Shown: in pieces, positions 1 to 64,000 of the stretch
Layout: each line of letters begins with the position of its first letter
Position numbering within the stretch: the first letter of the stretch is position 1
Assembly (NCBI GenBank): GCA_948470475.1
Contig: OX419341.1
Location: 16,105,542 to 16,169,541 of the forward strand
Direction: 5' to 3'
Source of the DNA: Galaxea fascicularis
Lineage: Eukaryota; Cnidaria; Anthozoa; Scleractinia; Euphylliidae
Length of the DNA: 64,000 bases
Notes under the pieces: model-generated
Seen by the model: the letters and a program-made list of their open reading frames with translations, nothing else
The model's database searches: none
What the model was told of the DNA's origin: nothing
Position numbers and translations under genes: made by a program

Positions 1-2275
1 GTCCTACTGGGCTGGCATCTGCTATGACCTTGGTGTGTGCAGTCTTGTCAAAGTAGGCTAGCATGGTCGCTCCTACCAGTTCCTCCTTCAGCTTCTGAAA
101 TGCTTTTTCCTGTGTCTCTTTCCACTCAAATGTGGCCCCATTTCTAGTCAGTGCCCTCAGGGGTTCAGCGATAGTTGCAAAATCTTGAATAAACCTGGAG
201 CTGAAACCAACCAGGCCCAGAAAGCTTCTCACCTCTGTCGCTGATGTTGGACGACTTGCCTCTTTCACTGCCCGCACTTTCTCCTCGGTAGGCCCAATGC
301 CGTGCTGGGAAAGGAGAATTCCCATAAAAACCACTTTATTCATTCTGAACGTGCACTTATCGCATCTCAAGGTCAGATTCTTCTCTTGTAACTTGGCTAA
401 CAGCTTGTGTAAATTCTGGTCATGTTCTGGGGTGTTTTTCCCATGTACAATCAAATCGTCCGCAATGTTAACAACTCCTTCTACGCCAGCAATTGTTTGA
501 CGGATAACGTGCTGGTATTTCTCAGGTGCCGCATTCACCCCAAAACTCAACCTCTTGTACCTGAACAGCCCTTCATGGGTAATGAAGGTAGTTATGTCCC
601 TCGAATCCTCATGCAACTCTATTTGATGGAAACCCCAGCAAAGATCTAGTTTAGAAAACACCGTGCTGCCATTTAACTCTTCAAGCACTTCGTCAACTGT
701 GGGGATGGGCAACCTTTCACGAACAATAGCCTCATTAGCGCAGCGCATGTCCACACAAAGTCTTATCTCACCAGAGGGCTTTGGTGCCACAACAACAGGA
801 CTTGCCCACGTGGTAGGGCCTTCGACTCGTTCTATGATGTCTTCCCTTAGGAGTTCTTCTATCTTGGCAGTTACTTTGTCACGAAGTGCAAATGGGACTC
901 GCCTCAACTTTTGTGCTACAGGAGGTACATTTGGGTCTACATGCAACTTCAACTTGAAATCTTTTAACTTTCCAACTCCCTCAAACACTTTAGGATACTT
1001 TGCTTTGAGTTCACCCACAATGTCATCTTGGAGAGCATTACAATCTGTAACAGGGGCTGTATTTGGTCCAACATGAAGGACTCCTAGTGCTCTTGCTGTT
1101 GCATTTCCCAGAATGCACCGCCCATGCTTAACAAGGATAAAATTGGTAGACACTGTAGAATGCCCAGCAGAAACATCAGCCTCAAATTGACCGATCACGT
1201 CAACCTTATTCCCCCCATAAGCAAACAGTTTCTTTGAACAATGTTCCACCTTCCCCTTAAAACCTGACCCTCTCAACTTTTGAAAATCTTCTTCACCAAT
1301 TAAATTGCTCACCGACCCCGAATCAATCAATACTTCTTTAACAATGCCATTAATACTCACATCCATAGTTAGCTCACTTGAAATTGACACCATGCATACC
1401 TCCTCTGCCGTTTCTTCTGTCACAGCAAATGAAAAGGCTGGGTTGCTCTCATGACACCTAACAAAACTCTCTTCCTCCAAACCAACTCCCACATGATTCG
1501 TCTGCCTGCCAACACTTCTTCTATTGTCACCGGCTCTCGGTGAGGGACGATTGCTTCCTCTGCAACAAACCGCGAAATGACCATATCTCGAACACTTGGC
1601 GCATTTCCTACCTTTTGCCGGGCAACACAGATCACGGGAAAAATGTCCCTGCTTTCCACAACTGTAACAGAAATTCTCAACTTGGTCTCCTGTCCTGTCT
1701 TCCTTCTTGCCCACAGCGTTGATGCTCGCTCCACTGATCATAAATTGCATTTGCTGACGAGCTGCTTCCGATGCTCTCGCTTTCTCCAAGACCTCAGCCA
1801 AAGTGATGTTTCTCGTTTCCAGCAATTTTCTTTTCAGCTCCATATCGGTTAACTTTTCGATCAACTGGTCCCTCAAATTATCGTCTAACGAAGTACCGAA
1901 ATTGCAATGTCTCGCCTGCTGGCGAAGACGCACCAGAAATTTATCCACTGCTTCTCCCTCGTTTGGCGCCAGTTGTCGAAATACATGTCGCTCGAACGGT
2001 ACATTTTCTTCAGCACGGAAATGATGATCTAGTTTCCTAATACACACAGCATACGGATCTTGGTCGGCTCCCGGATTGGGGTCTGCGATATCTTCAAAAA
2101 TATCCTGGACTTCCATGCCTGCAAAGTGCAGAAGCTGTGAAGTTTTCTTTCGCGTGTTTTCCAAGCCCTTCCCTTCAGCATAATATTCGAATGCCCTTTT
2201 CCACTTTCGCCATTTCTGGGCAACTTGAGATGATGATCCCGTTAGATCAAGCGGCGGTAAAGCTCTCTCTGACAT
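1..2275 (-). CDS. Ty3/gypsy gag-pol polyprotein, single open frame, truncated by the window edge
   Basis: Retrotransposon polyprotein that would form particles, cleave itself and copy its RNA into DNA. Reading the minus strand from ATG at 2275 I find no stop through about 758 codons to base 1. Order: gag (residues 1-200); two zinc knuckles (CYSCGKQGHF near 203, the second ending its Cys-His box CAKCSRYGHF near 221); aspartic protease with IDSGS near 318; reverse transcriptase with LDLCWGF near 540 and active site NIADDLIVHG near 603; then the start of the RNase H domain. The first knuckle has one extra residue between His and last Cys. The start lies 22 bases inside the LTR end, just after the primer-binding site. 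Integrase would lie beyond the window. Gag and pol share one frame, so no frameshift is needed. It looks intact, hence young. Clade (Mag/SURL-like) is inference from the short LTR. Confidence 0.9.
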   Translation of the reverse strand, partial: MSERALPPLDLTGSSSQVAQKWRKWKRAFEYYAEGKGLENTRKKTSQLLHFAGMEVQDIFEDIADPNPGADQDPYAVCIRKLDHHFRAEENVPFERHVFRQLAPNEGEAVDKFLVRLRQQARHCNFGTSLDDNLRDQLIEKLTDMELKRKLLETRNITLAEVLEKARASEAARQQMQFMISGASINAVGKKEDRTGDQVENFCYSCGKQGHFSRDLCCPAKGRKCAKCSRYGHFAVCCRGSNRPSPRAGDNRRSVGRQTNHVGVGLEEESFVRCHESNPAFSFAVTEETAEEVCMVSISSELTMDVSINGIVKEVLIDSGSVSNLIGEEDFQKLRGSGFKGKVEHCSKKLFAYGGNKVDVIGQFEADVSAGHSTVSTNFILVKHGRCILGNATARALGVLHVGPNTAPVTDCNALQDDIVGELKAKYPKVFEGVGKLKDFKLKLHVDPNVPPVAQKLRRVPFALRDKVTAKIEELLREDIIERVEGPTTWASPVVVAPKPSGEIRLCVDMRCANEAIVRERLPIPTVDEVLEELNGSTVFSKLDLCWGFHQIELHEDSRDITTFITHEGLFRYKRLSFGVNAAPEKYQHVIRQTIAGVEGVVNIADDLIVHGKNTPEHDQNLHKLLAKLQEKNLTLRCDKCTFRMNKVVFMGILLSQHGIGPTEEKVRAVKEASRPTSATEVRSFLGLVGFSSRFIQDFATIAEPLRALTRNGATFEWKETQEKAFQKLKEELVGATMLAYFDKTAHTKVIADASPVG

Positions 2276-2279
2276 TTTA

Positions 2280-2297
2280 TCCGGTCCTCGTCGCCAA
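2280..2297 (-). other. Primer-binding site of the gypsy element
   Basis: On the minus strand the LTR end ACTACA is followed directly by TTGGCGACGAGGACCGG, the usual position for the tRNA primer-binding site of a Ty3/gypsy element. The matching tRNA was not determined. Confidence 0.55.
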
Positions 2298-2420
2298 TGT
2301 AGTGTTTTGGCACACACAATCAACACTAAGTCACACTAAGTAGGCCATCATGGCTTCCACGTCTCTACGCCTTCTTGCATGCCCGGATGTACTCGTCCCA
2401 GTTCCCAGCAGTACACTACA
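2298..2420 (-). repeat. 5' LTR of the gypsy element (123 bp)
   Basis: The LTR is bounded by the inverted termini TGTAGTG (2298-2304) and CACTACA (2414-2420) and lies between the primer-binding site and unrelated flank. At 123 bp it is short; short LTRs are known in Mag-type elements. The partner LTR is outside the window, so LTR identity and the target duplication cannot be read. Confidence 0.65.
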
Positions 2421-2574
2421 GATTCTCTTGAACATCATTGGTTCCCGTTTCTTTCATTTTCAACGTTTTTATCACGCTTTGCACTTGTGACTTATATTGC
2501 TGGGCCCTTTTATTGCTACGATAACCTCCATCTACATCAATCAACCTTATTGTTGTCACCTGCTTGTGACCCAG

Positions 2575-3370
2575 TCTTGGTGTCTTCTCTTTTCTCCATG
2601 TCACAATTGCTGGGGACCCATTCTATGTCTAAAACATCATCGTTATCACTTTGATCTCCATCAACAGTATCTTGAAAAACCTCTTTATTATCACCACTGG
2701 CTTCATAAATGCGCATTAGTTCTTCAGTTGACTCTTGTGAAGTTTTGAAAATGTGGCCCTCAGATAGGCGTCCATCTTTGAAATCTTATACAGCATCGTG
2801 TCAATCTGGTTCACAGTCTAACAAGGATCCTTCGTCGATATTGCCTTCTCCAACTACCTCAACTAGTTCCATCATCAGCCCCTCGCTTTCTTCAAGAAGG
2901 GAAGAGGATCGACTGGACACATCCAAACCAGCATTTTCTTTCTAAATATAATGTGTTTCTGCGTTTCAGTGGTCACTGTCAGAAATTACGACAACATCTT
3001 GCTGAATATCTTCATTTTCTTCGTTACCATCTTCTTCGGACTCCTCTGCTCTTATCTTCTCTATTCTCATTAGCACTTTCCTGACTATAGTCATTCTTTC
3101 TGCTCACTTCTTAATTCTTGTTACACAGTCCTCTCAACAGTAGTGTGTAGTCTTTTTCGTTATCTGATTGCTTTCCTTCTCTTTGGTTGAGCTTTGTTGA
3201 GAGTTCTTTCCTCTACTTCCGAATTCTTTATCCACAGCTTGTTAGCCCGTCTGTCGTATTCTTCATCACTGTCAACTTTATTTTTCATCCCTCTGGATTT
3301 GGCTTTTTATGCTTAATGCTCCTTGATCTTTGCACTATAATATTTTGTGCCCTTCATGCAATTGAAGTGT
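2575..3370 (-). pseudogene. Decayed acidic/lysine-rich coding remnant, family unknown
   Basis: The minus strand carries successive stretches that read like protein but shift frame and hit stops. Examples are a piece with KVDSDEEYDRRANKLW near 3200-3290, a charged piece near 3060-3150, and a piece with FKTSQESTEELMRIYEASG near 2680-2760 followed by an Asp-rich run and WVPSNCDMEKRRHQDW before a stop near 2575. Biased acidic composition in linked frames argues for an old coding region rather than chance. I do not recognise the family; the acidic lead-in would suit the N-terminus of a cut-and-paste transposase, but that is a guess. Confidence 0.35.
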
Positions 3371-3984
3371 AGCTGGTTTTCTTTATTAGAGCATTTAAAA
3401 AACGTACGCATCAATTCAATGCCCTTCTAGGTACAACAAAATTAGCCACACACGAGTTAACCAACCATGCTTTCCGGTATAAGGCAGAATGCGAAATTAC
3501 CGGCATCACATTTACTCTGATTTTCGTCCTTACAAAGGTTTTAGTTATCGACATGGACTCATCATAATATAGCAGTAAAACTTGCGATTTTAGGCTTCGA
3601 AAAAATCTGATTATGCAGTTAAAATTTTACATTAATGGCAGATATGAACATTTTGCTCTTTAAATTAAACCTAATCTCATAAATTCCGGGGATTAATCTA
3701 GCAGCTTGCGACACTTCAAAAATAGTCTTTAAATAGATGATTACCTAAGAATGAAATAAACATATTCACATGAGACACCACCACAAAAGCTTGATGAAGA
3801 CCGAAAATGGAGAAAGATGGAAACGGATTTGGAGACATCTTGACCAAGAATATTGTCTAGCCTTAAAGTAAAAAATAAAAAAAGCACGTTGGATGGAGAT
3901 GTTATAACTCATGATGTTTAGAGAATAAATTACAAATATTTCACCACAAATTGATTCTTGAAAAGTGAAAATGCTCCTCGATCA
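3371..3984. other. AT-rich stretch without recognised feature
   Basis: No long frame, terminal repeat or RNA fold was recognised here. The sequence is AT-rich with short homopolymer runs. Confidence 0.6.
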
Positions 3985-4325
3985 ATGTTGATGATATATA
4001 TGAAATAAATCATATGAACTGCGGATGTGAAATCAAATGAACACTGATCCTCACAGTTGTGCACACAATTTAGGCAATTGCGTAAAGAAGTGTGAAAAAA
4101 AAGGGTTTGAACCCCTGACCTCACAATACCGGTGCAATGCTCTAACCAACTGAGCTAAATCCACTGACATTGAAAGCAGCTCAATTGTAGGTTCATATGT
4201 TCCTGTGAAAGAGATGAATGTGAAGGAGTTCATATATGAACTATGGATGTGAAATCAAATGAGGACTGATCCTTGCAGTTGTAAATACAAAGGCAATTTC
4301 GTAAAGAAGCCTGAAAAAATTGAGG
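3985..4325 (-). repeat. tRNA-derived SINE with a partial second copy
   Basis: A tRNA-like head (4093-4164, minus strand) continues into a body ending near 3985 with the landmark GAACTGCGGATGTGAAATCA. A second, headless copy of the same body begins near 4228 (landmark ACTATGGATGTGAAATCA) and runs to about 4325. From recall this repeat is abundant in stony coral genomes; no database check was possible. It has no coding capacity and would depend on a LINE for movement. Confidence 0.75.
4093..4164 (-). tRNA. tRNA-like SINE head (pseudo-tRNA, Thr-GGT-like)
   Basis: On the minus strand the A box TAGCTCAGTTGGTTAGAGC and B box GGGGTTCAAACCC are clear. The anticodon arm folds as a 5-bp stem with two wobble pairs around loop CCGGTAT, which would give anticodon GGT, but position 33 is C instead of T. 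The acceptor stem pairs for only about five positions and the 3' side is a T run, so this is a pol III promoter-bearing SINE head and not a working tRNA. Confidence 0.6.
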
Positions 4326-4552
4326 TCTTCAATGATCAGTTACACGAGTTATTCAATCAGTTCTGTGCGTTATTCTTTCAGTTGTAAACATCCGATTAGT
4401 TGTACACACAATTCTCGATCAGTTGTGCGTTATTCAATCAGTTGCAAACATGATGCCATTAGTTGTATGCACAATTGTGTATTCTTTTTTCGATCAGTTG
4501 ATACTCACAATGCTTGATCAGTAGTTTGTATACTTCGGAGAGTTCAAAGCCT

Positions 4553-4700
4553 AGCAAATCTGGTCGCCATATTGGATGAGTTAGTGGAAGATCTGGGACA
4601 AGCGAGGGAGAAAATTTATCTCCCCTACCCCCCTCCCGGCACTTTGTCACATGTCCCAGACCCTCCAGTCACTCGTCCAATATGGCGACCCAATTTGGCA
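4553..4700. repeat. Foldback MITE, arms of about 55 bp
   Basis: The left arm holds GGTCGCCATATTGGATGAGT and the right arm (about 4660-4700) its imperfect reverse complement, with further matching inward around CTGGGACA. The arms nearly meet, giving a hairpin-like non-autonomous element of about 150 bp. No clear target duplication was read. Confidence 0.6.
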
Positions 4701-4798
4701 CGCTTCTCCAGCATACATAAACCACCACCTGGAAGCAGGCTACTCAATCAGTGGCCAATCTGATATTCAATGCCGGAACTTTGGACTCAATTCTCGAT

Positions 4799-4970
4799 GT
4801 GCCACCTTAAACTACAGCCTATAGGCATTGCTATTAGTAGCAGGTTAAATTGAAAACTCTGGGTTGCACTGCACTTTTGGGTGGGCCACCTTAAAGTACA
4901 GCCTATAGGTATGGATATTAATAGCAGCTTCTAAGTGACAACTATGGGTTACACTGCACTTTTGGGTTTG
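4799..4970. repeat. Tandem direct repeat, two copies of about 85 bp
   Basis: Two adjacent units share GCCACCTTAAA..ACAGCCTATAGG and end with CACTGCACTTTTGGGT. They differ at scattered positions. Nothing coding. Confidence 0.6.
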
Positions 4971-5600
4971 CTTCCTTATCACGGATTCCGGTTGGTCTAC
5001 AAATGCAAGGAAAACAACAATGAATGAATGTAGATCACTAATAAATTGGTATAGTTAATAGTCTCATCAGTACAAAGGCTTACCTGGACAAGTATGATCA
5101 TGATAATTTCTGGTGCTGGATAAATCATTTTTGTAAGACATTTATTTTGCATGAATATTTAATCGGTTGACATTTTATCTTCCTAGGGGGTGCATGTGCT
5201 ATTGAATACATGCACTGCTGCTTCTGTGCAGTGGTCAATTAAAAATGCATCGGGATAGATTGGACTTGGCTTTGTTAATAGAAGACAAACTCGATGCAAA
5301 GAGCAAAAAACAAGTTAACAGAATTTGTAGGTCCAAGAAAATCTGACATGAAAGTTAAACTTTTGTTGGGCCAACCCCTAAAGACAAACACCTCAATAGA
5401 ACCACTTTATGGGCCTTTATCATGATTAATAGCAATTAAAGCCAGATACATTTCATAAAATTAATATAATGTACAAGTAGGAATCACAACATTCAATGCA
5501 AAAATATGGTCATAGCTCAATATGAGTGGGTCAGTGAAGACAATACCTATTGTTAGGGTGAACTCCCTAAACACAACCGAAATCCACTAGTTTCCTAATC
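4971..5600. other. Stretch without recognised feature
   Basis: AT-rich spacer; no convincing frame, repeat or fold was seen. Confidence 0.55.
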
Positions 5601-5624
5601 TCAACACTGCAACCACTTTTTCTA

Positions 5625-6202
5625 TCAAAACTTCACCAAAAAACTTTTTTTCTTTTGCTTGCATCTCCAATGGGTGCGTGGGTTAAAAAATAAACAAATC
5701 AAAACAAACTTCACTCCCGCACGCCCTGAAATGCATATTATAAAACATATATAAAAGTCAGAGGTGTAAAGGGCACAACATTTTTCCCCCTCCGGATTTC
5801 TTTCACATGGAATTTCAATGTCAAAGTCTTCTTTAGCTTGGAAATTCAAACCGAGAAATCCAGGAAGTTCCTCTTCTGTAAGTGCTATCAGTGGTCTTGA
5901 CATCCACAACTCAAACAAAGCCATCTGTTCCTGGGTAGGTCTGGATAATTCTCCCAATCTTCCAGTATCTCCTTGACGTGTTGGAGTCTATTACCAAGAC
6001 CACCTCTCCCGGTTTTACGTTTCTTTCTCTTTCCTTCCACTTTCTTCTGACACCGATGCTGGTGAGATATTCCGTCATCCATCTTTTCCAAACGAGATGA
6101 ATTAACCCCTGGACCTGTCTCCATCACTTTCATAGATTGAATATTGTGATGTGTACGTTTTCTTGAGCCATTTCTCAAATTCTCCACGTGCTCACATAAC
6201 AC
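5625..6202 (-). pseudogene. Unidentified coding-like remnant next to the gypsy breakpoint
   Basis: Two overlapping minus-strand frames (6202-5888, rich in Lys/Arg with KKRKTGRGGLGNRL; 5957-5625, with LTEEELPGFLGLNF) look like one broken protein. They abut the end of the gypsy RT fragment, so they may be part of another element or an old host exon. I do not recognise either half. Confidence 0.25.
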
Positions 6203-6204
6203 GA

Positions 6205-7830
6205 CTCTTCAGCTAGTGTAAGCTGAAAGAATCCACTCTTAGTGTCGATCTTTCAAAAAATACTTAGAGCCATGCATTGCATGCAAAGTATCTTCAACCT
6301 TAGGTAAAACATAATGCTCTCTTATAACAGCCTTATTTACCTCTCTAAGATAACAACATGCCCTAAGATCGCCCGATTTCTTGGGAACTATCTCTAGATT
6401 TGAAACCCAAGGGCTTGCTTTGGTGACCTCTTCAATGATAGCTTGTTCTAATATCCTATCAAGTTCATTATTTACTGCCTCAATTTGACTGACAGGGATC
6501 TGCCTTAGGTGTTGACTAACAGGTTTGATCTCAGGGTCAATAGTAATTTTATGCTCAAAATCAGTGACCTTTCCTAAACCTTGGAAAATGTCATCGTAAT
6601 CCTTTAGTAAGGAATCCAGCTCACTATAATCACTAGTCTGACCAAGTGACTTTACTTGGGTAAGTATTGCTAACTAGAGTCTCGTCCAAGCACTGATTTT
6701 GCGTTTCCTTTTACATTTTAATGGTTCTTTCTGTCCATACACAGTAAAGCGTTTTTGAGTTTGACGCAGTTCATAGTTCTTAAATTGTGTCTTATCCAAC
6801 TGCGAGGATATTATGTCAACGATCATCTTGGTCCTCTGTCCGTTGATTTTCACTCTTTATGGAACTGTCAGCATTGTTCATAGAGTTTACGGGTTCTTTG
6901 CTCTTGTCACCTGAGCTGTCTTCAAGCCAACTAGCACCAGATTTTGATTTCAAGTTCCAGACATTCAGGGCATCTTTATTTTCTTTCCTCTTCCAATGTC
7001 TTCCTTTCTTCTGGGTGGCAGCTTTGGACTTTGGTGCAGCTTTGGAAATCACAAACCTTTTGCAAGTGTCCAACCTTTTTGCAGTGGTTGCACATGGACT
7101 TGATTGCACTGCACTCAGCAGGAGTGTGTCCATCCATCCCGCCACATCTGTAACAGCTGAACTGTTGCTTCATGTGGTCGATTTGGATCAGGTTCAAATT
7201 CTCTTTGGTGCCCTGTGACAGTAACCGCACTTCTTGCACGGCTGTCTCTTCACTTCGCGCAATTTTTATGGTTTTAGCGAGGTCAAGATCTTGCTGGAGC
7301 GGTTTTCAAGAGGAACATTTCTCAACAATTTGATCCCTTATCATCTCCTCTTCCAGCATGCTGCCAGCTCTCTGAGGCTTGTCAGGAACGCATCAATCAA
7401 CTCGTCAGTATTTTGAGCTCGCGATCTGAACTTGTAGTGTTCTGCTACTACATTTCGTTTTGGGGCAAAGTATCCATTCAGGGGGTCTTCACCTCTTTAA
7501 GGGACTTGTGTTCACCAGGGAATGTGTTGAAAATGCATTGCACCGCTGGGCCAAGGCAATGCAGCATCGTGGCTCTCTGAATTGCATCATCCTTTTTCTT
7601 TAGGTCTGATGTGATGGCGTAGATTTCAAAGGAACCTACCAAATGTTTCCATTCACTGTACTGATCTGTCGTGTCAATGTTGAATGCAGTGGGTGGGGGT
7701 AGCGATCGTTCCTTTTCTCGTGGAGATTCTGCCGGGTCTGGCTGTTCGATAATTTCTGCCTGTTCTGGCTGATCGGTGCCTTCTGCTGGTTGGCAGTTAT
7801 GAGTTCATCCTCGTCGGCGATGTGTATTGT
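6205..7830 (-). pseudogene. Broken Ty3/gypsy gag-pol, 5' half
   Basis: Minus-strand remnant in normal gag-to-RT order. Gag, with PPPTAFNIDTTDQYSEWKHL near 7690-7630, runs through several shifts to a zinc-knuckle segment (7165-7050) with CYRCGGMDGHTPAEC then CNHCKKVGHLQKVC. Protease-region sequence follows near 6860-6710, then the N-terminal half of reverse transcriptase (6700-6205) with the signature around ASPWVSNLEIVPKKSGDLR. RT stops at about 6205 within the DTKSGFFQLTLA block, before the catalytic YxDD, so everything downstream is lost. At least four frameshifts or stops are present. It is a different, older family from the gypsy copy at the left edge. Confidence 0.75.
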
Positions 7831-8108
7831 TGTCATCTACTTAAGTTAGGGGGACACTCACTGTTCCATTGCTTTCTAAGTAATGTGTTTTATTCAATGA
7901 TCAATCATATAGTGTACAGTGATTATTCTACTTCTACTTAGTAACAGTATTTTAACATCATGCAGTACTTTCTCTTATATCTTAGTACTAGGCAATAGTA
8001 ATAGTACATCCTTATTGTTGCTTATCGTTGTATCCCAGAATATTAAACACTTGGTCTATACAGTATCTTCTACCATTTATGTACAGTTTGTCATAAATCA
8101 GGTTTGTA
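7831..8108 (-). repeat. Possible LTR region of the broken gypsy element
   Basis: This AT-rich stretch sits where the 5' LTR should be. The minus strand has a poly(A)-type signal in TTGAATAAAACAC near 7890, and a CGCCGACGAGGAT block at about 7808-7822 resembles the primer-binding region of the first gypsy element. LTR ends were not fixed and the second copy is missing. Confidence 0.3.
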
Positions 8109-8790
8109 TCATGACCACACTTCTTTGCTTCTTTCATTGCCTTGATCAAACACTTCAGCGACCTCTCTTAGAAAATCCTGTGAAATGCCATATTTGGTTC
8201 CTGCCAGTCTATGGGCAGTTGATAGTATGTGCTTTTTGTGTTTGTGGAAGCTAAATTTTGCAATGATTGGATGTGGTTTTTCGTCTTCTCTAACCTTGCC
8301 AAGACGATGTGCCCGTTCAATTGGTATTTCATTGGTTTCCTCTTTTTCCAGGAAGGAGTAGAGCAGAGTTTCAGTCGTAGCACTGGATTCTTGTCGCTCT
8401 TCTGGGATGTTATAGAAAAGAAGATTGTTCCATCTGCTATGGCTTTCAACTTTTATAGCACATTCCTTTTTGAACATTAGCAGCTTGTGTTAATTTATTG
8501 ACACTTTTGGTGAGTGTTGATAGAGCCTTGTGTTGAGTGTCGGCTCTCTCAGTCAAGGTCACTGTAAGCTTTCCCCAAATCAGAATTTTCTTTCTCCAAC
8601 AGGCACTGTTTTTCCTTGAGCTCTTCAATTTCCTTTATTCCAGCTAGAGCAAGGTCGAGTTTACAATTGCTTTCAGAAAGCATCGCCGCCATGTGGTTGG
8701 GCGATCATCTGTGTGGGAGCCTCTCATTGTCCTTTTTCTTTTGCGACTATCTTGACCTGTTTCCGTGATGTTCCCCTCTCTATCTGACAT
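8109..8790 (-). pseudogene. LINE ORF1 (L1/Tx1-type) remnant
   Basis: ORF1 proteins of L1-like LINEs are RNA-binding chaperones with a coiled coil followed by an RRM. Here an N-terminal start near 8790 (MSDREGNITETG) leads to coiled-coil pieces such as ELKEKQCLLEKENSDLGKAY around 8640-8560 in a shifted frame. An open 122-codon segment (8477-8109) then carries the RRM-type core RWNNLLFYNIPEERQES and ERAHRLGKV. It matches in style the ORF1 proteins at 41.2 and 49.5 kb. No ORF2 follows, so it is a 5' fragment with at least two shifts. Confidence 0.65.
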
Positions 8791-9054
8791 TGTGTCTAAA
8801 CGAAAGGAGCCCTCTTTCTACTCCATTTAATGGATAAAACACAGAGCCCACAAGATGGCGTCCATTCACCGCAACTTCTCGTCCCAAAACAGCCACACCT
8901 TTTGTTAACTCAGGCACGGATAACTTTGATTCTATCACCGTGCCAGATGATATGCAGCCAATTTACTTTGCCGCCTCTGTTGTCATTGTATTGCATAGCT
9001 TCTGGAATTATTGACTTCTAATTGAGCTTTGCTCAAATATCTGCCATTTGCTCA

Positions 9055-9384
9055 CTAAATACATTGTAATGTCTTGAATGTAAAAGTATTTTGTTCTTGA
9101 TTATTGTATGATGCTGTTGAGACAACCCATAAAAATGCATGTCTTAGATGTCTTATTCCTATGTTAATTATGAAAAACGAACTTACAGCTGCTGTTTGAA
9201 TAATTTCATGGTGCTCTCTCAAATTTACCCATGTTTTGGGTTTTAAATATTTCTCAAGATATTGTTTCATTCCAGGTGCATAAATTAATTTTGGGCACCA
9301 CAACCTAAATTTAGTTATCACCATTTTTGAATTGGGTGCTGCATTGGGACAAAATACAATAGTGTTATCATTTGCTAATCTCAT
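9055..9384 (-). pseudogene. Capsid-like remnant, possibly Maverick/Polinton-type
   Basis: A 109-codon minus-strand frame contains KFRLWCPKLIYAPG, then a W-x-x-LRE block, then GIRHLRHAFLW and NNQEQNTFTFKTL. This order (aromatic W-P block, GI.kPR-like block, NxQ..N.F block) resembles capsid-like proteins of Polinton/Maverick-type elements that I recall from cnidarian genomes. It is a fragment with no flanking intact gene. The assignment rests on pattern memory, so confidence is limited. It could also be an unrelated repeat protein. Confidence 0.35.
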
Positions 9385-9629
9385 TAAAATGCTTATCTTC
9401 AGGTTTGGATGTTCCAGTTGATTGGATTTGCTTCCAAGCTATTGTCTACCACGAAGAGGCAATTGCCCTTTTTTTGTCGATTTTCAACTCCAACATTATC
9501 ATTCAATGGTGTTTGAGGAATATAATACAAATACTTGTACCTTTTTACGAATTCTGGACTTCTAAAATTTCTGTTAATTATATTATGATTATATAAAATG
9601 ATTACAAAAGCAGATCATTATAATTATCT

Positions 9630-10050
9630 ATCAGTCTCCTGGCTTTGCTGTTTTGCATTTTCTTTTTGTAGTTGTCTGACAATCTCATCTCCTTTTACCT
9701 CATCTGTGATTTTAAGTCTATCTCCCAATTTTTGTGGCATATTTTAAAATTTATCCCCTATTAATTCCATTTTTTCTAGATTTTAAAATTTATTAAATAT
9801 TTTTTCTCCAATATATTCTCCTGTTCTTTCTCCAGTCTTCTCCGTACCTTTTACTATTAATTTCCCTGTACCTTTTTTTAGTGAATTTATGGGTTGTTTT
9901 GCCTGAGAGTTTGTTCGCTATTTTTGAAGCCATATTTTTGAGGGAATCAGACCGTAAAAAACCTATATACATACAGTACTGCTCAAAACTATCACCCCAT
10001 TTACTGCGACTTTCCCTCGGTTGATTCGTGGTACTGCGCCGCGGTGTCAC
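9630..10050 (-). pseudogene. Small basic virion-type protein remnants
   Basis: Upstream on the same strand as the capsid-like frame, MASKIANKLSGKTTHKFTKK starts near 9931. It runs into an A-rich slip site, after which another frame continues with the Gly/Glu/Lys pattern TGERTGEYIGEK (about 9830-9800). Near 9750-9630 a second small frame reads MPQKLGDRLKITDEVKGDE and ends in a Gln-rich tail. Short basic proteins with repeated G-E-K-x-G motifs often sit beside capsid genes in Polinton-type elements. Function is inferred only. Confidence 0.3.
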
Positions 10051-10329
10051 CTACACAAAACCTCGGCCAACCGATTGAAAAACCTAGGTTTTGCCTCGGT
10101 TTTTTGCGGCTGAATTATGCTGTAGTAATGACAGGACGTGGTAGAATTGAATAGACTATTGTATGCTTTGTTTTACGGTGTTTTATTGTCAAGGAGCAAG
10201 CTTTCACAGCAAGGTGTCGATAATTTATAATTGAGTCAGTTACGGACAAATCTCGTCCCTAGAGGAAGGACACTAAGTTTAGAAAATAAAAGCGAAAGCA
10301 AATGGAACCTTTGCGTGTTTGAGAACATG

Positions 10330-21116: not shown

Positions 21117-23639
21117 ATAACTGTTTCTTTCTGTTTGGAAATATATTTTTTCACCCTGGATTTTGTTTATGAGGCAAAAGATTACACGTTTTGCTGTTCA
21201 TTTACAGAAAATATCCTTTCACTTGTGTCAAAATTTGTTTCATTATGGTCAATATACTCTCATTAACACCAATAAGACCATCGTTTGCTTGAAAGGAGCA
21301 TTCAAGAAGACCATTGGAATATGTATTAACATTCAAAATCATCAAAAAATAAACAATACCTACTTTTGACATTCATTGGCTGTAAATGTATCGTTCTTGT
21401 CTAAATAAAATTCATTGCCATGAAACAACAATCATTTGGATGTTTGGACAAATATCCTTTTCAAAGAAACGACTTTCAATAACAATTTGCATGAGAAATC
21501 ACAATCAATTGCATTATTATACAACCATTTCCATGAAGTTAACAATCTTAAGCGAAAGGTGTATGTATGTATGTGGTCCAAAACGTTTTGTTGGGCAACT
21601 TTAGTCAAGGAAGGAGATAAAATGTGGAGGCTTAACTGAGATATTTCATGCCCGTAGTTCATGCATACAAATTTGGTTTACATTATCCTTTTGGTAATAT
21701 TTTTTCTGTTTTGATAAACCATGTTGGAACTTTAGGATTGGTATTTCTTTTGGTAACAACACAGCTTTTTCCTGTACATTTTCTTCATTTACTGGCAAAT
21801 TGTAGCCAGTGAAACTAGGAAAGTAGCTGGTGATGTTGCCAGTCACCGGCGATATTACCAGTGGCCAGTTGCACAGTGAAAGAATTTTTCCATTGTGTTT
21901 TCTAATTAAATGTTTTGAATAGTTTATTGGCCATGATGACTGCAGTTGTTTAATTGTTCAACATTATTTGAGTTGATAACGGTATAGTATCAATCATTGT
22001 GCTTTGACTTGTTCTCCAAACAACAACGGGAAGAAACCATCACAATGTTATTAATGTTCCTTCTAGAGTTGGCCTACATGAAACACGTACAATTCTTTTA
22101 TAGGTTTAGAAAGGTAAATACAATGTTGGTACTGTTCTACATGTACATAATAATTAACAAGAAAATCTATTCAGGGAGAAAAATCAGGTAGATTTCCCTT
22201 TCCTTTAAGAAGACATGTAAAAAGAGGTTGTGTGCCTCCATTAAAATCACCTAAAGGCAACCTTGAAATCTACAGGATAATTGTTACAGACATTTCTAAA
22301 GCTGAAATTTTGAACTGGACTGGTCAAATATACCACCAGAAACAAAGACATGCAATTGATATAACTTTTTTCATGTGTCCTACATACAAATAATTGCAGA
22401 AAAAAATCTGTTTAAGCTCAGACTTACATACCAATCAGAGGCAATTTTCATTATAAAAAGACAATATTTTTATTTAAAAAAAACCTGCCTATGAAGGACC
22501 ATTTGTTTTTGGTACATGTACAAAGTTTTTCAGACCAGCATTGTAATAATAATTATTGTTACCTTTCTTCTTTTGTTAAACTATAGTTGATTTGATCAAT
22601 GTTCCACCTCCACTGTAGCAACAATATACATGTAGATACACCTTGGAAGCACACTTAACCAATACCAAAGTATTGCTCATTATTCTTAATACTGCAACAT
22701 GTGGCTTGTGGTTCTTCCTGCATTGTACTTTTTGAGTGCTCTAGTTACATCCCTATACTGTGTGCCTTATAACAGAACAAAGCATGGTGAAGACATTGTA
22801 TTTTGTTTTATAACATAGATTGTCCCACATCTGTTCACAATTTTTAATTTGTGGCAAAATTAAAACAAGAGAACATTAATTTTGTTCTTCGCTTGCAGGC
22901 ATGGCTGCAATTAACTTGACTAAGTCTTGTTAAATGCATTTTTATGGCCCAGTAAATATCATTTAATGAAAACATGCAGGACTACCAGTACTTGAGAATT
23001 TTTCTTGTCAGACCTGTGCTTTCACTGCACTATTATTTGAATCAAGAAATTTCTTCTCTTGATTGTGAAAAATGCTAGATTTGTAGGTTCCAGCCAGTTA
23101 TGTTTGTTTTCTTCAACACAAAGTTTTGCCCATCATTTGTGTTCTTTCAGAACCTTCCTCCATTAATTGATGTATTTAGCATTTTAAGAAATTCCTGCAA
23201 CAGTTTTCGTCGAAGCAGAGGTCAGTTTTTTACTTACAGTGACTGTCCTCAAAACAACTGTGTTTTAACATTAAGGTTTTGAGGAGCACCCATGAAGATA
23301 CCTTTGTCAAGCAGCTGCTGTTTTACAAACTGGATTTTCCTCAGCCAATAACACTACGAATACAATGTGCTTGTCAAGCAAAAATTTTCACATGGTCTTG
23401 ACTTTTATAGCTTTCTAAAAGTTTAGATAATAAAGGGCTTTTAAGATGTTTTGAAGTCAAGTATTGCTGAGTACTTTTACTCGCTGTTTGACTATCTTGA
23501 CTTGCCTAAGAGCTTGTGAAAATGCAGCACAAGTTGTAAAAGGTACTCAGCGATGATAGACTCAAAAGTATACCAAAACTAAAATGAGCTATTCTTCTGT
23601 TGTAATTACAATGTGTGATCCTTGTTTTTGTTTAGGCTC
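21117..23639. other. Long AT-rich stretch without recognised gene
   Basis: Only short chance frames. No terminal repeats or domain-like translations were recognised in 2.5 kb. Confidence 0.5.
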
Positions 23640-23815
23640 CGTACGAAACAAGCAGATCTGTTTATAATCTGCTACAGATCTGCCTGCACATCTGTAGCAG
23701 ATCTGCAGACAATCTACAGATGATCTACAGATTATCTGCAGAATGTCTGCAGAGCGTCTGCAGCGATGATCTGCAACAAGTCTGCAAATTTGCAGACGCT
23801 CTGCAGACGAAACCA
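23640..23815. repeat. CTGCAGA-based interspersed palindromic repeats
   Basis: At least fifteen variants of TCTGCAGA, TCTACAGA and GATCTGC lie close together in both orientations, including AGATCTGTAGCAGATCTG-like inverted pairs. A related block with CAGATCATCTGCAGACGC lies at 27100-27130. They may be paired ends or subterminal repeats of one element. Confidence 0.6.
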
Positions 23816-24049
23816 GCCTATCATGTTAAACAAAAAGCCCACAAAATGCACCAATCAAACAACGTTTATTTAAAAGATAGACAGGGGAGGTCGGTCTGTT
23901 ATTCATCAAAAGTAAACAATTCATGCTGACATATACCTAAGCAGATAATATCACCAGCAGGAATTTAAAGTATTTTCTTAGTGTGACATTTTCAATGCAT
24001 TCCAAATGAATAAAAAAACCTCAAGTAGCAACCACTCCTTTAAAAAAAT

Positions 24050-24106
24050 CTAGGCTTCGCGTAGCCTGCGAGCAACGAGGGAGCTTGCTCGCAGGCTAGG
24101 CTTCGC
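24050..24106. repeat. Short palindromic element
   Basis: TAGCCTGCGAGCAA (24062-24075) pairs exactly with TTGCTCGCAGGCTA (24085-24098), and CTAGGCTTCGC flanks it as a direct repeat at 24050-24060 and 24096-24106. Confidence 0.65.
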
Positions 24107-26999
24107 ATGCTTTTTTTTTTGGTTCAATTGGCAGGTTATTTACAGAAACGAGATCGAGTAAACTGGATACTGGATACTGAGATTCATTTCTTTCTCGTCT
24201 GCACTGGGTATCTGCTTGACATGAAGGCAGGTTAAAGGAACGAAAGAGGTAACTCAGAGAGTACATGAATAATGCACAATGTAGTGACGGCTCATTGTGT
24301 TTCTGTTCACCTTCTGTATCGATTTTTTCATTCGCTTCGTAGCTTACTTACATATCTCAACAGATGTAAAAAATATTCGTTCATCATGTACTCGGTTCAC
24401 GGTGTAGCATTCTACTGTGGCCTTTAGTCTAGGTGCACTAACCTTCGATCCCTGAACGGCTTGTTTCACTATCCTCTTCTGTAGATATTACCGATCCAGG
24501 GGAGAAATCACAAATCTCGCCGTTCTGTAAATGCCATAGTGTGATCTTTTGATAAGGTCGGTTTCAAAGTCACTGCAGTGAGTAAATCCAGGTTTTTCAA
24601 GACATACAGTTTACAAACTCTTTGTAAATATTTTAGTGATTGGACAAAATGTTTCATTCCCTTCGCTGAACTAATACTCGTTTGTTTACATTGTTCGATC
24701 GCGTTATCAAAAAAACTACGTTTTTTTTTCGTTTAACAACTTCTTCTATTTGCTTCAATAATCCCTTTTTCTCGCAAAATGTTTTCTTCATATATTAAGT
24801 CCAAATACAATAATTATGTCACGCGGCAATTCGAGCACTGCAGGTTACTGAGTGAAGAATTATCTTGACATCTGTTTTTGTATGCAAAGAACTTCGAGTT
24901 CCTCTGCATTGTCTAAAATTTCAAGAGCGGTATTTGGGGTTAGATACATGGATAAAATGCTCATTTTCTTTATCCCTTTGAGGGATTTAGAAAAAAAAAA
25001 CTACCGGAAAATCCAAATCCAAACTTCAAGTTCAACTATGACAAAGACTGTCCGGTATCCCGAGGTGGAGCAGGTTGCTTCTATTTTGCACGCCTAAATT
25101 AATTGATTCTACTTAGAAATTGCATGGCTGGATTGCCTGTTCGCTTCAAAAACTACTCATTTAAATGATCCAAGCCCCTCAGCTGTTCTTTAAATGTTAC
25201 TATTAACTATAGCTCCGTATGTGCAATGTGCACGTAAATCTGCTCAAACAGTAAAAATCTGTAAATCGCGTCGGCGTTACTACAAACTTAGTTTGCAGCG
25301 ATGAGGGCAATGGCAAAGAAAACGTCATTTCAAAATATTACTTCTCGATTTTCTAACTCTTTCGCGATTATCTCAATTTGTTTAACATGGAAAATGCTGA
25401 GGAACTGTCTTTGGTCTAAATTTCTATGAACGGCGTTAAAGTAAGAAAAAAGAAACAGAAATTTACCGTCACGCGCTCGATGACGTTCTCAAGTAAACCT
25501 AAAATGTGGTCATTTGACGTTGTTGTTTTGTAGAAGACGGCAAAGAAATGTAGAAAACTGTAAAACGCACGTGGAGAGCGATTGTTTTTGCTAATTAAGC
25601 CTATTGTTTTGTGGCGTTGGCGTTGCCGTCTGCTTTGCTAAAGCTCCCTAATAAATCAGGACGAATACTGTGAATAAAATTGTTTCTCGATTTGCTGTTC
25701 ACCTCTGATAACTACCCTGTTTTTTGAACGATCATCAGAGTTTAATTAAACTGGAATGTTACATTAAGAGAGGTCTTAAAACAGTTTAAAAACCACCAAC
25801 CTCCAGTCTTAATAATTTTCCCTGGGTAGGGAGTTTTTTTTAACGGTCTTCCTTCCTTCCTTTCTTTCCCTCCTCCCAGTCAACCATGGCTTCTAAACCC
25901 TCGAAAATTTCTCCGGCATAATGTACTTACGAAGCACTTGTGACTCTATATAAATCTTCTTCCGTCCAAAGAACTATAGCAAAAGCCATCTAGCTTTTAT
26001 GTCAAAAAGTAATTTGTTACGCACTGTCTTGTTTGCGCGCAAACTTTGAATTTGACACTTCAACTGAAATGAATATCAGTGTTAGCAACATCTCCTATTC
26101 TTATTGGACGTTTCAAGTGTCACAGGTGTTGGGTATCAGCCAGGAGAATCTGTCATATTCGCAGCGGCCGATGAGCTTTCACTCGTGGTTTTCTCTCTTT
26201 GTCAACAACAGCAAATAAATTTAAAGATAATTTGTACATTTATTTCATTTTCTTCATGGCTGCGATATACTTACATGTTTATACCTCCCAATATTGAGGC
26301 ATAACAAATAAAATGTTTCTTCCTTTTATGTTTTGTTTTCTTGCAATCACCTCGGTACGAAAATTGAAGAATTTTGAAAGTCAAAGATAAAGATACTTAA
26401 GAAGGGAAAAAACTCCTCAGTGCTCACTGAGTGTTAAGTCAGAAGGATGGTTTTTAAAGGGGATCAGATTGGAGGAGCGCCGGCGTGTCAATTCAAGAAG
26501 TGTTTTCGATTTCAGTGACGCAATGACTTTCACGTCAATCACAACAACTGATAAGAAGAACGTCTCCTCAGCTCATGTTTTGAAGCTGTTGTAGGTAAGA
26601 AAAATAATCACAGTACAGAAGCTTAACCATTTTATTCCACTTTTCATGATTCATTCACGTAATGAATCAGCTTTCGTATCGTTGTTCTATCAACACTGAT
26701 ATGTCGATCAATGAAATGTTTTTCCCTGAGTCGACCTAAGCATTTGGAACTGAGACTTTAACACAAATGCGCCCTGCAGTACTGCTCTTAAATTTTATCA
26801 GGGAAAGAATGTGTCAGGTATGTGTGTCTAATTCCTATATAATAAGGATAAATTAAGGTCGAAAGTGTATTTATCACTTACCGTAATATTTTGATTTACT
26901 AACTCGTTGTATGTATTAAAGTGGCTTCCCATTTATGGCTCTTATTTACGCATTTTCAATTTTCGACTATCTTTTTATCTGTAGAATCGAATTATTTTA
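24107..26999. other. Long stretch without recognised gene
   Basis: AT-rich non-coding sequence. No frame above about 80 codons and none with a recognisable motif. Confidence 0.5.
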
Positions 27000-27106
27000 T
27001 TTATCTCAAAACAAACCAGTAATGACTGAACCAACACGGCTTATACCCAAGTCACGATGCAAGAACAGTCTATCGATCCGGTTTTTGGGCTTCAACGTGT
27101 TGCAGA

Positions 27107-27250
27107 TCATCTGCAGACGCTGCAGACGTGGTAAGTTAAAACATGGAACTTTCGAAGTAAGTTGGTGTTTGGAAAGTTGACTGGAAACCGTTGGCCAAAG
27201 CTGGCACATCTAACTGCAAGGAAAGCCACTTCATGGCGACAGAGAGGAGT
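27107..27250 (-). pseudogene. C-terminal exon fragment of an unnamed repeat protein
   Basis: The minus strand reads FGQRFPVNFPNTNLLRKFHVLTYHV, shown here only by its ends FGQRFPVNFP and KFHVLTYHV. The pattern F..NFP..++..K.H+L..H+ recurs in a family of large uncharacterised repeat proteins I recall from cnidarians. Similarity stops at about 27128, where the CTGCAGA-type block begins. It lies downstream of, and in the right order after, the two segments at 27.4-28.6 kb. Confidence 0.4.
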
Positions 27251-27381
27251 GCTGGGTAAGTAAAGTTGAAAACAGAGTGATAGTTTTGTTAGCAATGTGG
27301 ATATCTTGTTGATCATGGTGTGGTCACTGAAAACTGTCTTCTCTCCATTTTGTAGGTTTACATGAAGTTGTTGAAAAACTC

Positions 27382-27676
27382 TTACAATTTTTGGTTGTTG
27401 TTTGAATGCAAAATTTTGGTAACGTCATTTCCAACCAGAGCTCCTTTGTTGTAGACTTGTCGCTTTAAATGCAGTCCTTCCAGTGTGCCACCCAGTTTCT
27501 TTTGAAATGGTCCTTTCAAGTTGTTTATTGTGGTGTGTATGGTGGTCAACTGATCTTGAGATGCCTTCAGCTGGTCTTGGTGGCATTTCAGTTGTTGTTG
27601 ATGTTGCTCCTTGTTCTTCTTCAGTTCTTTGGCCTTTTCTCTTGCCTTTACTGCCTCCACCATGTGGATGGTGAAC
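27382..27676 (-). pseudogene. Coiled-coil exon of the unnamed repeat protein
   Basis: From a good splice acceptor (GGTTATAG at about 27677) a 93-codon frame runs as a Gln/Lys-rich coiled coil (KNKEQHQQQLKCHQDQLKAS), then GPFQKKLGGTLEGLHLKRQV and GALVGNDVTKIL, then a stop. GxxxGNDV after a coil is the conserved core of the same uncharacterised family as the fragment at 27.1-27.25 kb. Exon structure points to a host gene or an intron-bearing transposon; the early stop and missing downstream part suggest decay. Confidence 0.45.
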
Positions 27677-28099
27677 CTATAACCAAAATGAAGCTATTTT
27701 TATTTTTCCATACTATCAGTCTTAACAGTTGTTTTGATTTAATTTTAAGATAATGAATTACAAATTATCCAAATTCACATCCCTCACAGTGAACAACTGT
27801 AAAAGTTAGCTACAATATTTTGCATTATTAAATTGGAGGCACACTATGCTGCGGTTGAATCATGGCTTTTTCTCAATACATCATCTGCAACTAAAACCCA
27901 TCATGAGTGTCTATAGACAAGAAACTATAACTGTTATGGATTACCCTGGAGGGTTAGGTGTAAAATGTGTTTGCTTTGAAAAGCATCCATAGGAAAATGA
28001 TTCTAAAACCATTGCTGCATGTTTCTCACAGGTTTTGTCACTTATTTTGCTTTTCAGGTGACTTATTTGTCATAAACCATGTAGCTTCGTCCTTCCTTT

Positions 28100-28640
28100 T
28101 GATGATAGGAAGCTGTCTCAGTTAGAAACCTCTGAAGAGTGTCTTCAGCAGAATTAACAGTTTCGCTAATTTCATTCAGCTTTTCTTCAAGATTGGAACA
28201 CTAGGGCCATTGCTTCTCTACTCTGGAATGCTTCCATCAGCTTTGGGCTTGCTTCACCATTTGCTGTTTTAATTGCCTCATCAAGAGAAATGGCTTCACT
28301 CTCAACGAGCTCTAATGCTTGCTTTCTAAGCCCCAGAGACAAGTGGAGGGGCATACATGATACCGAGTTGATTACTGCTCCAGCAGTATGAAAGTTGGGA
28401 CTGCTTTCACAGTTCTGGAACTTGTTCGCTTTTGCCTTCACAGATCCACTTTTTACGAACTCTTCATTACTGGACAAGAGAGACTCAAAACTACGTACTG
28501 GAAACTGTTGGGTAATATGGACAGTGGAACTGTTCTGCAACAGCCATGGTGTGTGTGGCTTCCCGTTCACAAGATCTTTAATTTGTGCATCTCCATTAGC
28601 ATGTGGGCTTTGAGCTCAGCAACCTAAAAGCAGCTTCATG
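28100..28640 (-). pseudogene. N-terminal part of the unnamed repeat protein
   Basis: A 127-codon minus-strand frame (28570-28187) contains AGAVINSVSCMPLHLSLGL followed by helices with LVESEAISLDEAIK and SPKLMEAFQSREAMALV. A shifted frame continues to about 28100 with LEEKLNEISETVNSAEDTLQ. The MPLHLSLGL block is where these repeat proteins read PLH..LG. Same order and strand as the two downstream segments, so the three likely form one decayed gene. Family name unknown to me. Confidence 0.4.
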
Positions 28641-29160
28641 TCAATCATGTAAATTACAAAGAAACAGTGAGTTTAGCTTTTTCTTTTTGATGTAAATGAT
28701 ATTGATTGTGTATGAATATGCAAAAAGCAACAAATATTTTCCACTATTGAAGTGCTGTGGGTATAATTATAACAACCTAAAGACAGATGCTGCCAATTTT
28801 ATACCACAAGTGTTTGGTTTCATGGATGGGAAATGCCTTTATTACTGCTGTAAGAATAACTGGCTAATGCTAACTGGATGTTAGAGATCCAATTAGAGCA
28901 GAAGATGAAGCCATCCAAAATAAAACAACTTTTTTCAGGTTGATAAGTCATTGTTATATGCCTGCAGTCTATCTATCTATTGAACAACAGCAATTTTTTA
29001 AATTTATAGTAGTTTAGAAATACAAATAGTTATTGATATTGTCAGTGCCATTAACAATGTTTATCATTGTTCTCTTGCATGAATGAATGATTGGTTCGTT
29101 TATTGTAATTATTTCAAATCCATAGGCAAAAATGGCAACTCAAAAGTGTATGCTGTGCTC
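28641..29160. other. Stretch without recognised feature
   Basis: AT-rich spacer. Confidence 0.5.
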
Positions 29161-29169
29161 ACTTACCTG

Positions 29170-29290
29170 CTTCAGCGTTTAAACGGATTTAAACGGACAG
29201 CAAAAAATGTAAACGGTTAGCTTGAAGCGTTAAACGGTGAACTAAAAAAGTAAACAGTTAGTTTTGAAATGTTAAACGGTTGAGTCGGCG
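29170..29290. repeat. TAAACGG-type short repeat cluster
   Basis: TTTAAACGG, GTAAACGGTTAG, GTTAAACGGTGA and GTTAAACGGTTG recur at roughly 20-30 bp spacing. It is reminiscent of the subterminal AACGG repeats of the 14.3-kb element, but no TIR was identified. Confidence 0.45.
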
Positions 29291-29880
29291 AGATCGTTTC
29301 AGGAAAAACTTCCCTGATGTTCGTTTATTTAAGCAAAGAACAGTTTTGCTGGCAATATCTCAACCTGAACGGCTAGTGCAATAAACGCTTCAATAACAAA
29401 AGCCGTAGCCTCTGGAAGCAAATTATAATTAACATCATTGACCAGATTTTTTTCAATGCATGCGTACAACAGGCGCAACTAACTTTTTATTTTGTTGCAA
29501 AACCTGTAATAACAGATACCATGTTTTATTCATAATCTCCTCCTTTGTTTATTTTTGTTTGGTTTGAAGTTGCACGTAACAAATTTGCATACGCAATGAA
29601 CTGCAAATGCTGTGACTTAGGCATCAGGGTCAAATAACGCAATACGCCAGAGATTATTCGCTTTCTAAAGAAATTTTGAAGTTTCTTGATTACAAATTTT
29701 GGACCTCGGATTTTGTTTCATTTCAAAATATAGCTTTGTGTCCCATAACTATCGAAAGGGATAAAACTTTTCAGGTGGGTGAGTTTTCGTGACACCCAGT
29801 ATAAACAGGCCGGGTTAGCCGGCTCACCGCGGCTGAATTGCACCGAACAAATTCCAACAAATACAAAAAATTAATAACAT
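29291..29880. other. Stretch without recognised feature, downstream of the BEN gene
   Basis: No coding frame recognised. It lies beyond the likely poly(A) site of the minus-strand BEN gene. Confidence 0.5.
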
Positions 29881-29896
29881 AAGGTCAATTCAACTT

Positions 29897-29902
29897 TATT
29901 TA
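29897..29902 (-). promoter_or_regulatory. Poly(A) signal of the BEN-domain gene
   Basis: AATAAA on the minus strand (TTTATT on plus), 220 bases beyond the stop codon at 30122, the only canonical hexamer I noticed downstream of this gene. Confidence 0.5.
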
Positions 29903-29920
29903 CACTACACTAAACGAAAG

Positions 29921-30118
29921 AAAACAATTTTGAAGTCTATGCGATGTCTACTATGGTTACAAAATAGTCGCAAAATTGTGTTACAAACTAAAAACAATTT
30001 TGAAGCCTACGCAATGTCTACTATGGTTTACAAAATAGTCGCAAAATTAAGCAGAAGTCAACGATGAAGTCTACGAGATGTCTACCATGGTGACAAAACA
30101 GTTGTAAAATTGAGTTTT
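29921..30118 (-). repeat. 70-bp tandem repeat in the BEN 3'UTR, three copies
   Basis: Units share AAGTCTAYGCGATGTCTACT, or close variants, and ACAAAATAGTCGCAAAATT, beginning near 29921, 29991 and 30050. They fill most of the predicted 3' untranslated region. Confidence 0.7.
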
Positions 30119-30121
30119 TTC

Positions 30122-30640
30122 TTAATTTTCCCTTTCTCCAGCATGCTTACTAATATGTTTACTAAGGCGACAATTTATCTTGCCCTTGATTGATTTCCAC
30201 GCTTTGTCCTTTTCCGTGGTAGATTTAAGGGGAAATCGCCTGAAAACTAGCACCTTCAACGCTTGAAGTTCAGTAACATCTAGCCGCCGTTTGTTGTGTG
30301 TACCCTCGGTGTTGCTGTTGCTCAGCTCTTCCGAGGTAAAAAAGAAAGGCAGAAGCTTAAGGGCACACCGGTGGCCTCTTTGTCCTTCTCTAACACCTCT
30401 CTTTGATTTGCTCGGTGTTACTAAAGAGCAGATGACGTCTTCACCAACTTCTGCGTTGTCCTGAGAACTGGACAACTGTGTTATGAGCTTTTCAGGTGTT
30501 GTAGGCGCTAGTGGGGTTGAAGGCTGTGGGGCAAACTCTTCCATGGGATCAACGCTGAGGGATGCCAAAGCCTCGTAGTCGATGGTGGGCAGGTTGTCAG
30601 TTGGAGGAAGTGGGTCAAAATTCACTACTGGATCAGTGAA
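30122..30640 (-). CDS. BEN-domain protein, terminal coding exon
   Basis: This exon ends the best candidate host gene. It opens after a textbook splice acceptor (TTCTTTCCAG, exon base 30640) and runs 173 codons to TAA at 30122. The first half is Pro/Thr/Ser-rich, with FTDPVVNFDPLPPTDNLPT. The second half is a BEN domain: HRCALKLLPFFFTSEELSNS, then GTHNKRRLDVTELQALKVLV, FRRFPL and a terminal W-x-x-I-K-x-K-I helix. BEN domains mediate DNA binding and protein contacts in chromatin regulators and also occur in some viruses and mobile elements. Phase is 0, agreeing with the upstream exon. A 3'UTR with tandem repeats and a poly(A) signal follows. Confidence 0.75.
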   Translation of the reverse strand, partial: FTDPVVNFDPLPPTDNLPTIDYEALASLSVDPMEEFAPQPSTPLAPTTPEKLITQLSSSQDNAEVGEDVICSLVTPSKSKRGVREGQRGHRCALKLLPFFFTSEELSNSNTEGTHNKRRLDVTELQALKVLVFRRFPLKSTTEKDKAWKSIKGKINCRLSKHISKHAGEREN

Positions 30641-30723
30641 CTGGAAAGAAGGAAATATTTTCTCGTTAGTTTCGGACTTATGGCAGAGCGACTACAGAAT
30701 ACAGGGAATATTTCGTGAATTTA

Positions 30724-30891
30724 AACCCTCGTCCCAGAGATTTTTCATTTTTCCCGTATGAGAGAGCTGGGAAGCAGTAAGAAAGAAAAACCTCTGGTTA
30801 CCTTCTTTCTCACTGCTTCGCAACTTGCATTCGTCGCTTCGCAGCTCTCTCACACGGGGAAAAATCATGAAAAACCTCTGGGACCAGGGTA
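30724..30891. mobile_element. MITE in a BEN intron, 9-bp TSD
   Basis: Inverted ends ACCCTCGTCCCAGAG and ACCCTGGTCCCAGAG extend inward through TTTTTCAT and GTATGAGAGAGCTG-like blocks, about 45 bp per arm. GTGAATTTA flanks it at 30715-30723 and 30892-30900. TSD of 8-9 bp fits hAT or Mutator-like MITEs. It lies in the intron between the exons ending 30640 and 31072. Confidence 0.8.
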
Positions 30892-31071
30892 GTGAATTTA
30901 TAAAAGTTTTAAGCAAATATATCGTGACAGTAGCCCTTTAATGGAGTCTCTGAAGTAAACATGTAGGTGTTCAGTTTCCAGTCAAATTTAGAATGACCCG
31001 TTTGGGTTAGAAGGCAAAGATGCTCCGTATCCAGGGATTTTTTTTAAAAATCCATTTTACAACAAGCTTAC

Positions 31072-31164
31072 GGAAATCATGATCAGGCGGTGCTCAATCT
31101 TGTTTAGTTGTTGGGACATGTTGTCCTCCATTGCTGACAGTGTGTCCTCCAATGTCTCCATCAT
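31072..31164 (-). CDS. BEN-domain gene, internal 31-codon exon
   Basis: A 93-bp exon bounded by ACATTTTTACAG (acceptor) and GTAAGC (donor at 31071). It encodes an amphipathic coiled coil with METLEDTLSAMEDNMSQQLN and ends HRLIMIS. Length is a multiple of three and phase 0 on both sides, so it joins the terminal exon without a break. A coiled coil ahead of a BEN domain is common in cnidarian BEN proteins as I recall them, and suggests self-association. Confidence 0.65.
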
Positions 31165-31358
31165 CTGTAAAAATGTAATTTGCGTTAGTACCACAGATTG
31201 ACTACAATTCGGAGGCAATAGTGCATGGTTTCTGGACACCAGGTTTAAAAGAATCTTGAAGTTTTAGTTTGATAAGGGAAAATTGATAATGGAGGCAGTT
31301 TTCATTTCCAGAGAGAACAACCCTCTTTGAATCAAGATTTAAGTCTTAACAGTCTTAA

Positions 31359-31647
31359 GGCCTGTTTACATGTTACGATTTGTCGGCCGGACGGCGTCAG
31401 AGCAGAAATCTTACGATGAACAACCAATTCATGGCAATGAAAATTGGTCCGATTAAAAAAAAAACTGTTTAAGTGTAACGATTTCTGAAGTCGAACCAAC
31501 ACTCTGAACGAAACCTCCTCCTAAACAAAGATCATGCAATTGGGGTGAACAAATTGTGAAAGGTTTAGGTTGTGTCTTAAAATCGGCTGTCAAAATACAC
31601 GTTAAGATTAGTGCTCCAACGACAAATCGCACCATGTAAACCAGCCA
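31359..31647. mobile_element. TTAA-flanked MITE in a BEN intron
   Basis: Ends GGCCTGTTTACATG and GGCTGGTTTACATG are inverted repeats that continue through CGATTTGTCG, about 28 bp per arm, and the element is flanked by TTAA at 31355-31358 and 31648-31651. A TTAA duplication fits piggyBac- or Kolobok-type non-autonomous elements. It sits in the intron upstream of the 31-codon exon. Confidence 0.75.
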
Positions 31648-31770
31648 TTAAACTACCTTTTTAATTCCCATACTTTCACGCTATACTTCATTCCATTGTC
31701 ATCGTTTTCTTAAAATTCGTTTCTTGATATGTTTTCAAAGATGCAGTTTACCTTTGATCACTGTGCTTAC

Positions 31771-32008
31771 CTTGCAGAAACTTTTCTGTACTTTATTATT
31801 CACAGCTTCCACAACAGAAACGTTGGCATGCTGAAGACTGTCGAGTTGGCCCTTAAGGGTTGCACATTCAGCTTCCTTGGCGTCTAACTCCCGCTTTATG
31901 CATGGTTTTCGCCTTCTTGTTGACTCGATTTGATGCCCAGTCAGCCTCCCTCTTTTTCTGCTCCGCCAGAAACTCATGATACGGATCAACACTAGTCACT
32001 GGACTTTC
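31771..32008 (-). pseudogene. BEN-domain gene, coiled-coil exon with apparent frameshift
   Basis: Acceptor TTCATTCCCAG (exon base 32008) and donor GTAAGC (at 31770) define a 238-bp exon. From the acceptor the phase-0 frame reads ESPVTSVDPYHEFLAEQKKR and on through ASNRVNKKAKT. The donor-side frame reads ELDAKEAECATLKGQLDSLQ, then EAVNNKVQKSFCK, also phase 0. The two halves are one base out of register, with the break near 31890. Both look like real charged coiled-coil sequence, so this is either a true frameshift making the gene a pseudogene, a sequencing error, or an unrecognised alternative splice. Confidence 0.6.
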
Positions 32009-32086
32009 CTGGGAATGAAGGCATTGTTATAAGACACAGTGAAATCCTCAATGTAAGACCCCCCGAAAAAGAAAAAAATCTTAGAC

Positions 32087-32224
32087 CTTTCTGATGTCTT
32101 GAATTGATTGCAAACTGGCTATAAGGAGTTTGCCACCACTTGCTTGTATCTTCTTGCCTTGCCAGTTGACTGTCACTGTGTTCCCTTCTAAAATCAGCCT
32201 TGTAGGGGCGATACCAGTCGTCAT
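32087..32224 (-). CDS. BEN-domain gene, N-terminal exon candidate
   Basis: A 46-codon frame from ATG at 32224 reads MTTGIAPTRLILEGNTVTVN then WQGKKIQASGGKLLIASLQS and IQDIRK, ending at a donor-like AAAG/GTCTAAG (GT at 32086-32085, not a strong consensus). Phase 0 matches the next exon. A short beta-type module of this sort opens many cnidarian BEN proteins as I remember them. A stop codon lies two codons before the ATG, so either translation starts here or a splice acceptor lies at AAAAG just before it. Confidence 0.5.
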
Positions 32225-32445
32225 TTCTTTTCAAAAATACAGCAATGCTTTTGACGGCCGTTTACTAGTTTCTTTGCATATTTCCCTAAGAGACATGTTT
32301 GACCACGTTGAAACTGTTCTGATTGTTGCAAGTAACGAACCTAAGATAGGCGCCCTTTTATATGCAGCTCATTGAATAAACGGATTTTGCTTTAATAAAT
32401 TTAATTACCGTAAGGTACTCCCACTGTGACTTAAGTTGAGATGTT

Positions 32446-32881
32446 TCCCGCTATTGATCTTGTGTCACACAAGCTCCAGAATTTTTTTTTGTTTCTTTGG
32501 AGGAGTTTTGATACACCGCGGACTTGCTTTTGGCCTCTGCTTTCTGTTGCGCACTTAAAATGAAGTTAATCGCTGTATTCTACGGACTATTCTGTAAACA
32601 CTGGTATAAATTTTATTCAGATATGTCGAGTAGAACCCGAGTTAAGCAGTTTTCTACTTTGAACCTTTGATTTTTTTCCACTATTGATCTTTTTTTTGTT
32701 TCTTCGGAGGAGTTTTGATACACCGCGGACTTGCTTTTGGCCTCTGCTTTCTGTTGCGCACTTAAAATGAAGTTAATCACTGTATTCTACAGACTATTCT
32801 GTAAACACTGATATAAATTTTATTCAGATACATCGAGTAGAACCCGAGTTAAGCAGTTTTCTACTTTAAACCTTTGATGAA
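32446..32881. repeat. Tandem duplication, 207-bp unit, two copies
   Basis: GTTTCTTTGGAGGAGTTTTG at 32491 recurs as GTTTCTTCGGAGGAGTTTTG at 32698, and the copies stay about 95 percent alike to TAAGCAGTTTTCTACTTT near the end. It lies just upstream of the BEN N-terminal exon candidate, outside coding sequence. Confidence 0.85.
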
Positions 32882-33380
32882 TAGGCAGCAGGTTGTTGCC
32901 TCAAGAAAACTGATTTTGAAGCACCGACAGTTTTCCATTATTGTTTGGTCCGTTAAGAGAGATGCTTTACTATGATCGAAATAAAGCAAAGTGCTCCACA
33001 ATGACACAAAAACTTTGGTCAAATTTATGAATTAGTTAATTAGTTAAGGTATGCCTACTGGGACTCCAGACCAGCACTTCATTAGGATATGTTCAGAACT
33101 CAAGTGTTAAGCATTTTTGTTTCCCATGACCTTGGGCCGTATGGCTCTCTCAAAATGATTTCTACAACAAAACAGCTTTCCGACCACTGAGATTTTTTAA
33201 TAGTTGTTAAGCCAGCTAAATTATCATGATCATGCAGAAAGATAGACGAACTGACGTTACGAAACAACTTTTATTGAAAGGTCCTCCTACATAAAGTAAA
33301 GCAAGCGTCTACATTTAAGTAATAATATTACAATATGAATAGCTTGTGTCTCATCTATACAAATGCATAATTTCCATGAC
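32882..33380. other. Stretch without recognised feature
   Basis: No frame or repeat recognised. Confidence 0.5.
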
Positions 33381-33427
33381 AACTAATGATGCTTTTGCTC
33401 GCATGCATTTTACGAAAGGGACAAACT

Positions 33428-35018
33428 ATGGCAGATGTTTATGTTATAGAAAGCGAAGAAACTCCAAACGAAATAATCGAAAAAGCGAGAAAATTCCTTC
33501 TCAATGGCTGTGGTTGTTCGCGTGTTTCCAGAGGAGGTCCCTGCTCCAGAGAATTTAAGGAAGATGCGGTGTTATTTAATCTGAATAACTGTCTCGAGTT
33601 GAGAAGTGGAGAGCTTGACTTGATAATTTTAGTGAACATTCGAGCCTTTAGCCACAACGACTGCATTGTAACTAAGAGAAGCAGAAGTTCCAGGTGAACC
33701 TACCAGTTTCAGTCCGTCTCCATCTGCAAAGAAATAATCATTCACCTTTATGGTATTGGTTATTCCCGTCTTCGTCGTCTCAAGGAGCATTATGAGAGAT
33801 ATGGTATCCACCCACAAATTCACGGCAACACGAAAACACTTCCCAGTAATACCCTTCTACAGTCAACCACAGAGAACGTTCATCACCGCCGACCGGTTAG
33901 CTCAGTTGGTTGAGTTCCGGACTAACGTGGGTTCAAACCCCAGCCAGACCAACACTCAGGGTCTTTAAATAACTGAGGAGAAAGTGCTTCCTTTGCAATG
34001 ACATCTACAAATGGTTAGACTTTCTAGTCTTCTCAGATAACTACGATAAACCGGAGGTCCCGTCTCACAATCCTTTACAATTGTTTCTGTGGGACATTAA
34101 AGAACCACTAGGGACTTAACGAACCCTGGCTGTGCTGGCCTGTTCTATTCAGCAAAGTGGGGCTGACCTCGCTCTGACTTCGAGTCCGTACGTTTTTCCT
34201 TCATTTAGTGTTGCTTGTCATGTTCACTAAATGGAAGCTACTATAAAACTATAAAACCATCGTTTCCTTAACAATTACATTGAGGAGAATGCATTTGTGC
34301 TACCTGGGAGAATACCTGGATTCAAGCTGGAAGATGTTCAGGTGCTGTCTTCGAGCGACACAAAAACGAGTGTTTGGCGCGTCTACACTGCCACTTGCAA
34401 AGCTTCTGGAGAACAAGCGGTCAGTTGCAGCAAGTTCATAGACCTTTGGTATCAGTTTTGTCCTAAAGTTGTTGTGGCTAAACCCATGACCGATCTGTGC
34501 ATGACCTGCCAACAGAACACCACCAAACTTGTACGGGCCGCAAACCTCCCTGAGCACGAAAAGGCTGACTGCATTAAAGCACAGCAAGAGCATTTGAACT
34601 GCGCACAGGTCGAGAGAGAGTTTTACAGGAAATGTTGTTGAAATGCAGCCACAGCTTTCATTCAAACAGATGCGGAGACGAATCTAAACGCAACGCATGA
34701 ACCGTGTTCATTCAATGGCACTATGCACAACAAGTGCACTTTCCACGTAATCCAATGCAACCCGGGCCAATCTTTTTTAAGACCCCAAGAAAGTGTGGGA
34801 TTTTTGGAGTTATGTGTGAAGCTGTACTGCGTCAAGTGAACTATCTAATTGACGAAGCTGCTGCAGTTGGTAAAGGAGCCAACGCAACCATTAGTTAGGT
34901 TCACCACTTTTTCGCACGTCATGGGCTCGGGGAAACAGACGTTCACTTACATGCTGACAATTGTGCTGGACAAAATAAAAACAATTACTTTTTATGGTAT
35001 TTAGCATGGAGGATTGCC
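33428..35018 (+). pseudogene. Transposase-like protein (DUF7869-type), split by a SINE
   Basis: From ATG at 33428 (MADVYVIESEETPNEIIEKA) the frame carries NGCGCSRVSRGGPCSREF, meets TGA at 33695, and continues in the same frame with LYGIGYSRLRRLKEHYE until a SINE at 33885. After the SINE it resumes in frame with NNYIEENAFVLPGRIPGF, the Cys motif PMTDLCMTCQQNT, stops at 34640, then in another frame gives QPGPIFFKTPRKCGIFGVMC and the landmark HLHADNCAGQNKNNYFLWYL near 34950-35010. The last motif is typical of a large cnidarian family of transposase-like proteins I associate with Pfam DUF7869. Two stops and one shift make it a pseudogene. The C-terminal part is lost at about 35018. Confidence 0.7.
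33885..34257 (+). repeat. tRNA-derived SINE inserted in the transposase gene
   Basis: Begins with a tRNA-like head holding the A box TTAGCTCAGTTGGTTGAG (about 33897-33914) and B box GGGTTCAAACCCC (about 33932-33944); the anticodon arm is mostly deleted. The body has AACACTCAGGGTCTTTAAAT and ACCGGAGGTCCCGTCTCACA, landmarks of a SINE I recall as common in cnidarians, and ends in ATAAAAC repeats. CATC flanks it at 33881-33884 and 34258-34261. Removing it restores the host reading frame. Confidence 0.8.
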
Positions 35019-35099
35019 ACCGAACTTCACCGAACTTCGGCGTTCAAAATACTCTAGGACGTTGAGATTATCAGTGTGCAGATTTCGCTGAGCTCAAGG

Positions 35100-35575
35100 C
35101 GAAAAAGCGAAGGAATCGAGTTGCGAAAAAAACCCTCTAGGTCATCCTCCTCCGCCATTTTGTTTAGTTTACTCCGCTGACCATTGAGACAGGAGGCGTA
35201 ATAGCCGTATATATTTGTGTGATAACCGTATATATACTTTTCAAGACGTAAATATATGATAATAGCCGTATATATTTTAAAAGGAATACCCGGAATAGCT
35301 CTGACCATTCTTTCTGAAATACATAGAATAGGGCGTATGTGATTGCTTCGTAAACATATTAGGTAGCGACACGAATATATTTTATTGGACATAAATATTT
35401 GATGCAATGGTGAAAGTATATATTCTATTAGCCATAAATATATTTTGCAATGGTACTTATAAATTTTAGTAGGCATAAATATTTTACACAATGGTACAAA
35501 TATATTTCTCAACAACCATAAAAATTGACTGACAATATTGTCCCATATGGCGCCCGATAGAAAAGCCATCTGGAG
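35100..35575. repeat. AT-rich degenerate tandem repeats
   Basis: Blocks of the type GGCATAAATATTTTACACAATGGTAC and CCGTATATATTT recur every 35-45 bp (only cores are given). A 171-codon minus-strand frame across it is a by-product of the repeat. Confidence 0.55.
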
Positions 35576-35578
35576 TAA

Positions 35579-35942
35579 TATGGGTCCAGTTTCACCATGC
35601 AGATGTTGGAGAAAAGACCCGCCAAGATAACAAAAATCTGTATACCCAAGGTATTAAGCCAGAGTGGACACCAATTAAACCAATTACCATACAGTTTGCT
35701 GTTGGTAGAAACAGAACTGCACAAGTAGTTAGAAAACAGTTTCCCTTACGTCCAGCAGCTGCTAAAACAATTCACAGATCACAGGGTGATACAGATACAA
35801 ATGTGGTTGCCAATTTTGACACAAGACAAGCAATACCACACATACATTATGTTGGCTTAATTAAGTAGAGTAACAACCATAGGAGGCCTTTATATTACTA
35901 AACTATGTGAAGACAAAATTTCTGAAAGTAAAGATTGTCAGT
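35579..35942 (+). pseudogene. Helentron-type helicase C-terminus (PIF1-like)
   Basis: The plus strand reads VQFHHADVGEKTRQDNKNLY, then VVRKQFPLRPAAAKTIHRSQ, then IPHIHYVGLI, a stop, and in the next frame RVTTIGGLYITKLCEDKI. These are the last motifs of a PIF1-family superfamily 1 helicase as carried by Helitron/Helentron transposons; the QFPLRPAAAKTIHRSQGDT block is characteristic. Rep and the N-terminal helicase motifs are absent upstream, where AT repeats begin. Its continuation lies at 36996 after an insertion of about 1 kb. Confidence 0.75.
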
Positions 35943-36365
35943 ACAGTAGTACCTGTCTTTATTTGCTCTCAAAGTCCTCAAAACAAACGTCGAAAACTCA
36001 CGATTCACAATGGTTCAAGCTCAAGGGCACACACTGATCAACCGCATGGCCTTGGTCGATGAATAAAAACACAACTGAATGAAACTCTTCGCTTCCACCA
36101 AATTCATCAAAAGCTTACACGTGTAAGCATATACGTGTAAGCATGTATGTGAGGTTTTCTGAAAATTACAAAACAAAGGCATTAGGGTCCAAATGTTTTG
36201 TTTGAATAGCAAAGGCGAAATCTAACTTACCGAACTGTTTGCTTCTAAAGGAATGGCACAATAACTTCATAATAAACTCCTTCGAGAAAAAACTGCTCGC
36301 TCAAAAACACAGCGATCAAAGTTCAATGTTCATGTCACATGATAAGCAAAATTCTATCAAGGGGA

Positions 36366-36987
36366 GTCCATGGTTTGCACGGGCCTGGAAAATTCCTTGA
36401 AAATGATTTTGTCCTTGAAAACTCCTTAAATTTGTAGGTGTAGTGCTTGAATGTTATGAAGAAGTCCTTGAATACTTGAGACTAAAGCAAAATAAGTTCA
36501 TTTTCACATCACAAGATGAAAAAGATTCTATCACATCACCCGAGAAACGCTTTTGAAGTCTCAAAAAAAGACAAAGCTTTTATATCAGGAAAATTCAGTG
36601 TTTCTTATTCAAAAGATCTAGGTAACCGCGCCTTCCAATAGGGGTTTGCAAGTGTATTGTGAAGCCCCCCTCCAAGCAAACAAAATCACAAGGGAAACGT
36701 AGCTTGACGCGTCGCTCGAAGCGTGAAATTTATTCAACTTTGGCGCTTTTCGTTTTATTATCAATTGAATTTAAAAGGTGAAAGAAAAAACTGCATATAT
36801 TTAATCGGCACTGGGAACGTAATTCTTTCTACAAGGTTGGGTGACTGCGTTCAAAGGTGACAGGAAAAAGGCCTTATGCAAATGCTGTGATCGGATGGAC
36901 TCCTTGAATTTTGTGATAAAGTCCTGGGAAAGTCCTGGAAAAGTCCTTGAATAAAAGCTCTTTTGACCTGTATGAACCATGGAGTCA
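36366..36987. mobile_element. Possible MITE interrupting the Helentron
   Basis: GGAGTCCATGGTTTGCACGG (36363-36382) and the reverse complement of CCATGGAGTC near 36978-36987 form imperfect inverted ends; CTTGAAAA/GTCCTTGAA blocks recur just inside both ends. It lies between the helicase and endonuclease pieces. The ends were not fixed exactly. Confidence 0.4.
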
Positions 36988-36995
36988 GGAGGGAC

Positions 36996-37717
36996 AAAGA
37001 TGTTAAAAATGAAATGGAACGATTGAGAACACAAGTCAGCCTCCAGCTCACCACATCACCTATGACAACATGTGACAATGCAATAAATGTTTGCTTCCTT
37101 AATGCAAGGTCACTCCGCAAGCATATTGATGACATTCGCAATGATTTCTATTATAAAAATTCAGATTTGTGTATGTTTGTTGAAACTAGATTTCATCACA
37201 GAGATACTAATAGTATGTATACTATTAATGGCTATCACTTGTATCGCAATGATGGCTACGCACCTAACACCTCAAGACCTTATGGTGGGACAGCAATATA
37301 TAGCAGAATTAAGCTCATGCCTGGTTATCCTTACTTCTCAAATATCAATGGCATAGAAGTAACTGTTGTCAAACTGATAATCCTTCCAAATGTAAACATC
37401 TTAGGTGTGTATAGATCGCCTTCAGTACCAGTACAGCAGCACTTAAAGAAGTTATTGATAAATTGCCATTCTCTGCATATAATGTTATTCTAGGGGATTT
37501 CAATGTAAACTGGTTTGATCAAAGTCACAGGCATCCCTTGAGTAATCTGTTGATAAGAGATTATCAGTATAGGCAACTGATTTCACAAGCTACTACTGAC
37601 TACAGGACATGTATTGACCATATTTACACAAATGCCCCAAATGAATCTGTAGCTTCATATGTCTTAGAAAGTTATTTTTCAGACCACAAACCTATTGGTG
37701 TGATATTAAGTGTTTAA
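36996..37717 (+). pseudogene. Helentron-type APE-like endonuclease domain
   Basis: Starting with KDVKNEMERLRTQ, which in Helentron polyproteins follows the helicase, the frame carries INVCFLNARSLRKHIDDIRN, then ETRFHH, RPYGGTAIYSR and GVYRSPS, shifts near 37480, and ends with the metal-site blocks VILGDFNVNWF and YFSDHKPIGV before TAA at 37715. This is an apurinic-endonuclease-like fold as in LINEs, but no reverse transcriptase follows and the frame stops right after it. That is the known arrangement of Helentrons, whose helicase protein ends in a LINE-derived endonuclease. Confidence 0.75.
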
Positions 37718-38099
37718 GTAATTTCAGTTGTCATTCATTACTTTCATGCATATCAACTTCATATGTTTTACTTGTCTGATTTCTTAGCAACATCTTCAGC
37801 TATATAAGTCAAGCCTACCTACAATGTTCACCTGTACAAACTCTGGCATTCAGGTTTTCATTGTATACAATGTTTCCATTTGTTCTGCATCACCCACTAA
37901 AAGTGCTAATCAGATATATAAGAAGCCTTGACAGAAGTTCTAAAATTTTAAATTTCAGTCATTTATTCACACAAATAATTTTTATCGCTTATGTTTGGCT
38001 TTATAGAGCGCAAGGTGTTAATTAAGTTAATATCCACTTTTGGATAACCATGTCGGGTATTCTTATTCTTACTAAATGGCTCAGAACAGTAAGTGTTAT

Positions 38100-38101
<2 letters not shown>
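37718..38101. other. Downstream flank of the Helentron, no gene
   Basis: AT-rich; the 3' end of the Helentron probably lies here but no terminal hairpin was identified. Confidence 0.45.

Positions 38102-38153
<52 letters not shown>
38102..38153. repeat. (TA)n plus T-run microsatellite
   Basis: About 18 TA units followed by 13-14 T. Confidence 0.95.
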
Positions 38154-38629
38154 ATTTGCCACCGTATTGTAATACAATATTAGTTTACAGAGATTTGTTA
38201 AAATATGGCAGGAAAGCCCAAAGAAATCATGGGGCTTATGCAACGTGAGCTTTCCATGCTAAATAACTAAGAATGAACTTAATAGTAACATAAACTGAAC
38301 GGCAAAGGCAGATTGTAATAATAAAACGAAAGGAAAAGGAAGAAAGAGGAAGGGGGTGGAGGGGAAGGAACAAGTTAAGTGAGAAGGAATTTCTTCAGAT
38401 TTTTCTTAAAAGTAGATACACTTACTGAACTTACAAGGTCTGGACTAAGCAAATTAAACAAAAAGGGTCCTTGATATTGAAACGAGAAATGTCTTATATT
38501 AGTTCTGCACCTAGGAACATGAAAGGAACTGAATCATTAATCACCTAACCTCTCAGCCCCAGCCCGAGTCTGAAAGGCGAGAAACTGCTATCTGAGATAC
38601 TGCTGCCCTAACAACCTAGTGATGACGTA
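38154..38629. other. Probable 3' region of the YR retroelement
   Basis: Non-coding sequence downstream (minus sense) of the tyrosine recombinase gene. The purine-rich tract at 38335-38395 is notable. Terminal repeats of the YR element were not identified. Confidence 0.35.
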
Positions 38630-38705
38630 CTAGAAACCGAACGCGGTAAAAGAAAAGCAAGTATAAATACTATGGCCCCAGGCCATGACTGAAGCAAGAG
38701 TAACC

Positions 38706-39742
38706 CTAAGATACCCCGTAAGATTGACAAATGTATAGTTTAAATGCATCGGATTTCGAACGGCCAAGGTGACGAATTTGTGCATCTGATAAGCCCTTTT
38801 CAGCAGCCCAAGAAGCAGCGCCGATCCGGAAAGATTGAGACTTGTATTTGGCGGAATCACGCCCACAAAAAGTTAGCGCTTGCTGGAGTTGTTGTCTAAA
38901 TTGGCCAGTTTTCACTGGGGATCCATCAGCAAAACAAAACAAAGGACCGGGCGATGAACCCTGAACAGCGGAAAAACGGTATAAGATACTGGGCAGAGCT
39001 TGGTTCCCTCAGTGCGTTCCAAGACAACTGAGAAAGGACGTCTGTTAGTGTTGTGCTTAAAATCCTTAATGACAATGGTGGCCGAAGTCACGAGACTATG
39101 GTTAAAGCGGAAATGAAGGTCACGTATTTGTAATAAAGGGCTCAAATTCGCACGCTTGGCCGTGAGTTCACTAACACGAAAGAAACCATAGAAAGCTACC
39201 AGAAACATGGTCTGGTACATTAATCGTTGGAATGCCGAAGAATTGGTGTTATCTAAAACGAGGACTAGGAGGTGTAAGACGCTTCGGGTTATTGGAAGCC
39301 TAACATCTGGAGAGGAGTGAAGCTTGCTGTGAGCCGCTAACAGCTTGTGCACCAGAAAATTTTTAGAGGGATCAGGAAAATAACCTAACTTGTGGACGTA
39401 ACTTAACGCGGAGACATATGTCAAGATTGTGGAGGATGCAAACTTCTTCGCTGAAAAATAGGAGATAAATACTGCTAAATTGTTGATCGAGACAGGAAGG
39501 AGTGCGCAACGAGTGTCACAAAATTCAGGGTAAAATTCGAGATACATCTTCCACACTCGTTCGTAAGTCTTACGTGATCCCTCAGAAATAGCTGAATGCA
39601 GCAGCTCACTTAAATGATGTGCCAATTGCTGGGTAGTAGGGCTCCCGGAACCGGAGTAGGTTTTTCGTCTGCGTAAGGTGCTAACAAACGGAATTTCTCT
39701 ACCTGTAAGTGAGATAAAGCATCGCTTTCGTGATTGACACAA
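38706..39742 (-). pseudogene. Tyrosine recombinase of the YR retroelement
   Basis: Open from 39742 to 38912 (276 codons), then shifted by one frame to 38706. An N-terminal core-binding-like half (SEGSRKTYERVWKMYLEF) leads to FYGFFRVSELTAKR with the first catalytic Arg, LCPVSY, then after the shift GPLFCFADGSPV and the active-site block SQSFRIGAASWAAEKGLSD, LGRSKSDAFKLYI with the likely nucleophile Tyr. The usual HxxR His is Gln here (QSFR), which would impair catalysis if not compensated. It would excise and insert circular DNA copies. Confidence 0.75.
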
Positions 39743-40395
39743 CCGGCGATATGCTTAGCTTGGAACAGAACATTATATTTGAGGGTGCAAAGCACAAAGT
39801 GCCTGAGAAGAACCATTATTGAATGATCTTTAGAAGTTTGTCTATTGATAATTTCAACGACAGCTTCGTTATCTGAAAAGAAAACTATACATTTGTCACG
39901 CATAAGTGGTCCCCAAATCTCGATCTCAAGGACAATAGGAAACAACTCTAAAATAGCAATATTAAGTTCCTTCCAGGGATCAGGCCATTCCCCGAAACAC
40001 CAGTGTTTGCCAAGTGAACCTGCCGCGTCCGTAAATAAGTTGAGAGTTTTGGAGGTGACCCAACGAGAATTGAGAAAAAACTATTTGCCATTGTACACGC
40101 CCAGAAACTCGAGCCACATGTGGAGGTCATTTTTGCTTTCCTTTGTTAATCTGACATGATGTGTAGGTTTCCGGATGCCTTTCCTTAAATCAATTAGATG
40201 GCGAAGAAAGGCGCGTCCAGGTACGACAACAGAACAGGCAAAATTGAGAAGCCCTGTTAATGACTGAAGTTCTTTTAAAGTAACGCTTTTGTGCAAGCAA
40301 TTAGAACTTAACTGTTGTCGGCATTTGTCAAGTTTGTCATTGGGTAAACGGGCCTCCATCAATACGGTATCCAAAGTGATGCCCGCAAATTGCAA
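39610..40395 (-). pseudogene. RT thumb and RNase H of the YR retroelement
   Basis: One frame from 40395 to 39610 with a single TAG at 40081-40083. It opens with FAGITLDTVLMEARLPNDKL and LKELQSLTGLLNFACSVV (thumb/connection), then after the stop gives NLFTDAAGSLGKHW, LELFPIVLEIEIWGP and FFSDNEAVVEIINR, the D-E-D acidic residues of RNase H, and HIAGCVNHESDALSH. The order and motifs match DIRS-type RT-RNase H polyproteins. Confidence 0.75.
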
Positions 40396-40399
40396 GTCA

Positions 40400-41038
40400 G
40401 TGGCGGCCCCATTGTCTTTTCAGCAGCTATCGGAACACCAATTTGATGACATAAGTTAAGGAAATTCTTGAGGTCAATCTTACATTTGACCTTTGAGGGT
40501 GCAAGAAATAAAAAGTCGTCCAAAATGTGTATCACTGGCGAAGCGTGCAGTTTGTTTTTTGGCGATCCATTCTAGGGCGGTGCTGAATGTTTCAAATATA
40601 TTACAGGACGAAGAGCACCCCATGGGAAGGCATGTGTCAAAGTAAAATTTTCCTTGCCATTCCATTTCCAGCAACGGAAAATCAGTGGGAGTTACAGGAA
40701 TGATTCGAAAGGCGGTCTTGATGTCCGTTTTTGACAGGAAACAACCCTGCCCCAACGATTTAATAAGACCTATAGCATCGTCAATGGTGGCGTACCGAAC
40801 AGAGGCGAGTTCTGTAGGTATACCGTCATTGACGGAAAATTAACCGAAGTTCTCTAGGCGATTTTTTGGGAACGATGCCTAGGGGAGAAACCCTGAAAGG
40901 ATCAAATGGGGGTACGTCAAAAGGGCCAACAATTCGGCATGCCGTGTGCTCCTTGGACAGCTTATCATTTACGCTAGTAGGATTGTCCATGGCGCTTTTG
41001 AGATTTAGGGATCGCAAGGGAAATAAAGAACCAAAATA
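40400..41038 (-). pseudogene. Reverse transcriptase core of the YR retroelement
   Basis: Starts at the LINE insertion point with SLFPLRSLNLKSAMDNPTSV, then SPLGIVPKKSPRELRLIF, a break, GCFLSKTDIKTAFRIIPVTP, then LPMGCSSSCNIFETFSTALE, and in another frame the active site ILDDFLFLAPS near 40500-40540. LDDF in place of YxDD is normal for DIRS-type RT. At least two frameshifts. Confidence 0.7.
41025..41038. repeat. Target-site duplication, left copy (Tx1-like LINE 1)
   Basis: AAAGAACCAAAATA, repeated exactly at 46624-46637 after the LINE's A-rich tail. Confidence 0.9.
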
Positions 41039-41210
41039 GGGGGGGACTGGACCGACTGTCATGGCGCCCACACACGCCTTTTAACACTTGCCAAAGAAAT
41101 GGTTTTTCTACGCCTAAACCCTCCTCGATAGAACATGACGAATAGTGCAACGAATGTATAAGAACGGTTTCGAGCGTTATCAACAGAACAAATAGCGTTG
41201 TCGAGGACAA

Positions 41211-42029
41211 ATGGGCAGGAAACGTTCGAAAAGGGGCTCCAGTTCATCAACTACTGAAGAAGGAATGGCCGCTGATACTGATACGCTTTATAACGAACTG
41301 AAGGACTCGATTGAATGCCTAAAGACACTCGTCACAGAAGGTCTTGCCGACATACGCAATGACCTAGACAAATTACGACAAGAATTTAAATCAGATATAA
41401 AGGCAGTAAATTCTACGGTGAAAGATCTCGAACAGAGTCTAAATTTTACCCAAAGCGACATCGACTCCTTAAAGAAACAATTCAAGGCTGAATCGGAAGA
41501 ACGAATCTCGGAAATGGAGCTGTTAAGAAAGAAGGTGACGGCCTTGGAACAGAGCCTAAAAGAGGAAGTAGAGAGGAACACAAATTTAGAACAGTATACC
41601 AGACGGGAGAATTTAAGATTTAAAAACATCAAGGAAAGCCAAGACGAAGATTGCAAAAAAGTTGTACACAACATCATCGAAAGGGACCTTGGCATTGACA
41701 CCTCCGGAATCAGATTCCACGCAGTACATCGTGTTGGCAAGAGAGACGGCAGTAGGTGCAGACCTATCATAGTAAGATTTATCTGTAGAATGGATCGAGA
41801 CCAGGTTTGGTCCAAAAGAGGTAAGCTTAAAAACTCCAAAGTCCACACAGATGCGTACATCACTGAAGATTATGCAAGAGCCATTCAAAAGGAACGGGAA
41901 ATCTTAATCAAGGCTATGATGAAGGCTCGCAACGAACATAATTTACCCGAGGCTAAAGTCAAAGGTCGATTTCTATACATCAATAATGAACGATTTAATT
42001 TCGAAAATGTACCGGAATATCTTAAGTAA
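41211..42029 (+). CDS. LINE ORF1p (L1/Tx1-type RNA-binding protein), intact
   Basis: 272 codons, complete. A basic/Ser start (MGRKRSKRGSSSSTTEEGM) precedes a long coiled coil (residues about 25-120, LKKQFKAESEERISEMELLR) that would trimerise. The RRM region follows, with NLEQYTRRENLRFKNI near 125-145 and FHAVHRVGKRDGS near 170, and a C-terminal basic region with EAKVKGRFLYINNERFNF. ORF1p coats LINE RNA and acts as a nucleic-acid chaperone. YTRRENLRF is the hallmark of this group. The start is the first ATG after the 5'UTR, and TAA ends at 42029. Confidence 0.85.
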   Translation: MGRKRSKRGSSSSTTEEGMAADTDTLYNELKDSIECLKTLVTEGLADIRNDLDKLRQEFKSDIKAVNSTVKDLEQSLNFTQSDIDSLKKQFKAESEERISEMELLRKKVTALEQSLKEEVERNTNLEQYTRRENLRFKNIKESQDEDCKKVVHNIIERDLGIDTSGIRFHAVHRVGKRDGSRCRPIIVRFICRMDRDQVWSKRGKLKNSKVHTDAYITEDYARAIQKEREILIKAMMKARNEHNLPEAKVKGRFLYINNERFNFENVPEYLK

Positions 42030-42535
42030 TCAGCACTCTTAGCTCTTCCACATGAATTTCTTGAAATATCCTTTCAGTCATGAGGCCTTTTATTATCACA
42101 TCATCCCTGTACCATACAATCTGCAAAATACCCACTCTCCTTTATTTATTTTATTTATTTTGTTATTACTATTATTATTACTTTTTACTGATCTTTTTTC
42201 CTTTAACTCCCGTAAATTTCAATAAACGTCCAAATTGCCTCCAGATATATATGCAAATTCGAATTTTCTAAGGCGCAGGAAAACCCTTTCAGCTGGGAAT
42301 GAACACCTATAAATACCTTCGGGACTATACCCCACTAAGAGATTTTATGTACAACTGTGTATGTGTTACGTATTTATTGTTGACCAGTGTAAAAGCTTTT
42401 CCCTATGTTGTTACCTGTTACGTGTATGCATGTTTTTTAATTCACAAATATCTTGGCCTCTTAATTACGCCACTAAACTACATAGCTGCTCTCTTGACAC
42501 TCTCCTCAAAGGAACTCTAACACCTTCCTTGCACC

Positions 42536-45500
42536 ATGCGCCCTGAAGATATGGGAATTTGCTCCCTAAATGTCAGAGGTCTTTCAAACAACACCAAACG
42601 ACGAGAAACTTTTCTATGGCTGAAGAAAAAAAAGTTTTCTATTGACTTTCTGCAAGAAGTGCACAGCACAAGTGAGTCCGAACCTTACTGGCGTTCTGAA
42701 TGGGGATACTCAACCATTTTCACCACCTTTTCTAGCTCCAGAGCAGGCGTCGCCATACTGTTCAACAACAATTTCCAATTTCAAATTCAGAAGCAGATTA
42801 CTGATCCCGAGGGAAGGTTTATTATTGCAGATATAGAAACAGAAGATAGAGTTATGACGCTTGTGAATGTTTACGCGCCTAACGAGGACAACCCGACCTT
42901 TTTTAAACACGTCAGTGAAAAGCTGTCGTCTTTTGAATGTGATTTTATAGTCTTTGGTGGCGATTTTAATCTGGTCTGCGATGTTTTCAAGGACAAAAAA
43001 GGGGGCATTGCTACAACACATGCTAAGTCAAGAGATGAGGAAGAGAGTATCAAAAAAAAGTTTGAATTGACTGATATTTGGCACACCCTTAATCCTGACG
43101 CTGCGCGTTTTACATGGAGGAGGAAAAAGCCTGAGATTCATTGCCGCTTAGATTTTTTTCTTATCAGCGATTCTCTTTGCCCAGAGATTACTGGAGCCGA
43201 AATATTACCCGGTTATCGAACTGACCACTCAATGATTACAATTCTCATTACCACTGCTACCAATCCCAGAGGCCCAGGTTATTGGAAGTTAAATACACAC
43301 CTCTTAACTGAAACGGAATATGTTACCTTGATACGAAAAACTATCGCTAATGTGTCAAAGGACTATGAAGGTCAGAATGAAGTAGACGAGATTCTATTAT
43401 GGGACGTTATCAAAATGGAAATTAGATCTGCTTCCATATGTTATGCTACATCAAAGAAATGGCGTCTTAAGCATAAAGAAAATCTGTTGGAAGAAGAGGT
43501 TTCAGCGCTCGAGAAAACACTTGACGACCGTAATATATCAGATAATGTTAGGGAATGTATACAGACTGAACTAAGAATGAAGAAACAACAAATAGAAGAC
43601 ATAATCTCCTATAAAACCCAAGGTGCTATTCTAAGATCAAAAGTGAGGTGGTATAATGAAGGCGAAAAGAACACAAAATATTTTCACAGTATGGAGAAAC
43701 GACATTTTAACAGTAAAACTATTAGGAACCTTAAAATCGAAAATGACAAAAAAATTTCGACAGATTCTGAAATTTTAGATGAAGCTAAAAAGTATTATGA
43801 GTCCCTTTACATGTCTATTACAAACAGCGATGATGTCGACAATTGCGAAAATATTTTCCTCCCCGAGGTTAATGAAACAAAGTTAAGCTACAACCAGAAA
43901 GAATCTTGCGAAGGGCTTTTGTCAGAAAAAGAATGTTTTGAGAGTTTAAAAACAATGGAACCCGGTAAGTCCCCTGGTACTGATGGTATTCCAACAGAAT
44001 TTTATAAAGTGTTTTGGGACGATCTGTCACCCTTTTTACTCGCCGCTTTAAATTAAATTCATCTTTTACTCAGGGACACCTTTCCATCTCACAACGCAGA
44101 GGGTTGATAACTTTAATTCCGAAGAAAAACAAACCACTGCAACATCTAAAAAACTGGAGACCTATGAGCCTTTTGAACTGTGACTACAAAATCGCAACAA
44201 AAGCAATTGCAGCAAGAATGAAAAAAGTGCTACCTGATATAATTAACAATGATCAAACAGGCTTTCTCAAGGGTAGATCTATCAGTGAAAATGTTAGATT
44301 AATAGACAGCATAATAACCTACACAGAAACCCAGAATATCCCTGGCATTCTGCTCTTTATAGACTTCGAGAAAACCTTCAATACTTTGGAATGGAACTTC
44401 ATTGTAAGAACTCTTCGTTATTATAACTTTGGCGATTCCCTAATTACCTGGGTTAAGTTATTCTATACCGACATAAGCAGTTGCATACAAAATAATGGCT
44501 GGTCCTCCGTTTTTTCAATCTTACCAGAGGCGTTAGACAAGGATGCCCTCTATCCCCATAACTTTTCATCGTATGTGTTGAAATACTAGGCAGTGCCATA
44601 AGAAACCATGATCAAATCAAAGGTATTCGTGTTTTAGGTACAGAATGCGGATGACACCACATTAATTCTAGAAGGTTCAGATAACTCAGTGCACCAATCT
44701 TTTAACTTGTTAGATTCCTTTGCAGCTCTTTCTGGGTTAAGGGTTAATTATGAAAAAACAGAAGCTCTCTGGGTCGGCTCTTCACGCCTGCAAAGAAGGA
44801 TAATCCCTGCCTTTCAACACATTGCATGGCCTGTTCACAAGGTTAAAGCTTTAGGGGTCTGGTTTTCTACAATCAAAGGGGAATCTCTTATACTTAATTA
44901 TGAAGAAAAAAAGGAAAACATTTCTAAAATAATCGAAAATTGGCAGTTCAGAAGATTAACCCTTCTTGGGAAAATAACGGTCATTAAGAGCTTGCTCGCA
45001 TCGCAGTTAGTCTACATTATGTCCCCTCTACCTACGTCCCATCACCACCTTAAAGAAATAAGGAATGTCCTTTTCAATTTTTTATGGGATGGTAAACCCG
45101 ATAAAATTAAAAGATCAGAAATAATAAATGATTATGCAGAAGGTGGTCTTAAAATGTTGGACATTCAAAGCTTTAACCGAGCCCTTAAGGCCAAATGGAT
45201 TCAAAAATACCTAGATCCTCAGAACAAAGGAAAATGGAAATTACTGTTAGCTTTCTTCCTCAATACCCACAATATTGAACTTCTTTTGCACGGTAACCTC
45301 AATCCAGATGACGTTGTCTCTTTGGGGATTGAAGAACCCTTCACAAAAGAATTAATCGAAACTTGGTCTCGTCTTAATTTCAAAAAACAACTCTCAAACT
45401 TTGTGAGACTCCAATCTGGTACAACTCTCTTATACGCATCAACAATAAGCCCATTTACTATCGGAGCTGGTTTTCGGCAGGTATTTCCCTCGTAAGTCAC

Positions 45501-46301
45501 CTCCTGGGAGAGGATTCACTTTTTTTGGAGTTCGATACTTTCAAGGAAAAATTCGGAATGAAATCCCATTTTCTCCAGTATTACGGCGTAACTTGTGCAA
45601 TCTCGAATCTGAAATGCAAAAATTATTGTCCGCCAACGAGAGGTGTTACTACTGACACCAAAAACCTTTTGGCCTCACGAGAGTTCTGTAAGTTAGCTTA
45701 TAGAATGTTTCTAACACAAAGTACCTCTGCCCCGTGCAAAAGTCAGGGAAAATGGCTTGCAGACTGTAAAGCTCTTGGTTTCGACACGATAGACTGGAGT
45801 AAGTCGTACACGGTGGCCTTTCTATGCACCAATGAATCTAAATTACGAATCTTTCAGTTTAAACTTCTACACAGAAAATTAGCAACCAACTGTTTCCTTT
45901 TCAAAATTGGGATTGTTGCAAATGACCAGTGCACTTTCTGTAAAGCAAGCTCAGAAACTCTCCTACACCTTTTTTGGGACTGTCCTGTTGTTAAATCTTT
46001 CTGGAATGAAATTGGTATCTGGATGAGAAACAGCTCTTGCTTCCCAAATCAAGACTTCTTCTTTCTCTCTGGCATAGGCTTCGTCAACGATACTACAAAC
46101 TTGCTTTTTCACCATGCACTTTTAATTGCGAGATATCACATTTATTATTCGAAAAAAATGTCCTTTCATCCATCACGAGAATTGTTTTTTCAAATTATGT
46201 TAAATTGCCTCGACTATGAAAGACGTTATGCTGTCAAAACTGGGTCATTGACGAATTTCAATGTGAAATGGGGAGCATTTATTCGGGAAAATAACCTTTG
46301 A
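42536..46301 (+). pseudogene. LINE ORF2 (APE endonuclease plus reverse transcriptase), frameshifted
   Basis: Open 42536-44056 (506 codons): APE-type endonuclease with SLNVRGLSNNTKRR, VNVYAPNED, FGGDFNLVCD, FTWRRKKPEIHCRLDFFLIS and TDHSM, then RT start EPGKSPGTDGIPTEFYKVFW. A shift near 44050 leads to SISQRRGLITLIPKKNK, NDQTGFLKGRSISENVR and LLFIDFEKTFNTLEWNF. A shift near 44520 leads to TRGVRQGCPLSP, then an altered catalytic block QNADDTTLILEG (Tyr to Asn). 44689-45495 holds the thumb. After another shift 45525-46301 holds the C-terminal zinc knuckle CTFCKASSETLLHLFWDC. At least four lesions disable it. Domain order and ORF1 type place it in the Tx1/L1 group. Confidence 0.85.
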
Positions 46302-46623
46302 CGAGAGATTCGGAGAGCAGCAATTAGAAAATTACAATACTACAGTTTTCCAAATGCTAGAGAAATATAATTATTCCTTTGGTCAATTGATGGACATTGA
46401 ATCCGTAACCGTATGTGCGTATATGTTAGTACTAGCGTAAACTTTATTATTTATTTATTTTTTCTTTTTGCAATAGTATGTAAGCCTCCTGTAAGTAATG
46501 TAAGTAAGTAACATGTGGTATGTAGGTATGGCATGCTAGTATCGTAATGTAAGTTGTAATATGTCGTAATGTAAGTATCATGTAAATATTATGTAAGTTA
46601 TATATTAAATAAAATTAAAAAAA

Positions 46624-46637
46624 AAAGAACCAAAATA
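46624..46637. repeat. Target-site duplication, right copy (Tx1-like LINE 1)
   Basis: AAAGAACCAAAATA, identical to 41025-41038. Confidence 0.9.
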
Positions 46638-46649
46638 CCTTTTAGATAA

Positions 46650-47824
46650 ACCGTAAACAAAGCCTTTTAACAAGTAGTCCGAAATATCGTTATTATACCC
46701 TTTGAGGTAAAATGCAAGGCGGTCGGGATTGACTAGAGTTGGCCCGTGACTCAACGGCTCCCTGATGGTCAACTCAGGAGGGTGTTCTAGGTGCTGGGGT
46801 GCTTGTTGTGCCAGTCAATTTTGTGCCATTGCATTGGCTCACGGGGTGGACTGCCCCGCATTTAAAGCCTGAATGTTTGAAACTGCATCCCTGGCAAAAT
46901 TGTTCGGAATGAAACCGCCAACACACTCACTTGGGAAAGGACTGAAAGGGACGCTGGTTGGGCCGCCGGGTACGAAAATCAGAATTGTAAGGTGGCCTAG
47001 ACAGGGTAAGGGAGCTATGTAATCACCTGATGCCATAATTCCCATACTACATTATCCCACAGATATCGCTCAGGATTAGACTGGTGAAGAAATCTAAACT
47101 GCTCGTCATAATAACGCCAATTACCCTGTTTGGTGGCAATGTTCCTGACCACCTCGCAATACTTCATTAATGAGCTTATCGCACTAGAGGCCTCGATGGT
47201 GTAAACAGCTACAAATACATTAAATGCAGTCAGCCATTGGTCCATGGATAAGCTCTGCCGTTTGGGTTTTACGTGTCCAAGGCAAAGACTAGGGTCATTG
47301 TGATCGTTTGTCACAGCTATTTTATATTTAGATTCGTCCGGAGTCACTGTAAGGAGTGAGCTAAAATCAACATACTCATTAGCCCAGATTTTTGCCTTGA
47401 TACGATCTGAGATGCAAGATTCCAGGTCGAAAGTTACACTGGAAAACGTTTCCCGTGGTTTATCAGATGGAAAGATTATCCTACCGGCAGCCACAGTGTT
47501 GGTCAAATCCGCGATTTCTTTGGACGTGACGTCTTCAACTAATGTTGGTTCTTGAGCACTCGGGCCTGGTTCACTTGGAGAAGGTGCAGGACTGGCATTA
47601 ATAATTCCCGCTGACTGTAAGGCGCCTGAAATGGCGTGGGAAATAAGGGCAGTCAGCTCAGTGGCGCTGAGATGTGAGGTGGACGGTGGCGCTGGTGTAG
47701 CCTCTGGCCAGGCCGTGGAAACACTCTCCTGTTGGCGCCGTTGTGCAGGAACTGAGGGTGTAGGTCTTTTGGCTGCCTGGCGCTTGGAAGCTCGCTTCGC
47801 AGGCATGCTTATAAGAAATATCAC
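46650..47824 (-). pseudogene. Gag-like ORF of the YR retroelement
   Basis: A 269-codon frame (47824-47015) starts with a basic stretch (MPAKRASKRQAAKRPTPSVP from 47806), a Pro/Ser/Ala-rich linker, and a folded part with ETFSSVTFDLESCISDRIKA and LSMDQWLTAFNVFVAVYTIE, and runs to LWDNVVWELWHQVIT. In a shifted frame downstream a Cys/His cluster of the form FCQGCSFKHSGFKCGAVHP lies near 46880-46850. A basic head, helical middle and terminal Cys/His cluster are what Gag-like proteins of DIRS/Ngaro elements look like. The final part continued into RT before the LINE arrived. Confidence 0.6.
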
Positions 47825-48411
47825 CTGATATTACTCCAACATAAATTGTAACTATAGTTATGTCAAGTATGAGAAAAGTTAGCGGGTGTGTTCTCATACC
47901 TTTGCGAGCTATTGGTAAGGCAAATAAGCCGAAATGGCAAGTTAACAAATTAAAGCAAAAATTACCAACGAGGCAAAAATCCGAGACATTTAATACAGGC
48001 TCACAAGTGCTGGGCTATTTACGAGCCAACAAGACTGAATGGAAGCCAAAGAATGTCAAGTGCAAACCACAGCAGGAACGTGACAACAATGAACAATCCG
48101 AGACATTCAGACAGGACATTTGTCCTATAATGGCCTGGGTGTGTTGGGCACACTAATGTAATAAACAAAAGCCGCCAAGAGATAACACACTAAATAGCCA
48201 TAAATGTCAAGTACAAGTCATGCAAGTCACGAAGGACTTCATAATAACCAACCATATAGCCTGCAGTTTTGTGGTATATGCAATATATACAGAGACATAG
48301 ATATGTATATTGAAAGGAGTGCCACGGCAAGTCGTAAAGGTGTATGGTTTAGAATGACACCGTGCACATATCAGACTAGCCGTGAAGGGCCAGAGACAAG
48401 TAGCAAAACCG

Positions 48412-48990
48412 CTAGGTGGAAGACACACCCACTAACTGTAAGGCCTTCAAAATCGCCCCTCGAATGCTGCACATAAATTTATAATTGCCTAATCTGTGAA
48501 GGTGAACTCCATCAGCTAAATATAGCTGACTGTTGGAATTCCAAAAACCTCTATGTTGCCAGTAATAACAAAAGGGCAACTGCTCTAGGACAGCAGTTAG
48601 GTACTTATGAAGTTTGGTCACCTTGCAATTAAATTCATCCGAGGTCTGAACGACGATGAAGGACCTGCCCGATAACAACAAGTTGCACTGAGGGCAAATC
48701 ATGCAATTCACGGGCCAAAGTTTCGAGCTCTGAGCCAACGGTCTCTTGTGAAAACTCAACTAGATCATTAGAGCCAAGTTCTAAGACAATAATATCTGGG
48801 GCTATGCGACGCACGATATCTAAATCGAACTTACGAAATTTAGCATTCGTGCGACCCCCAACACTGTGGAATTGAACCTGACCTATACCATTTCAGGTTT
48901 TAAAAGTATGAATATGCCTCTCTTTCTGCACAAACGCCTTGAGACGATGAATAAAAGAGTGCCTGATTATCAAGACATGCAGTTTGGCCA
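48412..48990 (-). pseudogene. SGNH hydrolase-like domain of a YR retroelement
   Basis: Minus-strand pieces give the SGNH blocks in order: block I as LIIRHSFIHRLKAFV (normal Gly replaced by Arg, Ser kept), block III as IIVLELGSNDLVEFSQE, and block V as LYLADGVHLHRLGNYKF with the Asp-x-x-His pair. A Thr/Val-rich core SVQLVVIGQVLHRR sits between. One stop after block I and a shift near 48640 break it. SGNH hydrolases occur in Ngaro/DIRS-like elements and some LINEs as accessory esterase-like domains of unclear role. Its place at the 5' side of the gag-like ORF is noted below as unusual. Confidence 0.55.
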
Positions 48991-49000
48991 TAAATGCAGG

Positions 49001-49288
49001 GCACGGAGGGTAGCCGAAGAAAAATCAAAACTCAACCAAATAGGAGCTAGGTGGAATACAGGAGGGGGTATAAAAACGATGTACTTGCCTGGTTGAAGAA
49101 AAGAAATGCTGTAACTCAGTAATCTTGCAAAGCTATGCTATCACAATTGGCATTGCCAGAAAAAGGGGCAAGTGATAGCGAGACTCGCGAATTTATACCC
49201 CTCACTGCGTGTGGCGTCCTAAAAATCGTTATCTTGATCTCAACCTCTACAACTTGCACCCAAAGATAAGATAAGGCCTTGCCTCATC
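49001..49288. other. Flank between YR element and LINE 2, no gene
   Basis: Contains an imperfect repeat of GTTATC/GATAAG words; no frame. It was contiguous with 54106 onward before LINE 2 inserted. Confidence 0.45.
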
Positions 49289-49303
49289 ATAAAACCCATT
49301 ATC
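49289..49303. repeat. Target-site duplication, left copy (Tx1-like LINE 2)
   Basis: ATAAAACCCATTATC, repeated exactly at 54091-54105. Confidence 0.9.
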
Positions 49304-49482
49304 TCCCCGCTGGAGCCTGGGAAGGAATCATGGCAGACGGACGTGTTTTCCGCACTCTGTGATTCCGCAGTTGAGAAGAGTCAAAACCGGCCATCGAAGC
49401 TCGTCTAAATGTTACCAGTGACATTTTTTTAACATTAACACACCAGGTAAGTGAAAACATTTGTTGTTTTGGCTGCCGATAC

Positions 49483-50162
49483 TCATGTCAAACCGTTCGG
49501 AACGTTCGTCAAGTTCAAGCTCCACCGAAAAGCCAACTCCGAAACGAAACAAGCAGAAGGGCGAAAAAATGGAGGGAAACCAAGAGACCGACTCACTTAT
49601 CTCTATGGAAATACTCCTCGATAAATTAACTGTTATAGAATCCCGTATGGAAGACAATTTTTCTAATCTACACACACAGATCTCTGAACTTTCTAATGAA
49701 TTCAAACATGAAATTGCTGTCATCAAATCAACACTGAATGGACTAGAGAAATCTCTGAACGACGCGTGGGCAGGGATCGAGGACCTACAGCAAGAGTCTA
49801 AAGCCCTCAAAGATTCCAAAAGCACTCAACAAAATATGATGGACGAGCAAACAAAGGAAATACAAAGTCTAAAGGCTGATCTGAAAAAGCTCCAAGCCGA
49901 GAACGAGAAGCTTAAACCCGCTTTGAAAGAAGCCCAAGAGAACCTCGTTGCTCTCGAGAACTATACAAGACGAGAAAACTTGCGTTTCATGAATATCCCG
50001 GAAAGTCGAGGCGAAAATTGCCAGGACATCATTTATGATGTTCTTGAAAATGATCTCAAAATGAACGTCGAGGACATACGATTCCATGCAGTTCACCACA
50101 TTGGCAAACTACAAAACAATGGCGTTACTCCTCCTCACCCTTGCCCGATCATTAAATGTTAG
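49483..50162 (+). pseudogene. LINE 2 ORF1, C-terminally truncated
   Basis: Starts MSNRSERSSSSSSTEKPTPK, then a long coiled coil (IESRMEDNFSNLHTQISELS through KLQAENEKLKPALKEAQENL) and the RRM start ALENYTRRENLRFMNIPESR, FHAVHHIGKLQNN. It breaks off at PHPCPI, where the sequence jumps directly into the start of ORF2 (SLNVRGLNKS). About 80 C-terminal residues, the spacer and the first residues of ORF2 are missing, so one deletion joined the two genes. Confidence 0.75.
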
Positions 50163-53100
50163 AGGGCTCAATAAATCGATCAAACGCCGAACCGTTTTTC
50201 GCTGGCTACACAAACAAAATCATCATGTTATGTTTTTGCAAGAATCATACTGCTCCAAAGAGCTTGAACATATCTGGGAAAACGAATGGGGTGGCAAGGC
50301 TTTCTTTAGTCACAGCACAAACCACAGTAAAGGTGTCATGATACTAATTAATCCCTCTGAATTTCAAAGTTGAAAAAGTCATTCCTGACAAACAAGGAAG
50401 GTTCATTATTCTAAAATTGTCTTTGGAAGAGAAAGTTATTGTTCTTGTCAACATTTACGCACCTAACGATGTCGCCCAACAAGTTGTTTTTTTCAAAAGA
50501 CTAAACCAACAACTTGAAGAATTCACGCAAGACACAATTGTAATTGGAGAAGACTTCAATTGCGCTCTCACCTCAAACGACAAAAGAGGCAGAAAACCTG
50601 TATCTAAAAAATCAGCGGTCATCCAGGAAATCAACACGTTGCATGAATTATATAACTTAAGTGATATATGGCGTTGCCTTAACAAAGAAAGGCAGCGTTT
50701 CACCTGGAGAACCAAATCTTTTAAAATTCAATGTCGATTAGATTTTTTCCTAGTTTCACACGAGTTAATTCAATTAGCAAAGAATTGCCACATCGTGCAT
50801 GCACCCGAATCTGATCTCTCCGCTGTGTCACTCGTTCTCCGGTCTAATCACCTAAACCAAAAAAGAGAACCTGGCTTCTGGAAATTTAATGCAACTCTAC
50901 TTCAAGACGAAGCATATGTAACAGCACTTAAGATGAACATTCCAATGTTTAAGGAAAAATACAACGAGATTCATGATTTAGGTTTAAAATGAGACCTTAT
51001 AAAAATGGAAATAAGAGGTTTTACGATCAAGTATTCTAAGCGAAAAGCAAAAAAATACCGAGATGAAGAAATATCACTGTACAAAAAAGTAAATGACCTT
51101 CAAGCTAAAGCGGAAAATAATCAGCATAACAGAGACATCATACTCAAACTTCAATGTACTAAATCACGTCTCAAAAAAATTTGGTTAATTTAAACCAAAG
51201 GCGCAATTCTAAGAAGCAAAGTGAGATGGCACGAAGAAGGAGAGCACAACACAAAGTACTTTTACAGCTTAGAAAAACGTCATCATGATATTAAATCAGT
51301 CACTCACTAAACTCAAAGTCGGGGACAATTGTTACATAAAAGATCAGTTCGAAATCTTAGGAGAAGAAAAAAAGTTTTATGAGTCGTTATATTGTTCCAC
51401 CAACACCAATCCCGAGATTTTCAAAAACTCGCCATTTTTTAACCCAGAAAACGTATCTACACTAAGTAAAGAAGAAAAGAAATCTTGCAAAGGAGTAGTA
51501 AGCGATGAGGAATGCACAAATGCGCTCAAGAACTTCGATAATAACAAAACCCCAGGCACTGATGGTCTGCCAGCTGAATTCTATCAATTCTTTTGGCCAG
51601 ACATCTGTCATGAGTTACTAGCCAGCTACAACTTTGCTTCTCAACATGGTATGCTTTCTATAAGCCAAAGACGAGGAATAATCTCGCTTATCCAAAAAAA
51701 AAAAACTATTCTGGAAAATCTAAGGCCGATCTCACTCTTAAACGTCGATTACAAGATTCTCACTAAAGTTATAGCCAAGAAAATTGAAAAAGTCTTGCCA
51801 ACTTTAATAAACCCCGATCAAACAGGTTATGTTAAAGGCCGCTACATCGGTGAAAATGTAAGGCTAATTTACGACTTGATACATTATACAGATAAACTAA
51901 ATCAAAAAGGTATTGCCGTTTTCTTGGACTTCAAAAAAGCGTTTGATTCCATTGATTGGAACTTTCTCTCAGAAGCACTTCAGCTCTTCAACTTCAGCCA
52001 TGATATTCAAAACTGGATAAAAGTTTTCTATAATAATATTACCAGCTGTGTTCTGAATAACGGTTATGCTTCCTCTTTTTTCTCCCTACAGCGGGGAGTC
52101 AGACAAGGTTGTCCTTTGTCGGGCGACCTCTTTGTTCTCGGTATAGAACTCCTTTCTAGATACACAAAAAATGATCCCACTATTAAAGGTATCCAAGTCA
52201 ACAAGCACGAGCTCAAAATAAGTCAATATGCCGACGACACAACAGTATTTGTTCGTGACCTTGACTCCGTTACAAGTCTATTAAGAGTGTTAAACGAGTT
52301 GAAAGAACATTCTGGCCTAGAAATAAACACCACTAAAACCGAAGCAATGTGGTTAGGCAAATGGAAAGACAGAACAGATGAACCATTTGGGTTTAAGTGG
52401 CCAAAAGAACCTATCAACGCCCTCGGAGTTTTCTTTTCTTACAACCAAGAAAGTGCTAACAGACTAAACTTCAGTGAAAAAAATACTTAACCTCGAGAAA
52501 ACGCTGAACACTTGGCAACGGAGAAATCTAACTCTTTATGGAAAGATTAACATAGTTAAAACAATTGGGATATCAAAATTAATTTATTCGGCTTCCGTGC
52601 TCCCTGTTCCAGATCACTACGTCCAAGAAATAAATAAGCTAATTTTCAACTTTATTTGGGCAGGATAACCCCCTAAAATCCTGACAAACACCATAATTGG
52701 AGAAAAGGAAAATGGAGGATTAAAAATGTGCAAGTTTAAGATCATGGAAAAAGCGCTCAAAATTACCTGGGTCAACAGAATCCAAGACAAGTCACAAGCC
52801 TCCTGGAAAATAATTCCTAACCAGCTCTTGTACAAATATGGTGGTCTTGCTTTCCTCACAAAATGCATCTGTATAACAGGCATACTAGACATTGATGATA
52901 AGCTTCCCACATTTTATAAAAAAGTGTTGGATTATTGGTGCAAGCTCAAAATCTCAATGGGCATCGATTCCAAAACTAATCCTAAAAACGAAATACTGTG
53001 GAATAATAGGAATATTCTAGTAGGAAAAAGGACTGTTTTTTATAAAAATTGGTATGACGCTGGCATTACCAAGATAAGCGATTTATTGAACCAAAATCAG

Positions 53101-53720
53101 GAGTTTTTTAAGTTACATGAACTTGCAACAACATTTAATTTAAAAGTTCCGTTCACCACGTACTAAAGCCTGGTTAATGCAATCCCAAAAATTTGGAAAA
53201 CTATTCTGAAAAACCCTACTCTGAACAATACACATGATACCACTGTCAACACCTTAAAAACCAGTTCTAATTTTCCGCTCTTTTAAACACTATCTTCATT
53301 CCTCCCACTGTGGAACCCATAATTATACGCCACGGATTTACTGAAAATTCCATCCAGAAAGTTTATCTTATGTCATTTGCAGTCACCAATGAAGTAAAAA
53401 TAATAATGTTTCAGTATAAAGTCATTCACAACGTGCTTCCAACCAGTGCTACACTTTATAGAGACGGCATTTCAGAAAGCCCCATATGCAGCTAATGCAA
53501 CGCAGAAGAACAAACGTTGCATCACCTGCTAATAAACTGTTTAGTAACAATCGATTTCTGGGTTCAGTTTCAAGAATGGTGGTACCAAAAAGCAAATGAA
53601 ACAATAGCATTATCCACAAGCCATATACTCTACGGCTAGCATGATAGGACAAAGCATTGGCAAGTCCTAAATTATTGTTTACTAATAGCCAAATATTGCA
53701 TTTTCTGCACAAGCCTTCAC
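50145..53720 (+). pseudogene. LINE 2 ORF2 (APE plus RT), multiply broken
   Basis: APE domain: SLNVRGLNKSIKRRTVFRWL, VNIYAPNDVA, IGEDFNCALTS (usual GGDFN altered to GEDFN) and FTWRTKSFKIQCRLDFFLVS. After several stops the RT reads open from 51285 to 52490 with NKTPGTDGLPAEFYQFFWPD, NPDQTGYVKGRYIGENVRLI, FLDFKKAFDSIDWNF, RGVRQGCPLSGDLF and the intact catalytic block SQYADDTTVFVRD near 52225. Thumb pieces lie at 52474-52668 and 52726-53166. The C-terminal part after 53310 is badly decayed; its zinc-knuckle area is near 53490. The domain order equals LINE 1. Confidence 0.8.
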
Positions 53721-54090
53721 GGAGATGTTTTAGATTTTCAAGCCTTTTTTTCGTTCATTACCAGGAAACAGCAGTTGCTAAAAAAACACTTCCGAAATTT
53801 CATCGCATGTGGAGTTTTTTACTTTAATTTTACATGCTACTGTTGTTGTTGTTGTTGTTTTTTGATTATCTGTAAGAATAAGAGCAATGTTACTAACCAA
53901 CCACTAATTTAACTTAGTAGCTGTATTGTAATGTATGTATTCTTATTAGTGCATGTATAAACAGTTTAAGTATAAGTAGTGCAAGTTACAATTGCACAAG
54001 TGTAAACGAAAGTATAGTATACGTATCAGTATTGCGTGTAGTGTAAATGTTGCGTCCTGTAAATAAAATTGCTGTAATAATAAAAAATAA

Positions 54091-54105
54091 ATAAAACCCA
54101 TTATC
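54091..54105. repeat. Target-site duplication, right copy (Tx1-like LINE 2)
   Basis: ATAAAACCCATTATC, identical to 49289-49303. Confidence 0.9.
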
Positions 54106-54219
54106 GCGCTAAAAGACAATAATGGGCAATATTTCATAGCGATAGACTACTTTTTCAGCGCCACTCCAAATTGACGATTTATACACTAGACAAAAATATG
54201 GAGATAAATAGAGTTAACT

Positions 54220-54409
54220 CACTGTCAACAGCGATGATCTTTGCTTCAAGATCTTTTCCATAAAATATTTTGACAACACTTCCCTCTGTGGTGTCAGTCC
54301 CTTCGAGAACCTTATGAATCTTATTCAAGGAAACAACACTCAATGTTCTATCGGATGGAAAATAGAAAAGGCCCCAACGCGGCACTTTCATTCGCGATCG
54401 AAGAGACAT
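54220..54409 (-). CDS. BEN-protein-like first exon
   Basis: From ATG at 54409 the minus strand reads MSLRSRMKVPRWGLFYFPSD, VVSLNKIHKVLEGTDTTEGS, VVKIFYGKDLEAKIIAVD and reaches a consensus donor GTGAGT (GT at 54219-54218) in phase 1. The opening RWGLFYF and the closing G.VVKI.YGK..EAK.I module resemble the first exon of cnidarian BEN-domain proteins, and parallel the LEGNTVTVNWQGKKIQA module at 32.1-32.2 kb. A TATA box lies upstream. It could be exon 1 of the 30-32 kb gene across a TE-filled intron (phases are compatible), or the first exon of a second, now disrupted BEN gene. Confidence 0.5.
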
Positions 54410-54482
54410 GTTGATCAGGTATACAGATAACGCTGCACAGGACTAGAGATTTCAGATATATGGAAACGGTAATGTTAGGCTG

Positions 54483-54490
54483 TATTTATA
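54483..54490 (-). promoter_or_regulatory. TATA box upstream of the BEN-like first exon
   Basis: TATAAATA on the minus strand (within CTATAAATACAG), 74 bases before the ATG at 54409, leaving room for a start site near 54455 and a short 5'UTR. Confidence 0.45.
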
Positions 54491-54499
54491 GTAAGGTAG

Positions 54500-56418
54500 A
54501 AACGCCGTTTGGATCGAGATAAATCGGGTCTGCCTAATCAAAAGGTGAGATGTTTCCACCATTGTTTGTTCATAACAAAAGGTATTTTGATAAAATGTCG
54601 GTAGTGACTGAATATCTAATTAAAGTCCACAGCAAAAAGTTAAAACAAAAGGAAAACTAATGTGAAAAAAATCCGTGGTTTATTTCTTGTTCTCGAAGTG
54701 TGACGCAACTGATGAACGCTTAATCGGATGACCAGCATGCGCCACGCTAAAAGCCTTTGTTTTGTCGCGCGACACAACATTCTAAGGTAATTCCTTTCAG
54801 TCTCTGGAAAACAACCTCCAGCTAATCTCAAAGGGATCAAACTAAGTGGGCCGCTTTATTATTGATTTTCTGTTAGGCAACCTGCGTCATACCAGCAGTG
54901 CGTGTCCCCAAACAAAATTGCTTTCCTTTAAGCCTTTAACAAGTAAAATCGTCTGGCGCAAGACAGAGTAAAATCATCTGGCGTTAGAGTAAAATCTATA
55001 AAGTCACTCTTGGGAGGAAAGGGTTAACCAAATTATAGCTGATCAACTGACGGCAATGCAAGCGGCAAGTGACTGGGAAAAGGACACAAAGGTGATGAGC
55101 CAAGGCCTAGCGACATTAGCAATCGAAATCAGCTTTAGAACTGTCTCGTGAAGAAAGTTTTTGAGATGAAAATACCGACAACTGCAACAACTGTCGTGTG
55201 TTGTAAATACATGTATGCAATTAAAAAGTTCAAGCGGCTGTCTGTAAGATCCAGAATCAATCAGAACCTCTACCCTGAACTCTCGTAGATTTCTGCAAGC
55301 ACGCATCTGGTGAAAGAATTGTCGTTAACTTTTGCAAAACCTTGTGCTTTATTAATCAACTGTAGTCGAAAAGGCGATTCAAACTAAACAAGAATGTACT
55401 CTTTTAAGGTTTCAAAACTTCCAACGGGACTGCACTCATTTGGCTTGCTTTAAATAATTGTAAGCCTCTTTTTGTTTTCAGAATGTATTGTCCGCTGGTC
55501 CTTGGAGAGAAATGTGAGAGATAATTTTAACAATACACTTACAACAGTAATCAGTTACCATTGTCTTTTACCAAGGCATTACCGCAGCAACTTTACCGCG
55601 GCTTTCGGTAGCACCGCAGTGTCGGTTTCGGTGATTGCGCGGTGGATTCACGGCAACAAAATGGCGGTAGCCGAGGTTTTACTGCGTGCTAATGGGGAGA
55701 TAGTTTCGAGCAGTACTTTACATGCATTATTTATTGGAAAAGGTCAAAAGTGAAAGTGGCAACACTAGGCTGATGTGGACCTTCACATAAATGTAAATAA
55801 TTAATAACTAATCTAAATGAATAATGAATAACCAATGAATAACTAATCATGGTTACTGCCATGATTGTACTGGTGGCTTTGCACAAATTTCTCGTGAGAA
55901 AAAAGACTTAGTACGAGTTAATTAAGGGGCTGTTACACAGGAACGCCATTTTTCTGCCACTTGACATGGCTTTCATGGAAATATCTCGTTCACATTTCAA
56001 GTAATCCAAAAACCCTCTCATGATATCGTGAATCTGTCTTGTGGGGTATTTTGTGAATTTTTTGGTGATTTTTGGGTATATTTGGGAGGAGTAGTTAGTT
56101 GTAGAAAGATTGGTAAAGTTAAGAGAAATAAGAAATATTGAAGATTTAGTGAAGTTTTAAAATTAGAATTTGTAGTTAATAATTAATAGACAGACACCAA
56201 GACTGATATGAAATAAATGTATTTTCGGATAATCAGCACTGAGATTCCAGTGCGTTTCTTTTTTTCGGCAGAAGCTCAGTTTACAAAGTACAATATGCAA
56301 ATTAAAGTCACGGAGCGATCGCAGATGGCAGCTTATTCGTTGTCACGTACTGGCGATGTCTGCTTCAAAGCAGGTTATGTGAATCTATCGAGCAACACAA
56401 CAAACCACTAAGGTATAC
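54500..56418. other. Stretch without supported gene
   Basis: No recognised protein. A 30-codon frame at 55661-55753 starts in a good context (ACAAAATGGCGG) but shows no domain. Confidence 0.45.
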
Positions 56419-56430
56419 TTTGCATAGGAA
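56419..56430. repeat. Target-site duplication, left copy (Penelope-like element)
   Basis: TTTGCATAGGAA, repeated exactly at 59184-59195. Confidence 0.85.
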
Positions 56431-56431
56431 A

Positions 56432-56623
56432 TAAGCGTATAAAAGGCTCCTTTTTGCAACACTAGATCACCCCTGATGAAGACACTAGACAGGAGTGTCG
56501 AAACGTTGGGTCGTGAATTGTAACTTTTTAAGTTACATTCATCAAACTTCAAACCAGAGTAGCATCAAACCATGTCTGATTGTCCACCTGGTTGCAGTGT
56601 GAACTTGAACATACCTTATTTGC
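56432..56623 (+). repeat. 5' pseudo-LTR of the Penelope-like element
   Basis: Begins TAAGCGTATAAAAGG (TATAAAAGG is a possible TATA box at 56438-56446), contains the hammerhead motif, the small palindrome GTAACTTTTTAAGTTAC at 56519-56535, and runs through the first 17 codons of the ORF. Confidence 0.9.
56469..56511 (+). ncRNA. Hammerhead ribozyme motif, 5' copy (stem-III-less type)
   Basis: Core CTGATGA (56473-56479), stem II GACACT/AGTGTC (56481-56486 with 56494-56499) around loop AGACAGG, then GAAA (56500-56503). Stem I is ACCC (56469-56472) with GGGT (56508-56511). Between GAA and stem I only ACGTT remains, so stem III has no loop in a monomer. ACGT is self-complementary, so two copies could pair. 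Predicted cleavage follows T56507. Such loop-less variants in Penelope-like elements are known to act as dimers. Confidence 0.8.
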
Positions 56624-58992
56624 GAGAAAAATATGGTCAAACTGTTGTTAAAAGAGTCCACCGACTTGCTAACATCAAAGTCCGTATTGCCAAGTATCGC
56701 AGTCGTTTGTTTTTCAACCACCGGTGCAAGGAAAATAAAGTGCTTCCACCGAGTTTGAGATTCCGGCCTCCTATACGGAGTGTCAAGGGATACAAGCTCA
56801 TGGAAAACACTGGTTTTTCTTTCCTGAGGTTGCGGATTGACCAATGTCACCAGTTTATACAGAGTTTAAGTTCCTTGTTCTCTCGTTCACTCAGTGAACT
56901 CTCTGCTTTGATTGACCACTCCGAAATCGCTTGGGTCGAGGAGTTTTGTTGTTCGAAAGAGCAACAGACGTCTATCAAACAGAGAGAGAGACATGACAAA
57001 AAACTCCGCCTTCTGTTCAGTAAGAAGTCTCCTGATAACTCAGGTTCGACTCTGAAAGATAAATGGGTCTTGAACCTTTCTTCTAAGGAGTTATCTGCGT
57101 TGGAACGGAGTGGTTTGGAAAAAGGCCTCAAGTTTGCTGTTGCTCCCAGCAAAATACCAACTGCTGAGATCATCGCTGCCGTCGAGGAAGGTATTTCTCG
57201 ACTCAACGTCGATCAAAAGCATTTGATAAGAGCTGAAGTTAGTAGCATTCTTAGGCGCGCCAAACCGCCTCCCAAAAACATCAGCAATGATGTTTTCAAG
57301 GCGCTCCTAGCTCTTAAGAAAGATCCGGATAGGCTTGTTTTATCTGCTGACAAGGGCAACTGTGTCGTGGTTATGGATAAACAACAATACGATGAAAAGG
57401 CCTCCTCTCTGCTAAGTGACAGGAATACGTATTCTATCTTAAATTCTGATCCTACCAGCAAGACTCAGAGAAAGCTCAACAAAATGTTACTTGATTTGAA
57501 AAAAGCTGGAAAGATTAGTGAGTCTACGTACAAAATGTTATACAGTAGTGACGGTCTATGTCCTCGTTTTTATGGCTTGCCTAAAATCCATAAGACGGGA
57601 ATTCCTTTGAGACCCATTGTCTCTTTTGTTAATTCTCCGACTTATGCGGTTTCGAGTTATCTCGCGAAAATCTTGTCACCTGTTGTTGGGAATACTGATT
57701 ACACTGTCAAAAATTCCTGTGACTTTGCGGATTTTATAAGAGGTAAAACTCTTGACGCAGGAAACGAGTTGGTTTCTTTCGACGTGGTTTCCCTCTTCAC
57801 CAAAATTCCGGTTGATCTTGCCATTAGTGTTGCTGAAAAAAGACTCAAACAAGACGCTTCATTGGGACAAAGAACTTCTTTGCCCGTGGAGGATCTTATA
57901 GATTTGCTGTCTTTTTGTCTCAACACCACTCAGTTCGCATACAATGGCACCTACTACCAACAGGTTTTTGGTACGGCTATGGGTTCTCCCGTTTCTGCTG
58001 TCATTGCCAACATGGTAATGGAAGATGTGGAACAAAGGGCTCTGGTTTCCTCACCGATCCAGCCTTTGTTTTGGAAACGATATGTCGACGATGTCATCTC
58101 TGCGGTATCCGGAAATGAAGCGGAGCGCCTTCTTTCACATTTAAATTCAGTTGAGCCGTCTATCCAGTTCACCATTGAGCGTGAGAATGATAGACGTTTG
58201 TCTTTTCTCGATTTGAATGTCTATAGGGCGCACCGGGGAAATTAAGAGACAAGTGTTTATCGCAAACCCACGCATACCGACAAATATCTCGCATTTGACT
58301 CCCACCACCCCATCTGCCACAAAAAATCCGTAACCAGAACCTTGCTCACGAGGGCTGATTGTTTGCCATCTTCATGTGATTCTAGGGCCAAAGAGCGAAA
58401 ATATGTTTTTGACGTCCTAAAGGTCAATGGCTACCCAAACACTTTCCTTCGTAACTGCTTAAAACCAGTTACTCCTTCTCTTAACACCTCCGGGGACGAG
58501 GTTTCGGCTACAGGTTTTGCCGTCATCCCGTACATCCGCGGTGTTACAGAACCCATTAAGAGAGTTTTGTCTAGCCACAATGTCAAAGTTGCACAAAAAC
58601 CTTTTCAGACGTTGAGTCATATTTTTGCCAAACCTAAGGATCCTGTGTTGAAAGAACAACGAACTGACGCTGTTTATTCTATTCCATGCAATGACTGTGA
58701 TCATGAGTACATCGGACAGACCAAGCGTCAGCTTGGCACGCGTTTAAAAGAGCATCAAAAAGCAGTTTTTCTTTGCAAAAAGGAAAATTCCGCTTTGTCG
58801 GAACATGCTTGCCAAACCAACCATACAATAGCGTGGGATAATTCCAAAATTATCACCACTAACCGGCGGTACCATCAACGGCTTTGTTTGGAAGCTTGGC
58901 ACATCAACTCCGCCCACGCTCCTTTAAACCGTGACGATGGCGGCCTTTTACCTGACACCTATTTACACCTCATCAAAACAAAAGGTCGTTAA
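56572..58992 (+). pseudogene. Penelope RT plus GIY-YIG endonuclease, one in-frame stop
   Basis: From ATG at 56572 one frame of 806 codons runs to TAA at 58990, broken only by TAA at 58243 (codon 558). Residues 1-240 are a helical N-terminal part. RT follows with SADKGNCVVVMDKQQYD near 260, YGLPKIHKTGIPLRPIVS near 340, ELVSFDVVSLFTKIPVDLA near 400, TAMGSPVSAVIANMVMEDVE near 470 and the catalytic KRYVDDVI (YVDD at 504). After the stop come YRKPTHTDKYL and the GIY-YIG nuclease: VYSIPCNDCDHEY near 701 and YIGQTKRQLGTRLKEH near 713, with a Cys pair. Normal Penelope length is about 800 residues, so nothing else is missing. The protein nicks DNA and primes reverse transcription on telomere-like or broken ends. 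Confidence 0.9.
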
Positions 58993-58996
58993 TTAG

Positions 58997-59188
58997 TAAG
59001 CGTATAAAAGGCTCCTTTTTGCAACACTAGATCACCCCTGATGAAGACACTAGACAGGAGTGTCGAAACGTTGGGTCGTGAATTGTAACTTTTTAAGTTA
59101 CATTCATCAAACTTCAAACCAGAGTAGCATCAAACCATGTCTGATTGTCCACCTGGTTGCAGTGTGAACTTGAACATACCTTATTTGC
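58997..59188 (+). repeat. 3' pseudo-LTR of the Penelope-like element
   Basis: Same 192 bases as 56432-56623, ending within codon 17 of what would be a second ORF, where it merges with the right target duplication. Confidence 0.9.
59034..59076 (+). ncRNA. Hammerhead ribozyme motif, 3' copy
   Basis: Identical to the 5' copy: ACCC, CTGATGA (59038-59044), stem II GACACT/AGTGTC, GAAA, ACGTT, GGGT. Spacing between the two motifs is 2565 bases, so a transcript spanning both could form an intramolecular ribozyme dimer and release a unit-length RNA. Confidence 0.8.
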
Positions 59189-59195
59189 ATAGGAA
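59184..59195. repeat. Target-site duplication, right copy (Penelope-like element)
   Basis: TTTGCATAGGAA, identical to 56419-56430. Confidence 0.85.
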
Positions 59196-59753
59196 CTTCG
59201 CAATATCGATTATTATAGTTCAAATCTATCAGACTGATGCGTACTTCCAGGGAAACTGCCAACCACTTGTTTTGGAAAGCCGATCTTTAACACTTTTTCA
59301 AGCTAACTGAAACAAACATGTCATGTAACGATTGACGGGCTTAAATCCTCTCTGTTCGTGACATACAATCTAGGGAATCATAGTGACACCCAAAAATGGC
59401 CGGTAAAGTTCCGGGATTTTCGTGAAACTGGCCCCTGGTCCTGCAAACCTAGAGGAATGACAGTTGAGAAACGTTGTTTGACGGTCCAGATATCATAGCT
59501 GAGCTAAAGTCAACATATTTGTGTGGCTTTATACTTAAGTAATTCGGATATTTTGAATTTAGCTGACTTAATTGTTTGGTCACGCATTCGTGATTTTTAA
59601 TTTTTTTGACTAGTGCTTAATCATTTGCCCGAACTAAACTTTGCATATATTGAAAGACCTATCCTTATATAGTTAGAATCTAAAATCTTTTGGAATTCCC
59701 AGATATGGCACATGACCAAAATGACCATTCTTTTCACCAACCGACGAACTCAT

Positions 59754-60366
59754 CAGAAAATTATTCATTCCTCTCCACCACCCCTCCCCGTTCAAAAATG
59801 CATTACCTTAATGCCTAAAAAGACAGCAGCATGTCCTTGCACTTAACGTTTACTATTTCCACACTCCAGTCGGAGCAAGATGTGCTTGCAGCAGAGGAAC
59901 AATTGTATTTTTCTATGGCAAGAGACTCTGTGCTTTCGTCCCTTCATATCCAGCACCATATTGTTGTAGACTAGTACGATCTGTGCGCTCTGGTCAAAAG
60001 CAACAAGATTAGAAAGCTAAAAGTGGGACTACTGCAGCTGCTATGTGAGAACTTCGAGCTAGAAGTGCCAAGCCCAGCGCGAAGCAAAGCGCCATACATA
60101 GCCCGCCTTCAAGAACTAGTAGAGAGTTGCCCTTGTTCTTTAAAATGAAAGGCCCTGTCAGAAATGAAAGCACTTTTTGTCCCTTTTGTATTTTTTGGGG
60201 GGCCTTCACAAACGAAGACTTGAACTTTTCAACAAAATACACCGGGCTACCTGGAGTGTCGAAATAGTAAATGTTAAGTGCGAGGACATGCTGCTGTCTT
60301 TTTAGGCATTAAGGTAATGCATTTTTGAAGGGGGAGGGGTGGTGGAGAGGAATGAACAATTTTCTG
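59754..60366. mobile_element. Foldback-type element with 115-bp inverted arms
   Basis: 59754-59868 and 60252-60366 are inverted copies with a handful of differences; landmarks are CCTCTCCACCACCCCTCCCC, GCATTACCTTAATGCC and GACAGCAGCATGTCC. The 383-bp interior has no transposase. The target duplication was not resolved. Confidence 0.85.
59972..60148 (+). CDS. SAP-like small frame inside the foldback element
   Basis: After a TAG, 57 codons run to TGA at 60146: LCALVKSNKIRKLKVGLLQL, LCENFELEVPSPARSKAP, YIARLQELVESCPCSLK. The helix-loop-helix L..LC..F.LEVP....K..YIARL.EL resembles a SAP-type DNA-binding motif, which is frequent at the start of repeat-encoded proteins. No ATG, so it would be an internal exon or a remnant. 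Confidence 0.3.
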
Positions 60367-61979
60367 AACAGCAATTTTTGTCAGCAGAGCTTTCAGAAAT
60401 AGTACCTTCCGTTACATCTCCTTAGTTAATTGTACAGATTATTCTTCTACCCACATACCCTATGAAAAAATGCCAAGTCCAATGTTCCTACTCCTTTGCC
60501 TTTGCCAGTCCTTTACCCCTCCCCCCTACAAGCAATCGTTGTATAAAAGCTGAAGCGAGCAAACAGTCCTACACACAATTATATTGGAACTGAAGTATCG
60601 TTTTGTTTGATACAGAAAGAGGCGTATTCATCAAATGGGATCACTGGAGTCACAGTGAATAAGTTTAAAATCGTCGGAATAACTTCATGGAATTTGTCAC
60701 AGTTTCACTTTATAATAACACAAGAGCAATTAGCGATCGCGATGTAATATGTAATGGCCTACAACACTTGATTATTGCGGATCTCTTCCAAGCTTTGGCT
60801 CCTTCGCTGCATGGGCATGCATACATGACAAGGTGAAATATCTATTTTAATCTTTTCTATTTCAGCTATTCGACTTGAACACTGTTGCAAAATTTTTGTC
60901 ATGAATGAAATCGTCTCCGAGAGACGTTGTTTTCGTAAATCTTAAGGTCAACGTCACGCAATTACGTTTCCCTTTTGGGATAAATCACAGCAATGTTTCT
61001 GCACCCCAAGACGGTGGCTAAGTAGGAATTTAACATGTATCACAACATCATAACTTTAAAAAGGTTTTAGATGAAGAAAAAGAAGCAGTTTAGAACGAGC
61101 TTGAAAGGTCACTTGGACTGAATGGCCATGCCGATCGGCATCGAGTTACATTTAATACTTCGCCACCTACTTTGACCTTGTTAATTAAAATGTTGAAGGT
61201 TATCGCTCTCAGACAGTTTGAAAACAGTATGTAAACTTATCATCGCGCAGAATGGTGCGACACATCCGGGACCTTATTTAGTCTCAAGCGCGAAATTTGA
61301 AAAGGCATCGGCAGACAAAAGCCTCTACAAAGAAAATGGGGCAAAATGTTTAAATACAGTATACATTTTGCTCCAATGCGAAAAACTAAACCATTTTAGC
61401 GGTTAGGTTTACCCCGGCTTCTTCAGTAGAGATGTTAAGGAACCATTTGAGACCCTTTAGACCTTTCTTGGCCTTGGAAAAGTGATATAAAAATGAGCCT
61501 CTAAATTCGAGTTTTTCGCTTCTTTTAGTATGGGGAAACCACCTCATTAACATTCAAGATGGTTTTCTTGCTCAGTTCTGGATTCCTTTGCCTAGGTTTA
61601 CCAGGGGAAAGTAAGCCTTAAATCTAAGCTAGAGCTGTGCAAAATTTGGAGTTAATACGAAGCGTGGAAGTTGTATAAAAACAATGATTTCCAGAAGCTG
61701 GTCCGTAAACACGAAAATGCGCCCAGAAACCACTTGTCCTAAAACCCCCAGGAGACATTAAAGCAAGCAAAAACTCCTCCCCCCAAAAACAATGGAACTA
61801 ACTTTAACTACTAATCCATTGTTTTCGCATAGATTGAAATTTACCGCGCGTATTTAAATTCAATAGACCGCAAAAGTGTTACCAAATGATGAATTAAAAG
61901 TATAAATCGTGGAAATCGCTTAGCTCTTTACACAACAGCTATTTCCACGTGTTGATCAGGTCACCCAAAGTTACAAAAA
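60367..61979. other. Stretch without recognised gene
   Basis: No frame above about 62 codons and none with a motif. Confidence 0.5.
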
Positions 61980-62324
61980 ATGTCTTCAGCTCACGAAATG
62001 CAGCGTGTTAATCGGGAGCTCTCTTTAGAGCTCAAAGAATCCCCGGTCAACCCTGCATTTCTTCACATGATTACTCCGTCACGTAACAGTTGCGATCAGT
62101 GCTTTTATTTGGAAATCAACGGCGAACTGCTTTGGAAATGGCGAGTGTTTAAACTAGATCCTGTCCTGCTCTTTAACTCTCTTCAAGAGAACTTGTCACC
62201 GCTTGGTTATATTTTGAGCTCTGGTTCAATGGTCCGAATAGGGCAGCTACTAAAAAATAAAGTTTACTTCATTACGAAAAAAGCACGATTGAGAATTCTT
62301 GCACGTACGGTCGTGGCTGACTGA
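61980..62324 (+). CDS. Orphan 114-codon ORF, unknown
   Basis: Complete frame from an ATG in good context (ACAAAAAATGTC) to TGA: MSSAHEMQRVNRELSLELKE, then TPSRNSCDQCFYLEINGELL, FKLDPVLLFNSLQENLSPLG and KKARLRILARTVVAD. Mixed charged and hydrophobic composition looks protein-like. No signal peptide, membrane segment or known motif. A CACGTG E-box-type site lies about 30 bases before the start (61947). It may be a lineage-specific small gene or chance. Confidence 0.3.
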   Translation: MSSAHEMQRVNRELSLELKESPVNPAFLHMITPSRNSCDQCFYLEINGELLWKWRVFKLDPVLLFNSLQENLSPLGYILSSGSMVRIGQLLKNKVYFITKKARLRILARTVVAD

Positions 62325-63651
62325 ATTCTACTTCGGGCGGAAACGATCTCTCTTTTTTTGTGCAGTCTATTTCAGGCTCTCACAATTACTCGACGAGCGA
62401 AAAGAAACGCGAGCGCAAAATAAAGTAATTCCTCAAAGTAATGAAACTTAATGGAAGATATTAATAATCCACGAAATCCATGGATTGAGTTCGATTAGCG
62501 AGAGTTCGATTAACTATGCCGAAAACAAGAATGCGCGATCATATGTGCAACCCAGTTTTCAGTACATGGTTTTGGCCAGGACTACGTCTACCGGTCTCTT
62601 GTCAAAGATCTCTGTCAAACGAAGTATGAAAGGGCAAAAATTTCTTAACGTGAAAAAGTTGAGCTAAAGAGCGCGTGCTTACTATAAGTAGAAATACGCA
62701 ATGTGAAATCTATTTCTCCCCACGAATTCGGTTATAAAATCCTTTGCAAAGAGTGTCGCCCGCCTTCATTAGAGCGCTATTGTTAACTCTATCACACCTT
62801 TCGATTCGCTTCACACATTGAACGGTTTGATTGACAGGCGTTGAAATCTCCTGAGAGAGTCGAGCTTCCCAAAGCTAAATTTGTCAACCAATCACAACCG
62901 ACTCATCGTGGATATGCAAATTGATATACCGCTCGTTGTAAATTTATGCACTGCAAGTACATGTCGCAAAAGACAATAGCATTCTGCGCGATGTACAGTA
63001 ATCTGTAGGGCGCTCAGAATAGCGAGAAAAGTGTTTGCATTGGTAGACTTTTAATTCATGAGTTAGCTTTGGTTCGGAGAAGGCAAGGTTCATGTTGATT
63101 TCAAGAGCGGTCGCGATGCAAAAATTGACTTAACGTTTCCTTCTCTTGGCGGGGCACTTTTGTCGGGCCGCGGAAGAAATTTTAACACAACAGAGCGCAA
63201 AGAATGCACTTTAAAAAATACTAATTTCAACGTCAAATTGTATGTACGAGTGGGCTTTTTGTGGTGTGGAAGTTAGCTAAATTTTGGTCATTTGCTGAAG
63301 CGTTTGAACTAGGGTATTTGTAACAGTTAAAAACGGTTTCATACCAGCAGATTTTTCAAACTAAATTTGTGCCTTGGAAAGAACTATAGATGTGTTATGT
63401 TCTGGCCAAGTTGCATTGATAGACGTCACTGCGTTCATCTACACGAACGATAACAAAATGCATCATTTTACTCTATTTTCGGCAGCGACATGGCGCTAAA
63501 ATGGCGTTTTTCAAAGTTACCTTGATTTCAGAAAAAATCAAGCGCTTCACGATCTTTGAATACTATTTTCGAAAATAACTCACCATAGGTGTTATTTAAG
63601 CAAAATATGAAGAATTTCGAAATTTCACGAGTGACGCCGGATTCTCGATAT
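62325..63651. other. Stretch without recognised gene; CCAAT and octamer words
   Basis: 62887-62925 has CCAATCACAACC and ATATGCAAATTG (a CCAAT box and an ATGCAAAT octamer 20 bases apart), as in some histone or snRNA promoters, but no such gene follows in either direction. Confidence 0.35.
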
Positions 63652-64000
63652 TTACAGAAATTGGCTCTTAACTCTATTTGTACAGTTAGAGGCCATGCTG
63701 TTCACATGAATACAAAACAGAAGAGGAGCCAGCTTAGTTCCTTGAGGAGTTCCGCCATTCAGCCATATGGGTGGGCACAGAGCCTCCCCCACCCTCACCC
63801 TCTGGTTCCTGTTCATGAGAAAGGCAGCAATCCACATCACTAAATGTGGGTCCTCATCTAGGTTATCCAGTTCACACAGCAGCACATTATGGTCAACAAG
63901 ATCGAATCCTTTGGAGAAGTGAGAGAAAAACATTCTTACATACATCTCACCACCATCAACCGATTCCAAAATTGTGTGAAGTAAATAAACCAAGGTCTAC
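63652..64000 (-). pseudogene. LINE reverse transcriptase fragment at the right edge
   Basis: The minus-strand frame carries RMFFSHFSKGFDLVDHNVLL (RT motif A, F.K.FD), WIAAFLMNRNQRVRVGEALC and NGGTPQGTKLAPLLFCIHVN (the PQG..L.P.LF motif) and stops at 63652 before YxDD would be reached. It belongs to a CR1/L2/jockey-type LINE rather than the Tx1 group seen elsewhere here. It continues beyond the window. Confidence 0.75.

What the first reader, a model, noticed from the sequence alone, without database searches (positions are those of the whole stretch)
56431..59195. Nearly intact Penelope-like element with ribozyme-bearing terminal repeats
The copy has apparently identical 192-bp pseudo-LTRs, a perfect 12-bp TSD and one stop in an 806-codon RT/GIY-YIG frame. 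Each repeat carries the same stem-III-less hammerhead. Loop-less hammerheads of Penelope-like elements are established as dimer-acting ribozymes. What is worth testing here is that the two motifs lie in one putative transcript and could form the dimer in cis, releasing a unit-length RNA starting at GGGTCGTG.
Basis: partly seen in the sequence, partly recalled or inferred. Interest (0 to 1): 0.78.

Follow-up and report, generated by a model that had tools for sequence, protein, structure and literature searches.

The report
Coral retrotransposon with in-vivo-active ribozyme
This is an ordinary-looking Penelope-like jumping gene, but many of its relatives in the same genome begin exactly where its tiny RNA enzyme is predicted to cut, which suggests that the enzyme works in the living animal and that the cut RNA is copied back into DNA.

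Summary
Window 56432-59188 is an endonuclease-bearing Penelope-like element with identical 192-bp pseudo-LTRs, a perfect 12-bp TSD, one stop in an 806-codon RT/GIY-YIG frame and a stem-III-less hammerhead in each repeat. Such elements, and dimer-acting hammerheads in them, are known.

What is new comes from the host genome (416.6 Mb; relatives point to a stony coral). Among copies of this family, 5' truncation points pile up at the predicted scissile bond U56507^G56508. In the discovery set 13 of 51 mapped ends (12 loci) fall in 3 of 118 nt, about 1 expected, P about 1e-9. In a held-out set 6 of 32 halves (4 loci) do. Ten of 14 such loci with flanks examined have 8-13-bp TSDs. The simplest reading is run-off reverse transcription of hammerhead-cleaved RNA in vivo. 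A held review calls the role of these ribozymes a mystery.

The cis-dimer step is not shown. RT starts lie 3' of the cut, so a linear cut RNA can give only about 72- or 108-bp inserts; those exist. This copy crosses both sites intact, so its template was uncut or circular.

The parts
56419..56430 (.). left target-site duplication TTTGCATAGGAA
   Evidence: sequence
56432..56623 (+). left pseudo-LTR (unit 1-192), identical to the right one
56438..56445 (+). TATAAAAG box (unit 7-14); promoter inferred
   Evidence: sequence; a small cluster of 5' ends of copies lies downstream
56464..56466 (+). inferred transcription start (unit 33-35), at the first bases of hammerhead stem I
   Evidence: 5' ends at unit 31-35: 5 against 1.65 expected, P 0.019; L052 and L180 also start at 35
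56465..56515 (+). hammerhead 1: stem I GATCACCC/GGGTCGTG, core CTGATGA, stem II GACACT/AGTGTC, GAAA, loop-less stem III ACGT
56507..56508 (+). predicted scissile bond 1 (unit 76^77); hot spot of 5' ends in other copies
56579..56579 (+). inferred RT start site 1, tail-less 3' end (unit about 148)
   Evidence: 3' ends of copies
56615..56615 (+). inferred RT start site 2, tailed 3' end (unit about 184, GAACATACC)
56572..58992 (+). ORF, 806 codons with one in-frame stop at 58243-58245; RT then GIY-YIG endonuclease
58997..59188 (+). right pseudo-LTR
59030..59080 (+). hammerhead 2, same sequence
59072..59073 (+). predicted scissile bond 2 (unit 2641^2642)
   Evidence: sequence
59184..59195 (.). right target-site duplication

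Best explanation
A recently active endonuclease-positive Penelope-like retrotransposon. Transcripts start at the pseudo-LTR promoter (inferred, unit 33-35) and so begin with hammerhead stem I. In vivo the stem-III-less hammerhead cuts a fraction of the RNA at U76^G77 (inferred from footprints), most likely as a dimer of two motifs in cis or in trans (known chemistry from cited papers, not tested here). The element's RT, primed on nicked target DNA, starts at about unit 148 or 184 (inferred from 3' ends). On cut RNA it runs off at G77 and leaves stubs of about 72 or 108 bp; on uncut RNA it runs on into the ORF. Cutting would therefore limit full-length insertion, or act in RNA processing, rather than make the linear template of this full copy.
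For: Discovery set on C1-C2: 116 halves walked, 83 with a mapped 5' end, 51 of these in unit 1-118, 13 of 51 at 75-77 in 12 loci, 0.99 expected, Poisson 6e-11 by halves and 8e-10 by loci. Held-out set outside the discovery stretch: 32 halves, 6 at 75-77 in 4 loci, 3 at other points of 27-74, P 5e-8 by halves and 4e-5 by loci. TSD of 8-13 bp at L058, L059, L060, L062, L063, L091, L122, L174, with up to 8 filler bases between TSD and insert, and by eye at L081 and L175. Flanks read differ from one another, so these are separate insertions. In L059, L174 and L175 both head-to-head halves end there. Whole-genome counts of 29-mers with at most 1 mismatch: unit 119-147 677, 77-105 580, 73-101 494, i.e. 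2.3 copies lost per nt against 21.5 per nt across the site. In 7 hammerheads of other families in this genome stem II has at least 3 pairs in 6 and stem I at least 5 pairs in register in 4, with partly different letters.
Against: All footprint evidence is DNA; no RNA end was seen. 4 of the 14 peak loci examined with flanks show no TSD (L100, L110, L115, L117); L178 and L182 were fetched too short to tell. Four ends at unit 72-73 in the discovery set and one at 73 in the held-out set (L184) lie just upstream of the bond and are not explained by run-off at 77; L051 ends at 79 and 82. PMC11167929 reports for the anole element that hammerhead mutants did not change insertion in vitro, that cleavage needed the protein, and that no RNA-seq read began or ended at the site. 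The whole-genome count step adds a CpG, so decay may explain part of it, and the planned control pattern did not complete. No second abundant family was found to repeat the test. In 3 of 7 other families stem I fits poorly and in 1 stem II does.
Confidence: 0.78

Rival explanations
1. Cis-dimer and circle route: the two motifs of one transcript pair, release the 2565-nt unit, a host ligase closes it, and RT runs more than one lap, which makes the pseudo-LTRs and tandems.
For: Cleavage footprint as above. Two tandem units and an inverted unit at C1:4.2 Mb are identical to each other (0 of 2565) yet differ from the window unit at 17 sites; both pLTRs of L042 share one base that differs from the window. 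Six of nine copies that reach or nearly reach the upstream pLTR start extend past the inferred start site (window, L040, L041, L042, L043, L055; not L037, L051, L052; L040 and L041 are one locus).
Against: A linear transcript of a tandem or partial-tandem donor gives the same structures. A fragment upstream of the tandem at C1:4.2 Mb differs at 1 of 143. No circle was looked for in RNA. Most templates that reached the site were uncut (85 of 98 halves pass it).
Confidence: 0.2
2. RT pauses at the folded uncut hammerhead; no cleavage.
For: The motif folds as a hairpin in prediction (-17.2 kcal/mol).
Against: A pause should fall 3' of the stem (about unit 85-90), where there are only scattered single ends (83, 87, 89); the peak is on the scissile bond itself.
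Confidence: 0.1
3. A host or element nuclease cuts the RNA at this bond.
For: In PMC11167929 cleavage needed the element protein.
Against: There endonuclease mutants still cut while hammerhead core mutants did not; the bond here is the one the hammerhead rule predicts.
Confidence: 0.07
4. The hammerhead is an inert relic in this family.
For: No RNA evidence; PMC11167929 found no reads at the site in anole.
Against: Peak of ends, replicated. 108 of 141 motif readings are identical, but these come from overlapping loci and the pattern itself demands most of the core, so this is weak.
Confidence: 0.04

Closest known systems
Endonuclease-positive Penelope-like elements (Anolis Poseidon, PMC11167929; Adineta vaga, PMC3846280)
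   Same: single RT then GIY-YIG ORF, pLTRs reaching into the ORF, optional tail, inverted copies, internal RT start, short TSD; hammerhead in the pLTR (anole)
   Different: here ends of genomic copies mark the hammerhead bond; in the anole no reads ended there. The hammerhead lies wholly upstream of the start codon here; in the anole the ORF begins at stem II.
Loop-less PLE hammerheads cleaving as dimers (Cervera and de la Pena 2014; Lunse et al. 2017)
   Same: type I core, missing stem III loop with palindromic ACGT, stems I and II
   Different: papers not held, known from citations and reviews; no cleavage assay here
R2 elements with HDV-like ribozyme (PMC3774820, passages)
   Same: 5' junctions of genomic copies reflect the self-cleavage site
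   Different: other ribozyme, at the 5' end, whose cut makes the full template; here the cut lies just 5' of the RT start and gives stubs
Retrozymes (PMC4918200, listing only; PMC7229834, passages)
   Same: hammerhead in repeats, possible circular RNA
   Different: non-autonomous and short; no circle was tested here

Membership tests
Penelope-like element, EN+ | RT followed by GIY-YIG endonuclease in one ORF | tested here: met
   one in-frame stop; both Pfam scores of the window pieces below the curated cut-off
Penelope-like element, EN+ | pseudo-LTRs in tandem or partial tandem, inverted copies, TSD | tested here: met
Penelope-like element, EN+ | internal RT start giving an optional tail | tested here: met
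   two 3' end clusters, about 147 and 184; 27 of 29 classifiable head-to-head inserts have one of each (31 loci listed)
Penelope-like element, EN+ | RT phylogeny within the PLE clade | not tested
   protein search only: 1884 hits among 7987 scored candidates; best 96% over 86%, best full-length 72%; no tree built
Loop-less PLE hammerhead | conserved core and stems I, II; stem III lacking a loop | tested here: met
   one mismatch inside stem I; no Rfam hit
Loop-less PLE hammerhead | self-cleavage as a dimer in vitro | not testable with these tools
   no bench assay
Retrozyme | small non-coding circular RNA intermediate | not testable with these tools
   no RNA data; the element is coding and 2.7 kb
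R2-like 5' end formation by ribozyme | 5' junctions of genomic copies at the self-cleavage site | tested here: met
   for a minority of copies only

The most novel reading that the evidence does not exclude
In Penelope-like elements both reverse transcriptases of one insertion copy the same RNA from two start sites 36 nt apart, and hammerhead cleavage of that RNA decides between stub and full insertion; cleaved units closed into circles are the source of the tandem pseudo-LTR structure.
Probability: 0.15. Interest if true: 0.85.

Novelty: new member of a known kind. Interest (0 to 1): 0.6.

Why it matters
A held review (PMC6155905, passages) says all available PLE sequences carry hammerheads, and another (PMC7761336, passages) says their in vivo activity and role are still a mystery. 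The one biochemical study held (PMC11167929) found no reads at the site. The pile-up of insertion ends on the scissile bond is, as far as my searches of the held library show, the first in vivo trace of cleavage and of cleaved RNA being reverse transcribed in a PLE; RNA preprocessing by the hammerhead had been suggested (PMC6431247, passages). It turns the question into a simple genomic test for any species with a young PLE family.

Tried and rejected
Rfam hammerhead models give no hit. Viral-contig scans for the motif (no match) and for PLE proteins (8 and 6 stretches matched a pattern, none confirmed) gave nothing. Search for a second abundant hammerhead family to repeat the footprint: only 8, 7 and 16 matches, several of them this same family, so no replicate family. 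Covariation inside the family was not seen among the motif variants; between families stems I and II change on both sides at some pairs, but L185, L186 and L188 fit stem I poorly and L191 stem II. Secondary-structure prediction of monomer and dimer favours folds that are not the hammerhead and is not informative. Ungapped walking gave 15 of 78 ends at 75-77, both L076 halves among them; gapped walking and the sequence showed one at 80 and the other an insertion at the site, so both were dropped. Snap-back priming as origin of head-to-head inserts: disfavoured because the two ends carry different RT start points and a TSD.

Full report
Observation. Window 56432-59188 has two identical 192-nt direct repeats, a 12-bp TSD at 56419-56430 and 59184-59195, an 806-codon frame with one stop and RT and GIY-YIG regions (the Pfam scores of the window's own pieces lie below the curated cut-offs). 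Each repeat holds one hammerhead core. Stock Rfam models do not see it.

Host and family. The window lies in a 416.6-Mb genome. Named protein relatives include the stony corals Pocillopora, Montipora and Oculina, besides fish, amphioxus and a tick, so a coral is inferred, species unknown. A 29-mer of the repeat has 677 places with at most one mismatch. In one search (40 of 419 candidates scored) 15 rows cover the ORF start or nearly so, a lower bound. The copies fetched for a full repeat match, chosen as best matches, are mostly 97-100% identical to the window; those printed are mostly 93-100%.

Anatomy from many copies. 3' ends fall in two clusters, about unit 147 and unit 184; some ends lie elsewhere, in part through indels. 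They resemble the two adjacent internal RT starts and the tail reported for the anole element (PMC11167929, parts 1, 2 and 4 of 4 read). Of 31 head-to-head loci listed, 29 could be classified: 27 have one tailed and one tail-less end (L037 and L048 counted so by one of two rows), L044 has two tailed, L097 two tail-less; L071 and L008/L043 were left out. The start of transcription is inferred at unit 33-35 from a small cluster of 5' ends (5 against 1.65 expected at 31-35, P 0.019), downstream of TATAAAAG. The hammerhead's first stem thus opens the RNA.

The cleavage footprint. I listed the places of unit 77-105 (580 in the genome, the first 100 listed, all exact, on C1 and C2). I fetched 76 of those 100. 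Of the other 24, 20 lie in stretches already fetched and continue upstream, and 4 were judged to do so from their spacing to a fetched half or unit. I added 31 regions for copies listed with unit 119-147 but not 77-105. Gapped walking gave 116 halves, 83 with a mapped 5' end, 51 of these in unit 1-118. 13 of the 51, in 12 loci, end at 75-77, where 0.99 are expected. The best 3-nt windows clear of the peak hold 4 (unit 71-74 and 32-34). T76 and T75 can match flanks by chance, so 75-77 is taken as one site. Of 98 halves that reached the site, 13 stop there; with the 24 other places it is about 11%. I then tested a held-out set. An exact 48-mer has 44 places: 9 belonged to the discovery stretch, 3 were already fetched, and 32 lay outside (C2 end and C3-C14). 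6 of 32 halves, in 4 loci, end at 75-77, and 3 elsewhere in 27-74. Whole-genome counts agree: 677, 580, 494 for windows starting at 119, 77 and 73, though a CpG in the added bases may contribute and the intended control did not complete.

These are insertions. Ten of the 14 peak loci with flanks have 8-13-bp TSDs at the insert, some with up to 8 filler bases: eight by script, L081 and L175 by eye. L062 is the cleanest: TSD, GGGTCGTG to CATACC, TSD. Four have none found. L178 and L182 were fetched too short. In L059, L174 and L175 both halves end at the site. L076 has 15 A/T bases inserted exactly between T76 and G77.

Mechanism. An RT stop by structure should lie 3' of the stem, where no peak exists. 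Run-off on RNA cut at the predicted bond explains the position to the base. Because both RT starts lie 3' of the cut, cut linear RNA yields only stubs. The window copy contains both bonds, so its template was uncut, or a circle copied for more than one lap. Tandem units at one locus are identical but differ from the window at 17 sites, which fits a circle or a tandem donor equally. Whether the two motifs pair in cis or in trans cannot be told from DNA.

A further regularity. In head-to-head inserts the two 5' ends coincide within 35 nt in 6 of 16 (1.0 expected by shuffling, P 5.5e-5), and in 16 of 19 small inserts (6.8 expected, P 1e-5; this set is biased to short halves). The positions were typed by hand; unclear or cut-off loci (L037, L042-L044, L048, L049, L040/L041, L071, L076, L097) were left out, and the end class of the far halves of L015 and L016 is assumed. 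In the small set the tail-less half reaches further in 11 of 16, the tailed in 3. Both halves copied from one RNA would explain this. It is a lead, not a result.

Known and new. The element is a new member of a known kind. Ribozyme-defined 5' junctions are known for R2 (PMC3774820, passages read). For PLEs I found no report in the held library (searches; passages of PMC7761336, PMC6155905, PMC7229834, PMC6466107, PMC6431247, PMC11722881, PMC3846280 read). The two key hammerhead papers, the Terminon paper and a Penelope promoter paper are not held, so priority is not certain.

Noticed in passing
L031, L032, L035, L046, L047, L050 and others: Head-to-head inverted inserts carry one tailed (unit 184) and one tail-less (unit 148) end in 27 of 29 classifiable cases.
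   Followed up: partly
L007, L010, L022, L035, L036, L039: The two halves of one insert often end at nearly the same RNA position; in small inserts the tail-less half mostly reaches further.
   Followed up: partly
L076: 15 A/T bases inserted exactly at the hammerhead bond of a repeat whose other parts read intact in the stretch printed.
   Followed up: no
L041 3103-8379: Tandem of two identical 2565-nt units with three pLTRs, 17 differences from the window unit.
   Followed up: partly
L057: Two ORF copies head to head, both starting at unit 184, the RT start site.
   Followed up: no
window 42521-46301 and 50348-52490: Probably two broken LINE-like elements: endonuclease/phosphatase domain with zf-RVT, and endonuclease domain with RVT_1.
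   Followed up: no
window 59753-59869 and 60251-60367: 117-bp inverted repeat arms, 96% alike, just downstream of the element.
   Followed up: no
window 14404-14645 and 32483-32878: Tandem repeats of 43-bp and 207-bp units.
   Followed up: no
window 4093-4164, minus strand: tRNA model hit, 34 bits.
   Followed up: no
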